Shown in pieces: positions 1 to 64,000 of a DNA stretch of 64,000 bases (positions within the stretch are counted from its first letter, which is position 1; every line of letters begins with the position of its first letter). Source of the DNA: Acidobacteriota bacterium (GTDB taxonomy: Bacteria; Acidobacteriota; Terriglobia; Acidiferrales; UBA7541). The DNA is taken from NCBI GenBank assembly GCA_021788095.1, contig JAJYLB010000004.1, forward strand, positions 62,001-126,000. The letters are read 5' to 3'. Below the pieces are notes generated by a model. That model searched no databases. It was given only the letters and a program-made list of their open reading frames with translations, and had not been told where the DNA came from. Made by a program: the position numbers and the translations under genes.

Positions 1-1
1 G

Positions 2-1429
2 GTCTTCCCCTTCCTGCGCGGGCGAATCTCCCGCCACGAGCGCGTGATTGGGAGCTTCCGCGATCTCCCGGAGGTGCGGCGCTTCGTCAACTCGCGGGAC
101 GCCCAGCGGCTGGCGCACCTGGGCACGAGCTGTCCGGACCACTTTGTCCGGACGAAGATCCGCCCTCTGTTTGTGGCCTGGGATCCCGCGCGCGACACCG
201 CGGCCGCTCTCAGAGAGTTGCTCGACAAGGAGCTCGCCGATTACCGGCGGGAATACGAGGAGTACTACCGCAGTTTCGCCGCGCCGGATTCACCCGCCAT
301 GCGCAATCCCCATCCCACGGTAGTGCTGATTCCCGGCATCGGGATGTTCACGTTTGGGAAGAGCAAGATGGAGGCCCGGCTGACCGGTGAATTCTACGTG
401 AACGCCATTCACGTGATGGAAGGGGCCACGGCCCTGGAAAGCGGTCCGCCACCGAAGACGTTGCCGCAAGCGGGCAGAGCCGCGTCCACCGAGGCGTTCG
501 AGGTCTATCACAACTACGTGGCCTTGCCCCCGAAGGAAGCGTTCCGAATCGAGTACTGGCCGCTCGAAGAAGCCAAACTCCGCCGCCAGCCGCCGGAGAA
601 GGAGCTGAGCCGCAAGGTAGCGTTCGTGGCCGGTGCCGGGCACGGCATCGGCCGAGAGACCGCGTTGCTCGCGGCGCGGCGCGGCGCGCACGTCGTTGCC
701 GCCGACCTCGACGAAGAAGCCGCCAAAACAGCGGCGCGAGAGGTGGCGGAAATCGGCGGGCCGGATGCGGGCGCGGCCGCCGTCTTCAATATCCGCGACC
801 GGAATTCGGTGCGCGCGGCGCTCGCACAGGCTGTCGAAAACTTCGGCGGAATCGACATCCTGGTGAATACGGCCGCCTTGTTTCCCGCGCCCCCCGATGG
901 CCAGGTTACGGATGAAGACTGGCGGCTCACGCTCGACATCAACGTGACGGGAAACCACCTCTTGGCTTCGGAAACCGAGACGATCTTCCGCCTGCAGGAG
1001 CTTTCGGGAGCCATCGTGCTCACCAGTTCCGCCAATGCGGTGGTGGCCAAGCGGGGTAGCGAGGCTTACGACGTCAGCAAGGCCGCGGTCAACCACCTGG
1101 TGCGCGAGCTGGCGATACGGCTGGCGCCCGGGGTGCGGGTGAATGCCATTTGTCCCGCCACCGTGGTCAAGGGCTCCACGATGTTCCCGCGGGAGCGCGT
1201 CCTCGCCTCGCTCGCCAAATACGGCCTCGATCACAGTGAGGCGGAATCGACCGAGGATCTGCGGAGCGAGCTGGCGCGCTTCTATGCCCAAAGGACGCTG
1301 ACCGGCGAGAGCATCGATCCGGCGGATTGCGCCGAGGCGATCCTTTTCCTGGCCAGCGACCGCTCCCGCCGCACGACAGGCCACCTGTTCCCCGTGGACG
1401 GAGGCCTCGTCGAAGCGTTTCTAAGATGA
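2..1429 (+). CDS. rhaEW: Bifunctional rhamnulose-1-phosphate aldolase / short-chain dehydrogenase (5' partial)
   Basis: The reading frame is open to the first bases of the window, so the GTG at 44 is not the real start and the N-terminal part of the aldolase domain lies outside. The remaining N-terminal third (motifs FVNSRDAQRLAHLGTSCPD and TKIRPL) matches the class II aldolase half of the bifunctional RhaD/RhaE-type enzymes. From about residue 195 of the visible ORF a Rossmann short-chain dehydrogenase follows (VAGAGHGIGRETA glycine motif, NTAALFP, catalytic YDVSKAA, C-terminal PVDGG). The family cleaves rhamnulose-1-phosphate to DHAP and L-lactaldehyde and oxidises the lactaldehyde in the cytoplasm. 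The downstream rhaB, rhaT and rhamnosidase genes on the same strand support a rhamnose role. Rhamnose isomerase is not in the window and may lie upstream. Confidence 0.88.
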   Translation, partial: VFPFLRGRISRHERVIGSFRDLPEVRRFVNSRDAQRLAHLGTSCPDHFVRTKIRPLFVAWDPARDTAAALRELLDKELADYRREYEEYYRSFAAPDSPAMRNPHPTVVLIPGIGMFTFGKSKMEARLTGEFYVNAIHVMEGATALESGPPPKTLPQAGRAASTEAFEVYHNYVALPPKEAFRIEYWPLEEAKLRRQPPEKELSRKVAFVAGAGHGIGRETALLAARRGAHVVAADLDEEAAKTAAREVAEIGGPDAGAAAVFNIRDRNSVRAALAQAVENFGGIDILVNTAALFPAPPDGQVTDEDWRLTLDINVTGNHLLASETETIFRLQELSGAIVLTSSANAVVAKRGSEAYDVSKAAVNHLVRELAIRLAPGVRVNAICPATVVKGSTMFPRERVLASLAKYGLDHSEAESTEDLRSELARFYAQRTLTGESIDPADCAEAILFLASDRSRRTTGHLFPVDGGLVEAFLR

Positions 1430-1495
1430 GAGTTGGCGAGGCCGCGCTATTCATGAAGGCGATTATGGAAGACCCGGCAGCACCCGTGAGTGGTT

Positions 1496-1614
1496 TCATC
1501 CTGAGCCCGTTCGTTTCACTCAGAGTAAACTCCGCGAAGGATCCCGTGCGCTCGAGGGTGGGTCGGGACTTTTTGCCCCGAGGAACAGCATCGGGGCTCA
1601 GAATGACAGCTCGT
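1496..1614. repeat. Intergenic palindromic repeat, copy 1 (REP/BIME-like)
   Basis: The interval between rhaEW and rhaB carries terminal inverted repeats, TCATCCTGAGCCC at 1496-1508 and GGGCTCAGAATGA at 1594-1606, with an inner hairpin GCCCCGA/TCGGGGC (1575-1597). The first 48 bp recur in inverted orientation at 3256-3302 with about 85% identity by eye. No coding potential is evident. The TGTCATyCTGAGC core belongs to a dispersed repeat type common in acidobacterial and other soil genomes. Confidence 0.7.
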
Positions 1615-1683
1615 CTTGCGGTGCTGCGCGCATCCTTCGTAAATGAGGCGAGCTAGGAGATCGAGAGGAGCCTCGGAGAGAAG

Positions 1684-3135
1684 ATGGAAAGTCTCTGCTG
1701 CGTTGCCGTGGATCTGGGCGCCGCCAGTTGCCGTGTTTCCCTGGCCGAATGGAATGGCAGCGGGTGCCAGGTGCGCGCCGCGCATCGCTACGCGAACGGT
1801 CCCATCGAGCGCGACGGCCATCTTTGGTGGCAGCTCGACCGGCTTTGCCAGGGCACCGACGAAGGATTGCGCCGCGCGGCGGAACTCCTGCCAGACGGAA
1901 AGCGGAAAGTTGATTCGATGGGCGTGGACGGCTGGGCGGTGGACTACGTTCGGCTCGATCCGGCGGGAATGCCGCTCGAGAACCCCTTCTGCTATCGCGA
2001 TCCGCGCACGGAGACGGCCATGGCGGAGGTGTGGGCGCGGATCGGGCGGGAGCGGCTCTACGAGCTTACCGGGATTCAGTTCCTTCGCTTCAACACGCTT
2101 TACCAGCTCCACGCCGACCGGCGCGATGGCATCGAACCGGGCGCGGGCTGGCTCAACCTCCCGGAATTCCTCCTGCACCGCTACGCGGGGTTCCAACCGC
2201 AGACCGCCGTCTCGGAATACACCAATGCGACGCACACCCAGCTCGTGGACGCGCGCACGCGCAATTGGTGCGACGAAATTTTCTCGCGAGCAGGTCTCGA
2301 GCGCGCCGCTGCCCCGATGATCGTTGCCCCGGGGACTCCGTTGGGACCCGTGCGAGGCGAGATCGCGGCTCTCCCTGCCTACCAGGCGGCTCGGGTGATT
2401 GCCCCCGCCTGCCACGATACAGGGTCGGCCATCGCAGGAATTCCCGACGCCTCCGGAGACTGGGCCTTCCTCAGCTCGGGCACGTGGTCGCTCGTCGGAA
2501 CGGTGCTCGACGAGCCATGCACTTCGCCGGAGGCTCTCGCCGGGAACTTCACGAATGAGGGCGGAATCGGCGGGCAGATCCGATTCCTGAAGAACGTCAA
2601 TGGCATGTGGTTGCTCGAGGAGTGTCTGCGGGAGTGGCAGGCGGCCGAGGGCCGTTCCTGGTCGGTTGCCGAACTCGTCGCCGAGTGCGGGCGCCGTCCC
2701 GTACCCGTGGCCGTATTCAATGTTGACGCCGCCGATCTCATCCTTCCGGGGCACATGCCATCGCGGATCAACCGCGAGCTCGAAAACGCCGGTCACCCGC
2801 CCGTTCCGGAAGACGCGGCGCATGCGCCCGAGATGGCTGGGGTGATATTTGTCAGCCTCGCGGCCCGTTACGCCGAGGTACTGGAGGCGCTCCGTCGCGT
2901 TACGGGCCGGAACTTTCGGAATCTTTACGTGGTGGGTGGCGGGGCGCAAAATGCCTACGTCAACCGGCTGATCGCCGAACGCACGGGGCTCGAGGTCAAG
3001 CGTGGACCGGTGGAGAGTTCGACTCTCGGCAATCTGGCCGTGCAGTTCGCCTCGCTCGAGAGCGGGCCAAGCCATGTCACGCGAGACGCCGTCGCTCGTT
3101 GGGCCGCCCGGCTGAACCACGGAACCTGCGCTTAG
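1684..3135 (+). CDS. rhaB: Rhamnulokinase
   Basis: This FGGY-family carbohydrate kinase of 483 aa phosphorylates L-rhamnulose with ATP to rhamnulose-1-phosphate in the cytoplasm. The N-terminal VAVDLGAASCRVSLAEW is the phosphate-1 motif of RhaB proteins. GVDGWAVDYVRLD, CYRDPRTE and HDTGSAIAGIP follow in the expected order, and the C-terminal half has FLSSGTWSLVGT and the adenosine motif YVVGGGAQNAYVN. The length is normal for RhaB. The ATG at 1684 is preceded by a purine-rich GGAGAGAAG. It is the second of four same-strand rhamnose genes and sits between two inverted copies of an intergenic repeat. Confidence 0.93.
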   Translation: MESLCCVAVDLGAASCRVSLAEWNGSGCQVRAAHRYANGPIERDGHLWWQLDRLCQGTDEGLRRAAELLPDGKRKVDSMGVDGWAVDYVRLDPAGMPLENPFCYRDPRTETAMAEVWARIGRERLYELTGIQFLRFNTLYQLHADRRDGIEPGAGWLNLPEFLLHRYAGFQPQTAVSEYTNATHTQLVDARTRNWCDEIFSRAGLERAAAPMIVAPGTPLGPVRGEIAALPAYQAARVIAPACHDTGSAIAGIPDASGDWAFLSSGTWSLVGTVLDEPCTSPEALAGNFTNEGGIGGQIRFLKNVNGMWLLEECLREWQAAEGRSWSVAELVAECGRRPVPVAVFNVDAADLILPGHMPSRINRELENAGHPPVPEDAAHAPEMAGVIFVSLAARYAEVLEALRRVTGRNFRNLYVVGGGAQNAYVNRLIAERTGLEVKRGPVESSTLGNLAVQFASLESGPSHVTRDAVARWAARLNHGTCA

Positions 3136-3164
3136 CGGTATGCCGCAAAAGGCGAAAATGCCAT

Positions 3165-3308
3165 GTCCGCCGCCGTTCGGCAGGCTCACGGCCCTGAGCG
3201 AAGTCGAAGGGCGGCGGACGAAGCATCCCGTCCTTTGGTCGAGAACAGAGGCCGAGATCCTTCGCGGGGTTTACCCCGCGTGGAACGAATGGGCTCAGGA
3301 TGACAGCC
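3165..3308. repeat. Intergenic palindromic repeat, copy 2 (inverted relative to copy 1)
   Basis: The rhaB-rhaT gap contains a hairpin GTCCGCCGCC/GGCGGCGGAC (3165-3174 with 3210-3219). Its loop carries the dispersed CCCTGAGCGAAGTCGAAGG type repeat. Next to it is the inverted copy of the 1496 element (3256-3302), whose centre on the minus strand is the near-perfect stem CGCGGGGT-AA-ACCCCGCG. Such structures can attenuate or stabilise polycistronic mRNA, but no function is shown. Confidence 0.7.
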
Positions 3309-3362
3309 AGGACAGGCCTCCTGCGGCATCCTGTTAGGGATCTCAAGGCCCTTGGGGGTGGC

Positions 3363-4388
3363 ATGAACAAGGTCGTAGGCATTGGCTTGGGGCTGGTGCT
3401 GCTGGGCGGGTTCCTGCAGGGGAGTTTTGCGCTTCCGATGAAGCCGATGACGCGCTGGCGCTGGGAGAATACGTGGTTGGTCTACGCCATTGCGGGCATG
3501 CTCATCCTTCCGTGGGTCATGGCTTGGATGACGGTCCCGCACCTTCCCCAGGCGTTCCTGGGCGCCCCCGGCCACATCCTGGCGGCGGTGGCGCTGTTCG
3601 GATTCGGTTGGGGCGTCGGTTCCACTCTCTTCGGGCTGGGCATCCATCGCGTGGGCATGGCCCTGACCTTCGCCGTTGTCCTGGGCATCACCGCCTCGCT
3701 CGGGTCGCTGTTGCCGCTCGCCGTTTTGCATCCGGAGGAGCTTCCAACCCGTCAGGGGGCCTTTTTGCTTGCCGGACTGGCCATTGTCATCCTGGGCATC
3801 GTTCTCTGCGCGCTCGCTGGCCGCCGGCGCGAGCGGGAGACGTCCAGGGAATCAGCCAAGACCGGCTCGGGAGGTTTCGGCGTCGGTCTGGCGATTTGCA
3901 TCCTTTCGGGAATCTTCTCCGCGATGCTCAATTTCAGCTTTGTGTTTGGCACGCCGCTCGATCAGGCGGCGCGGGCTCAAGGAGCTACGCCGGCCATGGC
4001 TTCCAACGCCATCTGGGCTCTGGCCTTGAGTGCAGGCTTCCTCGCCAATGCCGGCTATTGCGTCTACCTCTTGCAGAAGAACCGCACCTGGGGGCTCCTG
4101 ACACAGCCGGGCGTTCCCAAACGTTACTGGCTGGGGGCAATGGTAATGGGCTTGGTGTGGTTCTTCGGGATCTCGTTCTACGGAATGGGCGCCACGGAAC
4201 TGGGGGCGTTGGGGGGCGTATTAGGGTGGCCGGTATTTATGGCCATGAACATCATCGCCGCAAATCTGTGGGGCGCGGCCACGGGTGAGTGGAAAGGAAC
4301 CAGCCGAACCACCTATGGCTATTCCTGGGCCGGCATCTCGGCGCTGCTGATCGCGATTTATGTGATTTCGCGCGCCAGTGTGGCGTAG
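3363..4388 (+). CDS. rhaT: L-rhamnose/H+ symporter, RhaT family
   Basis: A 341-aa polytopic membrane protein of the RhaT branch of the drug/metabolite transporter superfamily, importing rhamnose across the inner membrane. About ten hydrophobic segments are visible. The N-terminal stretch LQGSFALPMKPMTRWRWENTW matches the RhaT signature where a tryptophan-rich loop follows TM1, and GFGWGVGSTLFGLGI and SNAIWALALSAGF are also typical. I chose the ATG at 3363 rather than the ORF-track start at 3300 because GGGGGTGGC lies just upstream and the protein then begins directly before TM1. It lies between rhaB and the GH78 gene on the same strand. Confidence 0.88.
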   Translation: MNKVVGIGLGLVLLGGFLQGSFALPMKPMTRWRWENTWLVYAIAGMLILPWVMAWMTVPHLPQAFLGAPGHILAAVALFGFGWGVGSTLFGLGIHRVGMALTFAVVLGITASLGSLLPLAVLHPEELPTRQGAFLLAGLAIVILGIVLCALAGRRRERETSRESAKTGSGGFGVGLAICILSGIFSAMLNFSFVFGTPLDQAARAQGATPAMASNAIWALALSAGFLANAGYCVYLLQKNRTWGLLTQPGVPKRYWLGAMVMGLVWFFGISFYGMGATELGALGGVLGWPVFMAMNIIAANLWGAATGEWKGTSRTTYGYSWAGISALLIAIYVISRASVA

Positions 4389-4541
4389 ACTACCGTACGC
4401 TCGGGCCTGCGCCGCGATCCGGGCTACTTTCGAAGCCCTGCCACCGGTAGCCTCGGCAGAAGGTTTTGCGCGCTCCGGCCCTGAGCCGGCTTCGTCGGAA
4501 ATCCAGGTTGCGCTGAAAACGAGCCTGGGGAGGGTCAAGCG

Positions 4542-7265
4542 ATGCGGGGAACGCGAAGAGTATGGAGCGGGGGAAATAAGAAGCTCTTGGGCGCGCTCGC
4601 CTTAGCCGGTCCTCTGCTCCTGGCCGCGCTTGTAGCTCCGGCGGCTGGCCCGGCGCCTCCCTCACCGCAGCATCTCCGCTGCGAATACCTGAAAGATCCG
4701 CTGGGCATCGACGTCTTAAAGCCCCGGTTCGGCTGGTGGCTGGAAGCCGCTCCCCGCGGCGAGACGCAGACGGCTTATCAGGTGCTGGTCGCCTCCCGTC
4801 GCGCCCTGCTACGCCAAGATCGCGGGGACCAGTGGGATAGCGGCGAGGTGCGTTCCAGCGATTCCACCGAGGTTGTCTACGACGGCAAACCGCTCCGCAG
4901 CGGGACCACGTACTACTGGAAGGTGCGCTGGTGGGATAAGGAAGGACAGCCGAGTCCGTATAGCGACCCAGCCCGGCTCGAAATGGGCCTACTCGACCGC
5001 TCCGAGTGGCAAGGGAAATGGATTGGCGGCGGGAACTTGCTGCGCAAAGAGTTCACCCTTGCCGGAAAGGTCGAACGAGCCCGCGTGTATATCACGGCCC
5101 TCGGCTATTACGAATTGCACATCAATGGGCGGAAAATCGGCCACGCAGCGCTCGATCCCGCATGGACGACGTATCCGAAACGCGTGCTCTACCGGACGTA
5201 CGATGTGACGGCCGCGCTGCACCCCGGGCCAAACGTGCTCGGGGTCATGTTAGGCGGCGGCTGGGCCACACAGACCGCCGGAGGACCCGGCTACTACCCG
5301 GCGCCGGCCCTCTTGCTTCAGATGAGCGTCGAATTGGCGGACGGCCGGCAATTGACCCTCGCCAGCGACGCTTCCTGGCTGACTCGCGCCGGCCCCATCG
5401 TGAGCGACAGCGTTTATGACGGCGAAGTCTACGACGCCAGGTTGAAAGAGCCGGGTTGGGATCGTCCCGGCTTCGCTGCTGCCGGCTGGCGGACTGCGCG
5501 GGTGGTTCCCGGCTCGAGCGGGAAGCTTTCGGCCGAAATGATGCCGCCCATTCGCGCGGTGGATACCCTGGCGCCCCAAAGCATGACGAGTCCCCGCCCG
5601 GGAGTCTACGTGTATGACTTCGGCCAGAATTTCTCCGGTTGGGCCGAACTGCGCGTGCGCGGTCCGCGTGGAACCCGGGTGGAGATGCGCTACGCGGAGC
5701 TGCTCTATCCCGATGGCACGATCGATCGCGAAAATCTCCGGCAGGCGAAGGCGCGTGACATCTATGTCTTGAAGGGGGAAGGAGTCGAAACTTACCAGCC
5801 CCGCTTCACCTATCACGGATTCCAGTACGTCGAGCTGACGGGCTTCCCGGGCGCGCCCAGCCTCGATACGCTGCGCGGGCGCGTCGTTCACTCCGCCGTT
5901 CGTCCTGCCGGAAGCTTCGTGGCTTCCAATCCGATCCTCAACCAAATTCAACATCTGATCCACTGGGGCCAACTCTCGAACCTGATGAGCGTACCCACCG
6001 ACTGCAATCAGCGCGACGAGCGCCAGGGCTGGATGGGCGACGCGCAAGCGTCTGCCCAGGAAGCCATGCTGAATTTCCAGATGGCCGCCTTCTATACCAA
6101 TTTCATTCGCGACATCCGCGACGCAGAGAAGGCCGACGGTGAAATTCCCGATACCGTTCCCCACAAATACGGGAGTTATCCGGGCGATCCGGCCTGGAGT
6201 TCGGCTTATCCCCTGCTCTGCTGGTACATGTGGCAGCAGTACGGCGATCGGCGCATCCTCGAGGAGAATTACGAAGGACTCAAAAAGTACGAATCCTATC
6301 TTGAGAGCCGGGCGCAGAATAACGTGCTTCGCTACAGCTATTATGGAGATTGGGTTGCCATCCAGCCCACGCCCGGCGCCCTGGTTTCGGATTTTTACTA
6401 TTACCGGGACACCGAGATCCTCGCTTCCGTCGCCAAAATTCTCGGGCAGGCCGCCGACGCCGCAACTTACTCAAGCCTCGCCGGGCAGATTCGGGCAGCA
6501 TTCAACGCGGCGTTTTTCAACACTTCCACCGGCGAGTACGCAAACGGCTCGCAAACGGCCAACGCCTTGCCGCTGTTTCTGAAACTCCCGCCACAGGGCC
6601 GCGGCGGAGCGGTGTTTGGGCACCTGCTGGACGATGTCGTCTATGGACACAACACGCACGTCACGACGGGCTTTATCGGCGTCAAGTACCTTCTGCCGGT
6701 TCTCACGATGTACGGCCAAAATGACGTGGCTTACGATCTGGCTACGCGAACCACGTATCCCAGTTGGGGTTACATGGTCCGCCGCGGGGCGACCACTCTG
6801 TGGGAACTCTGGCAGGACAAGACCGGCCAGGGAATGAATTCCCACAACCACATTATGTTCGGGAGCGTGGGCGCCTGGTTCTACCGGGCTCTTGGCGGCA
6901 TTGACCTTGCGCGCGGGAGCGAAGGTTACCGTCACATCGTCATTCACCCGCATCTACACGAGGATCTTCCCTGGGCCTCGGCCAGCGTCGATACCGTTCG
7001 AGGCCGTGTTTCCTGTTCCTGGACGCACGAACCCGGCCGAATCGAGATACGCGCGACGGTCCCCGCTAATGCCGACGCCACGGTAGCCGTTCCTCAGGAT
7101 CCCGAGATGACTCGCGTGACGATTCGGGAAGGCCATCGCGTGGTATGGCAGGACGGTCGTTTCGTCCCCGGCGATCCGGGCGTAACTTCCGCCGTCCGCC
7201 ATGGCGATGACTACGTTTTTTCCGTGGGCTCGGGCAGCTACGACTTCGCGCTCAGTGGGGAATGA
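4542..7265 (+). CDS. Alpha-L-rhamnosidase, glycoside hydrolase family 78, secreted
   Basis: A 907-aa enzyme that releases terminal alpha-L-rhamnose from polysaccharides or glycosides, supplying RhaT. It has an N-terminal signal peptide (LLGALALAGPLLLAALVAPAAG) and a fibronectin-like domain (TAYQVLVASRR). The rhamnosidase N domain (LHINGRKIGHAALDPAWT) and concanavalin-like part (YDFGQNFSGWAELRV) come next, then the (alpha/alpha)6 catalytic domain. The family catalytic acid region is NQRDERQGWMGDAQ, and the second acidic residue lies in TTLWELW. The C-terminal beta domain ends GSYDFALSGE. The ATG follows GGGGAGGG with good spacing. The last 11 residues are echoed at the end of the truncated kinase ORF at 10.9 kb. 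Confidence 0.92.
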   Translation: MRGTRRVWSGGNKKLLGALALAGPLLLAALVAPAAGPAPPSPQHLRCEYLKDPLGIDVLKPRFGWWLEAAPRGETQTAYQVLVASRRALLRQDRGDQWDSGEVRSSDSTEVVYDGKPLRSGTTYYWKVRWWDKEGQPSPYSDPARLEMGLLDRSEWQGKWIGGGNLLRKEFTLAGKVERARVYITALGYYELHINGRKIGHAALDPAWTTYPKRVLYRTYDVTAALHPGPNVLGVMLGGGWATQTAGGPGYYPAPALLLQMSVELADGRQLTLASDASWLTRAGPIVSDSVYDGEVYDARLKEPGWDRPGFAAAGWRTARVVPGSSGKLSAEMMPPIRAVDTLAPQSMTSPRPGVYVYDFGQNFSGWAELRVRGPRGTRVEMRYAELLYPDGTIDRENLRQAKARDIYVLKGEGVETYQPRFTYHGFQYVELTGFPGAPSLDTLRGRVVHSAVRPAGSFVASNPILNQIQHLIHWGQLSNLMSVPTDCNQRDERQGWMGDAQASAQEAMLNFQMAAFYTNFIRDIRDAEKADGEIPDTVPHKYGSYPGDPAWSSAYPLLCWYMWQQYGDRRILEENYEGLKKYESYLESRAQNNVLRYSYYGDWVAIQPTPGALVSDFYYYRDTEILASVAKILGQAADAATYSSLAGQIRAAFNAAFFNTSTGEYANGSQTANALPLFLKLPPQGRGGAVFGHLLDDVVYGHNTHVTTGFIGVKYLLPVLTMYGQNDVAYDLATRTTYPSWGYMVRRGATTLWELWQDKTGQGMNSHNHIMFGSVGAWFYRALGGIDLARGSEGYRHIVIHPHLHEDLPWASASVDTVRGRVSCSWTHEPGRIEIRATVPANADATVAVPQDPEMTRVTIREGHRVVWQDGRFVPGDPGVTSAVRHGDDYVFSVGSGSYDFALSGE

Positions 7266-7371
7266 GAAGATTTGTTTTATGGCGGGGGTTCGGCACCTGG
7301 GGTCCGGGCTATCTGACTCGGAATAAAGGAAAAGCCTCGTAAGCCCACATTTTCATTTTCAGCTCTCTCGG

Positions 7372-7527
7372 CAAACCTGCTGAAATTGGCCATCACCGAT
7401 ATCCATGCGAGTACGAGCTCGATGGGCTATTGGACGCGATCGGTGATCCCGCCCACCCCGAACATGAGGAACGGCGAGAAGACTCACGGGAAGGAGTGCG
7501 GCGCGTTACGCACGAGGGAGCCGCCTA
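7372..7527 (+). pseudogene. Remnant resembling plasmid pRiA4b ORF-3-like protein
   Basis: A 51-codon stretch ending at TAG reads KPAEIGHHRYPCEYELDG then LLDAIGDPAHPEHEERRED. The pattern of an aromatic/acidic helix followed by DPxHPEHEE is the conserved C-terminal signature of the pRiA4b ORF-3 family (PF07929, from memory). Nothing recognisable of the rest of the family precedes it, and no start with a ribosome site is visible, so I read it as a decayed fragment. The rest of the 307-base gap between the rhamnosidase and the kinase shows a TAGAAT box at 7530 and nothing else I can name. Confidence 0.45.
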
Positions 7528-7572
7528 GGGTAGAATCGCCGCTGCTCTGATTCTGGCACGGAGGCTTGCCAA

Positions 7573-10398
<2,826 letters not shown>

Positions 10399-10575
10399 CA
10401 ACCGTGATGTTCGTCGCGGGAACAAAGCTCGGCCGCGACGTTGCGCTGAAAGTTTTGCCAGCAGAGTTTGCCGCCGATGCCGTGCGCATGGGGCGTTTCG
10501 AGCGCGAAGCGAAGGTCCTCGCCTCTCTGAATCATCCAAACATCGCTCCGATATACGGGTTCGAGGATTCCAGTG

Positions 10576-10609
10576 GCGCGGGCTCCCGAACCTTCGGGAC
10601 TGCCCGCGC
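10576..10609. repeat. 34-bp hairpin repeat, copy 2
   Basis: This is the same nested inverted repeat as at 7835, GCGCGGGC/GCCCGCGC around CCCGAA/TTCGGG, again in frame in the truncated kinase. Confidence 0.65.
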
Positions 10610-10660
10610 GCTCGTTATGGAGCTGGTCGAGAGCCCAACCCTGGCGGAAAAGATCTCCGG

Positions 10661-10727
10661 TGTAGGGGCGACCCTTGTGGTCGCCCCAGCGCAAGAAACA
10701 AGGGCAGGCGCAAGGCCTGCCCCTACA
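10661..10727. repeat. 67-bp double-hairpin repeat, copy 2 (best preserved)
   Basis: Perfect ends TGTAGGGGC/GCCCCTACA enclose two hairpins, GGGGCGACC-CTTGT-GGTCGCCCC and GGGCAGGC-GCAAG-GCCTGCCC. It is exactly 67 bp, like the other two kinase copies. Confidence 0.8.
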
Positions 10728-10966
10728 AGAGAACAGGAAGTCCCGGTTGATGCGGCGCTGCCGATCGCAAAGCAGATTGCCGAAGGCCTCGAATACGCGC
10801 ACGAGCGCGCCATCGTCCATCGCGATTTGAAGCCGGCGAATGTGAACGTTACGCCGGAAGGCACGGTCAAGCTGCTGGATTTTGGCTTGGCGAAAGCGCT
10901 CGCAGCCGAGACCACGGGCAGCTACAACTGCGCCCTCAGCGGAGAATAAAGCGGCAACGCGGATTC

Positions 10967-11890
10967 TCAGGCGGGGGCGGGGGCGCGGCGAAGCGCCCTG
11001 TGCGCGGCCGCGACCGCCGGGGAAAAGCGAGGCGAAACGACGCGCAGCCTGGGAGACAGCGCGGCGAGACGCGCGGCCGACCGCTCGTCGAAATACGCGG
11101 ATCGCCCGAACACGCCGCCGACGCGGCCGAGCGGGAAATCCTGCTCGCCAAGATTCAGCCGACGAATAACCGTCGCCGCGAGAGCGGCCAGATCGGCTGC
11201 GGCAGCGTCCAGGATCTGGCGAGCCGTTTCATCGCCGGCGTCGGCGGCTTCGGCAACGGCCGGGAAGACCCCCGGCATGCGTTCGAGCGGCTTGCGGGAG
11301 ACGAAGTCGAAGACTTCCGGCCACGAATTCCTCGCGAACGACGAACCGACCGCCCGGGCAAAGTTCGAGGGCGCCGCGCCCTCATCGTGCGATTGGGCAA
11401 TCGCGCGCAGGGCGGAGCGGGCGATGGCGAAGGCGCTGCCTTCGTCGTCGAACCACGGGCCCCAGCCGCCGGCCCGCGCTGTGCGACCGGCGGCATCGCG
11501 GGCGAACGCCGACGATCCGGTTCCGGCAATCAAGACAACCGCCGGGCCGGAATCGGCGACGGCTTCGAGCGCGATATCGAGATCGGCAATGACTTCGATC
11601 TCTGCCGCGCGGAAGCGCGTGGTGAGAAACGCGGCGACGCGGGTGGCGACGCGCGGGTGCCACGCTCCCGCCAGGCCGGCGACTACGCCTTGGACGCTCG
11701 ACGGCTCGGCCTCGGCTGCGGCAAGGGCTTGCGCCGAAGCGCCGTCGAGCGAGGTGAAGGCGCGGGAGAAGCTCGACCGCAGTGGATTCGACGGCCCTCC
11801 ACGGCCCTGCGCCACCAAACGGCCGGAAGCGTCAAGCAAAACGGCGTCGGTCTTCGTCCCTCCGCCATCGAGACCGAGAAAGAAGCTCAC
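10967..11890 (-). CDS. BadF/BadG-type amino-sugar kinase (MurNAc/GlcNAc kinase-like)
   Basis: A 307-aa cytoplasmic kinase of the ASKHA superfamily, BadF/BadG/BcrA/BcrD branch. The phosphate-1 motif FLGLDGGGTKTDAVLLD, phosphate-2 region VLIAGTGSSAFA and GGWGPWFDDEGSAFAIARSAL are those of N-acetylglucosamine kinases and of the clostridial MurK that phosphorylates both MurNAc and GlcNAc. I chose GTG 11890 over the upstream ATG because GGAGGGGA lies at the correct distance. It is divergent from the SSS symporter, with the APC permease and a NamZ fusion beyond, which favours MurNAc or GlcNAc from muropeptides as substrate. Glucosamine kinase activity is an alternative. Confidence 0.75.
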   Translation of the reverse strand: MSFFLGLDGGGTKTDAVLLDASGRLVAQGRGGPSNPLRSSFSRAFTSLDGASAQALAAAEAEPSSVQGVVAGLAGAWHPRVATRVAAFLTTRFRAAEIEVIADLDIALEAVADSGPAVVLIAGTGSSAFARDAAGRTARAGGWGPWFDDEGSAFAIARSALRAIAQSHDEGAAPSNFARAVGSSFARNSWPEVFDFVSRKPLERMPGVFPAVAEAADAGDETARQILDAAAADLAALAATVIRRLNLGEQDFPLGRVGGVFGRSAYFDERSAARLAALSPRLRVVSPRFSPAVAAAHRALRRAPAPA

Positions 11891-12023
11891 CGGAATCCCC
11901 TCCCCTCCGAGCATCCGTCGCCAAAGCCTGCTTTGCCCTGCCGGCGGCGGCCGAGCATTCGATGCCCCGGGGCGGCCGGCGGAAGCCCAGGCGGCGCGTG
12001 CGAAATGACGGGCGAAACCCCAC

Positions 12024-12053
12024 TTGACGCGGCCCGATGCGGCCCGGTAGCAT
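12024..12053 (+). promoter_or_regulatory. Sigma70-type promoter of the SSS/APC operon
   Basis: A TTGACG -35 box and a TAGCAT -10 box are separated by 18 bp, ending 16 bp before the ATG at 12070. The ORF-track start at 12037 falls inside this promoter. The TTGACGCGG context recurs in front of the namZ fusion gene. Confidence 0.5.
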
Positions 12054-12069
12054 CGCGCCCCACGGCACG

Positions 12070-13557
12070 ATGCGCATCAGCGGGCTCGATCTCGGCATAG
12101 TGATCGCGTATTTGGCTGGCGTCACGCTTTTCGGACTCCGCTTCGGCCGCGGGCAAACGAGCCTGCGCGAATATTTCCTGAGCAGCCGCGCCGCTCCGTG
12201 GTGGGCGCTCGCGGGTTCGATCGTCGCGACGGAGACCTCCACGCTGACGATCGTCAGCACGCCGGGAATCGCCTACGCCGGGAATCTGGGTTTCCTCCAG
12301 GTGGTGATGGGGTACCTTGTCGCGCGGGTGATCCTGTGCCTGGTCTTTCTGCCGCGCTATTTTCGAGGTGAATTTTACACGGCTTACCAGTACATCGAAA
12401 AGCGGTTTGGCCCGCGGGTGAAATCGGCCACGGCCTCCGTTTTCCTGGTCACCCGGGCGCTGGCCGAGGGCGTCCGGCTCAACGCGATTGGCAAAGTGGT
12501 GAGCGTGGCGCTGGGAACCGGCGAGAGCGCGTCGGTGGCCATCATGACGGCGCTGACCATCCTGTACACGTTCGAGGGCGGCATGCGCGCGGTGATCTGG
12601 ACGGATATGGCGCAGCTCGTGCTCTATCTGGGCGGTTCGGCGGCCGCGTTTTTCCTGCTGCTCCACAAGATCCCCGGCGGCTGGAGCGAAGTGACGCGAG
12701 TGGCCGCGGCCAGCGGCGACAAGCTTCAGGTCTTCAATTTCCGTCTGAGCCTCACCAACAGCTACACGTTTTGGGCGGGCGTCATCGGCGGCACGTTTCT
12801 GACGATGGCCAGCCACGGCACCGACCAAACGATGGTACAGCGGCTGCTGGCCGCGCGGAACGAGCGCGACAGCAAGAAGGCGCTGCTCGCGAGCGGCGTG
12901 GTGATTTTCGTCCAGTTCTCGCTGTTTCTGCTGATCGGCGTGATGCTCTACGTTTTCGCGCGGCATACCGGCCTGCTCGCTCCGGGCGGCGATACCGACC
13001 GCCTGTTTCCCGAATTCATCGTGCGCTATTTGCCGAGCGGCCTTTCGGGGCTCGTGCTGGCCGCGATTTTCGCGGTGGCGATGTCGAGCGCCAGCGGCGC
13101 GCTGAATTCGCTCGCGTCTTCGACGATCGTGGATTTCCAGCATCTGCGGCGGGGAAAGGCGCTCGACGATCGCCGCTTGGTGAAGACGTCGCGCTGGGTG
13201 ACGGCCGGCTGGGGGTTGGTCCTGGGCGGGCTCGGGCTGCTCCACTGGGGCGTGGTGCTGGTCGCGGGACTCACCATCGCTTCGGTCACCTACGGCGGCC
13301 TTTTGGGGGTCTTCCTGTTGGGGATGGTTAGCCGACGCAGCACGTCCCGCGGAGCCTTGGCGGGACTCGCTGCCGGCCTTGCGATTATGATAGCGGTGCA
13401 ATACGCGCAGCCACTCGCCGGCGTGTTCGGGATCGAGCTGCGCCACACGATTGCCTGGACGTGGTACGTGGCGATCGGAACAATAGTCACATTTTCGACG
13501 GGATGGCTGGCCAGCCGCGCGCTGGGCGGACCGGCGAATCCCCAGGAAGCGCGATGA
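12070..13557 (+). CDS. Sodium:solute symporter (SSS family)
   Basis: A 495-aa inner-membrane transporter with about 13 hydrophobic segments, coupling Na+ to uptake of a sugar or related solute. FFLSSR-like YFLSSRAAPWWALAGSIVATETSTLT in TM1-TM2 and the GALNSLASSTIVDF region are typical of the SSS family. The start at 12070 is preferred because an earlier in-frame ATG lies within the promoter. The gene overlaps the following permease by ATGA, so the two are translationally coupled. Being divergent from a MurNAc/GlcNAc-type kinase and near NamZ, it may import MurNAc or an amino-sugar, but the substrate cannot be read from the sequence. Confidence 0.85.
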   Translation: MRISGLDLGIVIAYLAGVTLFGLRFGRGQTSLREYFLSSRAAPWWALAGSIVATETSTLTIVSTPGIAYAGNLGFLQVVMGYLVARVILCLVFLPRYFRGEFYTAYQYIEKRFGPRVKSATASVFLVTRALAEGVRLNAIGKVVSVALGTGESASVAIMTALTILYTFEGGMRAVIWTDMAQLVLYLGGSAAAFFLLLHKIPGGWSEVTRVAAASGDKLQVFNFRLSLTNSYTFWAGVIGGTFLTMASHGTDQTMVQRLLAARNERDSKKALLASGVVIFVQFSLFLLIGVMLYVFARHTGLLAPGGDTDRLFPEFIVRYLPSGLSGLVLAAIFAVAMSSASGALNSLASSTIVDFQHLRRGKALDDRRLVKTSRWVTAGWGLVLGGLGLLHWGVVLVAGLTIASVTYGGLLGVFLLGMVSRRSTSRGALAGLAAGLAIMIAVQYAQPLAGVFGIELRHTIAWTWYVAIGTIVTFSTGWLASRALGGPANPQEAR

Positions 13558-14984
13558 GCGCCGAACGCGACCCGGGACTGGTTCGCGCGCTGGGCCCGTG
13601 GGCGGCCGCGGCGATCGTTGTCGGCATGATCATCGGCACCGGCATCTTCATCAAACCGGCGGACATGGCGCGAGAAGCCGGCACGGCGGGGCTGGTAACC
13701 CTGGCCTGGGTGCTGGGCGGGATCCTCTCGCTGTTTGGAGCGCTTTGCGCGGCGGAGCTGGGTGCCGCGATTCCGGAGGCGGGGGGAACGTACGCGTACC
13801 TGAATCGGGCGTTTGGGCCGCTGTGGGGATTTCTTTTTGGCTGGACGTATTCGGTGATTGGCGCACCCACCTCCATCGCGACCTTGGCTTCCGGGCTCCT
13901 TGTATTTGCCAGTTTCTTGTTTCCGGCGGTAGCGACGCCGCTGCGCGTGTTCCACGTTTCCCTTTCGTTTCTTCCTGCGCCCGTACTCTTCACTGTCACC
14001 TGGGCGCAGCCGCTCGCCGTGGCGGCCATCGCGCTGGTGACCTTCGTCAACTTTTTCGGGGCGAAGCTGGGCGGCCAGGTGCAGGTGGCGCTGACGATCG
14101 TCAAGATAGCCGCCGTGGTCGCGGTCATCCTGATCGGCTTTTTCCTGGGCAAAGGGAGCGCGGCGAACTTCCATTCCGCTTCCGTTTCGATGGGCCATCT
14201 GGGGATTGCCGCGGCTCTGCTGACGGCGGTAGCGAGCGGCTTGTGGGCGTACGACGGCTGGATCAACCTGGCCTTCGTCGGATCGGAAGTGAAGGATCCC
14301 GGCCGGAACATTCCGCTGTCGATGATTTTCGGCGTGATCGCGGTCTGCGGGATTTACACGGCGATGAGCGCGGCGTGCTTTTACGTGCTGCCGTTCGCAC
14401 AGGTGGCCGCGTCGGCGCACATAGCCTCCGACGTGGTGGCGCGCGCGACCGGGGCCGGCGCCGCGACGTGGATGACGCTGGTGATGATGATCTGCGCCCT
14501 CGGCTCGCTCAATTCGTCGATTCTGACCAACGCCCGCGTGGATTACGCGATGGCGCGCGACGGACTGTTCTTTCGCGTCGCGCGCGGCGTGCATCCGCGC
14601 TATCGCACGCCCGCGAACGCGCTCCTCCTTCAGGGGATTGTGGCCTCCGCGCTGGCGCTTACCGGGACTTTCGAAAGCCTTTCCTTGCTCTACGTTTTTC
14701 TGGTGTGGATTTTCTACGGCGCGCAAACCGCCGGCCTGATCGTTTTGCGGCGTAAGGAGCCCGCTCTGCCGCGGCCGTATCGCACCTGGGGCTATCCCGT
14801 GGTGCCCGCAATCTTCATTCTAAGCGCGCTGGCGCTGGCGGTGGATTTGCTGGTGGAGACGCCGTTGCGCGCCACGTTGGGCCTCGCCGTGATGCTCGCG
14901 GGGCTGCCGTTTTACGCCTACTGGCGGAGCCGAACCCCCCGCGACCGGCCGTCACCCTCGCGGGAGGGTGTAAGAGGCGGGTAG
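13554..14984 (+). CDS. APC-superfamily amino acid permease
   Basis: A 476-aa polytopic permease. VGMIIGTGIFIKPADMAREAG is the TM1 substrate/ion motif of the APC family, followed by LGAAIPEAGGTYAYLNRAFGPLWGFLFGW. About 12 helices are visible. The ATG at 13554 overlaps the stop of the symporter (ATGA), which sets the start; the track ORF from 13461 reads back into the symporter. It probably takes up an amino acid such as the alanine or glutamate released from stem peptides, an inference from context. The C-terminus (SPSREGVRGG) runs into a CACCCTC/GAGGGTG hairpin repeat and looks like a read-through extension. Confidence 0.87.
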   Translation: MSAERDPGLVRALGPWAAAAIVVGMIIGTGIFIKPADMAREAGTAGLVTLAWVLGGILSLFGALCAAELGAAIPEAGGTYAYLNRAFGPLWGFLFGWTYSVIGAPTSIATLASGLLVFASFLFPAVATPLRVFHVSLSFLPAPVLFTVTWAQPLAVAAIALVTFVNFFGAKLGGQVQVALTIVKIAAVVAVILIGFFLGKGSAANFHSASVSMGHLGIAAALLTAVASGLWAYDGWINLAFVGSEVKDPGRNIPLSMIFGVIAVCGIYTAMSAACFYVLPFAQVAASAHIASDVVARATGAGAATWMTLVMMICALGSLNSSILTNARVDYAMARDGLFFRVARGVHPRYRTPANALLLQGIVASALALTGTFESLSLLYVFLVWIFYGAQTAGLIVLRRKEPALPRPYRTWGYPVVPAIFILSALALAVDLLVETPLRATLGLAVMLAGLPFYAYWRSRTPRDRPSPSREGVRGG

Positions 14985-14997
14985 CGCAGCCGCCCGT

Positions 14998-15011
14998 CCC
15001 GAACGTTCGGG
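14998..15011. terminator. Palindrome between convergent genes
   Basis: CCCGAACGTTCGGG is a perfect 14-bp dyad 13 bp after the permease stop and 52 bp from the end of the convergent namZ fusion. There is no T-run, so a terminator role is only suggestive. Confidence 0.3.
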
Positions 15012-15063
15012 ATTCGGAACCTGGCCGTGCATGGGAAGCATCCCGGCCCGCCGCTTTGCGCTT

Positions 15064-17490
15064 TCAGCGCGGATAAATCAGATACTTTCGGCGCATTTCG
15101 CGAAACGCGTTCATGGCGTTTTCCCAGCCGACCACGACGGCGGTCGGAGGCTCGCCCTTTTCCAAATCCGCGACGGTCGACCGCGAGCCGAGCAGCAGGA
15201 TCGTTTTGTCGAGCTGGAAGTCTTGCGGATAGAGCTTGTGGAGGGCGGCCGCCATCTCGACGCCCATGAGCATCGGCGAAAGCGACGCGCGATCGACGAC
15301 GAGCAACTCGATTCCCTGGCAAAGCTGGCCGTGATAGATGCCCGAAGCCGGGGTGAACGCCGTGGGCACGAAACGCACGCCGGGAATGAACTGATGGTTG
15401 AGGTAGTCGGCGAATTCACCGGCATGAATGTAAGGCGCGCCAACCACTTCGAAGGGCGTATCGGTGCCGCGACCGACGGAAACGCCGCCAGCCTGGAGGA
15501 TTTCGATGCCGGGATAGAGGAGGGTCTCGTTCACGGTTCGGAGATTGGGCGACGGAGGAATCCAGTCGAGGCCCGTCTGGTCGAACGTATCGCGGCGATG
15601 CCAGTTCTGCATGGGGATGACCGTCAGATCGGCGCCCAGGTGGTCCTCGGCATCGAACATTTTCGCCAGTTCGCCGAGGGTCATGCCGTAAATCACCGGC
15701 TCGGGGAAAAAGCCGGTGAAGCTCAGCCGGTCGGGATCGAGCATCGGGCCTTCCATCCGTTCACCGCCCAGGGGGTTGGGGCGGTCGAGGACGAAGAAGG
15801 GGATGTGATAGCTGGCCGCGGTTTCGAGGCCGTAGGCCATGGTGGTGGTGAAGGTGTAGAAGCGAACGCCGGCGTCCTGAATATCGAAGACGAGAGCCGT
15901 GATTCCCTTCATCTCCTTGGCCGTGGGTCGCAGCGTGGGACCGTAGAGGCTGTACACGGGCAGGCCGGTGGCTTTGTCTTTCGTATTGCCGACGAAGGTG
16001 TCTTTGAGGCCGAACAGGCCGTGCTCGGGCGAAAAAATCGCGACGAGCTTCACTCCCGGGGCGCGATCGAGGACGTCGATGGTGCGCCGGCCCGCGCGGT
16101 CGCGTCCGGTTTCGTTGGTGATGAGGCCGATGCGCTTGCCTTCGAGGGGAGCGAAATTCTGCTGTTCCAGAACGTCGATGCCGGCGAGCGTTCGGTCGTT
16201 GTGGAGCGTGGCGCCGCCCACCCCGTACGGCCGCTGGGCACCGCGGGCCCGCTCGAGCGGTGAAGTCTCGCCGGTCGTTTCGGTGGCGTCCAGCGCGGCC
16301 GCGACGAGCGTGGCCACCTGTGCCCGCAGGCCGATCGTCGGCGGGCGGATATAGGGATGGACGCGGCTGGAGAGCAGGAGGATGAAGATTTGGCTCGACG
16401 GATCGATCCAGACCGACGTGCCCGTCCAACCGGTGTGGCCGTAGCCGCCGACGGGGAAAAGCTCGCCGCGATTCGACGAATAGGGGCTGTCGATTTCCCA
16501 GCCCAACCCTTCCGTCACAGGAGCCCAGGGCGGCGACTGATTCGACGTCATCAGGCGAATCGTGGCGGGATCGAGGAGCTGGCGGCCGCGATAGGGCCCG
16601 CGGGGAATCTTGCCGTTCTCGAGCATCATTTGCGAGAAGCGAGCGAGGTCGCCGGCGTCGGAAAACAGGCCGGCGTGGCCGGCGACGCCGCCCATCGCGC
16701 GGGCGGTGGGATCTTCCACCACTCCGCGCAAGACCTTCCCTTTTCCGGACATCGGCGAGGCTCCGGGCGGCAGATCGATTTCGAGCGTGGGCGCGATGCG
16801 CGGCAACCAGCGCTGGGGCGGAAGAAAAGCGGTGTGGCGCATGCCGAGCGGCCGGTAGAGGTAGCGCCGAGCGAAAACGTTCAGCGGCAAGCCGGAAACC
16901 TTGTGCACCAACTCTCCGAGCACGATGAAATTGCAATCGCTATAGAGGAACCGCATGCCTGGCGGAAAAACGGGGCGATCGGCGTAAATGATGTGGAGGA
17001 TCGCGTCGTAGCCGGAGACGCCCGGGGGAATGATCGGGTCGGGGCGCAAGCCGGAAAAATGCGTCAAGAGCATGCGGACGGTGATCTGGTCCTTGCCGTT
17101 CGCCCCGAATTCAGGCAGGTAATGAGCGACGGGATCGTCGAGCCGGATCTTGCCTTGCTGGAAGAGCAGCATGATCGCGGGCGCCGTCGCATAGATCTTG
17201 GTGAGCGAGGCGAGATCGAAGATGGTGTCGGCGGTCATTCGCTCGCGCCGAGGCACCAGCGCACGCTCGCCGTAAGCCTTTCGGTACACGATGCGGCCGC
17301 GCTGCGCCACCAGGAGCACCGCCCCAGGCAGCTCATTTGCGGCGATGGCGCCCTGGATGATGGCGTCCACGTCGGAAAGCTTCGGCCGGCCGGGCACGGC
17401 GCCGAGCAGCGAGCCGGCAACGGCGAGAGCCAGGAGCAGGGGAACGAATAAGGTTTTCGACGATCTCGAGGACTTAAGATGCGAGTTCAT
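15064..17490 (-). CDS. namZ: Serine hydrolase (AmiE-like) fused to exo-beta-N-acetylmuramidase NamZ (DUF1343)
   Basis: An 808-aa secreted two-domain protein. After a signal peptide (FVPLLLALAVAGSLLGA), residues 40-400 form a beta-lactamase/PBP4*-like serine hydrolase with Ser95-Leu-Thr-Lys98, YSDCN in place of YxN, and HTGWTG. From about residue 434 to the end lies a full DUF1343 domain (GKRIGLITNETG, IFSPEHGLFG, FDIQDAGVRFYT, DRPNPLGG, VSVGRGTDTPFEV), the NamZ/GH171 exo-muramidase family. In Bacillus subtilis, NamZ works with NagZ and AmiE, a serine-hydrolase-fold MurNAc-peptide amidase encoded in the same operon. The fusion therefore suggests stem-peptide removal plus MurNAc release in one polypeptide. 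The gene has no Shine-Dalgarno sequence, and its promoter implies a leaderless mRNA. Confidence 0.87.
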   Translation of the reverse strand: MNSHLKSSRSSKTLFVPLLLALAVAGSLLGAVPGRPKLSDVDAIIQGAIAANELPGAVLLVAQRGRIVYRKAYGERALVPRRERMTADTIFDLASLTKIYATAPAIMLLFQQGKIRLDDPVAHYLPEFGANGKDQITVRMLLTHFSGLRPDPIIPPGVSGYDAILHIIYADRPVFPPGMRFLYSDCNFIVLGELVHKVSGLPLNVFARRYLYRPLGMRHTAFLPPQRWLPRIAPTLEIDLPPGASPMSGKGKVLRGVVEDPTARAMGGVAGHAGLFSDAGDLARFSQMMLENGKIPRGPYRGRQLLDPATIRLMTSNQSPPWAPVTEGLGWEIDSPYSSNRGELFPVGGYGHTGWTGTSVWIDPSSQIFILLLSSRVHPYIRPPTIGLRAQVATLVAAALDATETTGETSPLERARGAQRPYGVGGATLHNDRTLAGIDVLEQQNFAPLEGKRIGLITNETGRDRAGRRTIDVLDRAPGVKLVAIFSPEHGLFGLKDTFVGNTKDKATGLPVYSLYGPTLRPTAKEMKGITALVFDIQDAGVRFYTFTTTMAYGLETAASYHIPFFVLDRPNPLGGERMEGPMLDPDRLSFTGFFPEPVIYGMTLGELAKMFDAEDHLGADLTVIPMQNWHRRDTFDQTGLDWIPPSPNLRTVNETLLYPGIEILQAGGVSVGRGTDTPFEVVGAPYIHAGEFADYLNHQFIPGVRFVPTAFTPASGIYHGQLCQGIELLVVDRASLSPMLMGVEMAAALHKLYPQDFQLDKTILLLGSRSTVADLEKGEPPTAVVVGWENAMNAFREMRRKYLIYPR

Positions 17491-17492
17491 AA

Positions 17493-17527
17493 CCGGGCTT
17501 ATACAAGCCCGGAGCCGCCCGCGTCAA
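17493..17527 (-). promoter_or_regulatory. namZ-fusion promoter with dyad over the -10 box
   Basis: On the minus strand, TTGACG (17527-17522), an 18-bp spacer and TATAAG (17503-17498) place the transcript start at or within a base of the ATG at 17490. The -10 lies inside the 20-bp dyad CCGGGCTTGTATAAGCCCGG (17493-17512), a natural repressor site or a hairpin. Degenerate copies of this module occur at 21634 and 26318, and a copy 96% identical at 21981-22020. Confidence 0.55.
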
Positions 17528-17634
17528 CTGATACTCGACAGGACGAAGGAAGACCTCTTCGCGCCGCAGCTCCGTCCGGCGAGCGTTCGATTGCGGCTTG
17601 CCACGCTGCGGGACCCAGGATGGCCCGAAAAGGA

Positions 17635-17668
17635 GAAAGGCGAAAGCGCGCGAACACTTTCGCCTTTC
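17635..17668 (-). terminator. Intrinsic terminator of TonB receptor A
   Basis: A perfect 12-bp stem GAAAGGCGAAAG/CTTTCGCCTTTC with a 10-base loop begins 22 bp after the receptor stop codon. On the minus strand it is followed by TCTCCTTTT. Confidence 0.65.
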
Positions 17669-17690
17669 GGTTCCCGGCCTCGGTTCCTGT

Positions 17691-20600
17691 TTAGAAATAA
17701 AACTTCAAGCCGAGCTGAAAATGCCGTTCGGTATTGTCGACAGAATCGCGCGCACGCGAGAACACCGAACTGGTGATGGTCGAGCTGTCCGCCAAGTCGT
17801 AGTTGGGATGGTTGAAGATGTTGGTGGCGTCGGCGCGAATCTCGAGATAGCGCCCTTCGCTAAAGAAATAGATCCTCTTGGCGAAATCCATATCGGTGTC
17901 GAACTGCCACGGTAGCCGGAAGAAATTTCGGCCCGTGTTGCCAAGCTCACCCGCTGCGGGGGTAGAGAACCGGGCGATCTGGTCCGGCGTGAATAGGTAG
18001 CGATTATTGTGGTCGGCGGGGTTGGTGTGCAGGCTCGCCATGTTGTGGCTACAGCCGGAGCAGTTTGCTGGCGTTTCCACGTCGCCATCGAACGTAAACG
18101 CTCCGGAATACACGGTAAACGGCCGGCCGGAGGATAGCGTCAGTATGCCGGCCGCTGTCCAGCCGCCGATCACGGATCGCAGCACGGGATTGAGACGGCT
18201 GCCCCAACGCTGCCCGCTGCCGAACGGCAGGTTCCACACCCACTCTCCTTGCAGCGAGTGGGTCCGATCGAAATCGGACGGGGCATAGTTGATCGAGCGA
18301 TCGTGAATATCGTATGGCGTGCTGGAAGCCGACTGGGCCAGGCCGGTATTCACCCGTGTGAAGGTAGGATCGAAGGACCGCGTGTCGAGCGACTTGGCAA
18401 AGGCGTAACTAACTTGAAAAGTAAGTGTGGGGCTGAAGCGGCGCTGGAGCTGGACTTGGAACGCGTTGTAGTTGGACCAGTCGTGGCTGTCGAGCACATC
18501 GAAGGCGCCGGCAAACTGGGGCAGTGGAAAAAAGAAATAGGGGCTCAGGCCGCTCGCCTGCGGCAAGCCCATGCCGTTGACCTCGATTCGCCCCAGACTA
18601 TCGGCGAGGGCTCCCACGGAATTGTGAGAAAGCGTGGAGGGGTAATGACGCTGGACGTACTGAGAGCCGGTCTGGCCAGACGGCACGATCGCACTGAGCA
18701 GTTGATCCATGAGCGGGCTGTCGCCGCCGGCCGCCACGGTCTTAAACGCCTGCAGGAAGTCGGGGCTGATGATGGCCTGGTTGGCGTTGTAGCCGCCATA
18801 GAGGTGTTCGCCATGGCTACCGAGGTAATTGAGCGTAAGCACCATTTTCGACGCGAAAGCGCGCCCGAGGCTCAAACCCCATTCCATGACCTCGGACGGC
18901 CGCCAGTGGGGATCCATGACCGTCACGCCCGAGGGAGAGAACGGAGGCGGCTGTCGCAGTTGCTTTGGCGTGAGGCCGGAGGGCGGCGCCAGCGTTGGGA
19001 GGCCATTGCGCAGCAGGCCACCCGATTCACCATAGGCAACGTTGGTTACTCCGTAGTTGAAGCCGACGAGGTTCTCTATGACCCCCGAGGAGATGGAGAA
19101 GGTGTTAACTGGATTGTAGTAGATGCCGTAATGGGCGCGGACGGACGTCTTCCCCGTGCCGAAGGGATCCCAGGCGACGCCCACGGAAGGCCCGAGGAGG
19201 GCGTTGGAACTCTTATAGAGGTTTCCTGGCGCCCACGCCACCGTGTCGGTGGGCTCTGAGCCGACGATGACGGGCTGATTGGGCGCCAGCAGCCGGTTGC
19301 GAGGGTCAGAGGGTGTGGGCATGGCGTCGAGGCGAAGTCCCAAATCCACCGCGATGTTGGGGCGCACGCGCCAAGTGTCCTGACCGTAGAACTCGTACGC
19401 GGGAAAGACGAGCCTGAAATTGAATTTCGAGCCGCCCGGCTGGTAGGCGGTCCCGGCGGCATTCGAGGTGAAGCCCTGCCCCATGGTGCCAACCCGGCCA
19501 AGCAGGTCATTGATCGTGTAGTCCAAATCCGACAGGTCGTTGCTATTGATGCGGTTCGAACCGCTCGTCGGAATGTTGAAAGCTGAGGTGCTCACCGTAT
19601 CGATGCCTGGGTCGAAGTTGACGTACGGCTCGGCGTCCCAGCCCCCGATCGAACCGCGGTCGTCGACGTGTATGATCTGCTGCAGGTGAAAGCCCATTTT
19701 GAACGTGTGCGCCCCATGCACCCAGGTCAAGTCGTCGTTGATCTGCGGAACCGTGATCGCCCGCAAATTCCCGATATAGTTCTGCAACGGGTTGGAACCG
19801 ATGACGAGATCGTAGGGAGGGTTGCTGGCGTACTTCGGATCGGGATTAGCGAAGTTGTAGAGGTAGTGCTCGTAGCCAAGCACGAACTGGTTGGTCACCG
19901 TCCGGGAGAAGCTTGAGGTCCAGCCGAGGGCGAGGCTTGTAGGCTTGCGGTAGGTGTCCACCACATTCTGCGTGCCTGGGAACGCGGGCAGACCGCCATT
20001 GACGATGTCCGCGATCGTGTTCTGGTGGCCCTGGTACCAGCGGCCGAAAATCGCATTGGACGAGTTGATTTCGTGATCGATCCTCACCGTCAAGTCCACG
20101 TTCTTCTGGGTTTCCGGCGGGTCCCACGTGTAGCTGGCGATGTTGAGGCCATCGCCGATGCTCTTGAAATCGTTGGGGAGGGGCGTCAATTTGATGTAGT
20201 TTTGGAGGGTGGGATCGAGGCCGAGACCTTGCGGGTTGCTGGCCGCCACATTGTAACTGTCAACCGTAATTCCCGGATTCGGGTCGCCGTTGGCGTCGAC
20301 GTAGGACGGGCTGTTCTGGCAGCCCTTGGTGAGGTTCCCGCACGTGCTGGGGTCGATGTAGCGGAAGGTTCCCGCCCGTGCGTCGGCCGTAAGCACGGGG
20401 CTGTGCTCGACGATAGATTCGTGGGCGTGGAGGAACTGGACGTTCGTGAAGAAAAACGTATGGTTCTTCAAGATGGGACCGCCAACGCTCCCGCCCCAGA
20501 TGTTCTGAACGAAATCGGAGCGTCCCAGGCCGTCCAGATTATTGAAGTAGTTATTGGCGTTGAGACGCGGCGTTTGATAGAACCAGAAACCCTCGCCATG

Positions 20601-21353
20601 GAACTGATTCGTGCCGGAACGGGTGATCATGGCGACCTGGCCGCCGCTGGTCGAGCCATACTGGGCGGTGAGGTTGCTGGTGATGAGGCGGAACTCCCCA
20701 ATCGAGTCGGGATTGGTGTTCACGGGAGCGGTCTCCGAGCCGCCGGCCGAGTACTCGTTGATGCCGATGCCATCCAGGGTATAGTTCCAGGCCCGGTCGC
20801 GGCCCCCGTTTACGTTGCTGCACCCGCCGGTGTTGCAGCCGGTGACGACGCCAGGCTGGAAGTAGACCAAGGAGAGCGGATTGCGCCCGCGCGTACCCAC
20901 GATCGGCAACTGCTGGATCGTCTGCTGATTTACCACGTTGCCGAAATTGCCCGACGAGCTTGTCTGGACGAGCTGGGCCGCCCCTTTAACCACGACCTGT
21001 TGCGAGACAGCGCCGATCTCGAGCTTGACGTTCACGGTCATCGGCTGACCGATTGTGACGACGTTGCTGGTTGAAGTGAACGTCTTGAATCCGCTTTTCG
21101 AGACCGCGATAGCGTAGGTGCCGGTGGGTATCGCGTCAAAGACGTAGACGCCTGCCGACGTGGTTTTCGTGGTCAGGCGCTGGTTGGTTCCTTCATTCGT
21201 GAGCACTACGGTCGCGCCCGGAACTGCGGCGCCGCTTGGGTCCGTGACGACCCCGGTCGCCTGGGAACTCGTACCCTGGCCCCAGGCCGAAACGCTCAAC
21301 GCCAGTAGCCCGAGCGTGACCACCAGGCCCCGACACATTTTGTTCCAAACCAT
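17691..21353 (-). CDS. TonB-dependent receptor, Oar-like with N-terminal regulatory domain (receptor A)
   Basis: A 1220-aa outer-membrane protein. The signal peptide (GLVVTLGLLALSVSAWGQ) is followed by a carboxypeptidase-regulatory-like Ig fold (GVVTDPSGAAVPGATVVLT, GTYAIAVSKSGFK). Then come a plug-like domain (GTRGRNPLSLVYFQPGV, DGIGINEYS, TRSGTNQFHGEGFWF) and a large beta-barrel ending FQLGLKFYF with a terminal aromatic. The start at 21353 has a strong GGGGGAGGAACTA ribosome site; the track ORF start at 21449 is in the leader. No SusD-like partner is present. It lies between the namZ fusion and receptor B, whose promoter and leader it shares, so its ligand may be a cell-wall fragment, but that is inference. 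Confidence 0.88.
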   Translation of the reverse strand: MVWNKMCRGLVVTLGLLALSVSAWGQGTSSQATGVVTDPSGAAVPGATVVLTNEGTNQRLTTKTTSAGVYVFDAIPTGTYAIAVSKSGFKTFTSTSNVVTIGQPMTVNVKLEIGAVSQQVVVKGAAQLVQTSSSGNFGNVVNQQTIQQLPIVGTRGRNPLSLVYFQPGVVTGCNTGGCSNVNGGRDRAWNYTLDGIGINEYSAGGSETAPVNTNPDSIGEFRLITSNLTAQYGSTSGGQVAMITRSGTNQFHGEGFWFYQTPRLNANNYFNNLDGLGRSDFVQNIWGGSVGGPILKNHTFFFTNVQFLHAHESIVEHSPVLTADARAGTFRYIDPSTCGNLTKGCQNSPSYVDANGDPNPGITVDSYNVAASNPQGLGLDPTLQNYIKLTPLPNDFKSIGDGLNIASYTWDPPETQKNVDLTVRIDHEINSSNAIFGRWYQGHQNTIADIVNGGLPAFPGTQNVVDTYRKPTSLALGWTSSFSRTVTNQFVLGYEHYLYNFANPDPKYASNPPYDLVIGSNPLQNYIGNLRAITVPQINDDLTWVHGAHTFKMGFHLQQIIHVDDRGSIGGWDAEPYVNFDPGIDTVSTSAFNIPTSGSNRINSNDLSDLDYTINDLLGRVGTMGQGFTSNAAGTAYQPGGSKFNFRLVFPAYEFYGQDTWRVRPNIAVDLGLRLDAMPTPSDPRNRLLAPNQPVIVGSEPTDTVAWAPGNLYKSSNALLGPSVGVAWDPFGTGKTSVRAHYGIYYNPVNTFSISSGVIENLVGFNYGVTNVAYGESGGLLRNGLPTLAPPSGLTPKQLRQPPPFSPSGVTVMDPHWRPSEVMEWGLSLGRAFASKMVLTLNYLGSHGEHLYGGYNANQAIISPDFLQAFKTVAAGGDSPLMDQLLSAIVPSGQTGSQYVQRHYPSTLSHNSVGALADSLGRIEVNGMGLPQASGLSPYFFFPLPQFAGAFDVLDSHDWSNYNAFQVQLQRRFSPTLTFQVSYAFAKSLDTRSFDPTFTRVNTGLAQSASSTPYDIHDRSINYAPSDFDRTHSLQGEWVWNLPFGSGQRWGSRLNPVLRSVIGGWTAAGILTLSSGRPFTVYSGAFTFDGDVETPANCSGCSHNMASLHTNPADHNNRYLFTPDQIARFSTPAAGELGNTGRNFFRLPWQFDTDMDFAKRIYFFSEGRYLEIRADATNIFNHPNYDLADSSTITSSVFSRARDSVDNTERHFQLGLKFYF

Positions 21354-21490
21354 TAGTTCCTCCCCCGTAAGTACCGCTGCGGGATACGATTCGCAATCCT
21401 GTAGCTCGAGACACCACGAAGGCTTTGGTTGGTTTCTGCGCTGTCCCACCCTCGCGCGGAATCCACGTGCGGGTCCTCCTGGATTCTTGC

Positions 21491-21554
21491 GACCTGACGT
21501 TGCCCACGGGTTGCTACGTTCTCCTGGGAGGCCAGGAAAACCAATCGTCAGGTC
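21491..21554 (-). ncRNA. Structured 5' leader element of receptor A
   Basis: The transcript has about 210 bases before the ATG. Within it GACCTGACG and CGTCAGGTC pair perfectly over 9 bp and enclose CTCCCAGGAG and the conserved segment AACGTAGCAA. Immediately downstream a second helix GAATCC/GGATTC encloses AGGAGGACCC. Nearly the same primary sequence with a different but still paired second helix precedes receptor B. I do not recognise it as a known riboswitch class. Confidence 0.5.
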
Positions 21555-21571
21555 ATGTGCCGTCGGCCGTA

Positions 21572-21600
21572 TTCATATTCCCCTTTCCTTCCCATGTCAA
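21572..21600 (-). promoter_or_regulatory. Sigma70 promoter of receptor A
   Basis: A consensus TTGACA (21600-21595), a 17-bp spacer and TATGAA (21577-21572) on the minus strand. The same boxes and spacing are found before receptor B. Confidence 0.7.
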
Positions 21601-21633
21601 GCCGCGATGTTTCTCCGGGATGTATCTCCATAA

Positions 21634-21668
21634 CCGGGCATAGAGGAGCCTGGAGCCGTCCGCGTCAA
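21634..21668 (-). promoter_or_regulatory. Degenerate copy of the namZ promoter/dyad upstream of receptor A
   Basis: TTGACG, 18 bp and TCTATG inside the imperfect dyad CCGGGCATAGAGGAGCCTGG align with the namZ promoter, including the following GGTTATGGAG. It lies just upstream of the consensus promoter of receptor A, so it may be a second promoter, an operator or a duplication scar. Confidence 0.35.
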
Positions 21669-21701
21669 TTGAAGCGCAGCAGTCGCCTCATATCTCAAGT
21701 C

Positions 21702-21780
21702 GGTAAGCGTTTCCAACCCGCCGTCCGGCGGAGCGTTTGCCATTGGCCGCCGGCGGAAGGCTGCGGGGTCGGAAACGCTC
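21702..21780. repeat. Multi-hairpin intergenic repeat upstream of receptor A
   Basis: Outer arms AGCGTTTCC and GGAAACGCT enclose CCGCC/GGCGG and the palindrome CCGCCGGCGG. A related element with CGTTTCC/GGAAACG arms occupies the equivalent place upstream of receptor B (26394-26476). Confidence 0.5.
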
Positions 21781-21795
21781 GCGGCCAAGCGGGCC

Positions 21796-22020
21796 GCCAC
21801 CAGGAGCACCGCCCCAGGCAGCTCATTTTCGGCGATCGCGCGCTGGATGATGGCGTCCACGTCGGAAAGCTTCGGCCGGCCGGGCACGGCGCCGAGCAGC
21901 GAGCCGGCAACGGCGAGAGCCAGAAGCAGGGGAACGAATAAGGTTTTCGACGATCTCGAAGACTTAAGATGAGAGTTCATAACCGGGCTCATTCAAGCCC
22001 GGAGCCGCCCGCGTCAACTG
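21796..22020 (-). pseudogene. Duplicated 5' fragment of the namZ-fusion gene
   Basis: These 225 bp align without gaps to 17306-17530 with 8 differences by eye. They contain the promoter/dyad region, the ATG (21980) and the first about 60 codons (signal peptide through LPGAVLLVA). Homology then ends and the frame runs into the repeat at 21702-21780. The -10 box has mutated (AATGAG in place of TATAAG). It is a truncated copy, not a gene. It lies between receptors A and B. Confidence 0.9.
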
Positions 22021-22179
22021 TTGCCCAACCGCCTGCCGTTCCACAACCGCCTCGAATCTCAAGACGGTGAATGATTCTGCTCGCAGGCCGCCAGCCGCAC
22101 CCCAGCTACGGCCGCGGGCGCACACCGGGAAGCCAGCGGAGCCGCAGTAAATCCGGTCTCCACCTTCCCCAAAACGGAC

Positions 22180-22209
22180 GCGGCCCGGAGAAAGGATTCT
22201 CCGGGCCGC
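22180..22209 (-). terminator. Intrinsic terminator of TonB receptor B
   Basis: A perfect 13-bp stem GCGGCCCGGAGAA/TTCTCCGGGCCGC with an AGGA loop lies 22 bp past the receptor B stop. It is followed on the minus strand by GTCCGTTTTGG. The remaining gap 22021-22179 shows only a weak echo of the upstream repeat (ATCTCAAGACGGTGAATG). Confidence 0.65.
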
Positions 22210-22231
22210 GCCAAACCGCAATGCGGGTTGG

Positions 22232-25200
22232 TTAGAACGAGTACACCGCGCTGAACTCCATCTCTCGAGGGTTGGTCATGGTGGAGCTGTAATCTCCGAA
22301 CGACGGCCCGGCGTCTACCTCGCTCTGGATCGAGAAAGGATCGAACCGGTTAGTGTTCAGCACGTTGTAAACGCTCCAGCGCAGCCGAATGGCCTGGTTT
22401 TCCAACTTCGGGATGTTCCAGCTCTTCTGCAGGCTCATGTCCAGGCCGAAGTAGCCGTCGCCACGAATCGGATTGCGAGTTCCACTTTCGCCAGGGTAGG
22501 CGTAGTTGAAGGCGCTTGCGGCGGCGACAGGATTCTTGAAGATGTTCGGTGTGTAGCCGGTGTTGCCGACGTTGACGACGGTCGTTCCCGTGGCCACCGG
22601 GCCGACCAGGTCCGACCACCCCATCTCATCCCAGTTTGTGGGCCAGACGTAGCCCTGGAAGATGCTGGTGGGGAAGCCCGAAGTCCAGCGGCCGGTGCCT
22701 GCCCACTGCCAGCCACCAATGATGGCGTTGGCCCATCCCCGGGCGTTCCTGGCAATCGCCTGGCCGCGGCCGAAGGGCAATTGCCCCACCCAGTAGTAGC
22801 TGATCTGATTCCGAAGATCGAAATCGCTGGGAGCGTAGAGTTGGTACGGGTTCCACGCGTTGATGACGCTGCTGCTGGTCAGGTACTTGGTGGCGCGCTC
22901 GGCGAAGGAGGCGGTGTCGTTCGCCGTCGAGAGCGTGTAATTGAACCCGAACAGCACGCCGTTCGATATCTGCTTGTTCAGGGTAACCTGCATGGCTTGA
23001 TAGTTCGAGTAGCCCATCGAGCGCCAATCCCACAGGGAGGAATATTGGCTGTTGTAGAAGCTGTTCAGGCCGCCCGCCGGCGTCGCCGGGATTCCCAGCA
23101 CATCGATGTCGTAGAGCGGGCTCGTCTCGTTATAGAGTTTGCCCGGAGCTGTGAAGATGTCGTAGATCGCCTGGTACATGTTGGTCGTGGTCTGGCTCAA
23201 GCGGGGGTGGCCGGGATCGTACCAGAGCCGGTACGACGCCCGGGGAGCGATCATATCCGCCCAATACTGCGCGGTCGGTCCGATGACGGAGGCGTTCGTG
23301 ACGGCCGTAAACGGGATGCCTTGGCGCCCCATCTGGGAAAGGCGGGCCGCCGCGGCAAAGTAGGAGATTCCCGACTTCGGATCCACCAGATTGAGCGGCG
23401 AGCCGATGTCGTCCCGCTCGAGGAGACGATGCCCGATGTGGGCGACGTACGCCACATCGAGGGTCATCCTGCCCGGCAGTTGCCGTTCAACGGAGAAGTC
23501 CGCCGCGTAGGAATAGGGGGTTTTGAGAGAGGGATCGATCCCCTGCGCGATAGACTCGGCACGAAGGGGATACGTGACGGGGTAGGTGGAGGGCGGCGCG
23601 GCGGGGAAGAGATTCGCTCCCTGCGGGGTGGTTGTCGGAATCGTGTTCATGCTGGTGATTCGCGGCACCTCGCTGATCGGGATACCAAAGGTGCTCTCTT
23701 CCTTGGCCGTCAGGCCGAACTCGCCGTTCGCGTTGTAGGTCATCGCCAGTTCCGGCCCGAAATTGTCGTAGTACATGCCAAATCCGGCGCGCACGGACGT
23801 CTCCCCGTGCGCCCAGGCGATGCCCAGGCGCGGAGCGAAATTCTTGGTTTGCTTGCTATAGAGACCCGGCCCGCCCCAGTGCGACCCGGAAGGCGAGAAC
23901 GTGATTAACGCGTCGTGATTCGACGGAATGCCCTGTTGGCCTTCGATTGCTCGCTGGGCGAACCAGGTGCCTTGGTTCACCGTCGGAGCCACTTGCTGGC
24001 CGGAAGTTTCCGTGATGGGTGTCATCAGTTGGTAGTTGATGCCGTAGTTGACGGAGAGATGGGGCATGACCTGCCAAGTGTCTTGAAAATAGAGGTTGTA
24101 ATTATCCACCGCCCAGTGCCGGAGCAGATCGGAGCCCTGTGAGATGGGCGTGGCGGCCGTGGTGCTGGTGATCTTGTAGTTGTAGACGGCGTACAGCTCG
24201 GTGGCCAGGCCCATCATGGCCGCGAGGGGGAAGTCATAGGCGTGCGCCGAACCGACGGCGGGGTAGCCGTTGGCAGCCGGGTCGAGCGGCGAGCCGGTGC
24301 CGGCAAGGCCCCCGGTGTCCACCCAGTCGGCGTTGGTGAGGGCGGTGCTGAAAGTGTTGGCGTTGGAGGCGCTGATCGCGCGCATCAGGAGCAGATTGCC
24401 GCCGAACTGGAAACTGTGCGAGCCCTTGAGCCAGCTCACCGTGTCCACGAGGTTGTATACGGGCGAAATCCACCGGCTCGATCGCGTGATGCCCTGATTC
24501 AGGTCTCGCATCTCGATATACGGCTGATTCGAGTTACCGATCGTGCCGTAGCTCGATCGGGTGAGGCCGAAGCGGGCGTTATTCACCCAATGGGACCCGA
24601 ATGCGCCCGTCCAACCGGCGACGAAGCCCTTGCTCAGGTCCACGAGCGTGGACTGAGGCACCTGGCCCGGGAGGAACGCGCCCGCGGTGACGTCACGGTC
24701 GTCCACGCCCGTTCCGCGGAAGAACAGCGTCTGGCTGCCGCTTTGGGTGAGCTTGTAATCGAGCCGGGCAATATACCAGTTGTTCGTCAGCGGCGTCGGG
24801 GCGGCAAAAGTGTAATTGGCGTAGTTCGGCGCGTCGAGCGCGGCCGCGCTCGTCGGCATCGGATACGACTGGAAATACTTCAGCGCGACGGCGCTCGGGC
24901 CGATCCCGGCGGGATCCATCGCCTGGAGCTGGGACGGACCCAGCCCGTAATAGCCGGGGGCGACGGGGTACGTCCGGCCATCCGCCCCGGTCACGTTCAT
25001 GCCCGGACAAGCCGAGGCCGACTTGCATTGATACTGGATGATCCCTTGTCGCAGCGTCGCGCTGGGAATGACGTCGGACTGGACCGAGCCGGTCCGCTCG
25101 CGTTCTCCCTGGTAGTTGAAGAAGAAGAAGAACCGATTCTTCAGGAACGGTCCGCCGATATCGCCGCCGAAGAGATTCCGCACCAGGTGCTGGGGCACGT

Positions 25201-26050
25201 TCGGCTTTCCGCTGGCCGTCTCGGCGGCGCTCAGGAAGTACGAATTGGCGATACCGAGGTTGTTCCGGTTGAACTCGTACAAATTGCCGTGGAATTGATT
25301 GGTGCCGCTCTTGGTGACCAAAGCGATCTGGGCACCGGAGGAGCGACCCTCGGTCGCGCCATAGTTCGAGGTGGTGACGCGGAACTCCTCCACGGAGTAG
25401 GGCGTGGTCGGCAAAATACCGTTGTAGGCGTAGCCGCTGAATTCATCGTTGTTGCTCACGCCATCGAGCATGATGTTGTTCTGGTCGCTGCGCTCGCCGT
25501 TCGTCGCGCCGGCCCGGGTATCGTAGGTGCTCTGGAGCTCGTTTTCACCGTTATAAACGACGCCAGGCTGCAGGCTGAGCAGCAAGACGGTGTTTTCCGC
25601 GCGAATGGGCAAGTTCTCGACCGCGGTCGTGCCCATCGTCTGGCCCAGCGTCGCGTTCGTGGTGTTCAGCGGCGGCGGCGCGCCGGTTACCTTCACCGTT
25701 TGGCTCACCGCGCCCACCTGCAGCCGCACGTCCACCGCGGCGGGCAGGCTCACTTGCAGGATCACGCCGGTTTGTTCGTACGCGCGGAAGCCTCGCGCTT
25801 CCACTTTCAAGTCGTAAGTGCCCGGCAGAACATCGGGAAAGTCATAAACGCCCGCGCCTGTGGTCACCTCCGTGCGCGGTACGTTGGTGGCGCTGTTCGT
25901 CAGTGTGACCTTCGCGCCGGGAACCACGGCGCCCGACGGATCGGTGACGACGCCACGCAGGGCCGTCGTCGCCTGGCCCCATGCGGAAATGCTGAATGCC
26001 AATAGCCCGAGCGTAACCGCCAGGCTTCGGCACAATTTATTCCACCCCAT
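22232..26050 (-). CDS. TonB-dependent receptor, Oar-like (receptor B)
   Basis: A 1272-aa outer-membrane receptor with signal peptide (SLAVTLGLLAFSISAWGQ). A carboxypeptidase-regulatory-like domain follows (LRGVVTDPSGAVVPGAKVTLT, PGTYDLKVEARGF). The plug-like region contains LDGVSNNDEFSGY and TKSGTNQFHGNLYEF. The long barrel ends MEFSAVYSF with terminal Phe. The ATG at 26050 has GGGAGGGACGA as ribosome site. N-terminus and leader are clearly paralogous to receptor A but the barrels differ, so the ligands may differ. It lies between the namZ fragment and a serine hydrolase, D-aminoacylase-like and PBP4 group. It has its own promoter and terminator. Confidence 0.88.
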   Translation of the reverse strand: MGWNKLCRSLAVTLGLLAFSISAWGQATTALRGVVTDPSGAVVPGAKVTLTNSATNVPRTEVTTGAGVYDFPDVLPGTYDLKVEARGFRAYEQTGVILQVSLPAAVDVRLQVGAVSQTVKVTGAPPPLNTTNATLGQTMGTTAVENLPIRAENTVLLLSLQPGVVYNGENELQSTYDTRAGATNGERSDQNNIMLDGVSNNDEFSGYAYNGILPTTPYSVEEFRVTTSNYGATEGRSSGAQIALVTKSGTNQFHGNLYEFNRNNLGIANSYFLSAAETASGKPNVPQHLVRNLFGGDIGGPFLKNRFFFFFNYQGERERTGSVQSDVIPSATLRQGIIQYQCKSASACPGMNVTGADGRTYPVAPGYYGLGPSQLQAMDPAGIGPSAVALKYFQSYPMPTSAAALDAPNYANYTFAAPTPLTNNWYIARLDYKLTQSGSQTLFFRGTGVDDRDVTAGAFLPGQVPQSTLVDLSKGFVAGWTGAFGSHWVNNARFGLTRSSYGTIGNSNQPYIEMRDLNQGITRSSRWISPVYNLVDTVSWLKGSHSFQFGGNLLLMRAISASNANTFSTALTNADWVDTGGLAGTGSPLDPAANGYPAVGSAHAYDFPLAAMMGLATELYAVYNYKITSTTAATPISQGSDLLRHWAVDNYNLYFQDTWQVMPHLSVNYGINYQLMTPITETSGQQVAPTVNQGTWFAQRAIEGQQGIPSNHDALITFSPSGSHWGGPGLYSKQTKNFAPRLGIAWAHGETSVRAGFGMYYDNFGPELAMTYNANGEFGLTAKEESTFGIPISEVPRITSMNTIPTTTPQGANLFPAAPPSTYPVTYPLRAESIAQGIDPSLKTPYSYAADFSVERQLPGRMTLDVAYVAHIGHRLLERDDIGSPLNLVDPKSGISYFAAAARLSQMGRQGIPFTAVTNASVIGPTAQYWADMIAPRASYRLWYDPGHPRLSQTTTNMYQAIYDIFTAPGKLYNETSPLYDIDVLGIPATPAGGLNSFYNSQYSSLWDWRSMGYSNYQAMQVTLNKQISNGVLFGFNYTLSTANDTASFAERATKYLTSSSVINAWNPYQLYAPSDFDLRNQISYYWVGQLPFGRGQAIARNARGWANAIIGGWQWAGTGRWTSGFPTSIFQGYVWPTNWDEMGWSDLVGPVATGTTVVNVGNTGYTPNIFKNPVAAASAFNYAYPGESGTRNPIRGDGYFGLDMSLQKSWNIPKLENQAIRLRWSVYNVLNTNRFDPFSIQSEVDAGPSFGDYSSTMTNPREMEFSAVYSF

Positions 26051-26188
26051 TCGTCCCTCCCTACCAGCCGCAGCTGGGATACGTTGTGCAATCTTGTAGC
26101 TTGAGATACACCATCAACACTTGGTTCGTTCGTGCGCCGCCCCACCCCCCCGCGGAGTCCGCCTGAGGGTTCCTCCCGCATTGTTGCC

Positions 26189-26250
26189 ACCTGACGCTGC
26201 CCACTGATTGCTACGTTCTCCCGGGAGGCCAGGAAAACCAATCGTCAGGT
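26189..26250 (-). ncRNA. Structured 5' leader element of receptor B
   Basis: ACCTGACG and CGTCAGGT close the element with 8 bp, enclosing CTCCCGGGAG and AACGTAGCAA as in receptor A. The following helix is GCGGGAG/CTCCGC, different in sequence from GAATCC/GGATTC in receptor A but at the same place and around the same AGGA-CCC loop. That is a compensating pattern expected of a structured RNA. Confidence 0.5.
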
Positions 26251-26268
26251 TTTGCACCGCTGGCCGTA

Positions 26269-26297
26269 TTCATATTCTTGTTTCCTTCCCGTGTCAA
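26269..26297 (-). promoter_or_regulatory. Sigma70 promoter of receptor B
   Basis: TTGACA (26297-26292), 17 bp and TATGAA (26274-26269) give a leader of about 212 bases, the same as for receptor A. Confidence 0.7.
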
Positions 26298-26317
26298 GCC
26301 GGAACGTGTCGTAACAA

Positions 26318-26352
26318 CCGGACTTAGGCGAGCCCGGACCTGTCGGTGTCAC
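26318..26352 (-). promoter_or_regulatory. Degenerate namZ-type dyad upstream of receptor B
   Basis: GTGACA, 18 bp and CCTAAG around the imperfect dyad CCGGACTTAGGCGAGCCCGG align with the namZ promoter module at the same offset from the consensus promoter as in receptor A. Confidence 0.3.
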
Positions 26353-26393
26353 CTCCCGCGCAACGGGCTGCGCAACAGGGGCTTGGCGCCTGT

Positions 26394-26476
26394 ACGGGTA
26401 AACGTTTCCCGCGTGCCGGCCGCCGGAGGGTTGGCCGCTGGCTCCCGGCGGGAGGCGCCTGGGGTTGGAAACGGTC
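26394..26476. repeat. Multi-hairpin intergenic repeat upstream of receptor B, with LacI-like palindrome
   Basis: The element is related to 21702-21780. Its left arm includes GGGTAAACGTTTCCC, a near-perfect dyad centred on CG that looks like a LacI-family operator. The right arm is GGAAACGGTC. Repeat and operator readings are both possible. Confidence 0.4.
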
Positions 26477-26485
26477 ATGGCCACG

Positions 26486-27637
26486 TCAGTGATTGGTGAG
26501 ATAAAGATCGGCGACTTCGAGGGCCAGGGCGCCGGGATCGAGATCGGTGCGATTGGCCAGGACGATGACGGTTAAATCGGAGCGGGTGAAGCGCTCGATG
26601 GCAGTGTGAAAACCGATGCTGCTGCCGTAATGCCACATTCGCGAATGGCCGCGATAGGGATTCAGGAACCAGCCGAAGCCGTACTCGACGGGAGCGCCGT
26701 CGGGGCCCTTGGGCCACTGGGCGGAGGGGAGGGGCAGACGAACGGCAGTGATAGCCGGCTTCATTTCGGCGGCGGAGAGCAGCGTGTGATTGCGGAGGGC
26801 CTGGTCCCATTTCGCGAGGTCCATCACGTTGCTATAGACGCCCCCGTCGCCGAGGGTCGCCGACGTGGGACTTTGATCGGTTTCCAGCCAGACGCCGGCG
26901 TCGCGGGTGTAGCCGTAGGCCCGCTGGGGTACATGGTCCCTGCCGTATTGGTGGAGGAGGGTGCCGGTCATGCCCAGCGGCGCGAGGATGCGGCGGTGGA
27001 CAAACTCCGCGAAGGGCATGCCGGAAATCTTTTGGACGATCATGGCGAGCACGCAGTAGCCGGAATTGCTGTATTTCCAGGTCGAGCCGGGCGGGAACTG
27101 GGTGCCGGTCTGCCGCTCCATCAAGTGGAGGACGCCGGCGTCGTGGATTTGCGGGATTTGTTCCCAGGATTTTCCGGGGTATTGCTTGTCCAAGAGGTCT
27201 TCGTAGTCGGCGAGGCCGGAGGTATGGTTCAGCAGGTTGCGGACGGAGATGGCGCGGCCGTAAGGGGGAAAATCGGGGAAGATATCGGTGAGCCGATCGC
27301 TGTATTTCAACTTGCCGTCGTGGACGAGGAGCATGATGGCCATGGCGGTGAACTGTTTGGTGCAGGAAGCGAGGCGAAAATCGGTGCGCGGGGTGACGGG
27401 GCGCCGGCAGCGAAGATCGCGCATGCCGTAGCCGCGGAAGAAGACCGTCTTGCCGTCCTTTCGCACCAGGACGGCGAGGCCGGGCGCAGCGGGCGAAGTG
27501 ACGGAGGAAAAGATCGCGTTGATCCGCGCTGCGGTCGGCTGGCGGAGAGCCGGCGCGGCCGGCCCTGCGGCGGCCCATGCCGCCAGCAGCGCGTACGCGG
27601 CAATCGTGACAACCATCGCCAAACGTTTGCGAGACAT
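26486..27637 (-). CDS. Secreted serine hydrolase, beta-lactamase class C/PBP4* family
   Basis: A 383-aa protein with signal peptide (LAMVVTIAAYALLAAWAAAG). The active-site elements are in order: Ser-Cys-Thr-Lys in LASCTKQFTAMAIML, Tyr-Ser-Asn in YSNSGYCVLAMI, and HYGSSIGFHT as the third box. The start at 27637 has GAGGGGGATATC upstream and replaces the track start at 27697. Members hydrolyse D-amino-acid peptides, esters or amides, and few are true lactamases. It is divergent from the D-aminoacylase-like gene. Together with the namZ-fusion hydrolase and PBP4 it makes three penicilloyl-type serine hydrolases in 16 kb. Confidence 0.85.
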   Translation of the reverse strand: MSRKRLAMVVTIAAYALLAAWAAAGPAAPALRQPTAARINAIFSSVTSPAAPGLAVLVRKDGKTVFFRGYGMRDLRCRRPVTPRTDFRLASCTKQFTAMAIMLLVHDGKLKYSDRLTDIFPDFPPYGRAISVRNLLNHTSGLADYEDLLDKQYPGKSWEQIPQIHDAGVLHLMERQTGTQFPPGSTWKYSNSGYCVLAMIVQKISGMPFAEFVHRRILAPLGMTGTLLHQYGRDHVPQRAYGYTRDAGVWLETDQSPTSATLGDGGVYSNVMDLAKWDQALRNHTLLSAAEMKPAITAVRLPLPSAQWPKGPDGAPVEYGFGWFLNPYRGHSRMWHYGSSIGFHTAIERFTRSDLTVIVLANRTDLDPGALALEVADLYLTNH

Positions 27638-27839
27638 GATATCCCCCTCGCCCGAACGGGTCGCAGAAAGCTTGCCGCTATTTCGCGGCGCTGGCAAGAA
27701 TACCCGTTGCTTTCAGGGACGGTGAGGCCTACGTTGTTGGCTGGCCGAAGTCCCGGGCGCAAATTCGGATCGCTGCGAGGCTGCCCGGAAAGGCAAGACG
27801 CGGCGGGTACCGATGGAGGGGCTGACGACGGAGAAGGGA

Positions 27840-29549
27840 ATGGCAGGGAAGCGGAACTGGCGAGGAACGATATCGTGCGCCGCGCTGGCGCTCGGAGCGG
27901 GAGGCGCACTGGCCGTTGCGGGAGGCTTGGGAAGGCAAGAACAGCCAACCAAAGCGAGAGCATTCGACATCGTGATCACCCGCGGACACATCTACGACGG
28001 CACCGGCTCGCCCTGGTACTCGGGGGATATCGGCATTCGCAACGGTCGCATTGCCGCGATCGGCGATCTCAGCGGCACGGCGCGGCGCCAAACCATAGAT
28101 GGGCACGACCTGGCGGTCGCCCCGGGGTTCATCGACATGCTCGACCAGTCGGGCCGAAGCATTCTCAGCGACTCCCGGCTGCCGTCGAAAATCTACCAGG
28201 GCATCACCACCGTGGTCACCGGCGAAGGCAGCTCGGTGGCGCCGCGTTGGCCGGGCGCCGGCGGCCGCGACGCGGCCGGGCCCGGCTGGACGACGTTTGC
28301 CGAGTATTTCGCGCGGCTCGAGCACCAAGGCATCGGCGTCAACTTTGCCAGCTATGTGGGCGCGTCCACGGTGCGGGAGTTGGTGCTCGGCGATGGGGAC
28401 GTCCAGCCTACGCCCGCGCAACTGGGGAAGATGAAGGCCCTGGTGCGCCAGGCCATGCAAGATGGCGCGGTGGGACTTTCGACCGCGTTGCAGTATCCCC
28501 CCGCGCCGTTCTCCAAGACGGCCGAACTGATCGCGCTGGCCCGCGTTGCAGCCGCCTATGGCGGCATCTACGCCACCCACCTGCGTAGCGAAGGCTCTCG
28601 CGAGCCGGAGGCGGTGGCCGAAGCGATCCGCATCGGGCGGGAAGCGCACATTCCGGTGGAAATCTTCCACATCAAGGAGGCGGGGCACGCCAACTGGAAC
28701 AAAATGCCGCAGCTCGTCGCCCAGATCGACGCAGCGCGCGCCAGAGGCGTGGATATCTTCGCCAGCACTTACGCCTATACCGCCTGGTCGAACGGACTGT
28801 CTTCGTTCATTCCACCCTGGGCCCACATAGGGGGCTCGGCGGCGCTCATCGAGAACCTGCGGAACCCGGCGACGCGCGCCCGCATCCGCGCCGATCTGCT
28901 CAACCCCGACAGTTGGGGCAACAACGACTGGCGGGAAATACCCGGTCCCGAGGCGGTGGAAATCGTCGGCGTGCGCAATCCGGAGCTGCGCCGCTTTGAG
29001 GGGAAGCGCCTCTCGGAGGTGGCCGCCGCCTGGCGCGAAGACCCGATGGATGCGCTTTTCGATTTCCTCGTCAAAGATGACGGCGGCACTTCGGTGGCCG
29101 TGTTTGGCATGAGCGAACCGGATGTGGAGCTGGCGCTTCGGCAGCCCTGGGTTTCGATCTGCACCGACGAGACGGGCACTTCGCCCTCGCCCACGGCGCA
29201 CCCGCACCCGCGCGCCTATGGCACGTTTCCGCGCATCCTGAGGAAGTATGTGCGCCAGGACCACCTGCTGTCCCTGGCCGACGCCATCCGCAAGATGACG
29301 GCATTGCCAGCGGCCCAGATGCGTTTCACCGATCGCGGCGTTATCAAAAGGGGCATGTGGGCGGATCTCGTCATCTTCAACTCCGCCACGATCCGCGACC
29401 GCGCCACCTACGATCACCCGCAGCAGTTCTCCCGGGGGATGGCCTGGGTGCTGGTGAACGGAGTGCCGGTGATCAGGGAAGGGAAAATGACGGGCGCCCT
29501 CCCGGGAAAGGTGCTGCGCGGACCCGGGTACCGCGAGGGAAGCCAGTAA
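27840..29549 (+). CDS. D-aminoacylase-like amidohydrolase lacking the HxH metal motif
   Basis: A 569-aa TIM-barrel amidohydrolase with probable N-terminal export or membrane segment (CAALALGAGGALAVAGG). The start at 27840 is preferred to 27813 because only it has GGAGAAGG at proper spacing. Hallmarks of N-acyl-D-amino-acid deacylases are present: DGTGSPWYSGDIGI, KIYQGITTVVTGEG, THLRSEG, IFHIKEAG and the C-terminal HPRAYGTFPRILRKYVR. Where the family has GFIDxHTHDD, this protein has GFIDMLDQSG, so both beta1 histidines are missing. It would release D-amino acids from N-acyl forms if active. The next gene, a PBP4-type peptidase, begins 57 bp after its stop. Confidence 0.8.
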   Translation: MAGKRNWRGTISCAALALGAGGALAVAGGLGRQEQPTKARAFDIVITRGHIYDGTGSPWYSGDIGIRNGRIAAIGDLSGTARRQTIDGHDLAVAPGFIDMLDQSGRSILSDSRLPSKIYQGITTVVTGEGSSVAPRWPGAGGRDAAGPGWTTFAEYFARLEHQGIGVNFASYVGASTVRELVLGDGDVQPTPAQLGKMKALVRQAMQDGAVGLSTALQYPPAPFSKTAELIALARVAAAYGGIYATHLRSEGSREPEAVAEAIRIGREAHIPVEIFHIKEAGHANWNKMPQLVAQIDAARARGVDIFASTYAYTAWSNGLSSFIPPWAHIGGSAALIENLRNPATRARIRADLLNPDSWGNNDWREIPGPEAVEIVGVRNPELRRFEGKRLSEVAAAWREDPMDALFDFLVKDDGGTSVAVFGMSEPDVELALRQPWVSICTDETGTSPSPTAHPHPRAYGTFPRILRKYVRQDHLLSLADAIRKMTALPAAQMRFTDRGVIKRGMWADLVIFNSATIRDRATYDHPQQFSRGMAWVLVNGVPVIREGKMTGALPGKVLRGPGYREGSQ

Positions 29550-29606
29550 ATGGGTTCGCTGAGGCTTCGGCCTGAGGATTTTGGTGTCTGCGGAAGGGAG
29601 GGGGGC

Positions 29607-31178
29607 ATGGTACCCCGCATGAAGTTCCCTGGTTTGCTGATTGGTCTGGCTTCCTGCCTGCTCTTGATACCGCCTTCGTATGCTGGCTGGCGGATCTTCA
29701 AGCCTCGGCCAAAGCTCGGTAAGGCGATCCAAGCGCTTCTCGCGAGTTCTCCGGCGCACCACGGACGACTGGGCGTCGAAGTCGTCCGCCTGCGAGACCA
29801 AAAGGTGCTCTATGCCCGCGACGCCGAACAACTCTTTCAGCCGGCGTCCAATATGAAGTTGTTCACCACCGCCTGCGCGCTCGAGAAACTGGGGCCTGAT
29901 TTTACCTACCGGACGACCGTGAATGCGGCGAATCCCCCGGATCCATCGGGCCGGGTTGGCGACATCTTCCTGGTGGGGCGAGGCGACCCCGATCTTAGCA
30001 ACCGCGTCTTGCCCTATCACCTCAAGACGGAACGGAAAGGGCCCGCGGACGCCGCGTTTCAACAACTGGCTGGTCAAATGGCGAGTCGCGGCGTGAAGGT
30101 CGTCGCCGGAAATATCGTCGTCGCGGAAAGCTATTTCAGGGGAAGCCCGTTCCCACCCGACTGGGCCGTGGACGATTTGGTGTGGGGTTACGGTGCGCCG
30201 GTGGCCGCCCTTACCTTCAACGATAACCAACTCCTTCTTCACATTCGACCCGGATCCGCGATTGGCCTGCCGGCAAGCATCACCGTGGATCCGCTGCCCC
30301 GCTATTACACCATCCGCGGCGAGGTCGAGACCGTGGCCGCCAACGAGCCGCGCAAGATTGACCTGACCCGACCGCCGGGGTCCCGTACGCTCACGGTGCG
30401 CGGGCAGATCCCGCTGGGCGGTACGGTGGACGAGGAAACGATCGCCATCCAGAATCCCGCGAAAGCCATCGGAGATCTCTTTCGGCAAGACCTGGAACAG
30501 CGGGGAATCCGCGTGCTAGGACACGTCGTCGTCGAAGACGCGACACCGGGCGGACCGGTGCCATCGATGCATCCGGTGATTCTTGCCGAGCGCGAGTCTC
30601 CTCCGCTCGGTGAGGATATTCAGATGACACTCAAGGTGAGCCAAAACCTTCATGCGGAAATGCTGCTGCGAACCCTGGCGCGCCGGCTGAGTGGAGATGG
30701 CAGCCGCAAGGCGGGAATCAAGATTTTGGACCAATACGTCGAAGGATTTGGCGTGACGCCGCATGAAGTGTATTTCGTCGATGGTTCGGGGCTTTCCCGG
30801 GCGGTCCTCGCATCGCCCGCGGCGATCGTCAAGCTGCTCATCCACATGTCGGGGTCTCCGGAATTCCCTGTCTTTAAGGAGGCGCTGCCGGTGGCCGGCG
30901 TGGATGGAACGCTGTCCGATAGGTTCAAGGGCACGCCGGCGCAAGGGCATATCCTTGCGAAAACCGGAACGATTGAACACGTCAATTCACTCTCCGGGTA
31001 CATGGATCTCCCGCAAGGCGGGGTCTTGGCCTTCTCCATCCTTCTCAACGACAACCCGCTGCCTGGGAATCAGGGCGAAGCCCTCGTTGACCGCGTGGCG
31101 CTCCGAATCTTCAAGGCGTATGCGAAGAGTCGCAAGGCAGCAATTCCCTCGGCCCATGGATCCGTGCCGGCAGCATAG
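29607..31178 (+). CDS. dacB: D-alanyl-D-alanine carboxypeptidase/endopeptidase (PBP4, S13)
   Basis: A 523-aa periplasmic peptidase that trims or opens peptidoglycan cross-links. Signal peptide LLIGLASCLLLIPPSYA is followed by Ser81-Asn-Met-Lys84 in PASNMKLFTTACALEKLG. A second motif Ser-Gln-Asn in VSQNLHAEMLLRTLA and Lys-Thr-Gly in LAKTGTIEHVNSLSGY complete the active site. An insert domain typical of S13 lies between the first two motifs (VGRGDPDLSNRVLPY). GGGAGGGGGGC before the ATG at 29607 decides the start; the track ORF at 29550 begins at the upstream gene's stop codon. It is probably co-transcribed with the D-aminoacylase-like gene. Confidence 0.9.
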   Translation: MVPRMKFPGLLIGLASCLLLIPPSYAGWRIFKPRPKLGKAIQALLASSPAHHGRLGVEVVRLRDQKVLYARDAEQLFQPASNMKLFTTACALEKLGPDFTYRTTVNAANPPDPSGRVGDIFLVGRGDPDLSNRVLPYHLKTERKGPADAAFQQLAGQMASRGVKVVAGNIVVAESYFRGSPFPPDWAVDDLVWGYGAPVAALTFNDNQLLLHIRPGSAIGLPASITVDPLPRYYTIRGEVETVAANEPRKIDLTRPPGSRTLTVRGQIPLGGTVDEETIAIQNPAKAIGDLFRQDLEQRGIRVLGHVVVEDATPGGPVPSMHPVILAERESPPLGEDIQMTLKVSQNLHAEMLLRTLARRLSGDGSRKAGIKILDQYVEGFGVTPHEVYFVDGSGLSRAVLASPAAIVKLLIHMSGSPEFPVFKEALPVAGVDGTLSDRFKGTPAQGHILAKTGTIEHVNSLSGYMDLPQGGVLAFSILLNDNPLPGNQGEALVDRVALRIFKAYAKSRKAAIPSAHGSVPAA

Positions 31179-31216
31179 GCTGCGGCGCAGAGCGCGCGCA
31201 CGATGAAGAAAGCGTC

Positions 31217-33121
31217 TTACGAGCCGTTGGCCAACGGCTTGGGCGCGAGGATCTGCCGCAGGTAATCGACGGTGCCTGGCACCCGCACAAGATGCGGGTA
31301 CTTCAGTCCACCCTCGTAATCGATCGTGTAGGGCGCGGTGACGCCATCGCCCGTCGCGGTGATCTGCAACGGCTTCTTGCTCTTCTGCGCCTGGGCGATC
31401 TCGCTCCGCAACAGGCCGGTGGTGTACGGGTGGCCGTCGATTGCCACAAGCTTCATGCCCGGTGCGAGTCCGGCCTGGAAAGCCGGCCCGTTCCATAACA
31501 CGTCCTCGACCGTGCCTTGCCGATCGAGGAACAAGCCCAGCGTGAACATCGCGTTGATACCTTGCCGGCTGAGTTCACCCTCGCCAACCTCTTCGTGCGC
31601 CTGCTGGTACCCCGAAGGTTGATCGGAATAGGCTAGGCGCCAACCGCTGGCGTCGATGCCCACAAGCAGCGGGACCTGCCGGCCCACGCCGTACAGCCAG
31701 TCGTGCAGGAAACTCGTCCAGTCATACGGCTGAACCGCGTCGAGAGTGGCGACGACGTCGTGAAAGGTGTAGGTATGGGTTCGGTAACTGCCGTTGTCGA
31801 CGCCGAAAAACCGCCGGGCAAAATCGTCGATCGAACGCCGATCGCGACTTAACGTCCGGATTTTCATGTCGACGGCCAGCCACAGCAGTTCGCCTTCACG
31901 ATAGAAATCGGTCTGCCGGCGCCAGTTGGACCATGCGGCCGTCGAGCCGTAGAGCAACTGCGCTGCGACGGTGGTGTCGATGAGCGGTCGCCACTCGCGA
32001 CCGGGTTGGTGTGCCATGGCCGCCGCCCGGTAAGCGACCGCCTGCCGCCAGGTGGCCGGCGACCACAACCCGCTTCGCGCCGTCAATACGTCGCCGAGGT
32101 AAGTGGTGAGCCCCTCATACACCCACACCATCCGCGTGCGTTCGGGACGCTCGAAGTTGGGTTGCCACAGCCCCGCCGGACGCATGAATTTGCCGTTCCA
32201 CGAGTGTGTGTATTCATGCGGCAACAGCGAGGCATCGAGCATGAAATGGCCGGCGTCGGCAAACATCTTCGCGCCGCCACGCGCGCGGTCATCACTCGAC
32301 TGGTGGTGTTCGAGACCGCCCGTCGAGACGTAGTCGCTCAACGTCAGAAGGAAGTGATAGTCGTCGTAGTGATGCGAGTGAAAGAGGGCCTGCGCCTGTT
32401 CGACCAGGTGACGATACCCGGCGAGTTGGGTATCGGAAATGTCCAGCGCCGCCGCACGATCGGCCACCATATCGAGATAACGATGCACCGGCGATCCGGC
32501 CGGGGTGAGATCGAGCTCCCGGAAATATTCCCCGGCAATCACCGGTGAATCGACCAGAGTGTTGAACGGTACGGGCTTGAACGCGATACGCCCCCCCTGG
32601 CGTGTTGCCGTCTTCAGCGCGCTCGCGTAGCCCCAGCGGGCGGGGATCACCAGCGTCGGTTCATACGTCTGTGCGCTGGTCGGATAGCCGGCCTGGTACA
32701 GCGCTACCTCGTTCCATTTCAGACCCAGCAGATGCGGTGTGACCCGGTCAGGCGCCGGGTATTGGAAGCGGATATCGATCCGGTCGACGCCCGCCGGCAC
32801 CGTCACATGAAACGCAAACATGTCCACTTCGTCGCGGAGCCATGCGATCCGTTTGCCGCCCGCCGTGATCTCCAGGCCCATCATCGTGCCGACCGGCCCG
32901 TCCGGCGCGTGATCGCCCGGAATCCATTCCGGGTAGTCAAGCTGCAGCGGTCCCGGCCTGACGGGCATCACCTCGTGCACGTAGAGAATCGCCTGTTGGG
33001 GATTGGGTAATCGCACCGTCAGCGCAACGGAGCCGGCTGGATCCTTCCCATCCGCCCGGGCGATGCAGGCCGCGAACGCGATGAGAGCGACCGCGCCAGG
33101 AAACAGCGACCATCGTTTCAT
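31217..33121 (-). CDS. M61 family glycyl aminopeptidase with PDZ domain
   Basis: A 634-aa exported zinc peptidase (signal peptide AVALIAFAACIARA). The N-terminal beta-sandwich is followed by the zinc site HEYTHSWNGKFMRP with the distal Glu in YEGLTTYLGDVL. A C-terminal PDZ-like region (GLAPGMKLVAIDGHPY) matches the family, which releases N-terminal Gly or Ala from peptides. It converges on dacB from the other side. It is followed on the same strand by no obvious partner; the S9 peptidase upstream reads in the same direction with a 65-bp gap, so the two may be co-transcribed. Confidence 0.88.
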   Translation of the reverse strand: MKRWSLFPGAVALIAFAACIARADGKDPAGSVALTVRLPNPQQAILYVHEVMPVRPGPLQLDYPEWIPGDHAPDGPVGTMMGLEITAGGKRIAWLRDEVDMFAFHVTVPAGVDRIDIRFQYPAPDRVTPHLLGLKWNEVALYQAGYPTSAQTYEPTLVIPARWGYASALKTATRQGGRIAFKPVPFNTLVDSPVIAGEYFRELDLTPAGSPVHRYLDMVADRAAALDISDTQLAGYRHLVEQAQALFHSHHYDDYHFLLTLSDYVSTGGLEHHQSSDDRARGGAKMFADAGHFMLDASLLPHEYTHSWNGKFMRPAGLWQPNFERPERTRMVWVYEGLTTYLGDVLTARSGLWSPATWRQAVAYRAAAMAHQPGREWRPLIDTTVAAQLLYGSTAAWSNWRRQTDFYREGELLWLAVDMKIRTLSRDRRSIDDFARRFFGVDNGSYRTHTYTFHDVVATLDAVQPYDWTSFLHDWLYGVGRQVPLLVGIDASGWRLAYSDQPSGYQQAHEEVGEGELSRQGINAMFTLGLFLDRQGTVEDVLWNGPAFQAGLAPGMKLVAIDGHPYTTGLLRSEIAQAQKSKKPLQITATGDGVTAPYTIDYEGGLKYPHLVRVPGTVDYLRQILAPKPLANGS

Positions 33122-33186
33122 GATCCCTACCTTATCCTTCCGGCGCGAGCGCGCCGCAGATGCCGGGTCGGGCCGTCATGCCGCGC

Positions 33187-35361
33187 TCAGTTGTTCGCCG
33201 GGATTTTTTCTCCCTTGACCAGCACTTGGACGAAGAAGTCGGCCGCGGCCTGATACGCGCGCATCCACGTTTTCCACATCAGGAAACCGTGGATTTCATC
33301 CGGGAACACGAGGGTTTCGAACGGCACGTGGTCTTGGCGTAGCCGCTCCACCAGGTCCACGGACTGATTGAAGGGAACGTTGCGATCGTCGTCGCCCTGA
33401 ATCAGCAGGACGGGCGATTTCCACGTGGCCACGGAGGCATCGGGCGAAGAATCCCAGGCGAGTTTCATCGCCTGCGCGATATCGGGCGGGCTGCCTTCGT
33501 GACGGCCCAGCAGGCCGAACCAGTGCGTGAGGAACATGGACCAATCGTGGACGCCGTGCATATCCACGCCCGCCTTGAAAATATCGGAATTGCGAGCCAG
33601 GCCCATGGCGGTCAGGTAGCCGCCGTAGCTGCCGCCCCACAGTCCTATGCGGCCCGGATCCACGTAAGGCAGCGCCTGCAGGTATTTCGCGGCGGCAACG
33701 ATGTCTTGGTATTCGGAAGCGCCGCGCCAGCCCGCGTTCTCCGGATGGCGAAACGCGCGGCCGTACATAATCCCGGTGCGGTAGTTGACGGAAAAAACGA
33801 CGAAACCGAGGCTGACGAGGTACTGATTTTCCGCGTACGCGTAGTGGTAGTAATCCATGGGATTGAAGCCGAGCATCATCTGGCGCATCGGCCCGCCGTG
33901 CATGTAGACGAGCGCGGGGGCGTGCTCGATGCGGCCGCGGGGAACGAACAGCTGGCCGTGCAGGGTCAGTCCGTCGAGGCTCTTGAAAACGACCTGCTTC
34001 GGCGTGACGAGGTCGGCGGAGGGATAGTGAGCCACGAGCTGGCCGGCGATGAGGCGACGGCCCCCGGCGGCGAGCAGGTAGGGCATCGCCGGCGAAGTGG
34101 CCGAGGAGCCAAGGCAAAGGTCGTATTTGCCGTCGCCGGTTTCGACGGGGAACCATTCGATCGTCGCGCCTTCGGTGAGCGCCTGCGGCGCGCCGCCCGC
34201 GACGCTCACGCACCAAATGTGCCGGCGATCCACGTCGTTTTCATTCGAAGAATAGAGAACCGTTTCGCGACCGGGAGCGACGGTGACGTCCTTGATCTCG
34301 TAATCCCCCGAGGTCAGCCGAAGCGGTTCGCCGCCCGTGGCGGGAATCGTGTAGAGATGGTTCCAGCCGTCCGTTGTTGCGTCGAAGAGCAGGCGATGAC
34401 CCGCGACCCACTGGAACGATTCGTTTTCGCGCTGATGCGGGAAAGAATCGTTCAGCGCATCCCCGCTTTGCCAGACGCGATGGGCCCGGCCGGTTTTCGG
34501 ATCGCCAACCCAAATCGACCACGGCTCGGGGCGTACGGGGATGATGGGAACCTTGTTTTCATCGCCGTGGCGGCGAAGGAAGGCGATTTCGCCGCCGTCG
34601 GGCGACCAGCGCGGCATGACGTCGCGATCGAAGCTGGGCTGCATGTAGCGGATCGTGCGATCGCTAAACGAGTAGATGGGAATGAGGCCGTGGTCGCCGC
34701 GATCGGATTGGAAAGCCATCGAGCGGCTGTCCGGAGACCAGCGCGGCTGGGAATTATCCCCGCGAACGTACCCGATGGGTTGCGCCGGCTCGCCGCCGGA
34801 AATCGGCGCGACCCAGATTTGGCCGCGTGCGGCCCAGGCGGCCATCTGGCCGTTGGGCGAAATTTCAATATCTTCGCATCCCTCCTCGCTGCAATCCATC
34901 GTGCCGAGCAGGCGCGGCTCGCCGCCGGAAGCGACGTCCACGGCCCAGACGTCCTGTTGGGGCCGAACGACGAGGCTATTGGGGTCGGCGACTTCGCCGA
35001 CGGAATTGGTTTCCGAGCCGCGGGCATAAACGATGGTGCGGCCGTCGGGCGTCAGACGCAGGCTGGCGATCGGCCGGCCGTCGTCTTCGGCGTAGCGCGT
35101 GACGGCGCGCGCATCGGTGAAATTCGGGCCGTCGGCCACCCAGACGTTGCGCACCCCTTCGATGTTGAAGACCCACGCGATGCGCTCGCCGCGAGCGGCG
35201 GCGGTGATTTCGTCGGGAAACGCAAAGCTCATGAACTGGCTGAGCGTGGGATGTTGAGCGAAGCCGGGCACGGCAAGCACCGCCGCAGCAAGCAAAACGA
35301 GCCACGGACGCGCCGGGCGGGCGCCGCGGATCACGCTTCGAATAGAGACGATCTCTCGCAT
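33187..35361 (-). CDS. S9 family prolyl oligopeptidase-like peptidase
   Basis: A 724-aa exported serine peptidase (signal peptide WLVLLAAAVLAVPGFAQ). An N-terminal propeller built from SPDSRSMAFQSDRG-like blades precedes the alpha/beta-hydrolase domain. The nucleophile is in GLWGGSYGGYLTAMG, the acid in LIQGDDDRNVP, and the histidine in DEIHGF. Ribosome-site spacing favours the ATG at 35361 over 35367, and the long track extension to 35604 overlaps the divergent S15 gene. It cleaves short peptides and belongs to a 31-39 kb run of peptide-degrading genes. Confidence 0.9.
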   Translation of the reverse strand: MREIVSIRSVIRGARPARPWLVLLAAAVLAVPGFAQHPTLSQFMSFAFPDEITAAARGERIAWVFNIEGVRNVWVADGPNFTDARAVTRYAEDDGRPIASLRLTPDGRTIVYARGSETNSVGEVADPNSLVVRPQQDVWAVDVASGGEPRLLGTMDCSEEGCEDIEISPNGQMAAWAARGQIWVAPISGGEPAQPIGYVRGDNSQPRWSPDSRSMAFQSDRGDHGLIPIYSFSDRTIRYMQPSFDRDVMPRWSPDGGEIAFLRRHGDENKVPIIPVRPEPWSIWVGDPKTGRAHRVWQSGDALNDSFPHQRENESFQWVAGHRLLFDATTDGWNHLYTIPATGGEPLRLTSGDYEIKDVTVAPGRETVLYSSNENDVDRRHIWCVSVAGGAPQALTEGATIEWFPVETGDGKYDLCLGSSATSPAMPYLLAAGGRRLIAGQLVAHYPSADLVTPKQVVFKSLDGLTLHGQLFVPRGRIEHAPALVYMHGGPMRQMMLGFNPMDYYHYAYAENQYLVSLGFVVFSVNYRTGIMYGRAFRHPENAGWRGASEYQDIVAAAKYLQALPYVDPGRIGLWGGSYGGYLTAMGLARNSDIFKAGVDMHGVHDWSMFLTHWFGLLGRHEGSPPDIAQAMKLAWDSSPDASVATWKSPVLLIQGDDDRNVPFNQSVDLVERLRQDHVPFETLVFPDEIHGFLMWKTWMRAYQAAADFFVQVLVKGEKIPANN

Positions 35362-35522
35362 GGGCATCTCTCCCTGTGGCATTGGCTGGCGAGCCGAATC
35401 ATACGACGGAAAACGGAGATTGCAAGGCGGGACGAGCGGGGACTTCCAGGTTGTGGTATGGTGAGCAGCTTCGGGCCGCGCGCTCATCCGGTAGCGCCGC
35501 AAGGGATCGCGGGAGTGACGCC

Positions 35523-37514
35523 ATGTTTCCGCGCCGCCGAACGATTGTGTTGCTCGCCGCCGCGCTGCTTCTGCTCGCGCCCTGGCCTCGCTTCCCCGCG
35601 CCAACCGCCGCCCGGCAGTCCGCCGGCCTTCCCGCTCTTTTCACCAAGCGCGACGTCATGATTCCCATGCGCGACGGCGTGCGCTTGCACACCGAAATTT
35701 ACACGCCGCGCCATCCATCGGCCCCGCTTCCGTTCCTCATCACGCGCACGCCCTACGGTCTCGGCGACGGCCCCCAGGGCTACTCCCGCCTGCTCGACAT
35801 GTATCGCGCGATGTTCCCGGACGGCGGCTATCTCTTCGTTTTTCAGGACATTCGCGGCCGTTATGGCTCGGAAGGCCGATTCGAGATGAATCGGCCGCCC
35901 TGCGAGCCCCCGCGCTCGGGCTGCATCGACGAAGGCACCGATACCTACGACACCATCTCCTGGCTCCTCGAAAACGTTCCCGGGAACAACGGCCGTGCCG
36001 GCATGCTCGGCATCTCTTACGGCGGCTGGTTGACGGCCATGGCGCTGCTCCACCCGCACCCGGCGCTCAAGGCTGCATCCGAGCAAGCTTCGCCGGCGGA
36101 TATGTTTCTCGGCGACGATTTCCATCACAACGGCGCGTTCCGGCTCAGCTACGGCTTCGAATACGCCGCGATGATGGAAACCGGCAAGGAAAATTATCTG
36201 TTCCCCTTCGATCGCTACGACACGTTCGCGTGGTACCTCCGCCTCGGCCCGCTTTCCAACGTGGATCGGCTCTATCTGCACGGTCGCGTGCCCACGTGGG
36301 AAGACTTCGCTCACCACCCCAATTACGACTCGTTCTGGCAGCGGCAGGCCGTCTGGCCCTATTTCGAGCGCTTGACGCTCACCGTGCCGAACCTGAACGT
36401 CGCCGGCTGGTGGGATCAGGAGGATTTCTGGGGCCCTATCCGCATCTACGAAGCGTCCCAGCTTCACGACGTCCATCACGACAACTATCTGGTGGTCGGC
36501 CCGTGGAATCACGGCGGATGGGCGCGAGGATCGGGCTCGCATCTCGGCCCGATCCAGTTCGGTTCGCCCACCAGCGAGTATTTCCGCCGAAAGATTCAAG
36601 CCGCGTGGTTTGCCTTTTGGCTGAAGGGCAAAGGCCGGCTGCCGCTTTCGAAGGCGCTCACGTTCCAGACGGGCACGAATCGCTGGATCGACGACTCCGC
36701 GTGGCCGCCGGTCCGAGGGATCGTTCATCAGAAGCTCTACTTCCGTAGCGGCGCTCGCCTCGCCTTTGCTCCGCCTGAAGGGACCGGCCCCGGCGCTTTC
36801 GACACCTACCTCTCCGATCCCGCCCATCCGGTGCCCTATCGCCATCGGCCTGTCGAGGAAACCTACGGCCCGGGCAGCCATTGGTATACCTGGCTGGTCG
36901 AGGATCAGCGGTTCGTTTACGAGCGGCCCGATACGGTGGCGTGGGAGACTCCCGTTCTCCCGCACGACGTCACCGTGAGCGGAGACATCGTGGCTCATCT
37001 GTACGCCGCAACCTCGGGCAGTGACAGCGACTGGGTGGTGAAACTGATCGACGTCTTTCCCGAGCAGTACCCCGACGAGCTTCACCAACTGCAGAGCCTG
37101 GAAGCAGAAGCCGCTTCGAAGCCGCAATCGGCCGCCGGCCAGCAAGAGCGCGCGCTCCTCGAGCGCATGCCCATGAGCGGCTACCAGCTCATGATTGCCG
37201 ACGAGATCTTCCGCGGCCGCTTCCGCAAGAGCTACGGGCATCCCGAGCCGATCGTGCCGAATCGAGTGACGCGTTACGCGATCGATCTCCACACCAACAA
37301 TCACACGTTCTTGAAGGGGCACCGTATCATGGTCCAGGTCCAGAGCACCTGGTTCCCCCTCTACGACCGCAATCCGCAGAAATTCGTGCCCAACATCTTC
37401 GAAGCGAAACCCGCCGATTATCAAAAAGCCGTACAACGCATCTACCGCTCGCGCCGTTACCCTTCCTCGATCGATCTCCCGGTCGCCGCGGCCGAATCGC
37501 CTGCCAGACAGTAG
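35523..37514 (+). CDS. CocE/NonD family X-Pro dipeptidyl-peptidase-like hydrolase (S15)
   Basis: A 663-aa exported alpha/beta-hydrolase. The signal peptide is TIVLLAAALLLLAPWPRFPAP. MIPMRDGVRLHTEIYTP opens the domain, the nucleophile lies in GISYGGWLTAMALLHP, and a C-terminal jelly-roll region follows (DVTVSGDIVAHLYAATSGSDSDWVVKLIDV). Relatives act as X-prolyl dipeptidyl peptidases, acyl esterases or glutaryl-7-ACA acylases, so the substrate is open. Start at the ATG 35523, not the track start 35376, which reads back through the divergent S9 start region. Confidence 0.87.
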   Translation: MFPRRRTIVLLAAALLLLAPWPRFPAPTAARQSAGLPALFTKRDVMIPMRDGVRLHTEIYTPRHPSAPLPFLITRTPYGLGDGPQGYSRLLDMYRAMFPDGGYLFVFQDIRGRYGSEGRFEMNRPPCEPPRSGCIDEGTDTYDTISWLLENVPGNNGRAGMLGISYGGWLTAMALLHPHPALKAASEQASPADMFLGDDFHHNGAFRLSYGFEYAAMMETGKENYLFPFDRYDTFAWYLRLGPLSNVDRLYLHGRVPTWEDFAHHPNYDSFWQRQAVWPYFERLTLTVPNLNVAGWWDQEDFWGPIRIYEASQLHDVHHDNYLVVGPWNHGGWARGSGSHLGPIQFGSPTSEYFRRKIQAAWFAFWLKGKGRLPLSKALTFQTGTNRWIDDSAWPPVRGIVHQKLYFRSGARLAFAPPEGTGPGAFDTYLSDPAHPVPYRHRPVEETYGPGSHWYTWLVEDQRFVYERPDTVAWETPVLPHDVTVSGDIVAHLYAATSGSDSDWVVKLIDVFPEQYPDELHQLQSLEAEAASKPQSAAGQQERALLERMPMSGYQLMIADEIFRGRFRKSYGHPEPIVPNRVTRYAIDLHTNNHTFLKGHRIMVQVQSTWFPLYDRNPQKFVPNIFEAKPADYQKAVQRIYRSRRYPSSIDLPVAAAESPARQ

Positions 37515-37578
37515 GGCGCCGGGGAAAGATGGCACTCGCTGCCATCGGGCAAGGGAAACCCATCCTCGCACGGGATGT

Positions 37579-38955
37579 CTAGGATTCGGTTTCCGCAGGC
37601 TCATCCACGGGAAAATCGAACTGGATCAGTTGGCTCCGAAAGCCTCTGGTTTTCACCGCGCCGTAAAGGATGCCAGCGGTCATCCAGATACCGCCCGCGA
37701 GTTTGGCCCGCCAGCCGAGATGCAGCCAGAGGAACAGGCAAATGAGGAAGCCGAGCAGGGGAGGGAAGAGATGGGTCCACCGTTTTTCCTTGGCTCGAAG
37801 GTAATAGCGGACGAACGCGGCCGCGTTCACGCCCATGAAAGCGATGAGGGCGCCGAAATTCAGCATTTCCGCGCCGAGCGCGTAGGTCATGGTGAACGCA
37901 CCCACCAGCGCGATGGCCCCCACGAGCAGCACGTTGTTCCTCGGAACGCGATTCCGGGGATCGACGGCGCCGAAGAATGACTTCGGCAGGGCGTTGCCTC
38001 GGCCCATGCCAAAGAGCAACCGCGCCGCGCCGAGAAGCGAACCCAGGCCCGAGCCGAAGTTCGCGACCAGCAAGGTCACGTTGACCAGGACGAAAAGAAA
38101 CGTCCCCCCGACCCGCCCTGAAATGTAGACGAAGGCAGTGGTGACCTCGGGGAAGGAGCGCGACGCCGGCCAGACGAGCTGCGCCAAATAGACTTCCGCC
38201 GAAGCCAGCACGCCCGTGATCAGACACACCAGGACGGTCGCCCAAAGCACGTTGCGGCGGGGATTCTTGACCTCTTCCGAGAGCGTCGAGATGCCGTCGA
38301 ACCCGATGTAGGTGAGCACGGCAATGGACGTGCCGTGAAGAACGGCGGAAGAGGAAAAGGTCTTGGGGTTGTAAAAGGGATGCGTAAAGAAGTCCGGCTC
38401 GAACCGCGGCAGGTGCAAGAGGTAGCGAATGGCGGCGAAACCGAAAATGACGATCACCACACCCATCCCGGCGGCGAGGAGGGCGTTGATCCGCGCCGAA
38501 GTCTCGATGCGCCGCAGATTGAGCCAGACGAATAACGCCACGAAGAAAATCGCCCAGGCGAAATAGGGGACGGAGGGAAAGAAATCCCGCGCGCCCTGGC
38601 TCAGCCAGATCGTGCAGATCAGGGGATTCAGGATGTAATCCATCGCCATGCTCCAGCCAGTCACGTACCCGAGGGCGGGGTGCAACTCGCGGCCAACGTA
38701 GGTGAAGGCGGAGCCGGCGCTGGGATAGAGGCGGGCCATGCGGCCGTAGCTGATTGCGGTGAAGAGCATGGCGACCATGGCGATCAGAATCGCCGTGACC
38801 ACGTGGCCGCGCGCCGCGTCGCTGATCACCCCAAAAGGCGACATGGGCGCGACGGGCTGGATGATGATGATGCCGTAAAGAATCAAACCCCACAGGCCGA
38901 GGCTTCGGCGGAGGCCGAGCCCGCGCGTGCTGGCCTCGGCTGGCTGGCCGGCCAT
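37579..38955 (-). CDS. APC-family amino acid permease
   Basis: A 458-aa transporter with about 12 membrane helices. YGIIIIQPVAPMSPFGVIS is the TM1 substrate loop, and ARLYPSAGSAFTYVGRELHPALGYVTGWSMAMDY and GFDGISTLSEEVKNPRRN are APC signatures. GAGGAAGCTTCCTA upstream supports the ATG at 38955. It converges on the S15 gene and likely imports amino acids released by the neighbouring peptidases. Confidence 0.87.
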   Translation of the reverse strand: MAGQPAEASTRGLGLRRSLGLWGLILYGIIIIQPVAPMSPFGVISDAARGHVVTAILIAMVAMLFTAISYGRMARLYPSAGSAFTYVGRELHPALGYVTGWSMAMDYILNPLICTIWLSQGARDFFPSVPYFAWAIFFVALFVWLNLRRIETSARINALLAAGMGVVIVIFGFAAIRYLLHLPRFEPDFFTHPFYNPKTFSSSAVLHGTSIAVLTYIGFDGISTLSEEVKNPRRNVLWATVLVCLITGVLASAEVYLAQLVWPASRSFPEVTTAFVYISGRVGGTFLFVLVNVTLLVANFGSGLGSLLGAARLLFGMGRGNALPKSFFGAVDPRNRVPRNNVLLVGAIALVGAFTMTYALGAEMLNFGALIAFMGVNAAAFVRYYLRAKEKRWTHLFPPLLGFLICLFLWLHLGWRAKLAGGIWMTAGILYGAVKTRGFRSQLIQFDFPVDEPAETES

Positions 38956-39075
38956 TAGGAAGCTTCCTCGATGAGCCGCCAAAGGAAGACCGGCGCGGAA
39001 CGCTGCACGAGGCGACAAGGCAGCGGGATGACCAAAGGCGCCTCTCCCGGCGGCGGTGGTTCTCCCATCACCGGG

Positions 39076-41793
39076 TTACCTTCCCCCTCCCGGCGGCTTC
39101 GCCGGCGGGCGAGGAAAAAGGGGCAGCGTGGCCTTCTCGATATTCCAGCCCGCCACCTCGAGTTCCGCGTGGGCGCCCAGTTTGACCCAGGCAGGATAGC
39201 GCGCCGTGAGCGTTCGCGATTCACCGGGCATCAGCTCGATGTAATTGTCGTTCCAGAAAACCGGCAGATACGGCTCCCCCGTCTTCGCGTCCACGACGCC
39301 GACCCGCACCTGGAAGGCCAAGTGAGCGCCGCGGTTGCGCAAAATCACACGAACGGCGTCGCGGCCCCGGAGTCTTTCCCTTGCGGCCGAGGCCTCCAGC
39401 CGCACGGGCGGGAGCCGGTCGAGCATTCGCATGTCCTCGTATGTGGATTCCGGAGTGCGCTCGTACTTCGTTTGGTTCCATTCGAAGACCGGCTGCTGGC
39501 TCGACAGCCAGTAGAAATTCGAGTCGATCGTCCTCCCGGCGGCGTCTTCGAGCCCCAGCTTGACGAAATAAACCGCCGGCCTTGGGGCCTTCGGAAAAGG
39601 CGGAAGGACCAGGATTCTCTGGCTGCTGTTCTCCTGGACGTTCACCGTGGCGCGTCGCGAGAACAGGCGCTTGAGGCCAACATCGTAGACCCGAGCGGTG
39701 ACGGTCATGGCGGGAAAGGCGCGATAGAGGTTGTTGACTACCACCACGCTGCGGTCGTCGTAAGAATACTGGACGTGCACGGGCTGGTTGGCTTCTTTGG
39801 CGCCGAAATAGCCGCCCGCGGGATCGAGGTAGTAGTCGTAAAGATGCCAGAAGAGGGAAGGCCAGGCGTTGTCCAGCATCCATTGGATCACGCCCGTGGA
39901 AGCGAACTGATTGCGCCGGTACGCCTCGAACATCGCCCGCTCGCCCGCGTAGGTCATGGCTTGCGCCTTGGCTTCGTAATCTTCGAGATTCTTGGGCGGG
40001 CCGTAGGTCGCCGCCATCGCCCCGTCAAACGCGGAAAGCGTCTGGAAGGCGCCGGAAGCGGAGTGAAAGTGCCAGGATTCGTTGGGCGGCCAGATCGCGT
40101 CGGCGGGCATCATTCGGCGCAGGCTGCTCGCCGGCGGAGGAGCGGCGCCGGGGCTTGTCTCGGTGATGAATCCCCAGGCGCCCCCAAACTTCTTGGCCTG
40201 CGGCTCGAGCCAGTATTCGGGGGAAACGTAGTCATACGGCCCCGTCATTTTCACTCCGGAAGGGCCGGTGACGGAGGTGGGTTGTTGCGACGCGGACGAA
40301 AGATAGGGATTCGGCCAGTCCTCTTCCTGCAAAACCTTGATATAGCTTCGCTCGACCCACGCCGGCGGCGGGTTGTCGCTGCCGTTCAACCAAACCAGCA
40401 GGCTCGGATGGCTCCGCAGCCGCAGAATCTGGGATCGCAACTGCGCGGTGGCAATGGCCAGGTCCCGCGGCTTCCAGTCCTTCCAGTGTTCCCAGAAACT
40501 GCAGCAACACCAGCCCGCCATGATCAGCACGCCACGCTGGTCGGCCAAATCGAAGAAGGCCTCCGGCTCGGCGAGCTTGCCCTCGAGACGAATCGTATTC
40601 AGCCCCATCTGCCGGACGTAATCAAACTGGGCTTCCAGGCGCCTTGGCGACTGGCGCAACAGCATGTCGGGCGCCCACCCGCCCCCGCGGATCAGGATTC
40701 GCCTGCCATTGATGCGGAAGAGCCGGTAGCCTTCCCGATTGAATCCCGAGGTGATTTGCCGAATGCCGAAACGGATTGCCTGCCGGTCGGAGAGAGCCCC
40801 GGCGACGATCACCCGCATCACCAGCGTATGCAGGGTCTGCGGCCCCAGGCCGTACGGCCACCACACTTGGGGATGCGCGACGCGCAACTGGGGGTATTGC
40901 GCGGGCGAAAACGTGACCGCACGGACCTCGCCCGGCGCGAGAGCAACCTTCTGCTGAAGATGGATCCCTTCGAGCGTTCCCGCGACCACGGCGTTCACCG
41001 GCTGACTGGCTGCGTTGCGCACTTCGGCCGTCACCGTCAAATCGGCTACGTCGAGAGACCGGTCCGGGAAGCGCGTGACCACTTGCGGATAGCGAAGCGC
41101 CACCGGCCCGCTCGCCGTCAGATAGACGTCGCCCCACAGGCCCATGTCTTTATCCGGCGGCATGGGATTCCAGTCCACGAAGTTCATCGCCAGGTCCCGT
41201 TCGGTCGGCGCAAAGATCTCGACGGCCAGAGTGTTCTTCCGGCCCGGGAAGAGGAAGCGGGTGACGTTGAACGAATAGATTCGGAAAGCGCCGGCCACTT
41301 CGCTTGAATCGGCGAGCTTCCGCCCGTTGACCCAGAGATTCGCGCGGTAGTTGATGCCGTCGAAGTGCAGCCAAATGTCGCGGCCTTGAAAATCACGCGG
41401 CAGGGAGAACTCCGTGCGATACCACCAGGGGCAGGCAAACGGACTGTCCTTTGGCATGGGGAGGTTGGCGAAGTTGGCTCCGAGCGGATACGTCGTTCCG
41501 GGAATGTTTCGCAAATTCATGCCGAAGTAAGGATCGGGATAGGTGTCGTCGGCGACGAGCGCGGCGAGCACCGTGGAAGGCACCGCCGTGGAATGCCATC
41601 GCGAGGAGCGGAAATCGGGTGAAGAAATCCGCGCGCCGGTCGCGTGCATTTGGCAGGACGGCTGGAGCTGCCAGCCGGTCCGCAGCGGCAGCCGCATATC
41701 GGCTTGCGCCGCGGCTTGCGCTGGAAAGTACGCACAGGCAGCAAAGACAAGGGCGAAGCACCAAGGAAGGCATCTTGCCGGAGCCCTCGACAT
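39076..41793 (-). CDS. GH2 exo-beta-D-glucosaminidase-like hydrolase
   Basis: A 905-aa exported glycoside hydrolase. After the signal peptide come a sugar-binding jelly-roll (DIWLHFDGINYRANLWVNGRK), Ig-like domains, a TIM barrel and C-terminal beta domains. The acid/base is Asp473 in WLNGSDNPPP and the nucleophile is Glu545 in GFITETSPG. In exo-chitosanase CsxA the pair is Asp469/Glu541, from memory; the 72-residue spacing and Asp acid are the same, whereas galactosidases and mannosidases use Glu. It would remove GlcN from the non-reducing end of (partly) deacetylated chito-oligosaccharides. It is the last gene of a tight minus-strand run and starts 3 bp after the serine hydrolase. Confidence 0.85.
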   Translation of the reverse strand: MSRAPARCLPWCFALVFAACAYFPAQAAAQADMRLPLRTGWQLQPSCQMHATGARISSPDFRSSRWHSTAVPSTVLAALVADDTYPDPYFGMNLRNIPGTTYPLGANFANLPMPKDSPFACPWWYRTEFSLPRDFQGRDIWLHFDGINYRANLWVNGRKLADSSEVAGAFRIYSFNVTRFLFPGRKNTLAVEIFAPTERDLAMNFVDWNPMPPDKDMGLWGDVYLTASGPVALRYPQVVTRFPDRSLDVADLTVTAEVRNAASQPVNAVVAGTLEGIHLQQKVALAPGEVRAVTFSPAQYPQLRVAHPQVWWPYGLGPQTLHTLVMRVIVAGALSDRQAIRFGIRQITSGFNREGYRLFRINGRRILIRGGGWAPDMLLRQSPRRLEAQFDYVRQMGLNTIRLEGKLAEPEAFFDLADQRGVLIMAGWCCCSFWEHWKDWKPRDLAIATAQLRSQILRLRSHPSLLVWLNGSDNPPPAWVERSYIKVLQEEDWPNPYLSSASQQPTSVTGPSGVKMTGPYDYVSPEYWLEPQAKKFGGAWGFITETSPGAAPPPASSLRRMMPADAIWPPNESWHFHSASGAFQTLSAFDGAMAATYGPPKNLEDYEAKAQAMTYAGERAMFEAYRRNQFASTGVIQWMLDNAWPSLFWHLYDYYLDPAGGYFGAKEANQPVHVQYSYDDRSVVVVNNLYRAFPAMTVTARVYDVGLKRLFSRRATVNVQENSSQRILVLPPFPKAPRPAVYFVKLGLEDAAGRTIDSNFYWLSSQQPVFEWNQTKYERTPESTYEDMRMLDRLPPVRLEASAARERLRGRDAVRVILRNRGAHLAFQVRVGVVDAKTGEPYLPVFWNDNYIELMPGESRTLTARYPAWVKLGAHAELEVAGWNIEKATLPLFPRPPAKPPGGGR

Positions 41794-41796
41794 CAG

Positions 41797-42816
41797 TCAC
41801 CTTCTTCCGGCCGATTCGATTCCCTGCCGGGTCGGAGCATGGAATAACATCTGACCTTGGTCTCCCTTGGTTGCTGCCGGAGGGTTCGGTGCGGGCGTGA
41901 AATTCACCAGGACCGCGCGAGCCAGACGAGCCAGCACCTGGAGCGCGGCGTTGTCGGCGGTCCACTGACGATCGGGAGAGTCGTAGGCAAAGCCGGCAAG
42001 GACGATCGGTCCGGCAGGCGTCTCGGCAATGCCAACATCGTTGCGGACGGCATCGAGGGCGCCGGTCTTGTGGTACCACGTGACGCCGGCAAGGTTGCTG
42101 GTGTAGCGGGGGAAGGCGTCATTGTCCGTCTGCTGGCCGAGGATTTTCAGCATATGGTCGCAGGCGGCGGAAGAGATAATTTCGCGCTTCTCGATCATCG
42201 TCAGCAACCGAACCATGTCGCTTGCCGTGGTCATTCCCAGGCCGAAGGTTTTCGCTTGCGGATCCGGGCGACCACCGGTGTGGAAGACATAGCCGAACAA
42301 CTTCGTATCCTTCAACCCCAGTTCGCGCATCCGCGCGTTGACCCGAGCGATGCCCGTCACTCGGAAGACGATATTGGAGGCCGTGTTGTCGCTCAGATCG
42401 ATCATCAGGGTGATGGCATCCCCCAGCGTGAGACCCACGTGCGGGTCCAGGTCCTGGAGAATCCCGGAACCCGGAACGCGGTCGAACGCCGTTTCTTCGA
42501 CCGGTTGCGACCATTTCAACTTGCCTTCCTCCATCAGATAGAACGCCTCGACCATCACCGGGAGTTTGATCACGGAAGCGGTTTGCACGGGACGGTTCGG
42601 GTCGATGCCGAACTGCTCTCCGGTCTTCAGATCCACGCCCGCCAGGGTGACTTTGCCGCCAAAGCTTGTAGCTATCGCTTCCAAATGACGCTGGAATTCG
42701 GCGTTACTCTGCCGCGCGGGGGCTCTGGTCCCGGCTCCGAGCGCGACGCCGCGTGAAAAAAACAGGGATGCGGCAAGAATGGCGGTAAAACCGGGCGTTC
42801 GAGAGATCGCAAACAT
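41797..42816 (-). CDS. Class-A beta-lactamase-related serine hydrolase
   Basis: A 339-aa exported protein with Ser-Val-Ile-Lys in ASVIKLPVMVEAFYLM, the SDN loop in IDLSDNTASNIVF and Lys-Thr-Gly in YHKTGALDAVRNDVG. The omega loop (GLKDTKLFGYVFHTGG) has no ExxLN, so the deacylating Glu166 of true class A lactamases seems absent and the protein is more likely a peptidase or esterase. It lies inside the GH20, PIG-L and GH2 run with gaps of 36 and 3 bp, so its substrate may be an N-acyl or peptide-linked amino sugar. This is inference from context. Confidence 0.8.
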   Translation of the reverse strand: MFAISRTPGFTAILAASLFFSRGVALGAGTRAPARQSNAEFQRHLEAIATSFGGKVTLAGVDLKTGEQFGIDPNRPVQTASVIKLPVMVEAFYLMEEGKLKWSQPVEETAFDRVPGSGILQDLDPHVGLTLGDAITLMIDLSDNTASNIVFRVTGIARVNARMRELGLKDTKLFGYVFHTGGRPDPQAKTFGLGMTTASDMVRLLTMIEKREIISSAACDHMLKILGQQTDNDAFPRYTSNLAGVTWYHKTGALDAVRNDVGIAETPAGPIVLAGFAYDSPDRQWTADNAALQVLARLARAVLVNFTPAPNPPAATKGDQGQMLFHAPTRQGIESAGRR

Positions 42817-42852
42817 GAGAGGTGTTCTCCTTTGTGCCGGGATTCGCCGCGA

Positions 42853-43797
42853 TTACGCTTCCTCGGGCAAAAACTTTCCGACAATTCCGCTCAAGTCCGC
42901 TTTCTTCCCAGGGTCCAGCATGAGCGTGACCGGCTTCGGCGCGACGATTTTTGCGCCCTTTAGGAAGACTGCACGATACAGCTCGGCAAAGGGATAGCGC
43001 TTGGCTGGGCGACCCTGCCGCCCCACGACTTCAGAACCTCGCCTCACGTTGTTCATGAGGCGGTGAGGCTGCAGCAGGCAGTAGGGGTTGCGCCGCATTT
43101 CGGCGCCGTGTTCGGCCGCGGCCATTAACAGGACCGCGAGCGCTTCCGCGCTCACGCCAACCATGAGGTTGGGCTGCGTCAGTTCCGCCCAGAATTCCGT
43201 TTCGATCAGGGGGAAGAGCTTCGATCCGTGACGCTCGAGGTACGCTCCGAGCGCATCCACCACCAGCATATGCGTGCCGATATGCGTGGTATTGAAATCC
43301 CGAGCATGAGGAGCAAAAACTACGTCCGGCTTTTCACGCTCGAAAACTTCCCCGAGCGCTTCCACTTTTGCCATCCACTCGTCGGGGTGTTCCTGGCGAT
43401 TCGCGGCGTTCACGCGGTCGAAACCCATCGATTGGCCGGGAACAACGAGTTCGAAGCCAAGCACCCGGCACGCCGACTCCAGCTCCGCGAGACGCCGCCC
43501 TCGCTGGCGGGTGTCGCTGCCCAGGGTAATCGCGCAATTGACCACTCGCATGCCGGCTTCCAGACGCAAACGCAGGGGGAGCGCACCCGTCAGCGATTCA
43601 TCATCCGGATGCGGAGAGCAAAGAAGAACGCTCTTCGGCGGGCGCTTGCGCCGGAGGACTCGCGGCGCCTCCAACGCCTGCCGCGAAGGCCCCAAGGGGA
43701 TGGATCTACCGGCCTCGACGGTGCGCACGGTGTTCCGAACGTATTGAAGCCAAAGATTGTGCCGAGCCTTCCACAATGCCGAGGCACCCTTGGACAC
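42853..43797 (-). CDS. PIG-L/LmbE family deacetylase
   Basis: A 314-aa cytoplasmic zinc deacetylase with no signal peptide. The first metal and catalytic motif is CSPHPDDESLTGALPLRLRLE, and the second metal histidine is in HARDFNTTHIGTHML. The family removes acetyl groups from GlcNAc moieties, for example diacetylchitobiose in Thermococcus. The gene lies 20 bp after the GH20 gene and 36 bp before the serine hydrolase, in one operon with an exo-glucosaminidase. A role in deacetylating GlcNAc or chitobiose therefore fits. Mycothiol- or lipid-linked substrates are alternatives without context support. Confidence 0.85.
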   Translation of the reverse strand: MSKGASALWKARHNLWLQYVRNTVRTVEAGRSIPLGPSRQALEAPRVLRRKRPPKSVLLCSPHPDDESLTGALPLRLRLEAGMRVVNCAITLGSDTRQRGRRLAELESACRVLGFELVVPGQSMGFDRVNAANRQEHPDEWMAKVEALGEVFEREKPDVVFAPHARDFNTTHIGTHMLVVDALGAYLERHGSKLFPLIETEFWAELTQPNLMVGVSAEALAVLLMAAAEHGAEMRRNPYCLLQPHRLMNNVRRGSEVVGRQGRPAKRYPFAELYRAVFLKGAKIVAPKPVTLMLDPGKKADLSGIVGKFLPEEA

Positions 43798-43817
43798 GCT
43801 CTATCCTCCCGTCTGGA

Positions 43818-46043
43818 CTATTCGCCTCGCCGCTCGGGCGCGGGCTTCAGGAAAAAGCCCAGGCTTTCGGGCGCGGGCAATTGCCGCGCGTCCGGAAAAG
43901 CCCTGCGCAGGGCGTCGATTTTCAGAATCTTCTCTTGTAGGGCGCTTGCCTGCGTGTCGTAGCGCACGAGCACCGTTCCGAGCGAATACGGCCGATTCTC
44001 GGCATGCCACCGCTCGGTATAAGCCGCGCGCAATTCGGTGGCTTCCCGGCGGAGGTCCGCCAGTCGGCCGTTCATGGAGCTGATTCCGAGCAGATCATCC
44101 TGGACCCGCCTGGGGTCGTTCATATTCCAGTAGGCGTCCCAGTACAGATGGCTCATCTCCTCGGTGTACTCCCATCTCATTCCCAGCGCGTCCAAACGGC
44201 GGGCGGCAAAAACCAGATCCTTCAGGGTGCCGGCATGCAATTTTGCCTTGCCGGCATTGGCCAGCAGGGATTCCCATGCCTGTTCGGCGTCGATGCGCAG
44301 TTCCTTCGTCACGGGCGCAGCCGCCTCTGCGTCCTTCGCCCCTGAGCGCGAGAACGGGCTTTCCCAAAAATAGACCTGTCGCGCCCCTCCCAAATTCTCT
44401 CCGTCGAGCAGCGTATTCGCGGCGGCGAGGTTGTCCAGGATAGCCTCGAAGGTATGGTCCGAGTTCCGGTAGAATGCCCAATCGTAGCTCTGGCGAAATT
44501 CCTCCGCCGAGGCCGCTCCCGGCTGCCAGGAGCACGCGGCGCCGAAAACGAATCCGGGCCAATCGAGCCCGCCGAGTTCTTCTCCAAAATCCTTCCATTC
44601 TGTGTTCAGCATCCCCAGGGCATGATAGGTCTGTCCGTCGCGGGTCAAGTTACGGATATTCACGAACGCCTTGCCAAAGTCCGGATAGATAAGCCGCCAA
44701 TTGCTTACGCCCGGCGAAACAAAGATGGACAGCCCGGCCCCTCGAAACGGCGCGAGGTCGCTTGCGTAAGACGCCTTCGGGCCATAGGTCCAAATCACGG
44801 GAACGATATCCTTCGGCAGAAGGGGCAGAAGCTTGGGGAACTGTTCGGCAATGTCGGCCCAGAAGAGCGTCTGTTTGTGATAGGGCCCGAGCATGGCGTC
44901 CACTTTCGCGATGGTATCGAGATACACGCGCCCGAGACCCTCCTGCGTCACGAGTTGTTTGGTCTGCCCTCGTCCAAGCTCGAAGGTTTCGTCGGCACCG
45001 ATGTGGAACAGGGGTCCGGGAAACAGGACCGCTACACGCGCGAGCATCTGGCCGATGAGGGCGAAGCTTGCCGGCTGCGTGGGCGTCAAGACGGCCCCAT
45101 GCGGAACCTCCGCGAGCTGGCTGTAAACGTCGTGGCGCAAGACGTTGTGAAGATGACCGAAGGTCTCGAGCTCCGGCATCAGCGTGACGAAGTATTTCTT
45201 GCCGTAGGCGACCAGTTGCCTCAGCTCGGCAGTGGTGAGGGCATCCCTCGACGGTGCGAAGATCGGCTGTCCGGGCAGCGTAAAGGTATTTTCCATGTAG
45301 AGCGCGTAGAGATTGATTTTGTAGCCGGAGAGGACCCGAATCTGCTCCTCGAGGAACGCCAACTTCGGAATCGGGCCGCGGCTCACATCGATGCTCACGC
45401 CCCGCCATGACATGGCGGGCCAGTCCCGGATGGTGACGGCGGGGCAGTACAATCCGTTTTTCTCGACTCTCTGCGGCCCGTTTTCCGGAACGGGCTGGGG
45501 GCGGAGCAGTTGGCGGAGGGTTTGGACGCCGTAGAACGCGCCCTGCGCGCTGGCGCCCCCGATCAATATCCGATCGCGGTCGACGGCAAGGGCATAACCT
45601 TGCGAAGGAAAACCCGGGGGCAAGCGAAGCCCGGCGGATCCGAGCGCTGCCCCGAGCCGGCTGTCTTCCGTCGCGTTCCCGATGTAAATGAAATGCGAGC
45701 CTCCGGGCAGCCGCCGCGCGTCGGAGATTCTAGGCCGCCATCCCGTCCAGTTCTCGATCTCTCGCGCCAGCATGTCGGCACCTTGAAAATCTCGGCCACC
45801 GATCGCGCGGTCGACAAAAATACGCGTCCGTCTCGCGATCGAGAAGGGCGTTCCGCCGGTCTCTTTCACCTCTCGTGGGACGGGGATCAAATGGAGAGTC
45901 GCCCCATCCGTCCTCGCCTGGGCGGTGTCTGCCCTCCGCGTTGGGATCCGCGGCCGCCCAACGTCGGCCCTACCCGGCGGAAGGAAAGTTCCAATCAGGG
46001 TTACCATCGCCGCACGGGACAGCCATCTTCCGCAGCATCTCAT
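43818..46043 (-). CDS. Beta-N-acetylhexosaminidase, GH20
   Basis: A 741-aa exported enzyme. The start at ATG 46043 has AGGGTGG upstream; the track GTG is two codons earlier. After an N-terminal segment comes a GH20b-type domain (LIPVPREVKETGG, GYALAVDRDRILIGGASAQGAFYGVQTL), then the TIM barrel with catalytic Asp-Glu in HIGADETFELG and a long alpha-helical C-terminal part. It uses substrate-assisted catalysis to remove terminal GlcNAc or GalNAc from chito-oligosaccharides, muropeptides or glycans. It heads a four-gene minus-strand operon and is divergent from the SIS deaminase, giving a full amino-sugar route. Confidence 0.88.
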   Translation of the reverse strand: MRCCGRWLSRAAMVTLIGTFLPPGRADVGRPRIPTRRADTAQARTDGATLHLIPVPREVKETGGTPFSIARRTRIFVDRAIGGRDFQGADMLAREIENWTGWRPRISDARRLPGGSHFIYIGNATEDSRLGAALGSAGLRLPPGFPSQGYALAVDRDRILIGGASAQGAFYGVQTLRQLLRPQPVPENGPQRVEKNGLYCPAVTIRDWPAMSWRGVSIDVSRGPIPKLAFLEEQIRVLSGYKINLYALYMENTFTLPGQPIFAPSRDALTTAELRQLVAYGKKYFVTLMPELETFGHLHNVLRHDVYSQLAEVPHGAVLTPTQPASFALIGQMLARVAVLFPGPLFHIGADETFELGRGQTKQLVTQEGLGRVYLDTIAKVDAMLGPYHKQTLFWADIAEQFPKLLPLLPKDIVPVIWTYGPKASYASDLAPFRGAGLSIFVSPGVSNWRLIYPDFGKAFVNIRNLTRDGQTYHALGMLNTEWKDFGEELGGLDWPGFVFGAACSWQPGAASAEEFRQSYDWAFYRNSDHTFEAILDNLAAANTLLDGENLGGARQVYFWESPFSRSGAKDAEAAAPVTKELRIDAEQAWESLLANAGKAKLHAGTLKDLVFAARRLDALGMRWEYTEEMSHLYWDAYWNMNDPRRVQDDLLGISSMNGRLADLRREATELRAAYTERWHAENRPYSLGTVLVRYDTQASALQEKILKIDALRRAFPDARQLPAPESLGFFLKPAPERRGE

Positions 46044-46211
46044 GTCCACCCTCGTTTGCTTGGGTTAACAACCGCCTGCCATTCTTCCCCACCCGCGTGC
46101 CCAAGGATACCGGCAGCCATCGCTTGAAGATGGGCCGGAAATGCTTCGGTTCCGGCTCGAAAAGGGCGCGCGAAACGGCCACTTGGCCTTAGCGTGCCTC
46201 TTCCCAGCGTG

Positions 46212-46217
46212 TATAAT
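46212..46217 (+). promoter_or_regulatory. Consensus -10 box upstream of the SIS deaminase
   Basis: A perfect TATAAT lies about 126 bp before the deaminase start. The -35 region at 17 bp (TTAGCG) is weak, so an activator might be needed. An AGGAGGGATAAG at 46249 has no start codon behind it. Nothing else is recognised in the 46044-46342 divergent gap. Confidence 0.4.
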
Positions 46218-46342
46218 GAACCTCCCTCGCCGCTTCTCCGCAACAGAAAAGGAGGGATAAGTTTAAGTTTCGCAGGGCGGCGTGTCGATCCGCCTGAGCG
46301 AGAACTGAGACTAGCCTCTTGCCCGGATTGGGCCTTTCGGCG

Positions 46343-47377
46343 ATGTCGCGCATGATGCAGGAAATCGGTGAACAGCCCGAGGCGCTGCGGCGCACGCTCC
46401 GGGCTGAAATGGGGCATGCGCGCGCGTTTCGGCAATTCGCGCGAGGCCGGCAATTCCGCATGATCGTGCTGGCCGCTCGGGGCACCTCCGACAACGCCGC
46501 GCTCTTCGGCCGTTATCTCTTCGAGCTGACGACCGGGATTCCGGTTTCTCTCGCGGCGCCTTCGACCTACACACTCTATCGCGCCTCCCTCGACCTCCAA
46601 GAGACGCTCATGGTCGGCATTTCCCAGTCGGGGGAATCGACCGACGTGAACCGGGTGCTTCGCGCCGGCCGCAGGCAGGGCGCCTATACCGTCGGCATCA
46701 CGAACCAGCCGCGTTCGACCCTGGCGCGGATCGTCGACGATGTTTTCACCGTCCGCGCCGGCCCGCAACGCACGGTTGCGGCGACGAAAACCTATACGGG
46801 GCAGTTGCTCGCCCTCTACCTCGTCGCCAGCGGGCTCGGCCCCGTGATCCGAATCGAGGACGTCGCCCGAATTCCCGACTGGGTCGAGCAGGCCCTGACT
46901 TTGGAGCGTCCGCTCACCGATCTGGTCGAGCGATACCGCTACATGAGGCAAGCCGTGGCCGTGGCGCGCGGACTGAACTACGCCAACGCTTTCGAACTCG
47001 CCTTGAAGCTCATGGAAACCTGCTACGTGGTCGCCGAGCGATTCAGCTCCGCCGACTTCCTCCATGGACCCATTGCCATGGTCGAGCGCGACCTGCCGAT
47101 TTTCCTCTTTCTGCCGCCGGGACCCTGTCATGACACGCTGGCCTCGCTCCTGCGTAAGCTTCGGAGTATGCACGCGGAAACCGTGGCCATAACGTCGAAA
47201 GGAGTCGCCGTGCCGCCGGCTACGCGCGTGGTCCGCATCCCCGCCGCGATTCCGGAAATCTATACGCCGATCCCTTATATCGTTCCCGGCCAGATCTTCA
47301 CCGCGCTGCTCGCGCGCGCCAAGGGCCTCGATCCCGACAAGCCGCGCTTCCTTCAAGTGATCACGAAGACGATCTAG
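46343..47377 (+). CDS. GlmS-isomerase-like SIS protein, probable glucosamine-6-phosphate deaminase (NagB-II type)
   Basis: A 344-aa cytoplasmic protein with two SIS domains and no glutamine amidotransferase domain. MMQEIGEQPEALRRTL matches the start of GlmS-type isomerase domains. ARGTSDNAALFGRY, the phosphosugar loop SQSGESTDV, AATKTYTGQLLALYL and FLHGPIAMVE follow, and the C-terminus is DPDKPRFLQVITKT. Stand-alone forms (NagB-II, archaeal GlmD) convert glucosamine-6-phosphate to fructose-6-phosphate and ammonia. The track start is TTG 46319; the ATG 46343 is closer to the conserved N-terminus, though neither has a good ribosome site. AgaS-type ketose-imine deaminase is an alternative. Confidence 0.82.
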   Translation: MSRMMQEIGEQPEALRRTLRAEMGHARAFRQFARGRQFRMIVLAARGTSDNAALFGRYLFELTTGIPVSLAAPSTYTLYRASLDLQETLMVGISQSGESTDVNRVLRAGRRQGAYTVGITNQPRSTLARIVDDVFTVRAGPQRTVAATKTYTGQLLALYLVASGLGPVIRIEDVARIPDWVEQALTLERPLTDLVERYRYMRQAVAVARGLNYANAFELALKLMETCYVVAERFSSADFLHGPIAMVERDLPIFLFLPPGPCHDTLASLLRKLRSMHAETVAITSKGVAVPPATRVVRIPAAIPEIYTPIPYIVPGQIFTALLARAKGLDPDKPRFLQVITKTI

Positions 47378-47423
47378 CCGCGGCCCCTCCGCGCCCCGTG
47401 AGTCCCCGCCGGCGGGCGTGACG

Positions 47424-49196
<1,773 letters not shown>

Positions 49197-49254
49197 TGGA
49201 AGGCCCCGATACGACAGGAGTCTGTTTCTCCCGCTGCGGTTTCTCCCGCTCCCC

Positions 49255-50232
49255 TTACGGCTGCGGCTGCCCCTGCGGCTTACCCTGCACCTGCTGCTTC
49301 ACCTCTTGCGCCGCTTTGGCCGAAGTTTGGCGGAAGAGAGCGGTTTCGCGCGCGGCGTCCTGTTTCCTTCCCAAGCGGCTGTAAGCGAGGAGCAGTTGGT
49401 AGTGGACGGAGGGATTGCCGGGCATGCGGCCCTCGACCACCCGCAGCGGCGCGACCGCCTCGGCGAAGCGCCCCGCGGAATTGAGCGCCATACCCAGGCC
49501 GAAGAACGCATCCGTCAATCCCGCGTCGAGCTTCGTCGCGCGGGAAAAGTGGTCGATCGCCCCTTTCCACTCGCCGGCTTTGAGCGCGATGCTCCCCAGC
49601 AGATCCTCGGCAGCCGCGTCACCGGGGTCCTCGGCGAGTTCCTCTTGTAACTGCATTTTCGCGTCGGCGATCGCTTCCGGGGAGGGGGGCTCCGCAAGAT
49701 CGTCGCGCGCGATCCGCAGATGAATACCCTCGGCATCGGGATGCAGTTTCAGGATTCGCAGATATTCCTTCCTGGCGTCCGCCCATTTCTCCTGCACCTC
49801 GAGCGATTCGGAATCGAGCATCATGGCCTGCGCGGAGGTGGGAGCCACGGCCAGCAATTTTTCCGACGCCTCGAGGGAAAGATCCGAATAGGCGTGGGTG
49901 GTCACGTAAAGAACGTCGGGATCGCGCGGAAACCTCCGATTCAGGAAAAGAAGGAACTCCACCGTGGGCTGGTCTTCATTCAAGGCTCGCGCGCAGGCCA
50001 GCCCGTCGAATCCGATGCGACGGGCGAGTGCGGCATCGCTCGTTCCAGGCAGCAACCGCAAAAGCTGAGGCACGGCCCGCCGGCAGTGGCCCGACTCGGC
50101 CATGTGGAGGCTAAGCTCCACTCCCGAAAAACTGGCCCCTTCTCGTCCGGCCTTGCCAGCCTGCGCGAACGCGAGCGCGGCGAGGCCGGGCGCGAGCGCA
50201 GCCGTGGATAGAGCCCTTACCCAGAGTCTCAT
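49255..50232 (-). CDS. TPR-repeat protein, exported
   Basis: A 325-aa protein with signal peptide (ALSTAALAPGLAALAFAQA) and several tetratricopeptide repeats, best seen in AKMQLQEELAEDPGDAAAEDLLGSIALKAGEW, AIDHFSRATKLDAGLTDAFFGLGMALNSAGRF and AEAVAPLRVVEGRMPGNPSVHYQLLLAYSRLG. It has a Gln/Pro-rich tail. I prefer the ATG at 50232 because it begins the signal peptide; the track start is a TTG 14 codons earlier. Gaps of 66 and 58 bp to the TonB and ASPIC genes suggest one transcript. TPRs would mediate protein contacts, perhaps within that complex. Confidence 0.8.
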   Translation of the reverse strand: MRLWVRALSTAALAPGLAALAFAQAGKAGREGASFSGVELSLHMAESGHCRRAVPQLLRLLPGTSDAALARRIGFDGLACARALNEDQPTVEFLLFLNRRFPRDPDVLYVTTHAYSDLSLEASEKLLAVAPTSAQAMMLDSESLEVQEKWADARKEYLRILKLHPDAEGIHLRIARDDLAEPPSPEAIADAKMQLQEELAEDPGDAAAEDLLGSIALKAGEWKGAIDHFSRATKLDAGLTDAFFGLGMALNSAGRFAEAVAPLRVVEGRMPGNPSVHYQLLLAYSRLGRKQDAARETALFRQTSAKAAQEVKQQVQGKPQGQPQP

Positions 50233-50298
50233 TGGAGAAAAGGAGGCGGACGCCGCCCACCCGTCCGCCTCCAAATTCTACCCCACGCGGGGTGGTCG

Positions 50299-53200
50299 TC
50301 AAAAAAGCAGCTTCAGGGCGAACTGGATGTCTCGTGCTCCGCTCGATCCGGTGATGGACCCGAACCCTCCCGAGCCCGAGGTCGAGGGACATAGAACTCC
50401 CGGACTGTATCCGCCGCTACAGGCCACGTTGGGTGCGTCGAGAATCGGATGGTTGAAAGCGTTGAGGAATTCGGTTCGAAATTCGATGCTCTTGTCTTCA
50501 CCGATAGGGAAGCTCTTGTGGACGGCCAGGTCGAGGTCGGCATAGCCCGGTCCTCGCAAGCTGCCGACTCCGCAGTTTCCGAAGGTGCCGGCCAGCGGAC
50601 TCATGAAGCTGCCGCCGCTGAACCACTGGATGCCGGGACCTCCCCCCACCGGTTCCTTGTCGTATTGAACGGGGCCGAGGCAGGCCAGGCGTTGGTCCTC
50701 GAACGCTCCGCCCAGTCCGCCGGTTCCCGAGGGATCCCACCACGCGTTGGTGGTGGTCATCGCGAACCCGGTGTGCATGGCCACCAGCCCGCTGAGCGAC
50801 CACCCGCCGACCACGCCGTTGACAAGAGAACTCATGCTCCTGCCGAATTCCCGGCCATGGCCGACCGGCAGGTCGTAGATGAAGTAGCTCGAAAGGTTGT
50901 GTGTGGTGTCGTAGTAGCAGGGTCCCCAATCCCCTTGAGGATCGTAGACGTTCTGCCAACCCACCACCCCGTGAGAGGTCTGCGTGTCGCCCCAGGTTCC
51001 GTAGTACCCACCCGAATTGCTCATGCACTTCGAGTAGGTGTAGGCAACTTGCCCTTGCAGGCCGTTGGCCATGCGCTTCTGGAGCACCGCCTGGAGCGAG
51101 TCGTAACGCGCCTTCCCGTTCGTCGCCGAACCCCAAATCCAGTTGCCGTTCGGGCCGAAATATTGATCCAGAGACGGGTTCCCCGCCAAATAGGGGCTGG
51201 GCGCGATAACGGCCGGCGCGGTCATGGTGGCGCCGGGACCGAAGCCCGCGTATTGAGCGGGAGTGACGAGTCGTTCCTGGCTGTAATCCATCAGGTTGAG
51301 CAGGTGCGTGGCGTACTGGCCCACGTATCCGACTTGCAGGGTCGTCGTGTTGTTGAACTCGTGCTGAATCGTGAAGTTGTATTGCTGCACGAGCGACGGA
51401 CGGAAGTTCGGATCCCACACGCGCAAGTTCGTGCCTTGATAGCATTGGTAACCGTTTGCCGCCTCCACCTGAGCGATCGTGCATTTGGTGGCTGGCGCGG
51501 GGAAGCCGTTGGCGATGTTCGCTTCGGAAGTGATCGCCGCCGTCGAGCCGCTAAAGGGAGGATTGAGCGTCATCGCCTGGTTCGCGCCGGTGCCTTCCAG
51601 GTAGGACGATATTCCGTAGCTGCCGCGGAAGACCGTCTTACCTCCCAGCGACGCCGGCGACCATGCGATGCCGATCCGCGGTTCGTAGTCGCCGATTCCG
51701 TGGTAGGAGTTGTAAAGGGCGCGGCTGTTCCCGTTCACACCGGCCAACTCAATGGCCCCGCTGTAGAGCCCGAAATTCACCTGGCGGTTGTGCACTTCGT
51801 AAAACGGCGTGTGCAGCTCGAAGCGCAAGCCAAGGTTGAGGGTGAGCGTAGGCGTGGTGCGCCAGTCATCCTGCAGATAGGCGCCGACCATGTTGCCGCG
51901 CATGCCGTATTCCACCGGCGGTGCGCCGCGGCCGCTGCCCGTGCCGATCATCCCCAGCCAGAAATCGGCCAGGTCCGATCCGGTGAGCCCGGTGGGGGAA
52001 AAGTGCCCTAGAACTCCGTCGTTTCCGGAATAGTTGTAATCTTCGCGGAAACGCCAGAACTGGGCCCCCATATTGAACGTATGCACACCTCGCGTCACGC
52101 TCAAGCTGTCTTCCGCCACGATTTCCGTTGTGCCGAAGTTTTGAATCAAAGTGCGGTTTCCGACGGACGATTCGTCGCTGAAGTCGATTTCCGGCATCCC
52201 CGGCCCATTCACGTTGGCTCCGGAAATGCCGATGGTCTGGCCCAAGTTGCCCAGCGTGGCGTTGCTCGCCGGCGCACCCTGCCGGTAAAGAATGTAATTG
52301 AAACCCAGCCGGGCATCGTTCACCAGCGTGCTGCCGAACATGTGGGTCCAATCCAGCACCGAGTTCCGCGCCGTTTCCGTGTTCTCGGCAGCGGACGAGC
52401 CCAGAATGTACGTCGACGTGAAGGGGTTCGTCAGGCGCATCTCCGAGTAGCGGCCGAAGAGCCGGTCGTTGTTCGACGGCGCGTAGTCGATTCGCAGATC
52501 GCCTTGATTGTCGTTGATCTGACTCCCCACCTGACCGAAGAAGTTGGACTGGCTCACCCCTCCCGGGTTTTGAATTTGCGCCGTGGGATAGAACTTCGCG
52601 GCGAGCAGGGCCTTGGCCACCGGACTCTCGCTCAGGCTGAGGTCGTTGGCCATGTTGTCGTAGGGGATCGGCTGGCTGGTATTCGGATCGACGATCTCGG
52701 TGCCGCCGCTGCACGTCTTGCCCGAGTTGGTGAAACCTCCGGGGCACAAAATGCCGAAATTGCCCGCCTTCATCGCATCGGTGAAAACGGAGTAGCCCGC
52801 CGTGGTTGCCGGCGTGTCGTTGCGGAATCCCTCATAATCGCCGAAGAAAAACAGCTTCTTCTTGAGGATCGGACCACCGACCGTGCCGCCGAATTCGTTC
52901 CAGCGGAGGGCGGATTTAGGCACGATGCCCAGCCCGTTGTGGGTCTGCAGGTTGTAGGCGCTCTGGATGTCGTTGGCCCAGCTATTGGCGTCCAACTTGT
53001 CGTTGCGCAGGAATTCGAAAACGTCGCCGTGGAACTGGTTCGTGCCCGACTTGATCGTCGAAATCACCACGCCGCCGGCGTAATTGCCGTACTGCGCGGG
53101 ATCGTTCTGGGTGATGAGCTGGAATTCCTGGATGGCGTCGGGCTGCGGCTGATAGCCGATCTCGTTATTGTTGTCTTCGGTGGCTTCAATCCCGTCGATC

Positions 53201-53811
53201 AGAAACGCATTCGCTTGCTCGCGGTTCCCGTTGATGTAGGGCCGGCCCGAACTCGGCATCAGTTGTTGCTGCCGGATCGTGTCCGGATTCGGGTTCGTGG
53301 TTCCCGGTGCGAGCAGGGTCAACTGAACGTAGTTTCGCGAAGCCAAGGGCAACGCCACGTTGGTGCGGGCGTTGATCAGGGTGCTCACCTGGGCGGTCTG
53401 CGTTTCGAGGACGGGTGTGCCGGCGGTCACGCGCACCGTTTGCGTCACCGCGCCCACCTTCAACTGGAAATCCATCTTCGCTACCTGCCCGATGGTCAGG
53501 GTGAATTCGGAATGGACCGCGGTTTCGAACCCGGTGGCTGCGGCTTTCACCACGTAGGTTCCGGGAATGAGTTTCGTAAGATTGTAGACGCCGGAGTCGT
53601 TCGTTACGACGGTGGTGGGAACGCCCTGCGCCACGTTCGTCGCCGTGACCTTCGCGCCGGCCACCGCCGCGCCCGAAGGATCGGTGACGATGCCGGTGAT
53701 GGTTCCGGCGGCAAGCTGCGCCCGCGCCGCTGGCGCCAAGGCCAGCCACGCGGCCAGCGCGCCCAGCACCAGCACGGCGGCGCCGGTGAATGGCCCGTGT
53801 TTCGTCTTCAC
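50299..53811 (-). CDS. TonB-dependent receptor, Oar-like (receptor C)
   Basis: A 1170-aa outer-membrane receptor. The GTG start at 53811 has a perfect AAGGAGG six bases away; the track extension to 54012 covers the promoter. Signal peptide (AAVLVLGALAAWLALAPAARAQ), carboxypeptidase-regulatory-like domain (ITGIVTDPSGAAVAGAKVTATN), plug-like region (INGNREQANAFLIDGIEAT, KSGTNQFHGDVFEFLRN) and barrel ending DIQFALKLLF are clear. It heads a receptor, TPR, ASPIC run and is divergent from gntR and the ROK kinase, GH18 and MFS genes. A chito-oligosaccharide ligand is therefore likely. Its leader lacks the structured element of receptors A and B. Confidence 0.88.
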   Translation of the reverse strand: MKTKHGPFTGAAVLVLGALAAWLALAPAARAQLAAGTITGIVTDPSGAAVAGAKVTATNVAQGVPTTVVTNDSGVYNLTKLIPGTYVVKAAATGFETAVHSEFTLTIGQVAKMDFQLKVGAVTQTVRVTAGTPVLETQTAQVSTLINARTNVALPLASRNYVQLTLLAPGTTNPNPDTIRQQQLMPSSGRPYINGNREQANAFLIDGIEATEDNNNEIGYQPQPDAIQEFQLITQNDPAQYGNYAGGVVISTIKSGTNQFHGDVFEFLRNDKLDANSWANDIQSAYNLQTHNGLGIVPKSALRWNEFGGTVGGPILKKKLFFFGDYEGFRNDTPATTAGYSVFTDAMKAGNFGILCPGGFTNSGKTCSGGTEIVDPNTSQPIPYDNMANDLSLSESPVAKALLAAKFYPTAQIQNPGGVSQSNFFGQVGSQINDNQGDLRIDYAPSNNDRLFGRYSEMRLTNPFTSTYILGSSAAENTETARNSVLDWTHMFGSTLVNDARLGFNYILYRQGAPASNATLGNLGQTIGISGANVNGPGMPEIDFSDESSVGNRTLIQNFGTTEIVAEDSLSVTRGVHTFNMGAQFWRFREDYNYSGNDGVLGHFSPTGLTGSDLADFWLGMIGTGSGRGAPPVEYGMRGNMVGAYLQDDWRTTPTLTLNLGLRFELHTPFYEVHNRQVNFGLYSGAIELAGVNGNSRALYNSYHGIGDYEPRIGIAWSPASLGGKTVFRGSYGISSYLEGTGANQAMTLNPPFSGSTAAITSEANIANGFPAPATKCTIAQVEAANGYQCYQGTNLRVWDPNFRPSLVQQYNFTIQHEFNNTTTLQVGYVGQYATHLLNLMDYSQERLVTPAQYAGFGPGATMTAPAVIAPSPYLAGNPSLDQYFGPNGNWIWGSATNGKARYDSLQAVLQKRMANGLQGQVAYTYSKCMSNSGGYYGTWGDTQTSHGVVGWQNVYDPQGDWGPCYYDTTHNLSSYFIYDLPVGHGREFGRSMSSLVNGVVGGWSLSGLVAMHTGFAMTTTNAWWDPSGTGGLGGAFEDQRLACLGPVQYDKEPVGGGPGIQWFSGGSFMSPLAGTFGNCGVGSLRGPGYADLDLAVHKSFPIGEDKSIEFRTEFLNAFNHPILDAPNVACSGGYSPGVLCPSTSGSGGFGSITGSSGARDIQFALKLLF

Positions 53812-53878
53812 GGAAACCTCCTTGAGGAAGCTCAGGAACGGGAGGTGCGGAGTCGCCCGGCCCCGCACTCGGAGAAGA

Positions 53879-53907
53879 GCTATATAGCACATTGGCGAGG
53901 TTGTCAA
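53879..53907 (-). promoter_or_regulatory. Receptor C promoter with operator dyad over the -10 box
   Basis: TTGACA (53907-53902), 17 bp and TATAGC (53884-53879) form the promoter. The -10 lies inside the perfect dyad GCTATATAGC (53879-53888), which matches two more dyads toward gntR. Repressor binding here would block transcription of the receptor run. Confidence 0.65.
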
Positions 53908-53975
53908 GCGAAAAACGCTTAGCATCGCGGAATCCTGTGGTAATCTCGTTCCCGCATCGAAATGACGGGCCCAAT

Positions 53976-54008
53976 GCTCTATAGCGGGTGGTGGAATAGC
54001 TCTATAGC
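53976..54008. promoter_or_regulatory. Two operator-like dyads in the receptor C / gntR intergenic region
   Basis: GCTCTATAGC occurs at 53976-53985 and 53999-54008, 23 bp apart centre to centre, followed by CATCTAGAGC. With the dyad over the receptor -10 they form a family GCTATAnAGC. The adjacent gene encodes a GntR/UTRA regulator, whose relatives NagR/YvoA/DasR bind TGGTCTAGACCA-like dyads, so these are probable autoregulatory sites. A TATACT -10 for gntR is visible at 54082-54087. Confidence 0.55.
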
Positions 54009-54116
54009 TCATCTAGAGCACTTCCCGGGGCGCGAATCCCCGCCCTCCCCGGCGGGCCCGCCGACCGGCGACTCCGCACGATATACTCGTGCCGGGGGAA
54101 GGAATGTGGAGCGCGC

Positions 54117-54839
54117 ATGAAACTGGCCAAACGCAACGGAGTCCCGGCCTACAAACAGATTCAAAAAGCGATTCTCGCCCGCATCCACGCGGGCGATTTG
54201 CGGCCGGGCGACATCGTCGAATCGGAACGCGAGCTCGCCCGCAGGCACAAGGTCAGCTTGATGACCGCCCGCCATTCCCTCGCCGATCTCGCCCGTGAGG
54301 GCATTCTGCAGCGCCGGCACGGATCGGGCACCTTCGTCGCGCCGCCCAAAATCCACTTCAACAAATTGATGAGCTACACCGAGCAAATGGCCAGCCGCGG
54401 CCTCGCCACCCACTCGCGTATCGTCTTTTCCGGCACCGTCGACGACGAACCCGAAATCGCCGCCCGCTTGGCGCTTCCCCCCGCCAGCCGCCTCATCAAA
54501 ATCGAGCGCGTGCGCCAGGCCGAAGACGAACCCTTCGCCCTCGAGACGTGTTACCTGTCCGAAGCGGAATTCGGCGGCCTTGCCCGCACGCCGCTGGAGA
54601 GGGCCTCCCTGTTCACCACGCTCGAGCGCGATTACGGCGTCGAAATCGCCTACGCCGACGAAGAAATCGACGCCACCCCCGCGGACGCGCGCACGGCCGG
54701 GTTGCTCGCGGTTCCCCGTAGTACGCCGCTCTTGCGCATCCGCCAGGTGATTTTTTCGACCAAGGGCAAGGCGGTCGTGTACGTGCTCGGACTTTACCTC
54801 TCCGGCCGACACACGTTGATGATCCGCCGCTTCCGATAG
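54117..54839 (+). CDS. GntR-family transcriptional regulator with UTRA domain (HutC/NagR type)
   Basis: A 240-aa regulator. Residues 8-75 are the winged helix (YKQIQKAILARIHAGDLRPGD, SERELARRHKVSLMTARHSL, LQRRHGSGTFVA). Residues 90-235 form the UTRA ligand domain (YTEQMASRGLATHSRI, KIERVRQAEDEPFALETCYL, LLRIRQVIFSTKGKAVVYVLGLY). In NagR/YvoA/DasR the UTRA domain senses GlcNAc-6-P or GlcN-6-P, which fits the ROK kinase, GH18 and MFS genes downstream on the same strand. GGAG six bases before the ATG supports the start. It probably binds the nearby GCTATAnAGC sites. Confidence 0.9.
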   Translation: MKLAKRNGVPAYKQIQKAILARIHAGDLRPGDIVESERELARRHKVSLMTARHSLADLAREGILQRRHGSGTFVAPPKIHFNKLMSYTEQMASRGLATHSRIVFSGTVDDEPEIAARLALPPASRLIKIERVRQAEDEPFALETCYLSEAEFGGLARTPLERASLFTTLERDYGVEIAYADEEIDATPADARTAGLLAVPRSTPLLRIRQVIFSTKGKAVVYVLGLYLSGRHTLMIRRFR

Positions 54840-54910
54840 CCAGTAGCGGCCGGAACGAGGCCGAGAGCCAACTAACCTGAGGGGGCTGTGGAAGGGCGGG
54901 TGGGATAGCC

Positions 54911-55900
54911 TTGGATGCGACGAGACCTGGGGCGAACGGAAATCCCCTGTTGGGCGTGGATATCGGCGGCACAAAGGTGGCCGCCGGCTTGGTGGACTCG
55001 CGCGGCAGGATTCTGCTGGCGAGGCACCGGCGCATGGTGGCGCGGGGAACACCGCAAGAGGGCTTGGAGCCCGTTTTCGCCTCGATCGGAGAGGTCCTGG
55101 ACGATCCGCGCGCGAAACGGGTTCATACGATCGGCGTCAGCGTCCCGGGCTGGGTCGACCCGGGACGCGGCATCGTTCTCCGAGCGGCCAACATTCCCTG
55201 CTGGCGCAACTTCCCGCTCGCCCGGAAAATCCGCCGTCGCTTCCAGCTTCCTGTGCGCACGGGGAACGACGGCAACCTCGCCGCGCTTGCCGAAGCCACC
55301 TGGGGCGCCGGCCGCGGTTATGCCAGCCTCTTGTATGTCACCGTCGGTACCGGCGTCGGCACCGGCATCGTCATCGACGGCCGTCTGTATTCCGGCCGGG
55401 CGGGCGGAGCCGTTGAAGGCGGGCATCTTCCCATCAATTTTCGCGGTCCGCGTTGCGGCTGCGGGAAGCGCGGCTGCGCGGAAGCGTATTTTTCCGGGAC
55501 CGCCATCGCCCGCCGCGCCCGGCGTCTGGCGGCTACTCCAGCGGGGCGCAAATCGAAGCTGTTCGATCTGGCTGGAGGAAAGATTCGGGCCGTCACCGCG
55601 GAGACCGTGGCCCGAGCGGCTGCCGAGGATGATCCACTCGCCGCACGCATCTTGGACGAGGCAGCCGGCTACTTCGCTATCTGGCTCGGGGGCATGATCG
55701 ATCTACTCGAGCCGGGCGTCATCATCATCGGGGGCGGCATGGGGCGGCTGATGCTGTCGCTCCGTAGCCGCCTTCGGCGCGGGCTGGAAGCGTGGGCCGC
55801 GAATCCTCGCCGCGAGGAAATCCCTCTCGTAGCCGCCCGGTACGGGGCCGACTCGGCGCTTGTCGGCGCCGCCGCTCTCGGTTTGGCCGACAACGAGTGA
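54911..55900 (+). CDS. ROK-family sugar kinase (GlcNAc/glucosamine kinase candidate)
   Basis: A 329-aa cytoplasmic kinase. LLGVDIGGTKVAAGLVDSRG is the ATP-binding start, GNDGNLAALAEATWGAGRG carries the catalytic Asp, and the zinc-binding ROK signature GHLPINFRGPRCGCGKRGCAEAYFSG has the His and three Cys. PGVIIIGGGMGRL closes the adenosine site. The start is TTG 54911 with a GGGCGGGTGGG ribosome site; a shadow ORF begins four bases later in another frame. Lying 71 bp after gntR and before the GH18 gene, it most likely phosphorylates GlcNAc or GlcN. Glucose or mannose kinase cannot be excluded from motifs alone. Confidence 0.85.
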   Translation: MDATRPGANGNPLLGVDIGGTKVAAGLVDSRGRILLARHRRMVARGTPQEGLEPVFASIGEVLDDPRAKRVHTIGVSVPGWVDPGRGIVLRAANIPCWRNFPLARKIRRRFQLPVRTGNDGNLAALAEATWGAGRGYASLLYVTVGTGVGTGIVIDGRLYSGRAGGAVEGGHLPINFRGPRCGCGKRGCAEAYFSGTAIARRARRLAATPAGRKSKLFDLAGGKIRAVTAETVARAAAEDDPLAARILDEAAGYFAIWLGGMIDLLEPGVIIIGGGMGRLMLSLRSRLRRGLEAWAANPRREEIPLVAARYGADSALVGAAALGLADNE

Positions 55901-55951
55901 AGGCGAGATCGCTCGCCTGTTCGCCGCGAGGCCGCGGTCAGGAACGGCAAA

Positions 55952-58165
55952 ATGTTTAGCCGAGAACGAAAGCGCATCGACGGCAAAGCGCGGGAGGGGA
56001 GCGTCCCCCGCGGCCTGCCGATTGCCCGGAACCCAGATGAGTGTCGCTTCGCCCGGCCGGCTCTCTGTTTGCTGCTCGCTCTTTCCCTGGCTCTCGGCGC
56101 GGGCTGCAGGAAAGGCCTGACGACGGGCGGCGCGGGACGCGTGCCTACCTTCACCAGGTCCTTCATCCAGGCAGGCCGGCGATACCGCTACACGGTGGCG
56201 GGTAGGCCTCCCGAACAGGGCGGGACAACGACGATCGCGACAGCGCTTGTGCCCGTGTCTTTCCTCTTCGACCGGGGCGGGGAAAAGCCGGTGGTCCTCG
56301 GCGCAGACTCCGTGGTGCCGAGCGTGGTCGGCTCGCCCATCTTTCAGAAGTTCCGCTTCGCCACCGGCGACACGCAATACGGCGACGCGGTGCAGCGGGC
56401 CGAGTTTTACCCGCAGGCGGTCCTGAAAGACTGGCACACGCTTCTCGGGCCCCCGCGGGTGCTCCCAGCCCTCAGGATCGAAATTCCCGTCGCCGATGGG
56501 TACCTGCTGACCTCGCGACGCACGGGACGTTCGCTGGCGGTGGTCGATGGGCAGTTCCTATTGAAGCAGCTGTTCCGGGCTCTTGCGCAGACAGGGGTCG
56601 GCCGGGGAGAGCTCCTCGTCGCTCTCACGAAGGACGCGGAGTTCTACGCCCTCGGGGACGCGACGGTGTGTTGCTCGTGGGGCTGGCACGGGGTTCTTCG
56701 AGAAGCTTCGTCGGAATTGCCTGGAGAATTCATTCTCGGCACCTACCTCGATCCGGGTGTCGTGCCTGGCTACGAGGACGTTCAGCCTCTGAGCGAGCAG
56801 ATTGCCGAGTGGATGAACGATCCGCTCGAGGACAGTCGAGCCGACCGGTTTCCGGCTTGGCGAAATCCCTCGCAGGGGATGGACTGTGCCGGCAGTGGCG
56901 AAGGGAGTGATTATCGTCTGGCCGAACCGACCAACGGCGGATCCCTGGAGAATGCAACGCCGTTAGAGGCCCATGGGACTCTCTATCATCTCGAGAACGT
57001 TGCCTTGCTCCCCTGGTTCACCGAAGATCCCCGTCCGAAGACGTTCGAAGGCGCCTACAGCTTCCCGGACACTCGCGCACTCCCGATTGCCGCCGAGCCC
57101 TGTTCGCTTCCCAAGCCGGTGATCGCGCGCCCGGCGGCATCACCGGTTCCGACCACCGGCGCCGGAAACGGGCACGCGCTGATCGGCTATTGGGTGGGGT
57201 ATTCCTCCGTTACGAACCTCCCGCTCCGCAGCATCTCCCCGCAATGGGACGTCGTCATCGTCGCCTTCGCCCCGCCGGTGAAGGGGTCGACGAGTCGCCT
57301 CTATTTCCGAACGCCGGCCGGCTACACGAAAGACGGATTCAAATCGGAGATCGCCGAGTTGCAGCGCAAGGGGAGAAAGGTTCTCCTATCACTCGGCGGC
57401 GGTGGCCGGGTGGTGACCCTGGACACGGCTCAAGACGTCCGCAGTTTCGTCGGCAGCGTCTCGGCCATCGTGCGCGCCTATGGCTTCGACGGGGTCGATC
57501 TCGACCTCGAGACGCCTTCCCTGATCCTCAATCCCGGAGATACCGACTTCCGAAAACCGACCACGCCTGCGGTGGTCAACCTGATCGCCGCCATGCGGGA
57601 GCTACGGCGGCGCTTCGGGCCGAAATTCATGATTTCCGAGGTGCCGGAAGGTCCCCAAGTCCCCGCGGGCCTGGAGGTTTATGGCGGTCAGTTCGGCTCG
57701 TTTTTGCCAGTAATTTATGGTACGCGGAACATCCTGTCTTTCGTCGATGTGCAGAACTACAATACGCCTCCACTCGGAGGATTGGACGGAAACTACTACA
57801 TGCCGGATACGGCGGATTATTACGTCTCCATGACCGAAATGCTGCTGCACGGCTTCCCTGTGGCGGGGAATCCGAAGTCTTTTTTCCCGCCCTTGCCGCC
57901 CAATAAGGTGGCCATCGGGTTCCTGGTCGGCCGCTCCCTGCTTCCGGCGATCGAACAGTCCCTGCGGCGGCTCCTCGAAGGCAAGCCGTACGCGGGAGGC
58001 CAATACGCGCTCCAGCGGCAAACCGGATATCCAGCGCTCATGGGCGCCATGTTCTGGAACATCCCGGCGGACTGGGGAGACAACTACCAGATGTCCAATG
58101 CGGTCGGCGCGTTTTTGCACGATCTGCTGCCGGCCCAGGAACCGGGCCGAAAGGGGTCGCGGTAG
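55952..58165 (+). CDS. GH18 chitinase-like lipoprotein with unrecognised N-terminal domain
   Basis: A 737-aa protein. A hydrophobic segment ends in the lipobox LGAGC (Cys52), so it is probably a lipoprotein, although the preceding 35 polar residues are long for a signal peptide and a later start is possible. Residues about 60-370 form a domain I do not recognise (VLPALRIEIPVADGY, TKDAEFYALGDATVCCSWGW, AEWMNDPLEDSRAD). From about 405 a GH18 barrel begins (LIGYWVGYSSVTNLPL, KVLLSLGGGG). It carries the complete DxxDxDxE motif as Asp513, Asp516, Asp518 and Glu520 in FDGVDLDLETPS. It would cut chitin or related GlcNAc polymers near the cell surface. It follows the ROK kinase by 51 bp. Confidence 0.83.
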   Translation: MFSRERKRIDGKAREGSVPRGLPIARNPDECRFARPALCLLLALSLALGAGCRKGLTTGGAGRVPTFTRSFIQAGRRYRYTVAGRPPEQGGTTTIATALVPVSFLFDRGGEKPVVLGADSVVPSVVGSPIFQKFRFATGDTQYGDAVQRAEFYPQAVLKDWHTLLGPPRVLPALRIEIPVADGYLLTSRRTGRSLAVVDGQFLLKQLFRALAQTGVGRGELLVALTKDAEFYALGDATVCCSWGWHGVLREASSELPGEFILGTYLDPGVVPGYEDVQPLSEQIAEWMNDPLEDSRADRFPAWRNPSQGMDCAGSGEGSDYRLAEPTNGGSLENATPLEAHGTLYHLENVALLPWFTEDPRPKTFEGAYSFPDTRALPIAAEPCSLPKPVIARPAASPVPTTGAGNGHALIGYWVGYSSVTNLPLRSISPQWDVVIVAFAPPVKGSTSRLYFRTPAGYTKDGFKSEIAELQRKGRKVLLSLGGGGRVVTLDTAQDVRSFVGSVSAIVRAYGFDGVDLDLETPSLILNPGDTDFRKPTTPAVVNLIAAMRELRRRFGPKFMISEVPEGPQVPAGLEVYGGQFGSFLPVIYGTRNILSFVDVQNYNTPPLGGLDGNYYMPDTADYYVSMTEMLLHGFPVAGNPKSFFPPLPPNKVAIGFLVGRSLLPAIEQSLRRLLEGKPYAGGQYALQRQTGYPALMGAMFWNIPADWGDNYQMSNAVGAFLHDLLPAQEPGRKGSR

Positions 58166-58308
58166 CGTGGCGCTCGAAAGGAGCTGCGCAGGCGTCGAGG
58201 CGCGCTTCTCCCCTTTCCTGCGGTCAGGCTGAATCGGCGCGGGAGCGGCAGTCTGGCTAAACGGGCGAAGCGCGAGCCGGAGGTGCAGAGCAGCGGAGCA
58301 ACGTGGCG

Positions 58309-60081
58309 ATGAAGAACTCACCGACAACTTACAACCGCTACCTGCTGCTGGTGGCAGGACTCGGGGGGTTGCTGTACGGGATCGACGTCGGGATCATTGC
58401 CGGCGCCCTTCCCTATCTCGAGGCGACTTCCGGCCTGAACGCCCAGCAGCTGTCGTTCGTGGTCGCTGCGGTCCTGATGGGAACGGTCATCTCGACGCTT
58501 TTCGCCGGCCTGCTGGCCGATTGGATGGGGCGCAAGCCCCTTATGATCGTGAGCGGGCTCCTGTTCGCCGCCAGCGTGCCGATCATCGCGCTTGCGCACG
58601 GCTACCAGCCGCTCATCCTGGGCCGCCTGTGCCAAGGCATCAGCGCCGGCCTGATCGGCGTAGTGGTGCCGCTCTATCTCGCCGAATGCCTGGCGCCCGA
58701 ACAGCGCGGCCGCGGGACAGCGATGTTTCAGTGGCTGCTGACCATCGGCATCGTCGCCGCGGCGGTCGTGGGCATGTATTTCAGCTTACGCGTCGAGCAG
58801 GTGGCGAAACTCGGCAATCCGCAGCTCCTCTTCGCTTTCAAAGATCACGCTTGGCGCGGAATCTTTTGGGTTTCGCTTCCTCCCGGCCTCGTGTTCGTGC
58901 TGGGCAGTCTGTGGGTAGCGGAATCGCCGCGCTGGCTGGCTCGCCGGGGGAAAACCGAAGCGGCGCTCCGAGCCCTCGAGCGGTCGCGCCTGCCGGCGGA
59001 GGCGCGGCGCGAACTCGAGGCTATGGAGCAGAACCGAGCGGCGGAGCGGGGCAACGAGACCCGCCGCGGGGCCGAGGAGTCGTTGCTCCGGCGGAAATAC
59101 GTGGTTCCGTTTCTATTGGCATGCGTGATCCTCGCCTGCAACACGGCCACCGGGATCAACTCGATTATCGGCTACAACACAACGATTCTGATCCAGAGCG
59201 GTCTCTCGGACGTCGAGGCGCACTGGGGTTACATCCTCTTCACCGCGGTGAATGCGCTGGCGACGGTTATCGGTGTCATGCTGGTCGACCGCAAGGGGCG
59301 CAAATTCCTGCTGACGGTGGGTACGGCAGGAATTGTGGCTTCGCTTCTCTTCACCGCTTTCCTCTTTCGCCGCAGCGAGCGGAATCGGGTGGACGTCGCG
59401 CGCGCCGTCCAAGCCTTTGCCGGCCAGCGAGAGAGTCTAAGCCTGGAATTCACACCGGCGCTTGAGCGGGCGTGGATAACCGAATCGGGGCACGCCGCTT
59501 TGGCGGGACGCGCCGCGGCGCTGACCATTATCTACGCCTACGGCGATTTCAGCGCCTCGACGCCCGTCCTGCGCTCGAACCACCCCGGGGCGACGGCGGT
59601 CAAGATCGACCGCGCGAGCTGCGTTCCCGCCAATCGGGTGCTGGCGCTGTTCTCGAACCCCTTCGGCAATCTGAATCGGGCGCGGACCGCGCCCCTGCGC
59701 ATCGAGCACGCCCTGCTCACGCCGTTGCCCAGCCGAGCCAATGGATGGCTGGTCGCGATCAGCCTCTTCGCATTCGTGGCGTTCTTTGCGATGGGCCCGG
59801 GCGTGTGCGTCTGGCTGGCTCTCTCGGAGTTGATGCCGACGCGCATTCGTTCGAACGGGATGAGCGTGGCCCTGGTGATCAACGAGGCGGTTTCGACCTT
59901 ACTGGCGGCCATTTTCCTGCCGGTGGTGGGGCGATTCGGGTACGCGTCGATGTTTTTTCTTTTCGCCGGCTTGAGCGTGGTCTATTTCATCACCGTGACG
60001 TTCTTCCTGCCGGAAACCAAGGGCATGACGCTCGAGGCGATCGAGCAATATTTCTCCGCAACCGGCAAGCAAGCTCGATAG
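58309..60081 (+). CDS. MFS sugar porter with large periplasmic insertion
   Basis: A 590-aa inner-membrane transporter of the sugar porter family: LGGLLYGIDVGIIAGALPYL in TM1, GLLADWMGRKPLMI, PLYLAECLAPEQRGRG, ESPRWLARRGK after TM6, and the C-terminal PETKGMTLEAIEQYF. About 115 residues are inserted between TM9 and TM10 (from FRRSERNRVDVARA to PLPSRANGW), making it longer than the usual 450-480. Start is uncertain between GTG 58303 and ATG 58309; spacing from GGAG favours neither strongly. Last in the gntR, ROK, GH18 run, it probably imports GlcNAc, GlcN or chitobiose. Confidence 0.85.
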   Translation: MKNSPTTYNRYLLLVAGLGGLLYGIDVGIIAGALPYLEATSGLNAQQLSFVVAAVLMGTVISTLFAGLLADWMGRKPLMIVSGLLFAASVPIIALAHGYQPLILGRLCQGISAGLIGVVVPLYLAECLAPEQRGRGTAMFQWLLTIGIVAAAVVGMYFSLRVEQVAKLGNPQLLFAFKDHAWRGIFWVSLPPGLVFVLGSLWVAESPRWLARRGKTEAALRALERSRLPAEARRELEAMEQNRAAERGNETRRGAEESLLRRKYVVPFLLACVILACNTATGINSIIGYNTTILIQSGLSDVEAHWGYILFTAVNALATVIGVMLVDRKGRKFLLTVGTAGIVASLLFTAFLFRRSERNRVDVARAVQAFAGQRESLSLEFTPALERAWITESGHAALAGRAAALTIIYAYGDFSASTPVLRSNHPGATAVKIDRASCVPANRVLALFSNPFGNLNRARTAPLRIEHALLTPLPSRANGWLVAISLFAFVAFFAMGPGVCVWLALSELMPTRIRSNGMSVALVINEAVSTLLAAIFLPVVGRFGYASMFFLFAGLSVVYFITVTFFLPETKGMTLEAIEQYFSATGKQAR

Positions 60082-60245
60082 GTCGTCCGGAAATAGCGGC
60101 CGACCTTCGCGTGATTCGCTTTCCCGCCCCGCCGGAATCCCTGACCACCGGATTGGACGTCAAAATGGGAATGCAGGTTTATACCCGTGGAAGACGGCTA
60201 GTGTAGAATTTGCACGGCTTCGATTCGGGTTCGGAGACTTTCCAA

Positions 60246-63074
<2,829 letters not shown>

Positions 63075-63194
63075 GCGCGATGCGCCAAGCCCGCTGCCAA
63101 AATCAGTCGATGTGTTGACTTCCCCGCCTTCCACGGTTCCGGCAAGCCGCGGGTGATCGGCCAGTGGACTGCTTGAAAGTCGGTGAAAACGGGT

Positions 63195-63240
63195 GGGTGA
63201 GAGTCCGTGCAAAACTGCCGGCTCAGATGGACTCTAACCC
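63195..63240 (+). ncRNA. Strong intergenic hairpin, possible structured RNA or intron remnant
   Basis: GGGTGAGAGTCC pairs with GGACTCTAACCC over 11 of 12 positions around a 22-base loop. The upstream text (GAAAGTCGGTGAAAACGGG) has the look of group II intron or structured RNA sequence. No ORF supports either reading. The rest of the gap 63075-63316 shows nothing recognisable. Confidence 0.3.
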
Positions 63241-63316
63241 AGCGGTGGAGAAGCCCTGCAGTCCCGGCGATCGTTTGACTCCGCCTATTGAGCGGTGCCG
63301 GGCCATGGCGAAGAGG

Positions 63317-63351
63317 TTGCACATCACCACATTTGTGGTATAGCTATACCA
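63317..63351 (+). promoter_or_regulatory. Promoter and 16-bp perfect operator dyad of the HTH-MNT gene
   Basis: TTGCAC (63317), 16 bp and TATAGC (63339) place the transcript start within a few bases of the ATG at 63353. The dyad TGGTATAGCTATACCA (63336-63351) covers the -10 box and ends one base before the start codon, as expected for autorepression by the HTH protein it precedes. Confidence 0.6.
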
Positions 63352-63352
63352 T

Positions 63353-63907
63353 ATGCTTGAACTCCGATCGAAAACACGCCGGCGACTTCTCGCGTATTAC
63401 TTCACAAACCCGACCGCCAAGCATCACCTGCGGGACCTAGCGCGGCGACTGGAAATTGATCCCTCGAACCTCTCCAAAGAGCTGGGTCGCCTGGAAGGCG
63501 CGGGCTTGTTCCGGTCGGAAGTGAGCGGGCGCCAGAGGTATTACCAGCTCAACCGGGAATACCCCTTATTTGATGAGGTGCGAAGCATTGTTGCGAAAAC
63601 GATCGGCGCGGTACCCCTGATTGCCGAGTCGCTCAAGAAAGTGGAGGGAATAGGCGAAGCCTATCTGTATGGGTCCTTTGCTCGCAACCAGCAAGACACC
63701 GCAAGCGACATTGATGTTTTGGTGATCGGCGAGCCCAGCGGCGAGGTCCTCGCGGAGATCGTGCGGAAACTTGAGCGGCGCCTTGGCCGAGAGATCAATT
63801 ACACCGTCTTGAGTCGAAAAGAGTTCGACACGCGCCGAAAACGGAAAGACGCGTTCATCGTAGACGTCTGGCAAAAGGAGCGAATCTCGCTGGCGGGTGC
63901 TACGTGA
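63353..63907 (+). CDS. Winged-helix + MNT nucleotidyltransferase protein (MntA-like, HEPN/MNT module)
   Basis: A 184-aa two-domain protein. Residues 1-70 form a winged helix (LLAYYFTNPTAKHHLRDLARRLEID, SNLSKELGRLEGAGLFRSE, RQRYYQLN). Residues 95-180 are a minimal Pol-beta-type nucleotidyltransferase with GS-x10-DxD in GSFARNQQDTASDIDVLVIG. MNT proteins of this kind are antitoxins that adenylylate a HEPN RNase partner. The downstream gene overlaps by GTGA and starts like a HEPN protein. There is no ribosome site, and the promoter implies a leaderless transcript. The fused HTH would allow direct autoregulation at the dyad before it. Confidence 0.82.
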   Translation: MLELRSKTRRRLLAYYFTNPTAKHHLRDLARRLEIDPSNLSKELGRLEGAGLFRSEVSGRQRYYQLNREYPLFDEVRSIVAKTIGAVPLIAESLKKVEGIGEAYLYGSFARNQQDTASDIDVLVIGEPSGEVLAEIVRKLERRLGREINYTVLSRKEFDTRRKRKDAFIVDVWQKERISLAGAT

Positions 63908-64000
63908 AAAAGTTCAAGGCGCAAAGGGTGGACTGGCCGCAAATCGAGCGCTTTCTCCAAAGCGCAGAGAAGAAGCTCGCCTCGCCCACAAGAACCTGGC
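63904..64000 (+). CDS. HEPN-domain partner of the MNT gene (3' partial, possible frameshift)
   Basis: GTG 63904 overlaps the MNT stop (GTGA). The visible start KKFKAQRVDWPQIERFLQSAEKKLAS resembles the first helix of HEPN proteins paired with MNT genes, where the text usually continues with AxKNLA. Here the frame reads PTRTW, while a neighbouring frame reads AHKNLA, so one base may be missing near 63988. The window ends here, so neither the catalytic RxxxxxH nor integrity can be assessed. Confidence 0.55.
   Translation, partial: MKKFKAQRVDWPQIERFLQSAEKKLASPTRTW

Follow-up and report, generated by a model that had tools for sequence, protein, structure and literature searches.

Detailed knowledge of muropeptide salvage comes from enterobacteria, Pseudomonas, Bacillus and Tannerella. 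In Bacillus subtilis, NamZ is the product of ybbC. That gene belongs to the cluster murQ-murR-murP-amiE-nagZ-ybbC (PMC5061867), where NamZ and AmiE are encoded separately, just as an earlier note on the DNA studied here had said. In Tannerella forsythia, the gene of the sodium symporter MurT shares an operon with murK and murQ (PMC5790795). In MurK of this organism, T94 and S133-L135 make room for the lactyl group and D95 is catalytic, and human NagK is able to accept MurNAc (PMC10465942). Proteins joining PF00144 to DUF1343, such as YP_439122.1, were tabulated in 2008 (PMC2605481). In a search of a literature library for Acidobacteria and peptidoglycan recycling, no title or abstract pointed to a pathway of this kind.

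Here, we analyzed a window of 64,000 nucleotides (contig C17, positions 62001-126000) from the 4.24 Mb draft genome, in 111 contigs, of an Acidobacteriota bacterium. It contains a gene cluster that very probably represents the outer part of a route for salvaging muropeptides and MurNAc, with MurQ encoded elsewhere in the genome.

Gene content and the proposed salvage route

The four genes that the earlier note had placed side by side, encoding a serine hydrolase-NamZ fusion, an SSS symporter, an APC permease and a BadF-type kinase, are all present and adjoin each other as described (Table 1). The SSS and APC genes are coupled by an ATGA overlap at 13554-13557, while the kinase gene is divergent from that of the symporter and the fusion gene is convergent with that of the permease, orientations that rule out a single operon.

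Table 1. Features of the cluster and of the repeat beside it (positions in the window)
Feature	Positions	Strand	Evidence or remark
BadF-family sugar kinase, MurK-like	10967-11914	-	BcrAD_BadFG PF01869, E 6e-31
SSS-family Na+/solute symporter, proposed MurNAc importer	12037-13557	+	PF00474, TIGR00813 above cut-off
APC-family amino-acid permease	13554-14984	+	PF13520; ATG at 13554
Serine hydrolase (AmiE/PBP4B-like S12)-NamZ fusion	15064-17490	-	808 aa; Pfam, Foldseek, motif conservation
Direct repeat D1, copy covering the promoter region and 5' end of the fusion gene	17305-17539	-	95% identical to 21795-22029
Direct repeat D1, truncated second copy of that 5' end, on the far side of a TonB-type receptor gene	21795-22029	-	repeat D1

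In the proposed route, the secreted fusion would meet fragments of the cell wall on the outer side of the inner membrane. The serine hydrolase at its N-terminus would most likely take the stem peptide off MurNAc, and its NamZ half would then cleave off the exposed non-reducing terminal MurNAc, which the SSS symporter would bring in with Na+. The kinase would convert MurNAc into MurNAc-6-phosphate, from which MurQ would produce GlcNAc-6-phosphate and D-lactate. A GH3-hydrolase fusion encoded beside murQ would remove the alternating GlcNAc, such that the two fusions together would peel the glycan chain from one end, and the APC permease may take up the freed amino acids. We infer the substrate of each enzyme, the molecule transported, the role of the permease and the purpose of the route, whether turnover of the cell's own wall or scavenging.

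The window lacks a copy of murQ, as the earlier note had remarked, and the genome search that it called for located the gene at C111:24746-25609. Its product is the sole TIGR00274 match above cut-off in the genome (342 bits against 302) and is 45% identical to E. coli MurQ, which rules out the absence of the etherase. On C111, murA overlaps murQ and follows it, and genes for a GH3 (NagZ-like)-PF00144 fusion and a diphthamide-synthase-like protein precede it. The SSS importer, the kinase and MurQ are accordingly all encoded in one genome, on the window and C111, and not in one operon, murQ being on another contig. AmpG has no match in this genome and is thereby ruled out as the importer. A point against the route is that neither the downstream enzyme NagA nor NagB turned up in this assembly, which is 93.5% complete. 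Among the relatives, however, 30 of 41 genomes have a NagA match over its cut-off, all four of the same genus among them, which rules out a genus-wide loss and makes an assembly gap the likely explanation for its absence here.

Conservation of the cluster among relatives

The close relatives of the genome are recorded as Acidobacteria/Acidobacteriota MAGs. We collected the NamZ neighborhoods of relatives and mapped homologs by tblastn. In 17 of 17 loci of the same taxonomic order with both sides on the contig, a stretch of about 16 kb holds murQ and murA together with the genes for the kinase, SSS, NamZ and the GH3-hydrolase fusion. This recurrence argues against chance, and the APC gene is found in 15 of these 17. 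The SSS proteins of same-order relatives are 50-87% identical to that of the window, and SSS, kinase and murQ are contiguous in those genomes but on different strands; in one relative, G033, nagA stands between murQ and murA. Since the window and C111 halves match the two halves of the relatives' cluster, the genome, or its assembly, carries the conserved cluster broken in two, a split that weighs somewhat against the salvage reading.

In the Blastocatellia locus L080, a single strand carries the kinase gene (4564-5553), murQ (5617-6531), SSS (6549-8057), GH3 (8082-10001) and the hydrolase-NamZ fusion (9998-12460), the last two overlapping at 9998-10001, and the same order is found in L084, L086 and L140. 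The salvage reading is thus supported from two sides: relatives have the murQ half and the window half of the cluster joined, and the unrelated gene orders of Blastocatellia keep kinase, murQ, SSS, nagZ and hydrolase-NamZ together. Three results that might have spoken against this reading agree with it, namely the presence of murQ in the genome with a nagZ-like gene and murA, the Blastocatellia linkage, and the MurNAc-permissive positions of the kinase described below. Consequently, the sequence of MurNAc and peptide release, Na+-driven uptake and phosphorylation suggested in the earlier note is strongly supported as a pathway by murQ, the linkage in relatives and the kinase pocket, while amidase action by the N-terminal domain and the transported substrate are the parts of it that we infer.

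The serine hydrolase-NamZ fusion

The joining of NamZ to a beta-lactamase-fold hydrolase in one protein, proposed from the letters of the sequence, is borne out by Pfam, which assigns a Beta-lactamase domain (PF00144) to residues 41-379 (E 4e-69), NamZ_N to residues 454-653 (E 4e-76, 255.6 bits) and NamZ_C to residues 657-806 (E 9e-41, 140.6 bits), the latter two over their full profile length. Secretion, likewise proposed, agrees with a hydrophobic, signal-like N-terminus, such stretches being scored throughout by a simple hydrophobicity scan and not by a trained signal-peptide predictor. The SxxK, Tyr and His-Thr-Gly motifs of S12 hydrolases are all found, as S95xxK98, Y183-S-D185 and H352-T-G354, which are invariant or nearly so among 76 hydrolase sequences, with S95, K98, Y183, D185, H352 and G354 identical in every one. 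In the NamZ half, E489, D536, D569, R570 and E607 are identical in 95 of 95 NamZ sequences; the acidic residues among them (E489, D536, D569, E607) fit the NamZ/GH171 active site, and the exo-beta-N-acetylmuramidase activity typical of it is predicted.

An AlphaFold2 model of the fusion (mean pLDDT 82, pTM 0.53) displays two mostly confident domains and a poor linker near residues 404-431. Its top PDB match in Foldseek pairs the NamZ half with 4k05, a DUF1343 structure from Bacteroides fragilis (E 4.8e-37, TMt 0.90, 38% identity), followed by S12 hydrolases, including EstG, EstB and class C beta-lactamases, a set of matches that does not tell amidase, esterase and beta-lactamase apart. With the GH3-linked copy, the hydrolase domain shares 43% identity, and with YfeW of the E. 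coli murQP operon 35%, two relationships that speak for the salvage reading.

The same pathway might operate with an N-terminal domain that trims peptides as a PBP4B-type D,D-peptidase or esterase instead of acting as a MurNAc-L-Ala amidase, which we consider rather unlikely, even with D,D-peptidases and esterases belonging among the S12 hydrolases, EstG, EstB and class C beta-lactamases among the fold neighbors, 35% identity to E. coli YfeW (PBP4B), and PBP4B as the top NCBIfam match (186 bits, under the cut-off of 385). NamZ reportedly prefers peptide-free MurNAc, and for this reason an amidase would be the better partner for it. Moreover, homology favors neither peptidase nor amidase, as YfeW and B. 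subtilis AmiE both come from murQ operons (PMC5061867). Release of the stem peptide by an amidase is the chemistry that we prefer for the first step.

A domain search that did not favor fusions yielded 33 NamZ matches, 15 fused in frame, 16 standalone and 2 cut by contig ends. The NamZ tree requires at least 8 changes between fused and unfused states (about 7 without the contig-truncated L051), which rules out a single origin of the fusion and indicates that fusion and separation have happened repeatedly. Many relatives carry NamZ without the hydrolase domain, often so within the same family; the fusion is thus dispensable, which tells somewhat against the proposed route. Further examples occur in records from Verrucomicrobiota, Planctomycetota, Pseudomonas, Burkholderia, Nitrospirillum and Methylobacter, a set biased towards fusions by the use of the fusion as query, and the architecture is therefore not unique to this Acidobacteriota bacterium; it is also annotated by PGAP, the Burkholderia plasmid copy being called a NamZ-domain protein.

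In the acidobacterial record L128, SSS, hydrolase and NamZ share one frame of 1427 residues, whose SSS part is 52% identical to the window SSS and in which the sole possible starts of a separate gene are GTG codons within a hydrophobic stretch, with no ATG ahead of it. L064 has a similar frame of 1379 residues, but with an internal ATG and a signal-like stretch; both are draft records, in which a sequencing error at the stop codon is possible. The hydrophobicity scan gave no signal-like stretch for the GH3-hydrolase protein in the genus of the window (L040, L041, L042, L071), in contrast to most other genera, and in that genus the protein may therefore act in the cytoplasm. We tentatively suggest, as a possibility that falls somewhat short of an even chance, that NagZ-hydrolase and hydrolase-NamZ, as complementary amidase-glycosidase fusions, form an alternating exo-peeling pair on glycan chains that is connected with the uptake symporter, physically so in the case of the SSS-hydrolase-NamZ triple fusions, and that the pair is split between compartments in the window's genus, where the NagZ fusion would have lost its signal peptide and the NamZ fusion kept it.

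The kinase and the symporter

The comparison of the kinase with MurK made in the earlier note holds up: besides PF01869, its top PDB match is 8zo3, a MurNAc/GlcNAc kinase (E 6e-22), and its phosphate loop DGGGTKT and the catalytic Asp in IADLDIAL align across orthologs, in keeping with an ASKHA/BadF fold. With positions equated to those of Tannerella MurK by sequence alignment and not by structure, the catalytic Asp is preceded by A, T, S or G and never by Asn in the window kinase and its cluster orthologs, and the second pocket site is GG followed by variable residues, as in human NagK. By published criteria (PMC10465942), such a pocket would admit MurNAc, which does not prove a preference for it, and it also fits GlcNAc kinases.

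It is conceivable, if improbable, that GlcNAc is the main substrate of kinase and symporter and that MurNAc is handled elsewhere, for instance by AnmK acting on anhydro-MurNAc. AnmK is present in the genome, the pocket is NagK-like (GGW), and in NCBIfam the kinase matches a model for N-acetylglucosamine kinase (105 bits, under the cut-off of 370); against this, kinase and murQ recur as neighbors in distant Blastocatellia, the substrate of MurQ being MurNAc-6-phosphate, 8zo3 bears the name of a kinase for both sugars, and another SSS/kinase/epimerase cluster, on contig C98, may serve other amino sugars. For the symporter, whose PDB relatives are SSS transporters including 5nv9, we retain the proposal of a MurNAc importer, based on its conserved linkage as a partner of murQ and NamZ, the L128 fusion and the fact that Tannerella MurT is a sodium symporter.

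The 5' end of the fusion gene is duplicated over 235 nucleotides, the copies flanking the TonB gene, and a TTGAC...TATA-like box lies immediately 5' of the fusion ATG. That the window half is a decaying remnant, cut from murQ by a rearrangement near the TonB genes and out of use, would agree with this duplication and with the split over C17 and C111, but is most improbable given four intact frames, retained active-site residues and a promoter-like box conserved with L041 and L042.

Comparison with known systems

A PTS-free import and kinase cluster in a common soil phylum would reveal how wall sugars are recycled or scavenged there, and it offers candidate SSS-type MurNAc importers as well as a candidate bifunctional amidase/exo-muramidase that could be useful in wall analysis.

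The nearest counterpart is murT-murK-murQ of T. forsythia, which is alike in its sodium-symporter-superfamily importer, its ATP-dependent ASKHA-type MurNAc kinase and MurQ, with NamZ1 and NamZ2 also cited for this organism (PMC5790795, PMC10465942). Its three genes form one operon, whereas here kinase and SSS are divergent, murQ is on another contig, NamZ comes as part of a serine hydrolase fusion and the SSS gene is coupled to that of an APC permease. The B. subtilis cluster holds the same exo-degradation set of AmiE, NagZ, NamZ and MurQ (PMC5061867), but its PTS transporter MurP phosphorylates during import, where the acidobacterial genes provide a symporter and a kinase instead, and its enzymes are separate, while here the hydrolase is fused to NamZ and, in a second copy, to NagZ. 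In the murQ-murP-yfeW operon of E. coli, the similarity extends to MurQ and to YfeW, the murQ operon partner related to the N-terminal domain (45% and 35% identity, respectively), and the differences lie in PTS uptake and in an operon without NamZ and without a fusion. PF00144-DUF1343 proteins such as YP_439122.1 have the same two-domain architecture as the window fusion (PMC2605481), yet within 6 kb of the Burkholderia plasmid copy the annotation shows neither murQ nor an SSS nor a kinase. The individual enzymes, the pathway and the fusion of the two domains are already known; what seems new is the pairing of hydrolase fusions with NagZ and with NamZ in one conserved acidobacterial cluster, adjoining an SSS/kinase route, together with the triple fusion.

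Repeat and promoter at the fusion gene

A direct repeat of 235 nt, 95% identical between copies, flanks the TonB-type receptor gene (see table), with each unit spanning the promoter and about 65 initial codons of the serine hydrolase-NamZ fusion gene. Because the copy beyond the receptor gene is a truncated remnant of the fusion gene 5′ end, the pair suggests a duplication at the point where the probable MurNAc salvage cluster broke. Within the promoter, a few bases separate the end of a TTGAC...TATA-like box from the fusion ATG; the box is kept in two loci from the same genus (L041/L042), and thus the fusion mRNA may be leaderless.

The window also carries a partial second copy of a Ser/Thr-kinase-like gene, immediately 3′ of that gene, and a further PF00144-like hydrolase with 30% identity to the fusion N-terminal domain. 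On another contig of the same genome (C98), a second SSS symporter and BadF kinase pair, accompanied by SIS and epimerase-like genes, probably serves another amino sugar.

Coordinates of the features discussed
Feature	Location	Remark
Repeat copies	window 17305-17539; 21795-22029	second truncated
TTGAC...TATA-like box	window 17491-17530	
TonB-type receptor gene	window 17691-21449	between repeat copies
Ser/Thr-kinase-like gene	window 7573-10398	
Its partial copy	window 10284-10949	
PF00144-like hydrolase	window 26654-27541	
SSS/BadF kinase pair	L073:6149-12495	C98
SSS-hydrolase-NamZ	L128:8465-12748	single reading frame
SSS-hydrolase-NamZ	L064:1051-5190	single reading frame
GH3-hydrolase fusion	L071:2778-5675; L041:3060-5918	window's genus
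Putative wall-fragment gene group	L160:4625-13191	Halorussus limi plasmid NZ_CP096661.1

Related fusions in other loci

The signal-like N-terminus of the GH3-hydrolase fusion is missing in the window's genus and kept in most other genera, suggesting that the protein moved to a different compartment in this genus. Two loci encode triple fusions; the junction in L128 has a hydrophobic stretch without a preceding ATG, and in L064 an ATG lies ahead of this stretch.

Murein is not expected in haloarchaea. On the Halorussus limi plasmid, genes for AnmK, NamZ and NagZ are grouped with those for a peptidoglycan-recognition protein, a GH and an AmiE-like hydrolase, in what looks like a set for scavenging wall fragments, with comparable matches on other haloarchaeal plasmids.
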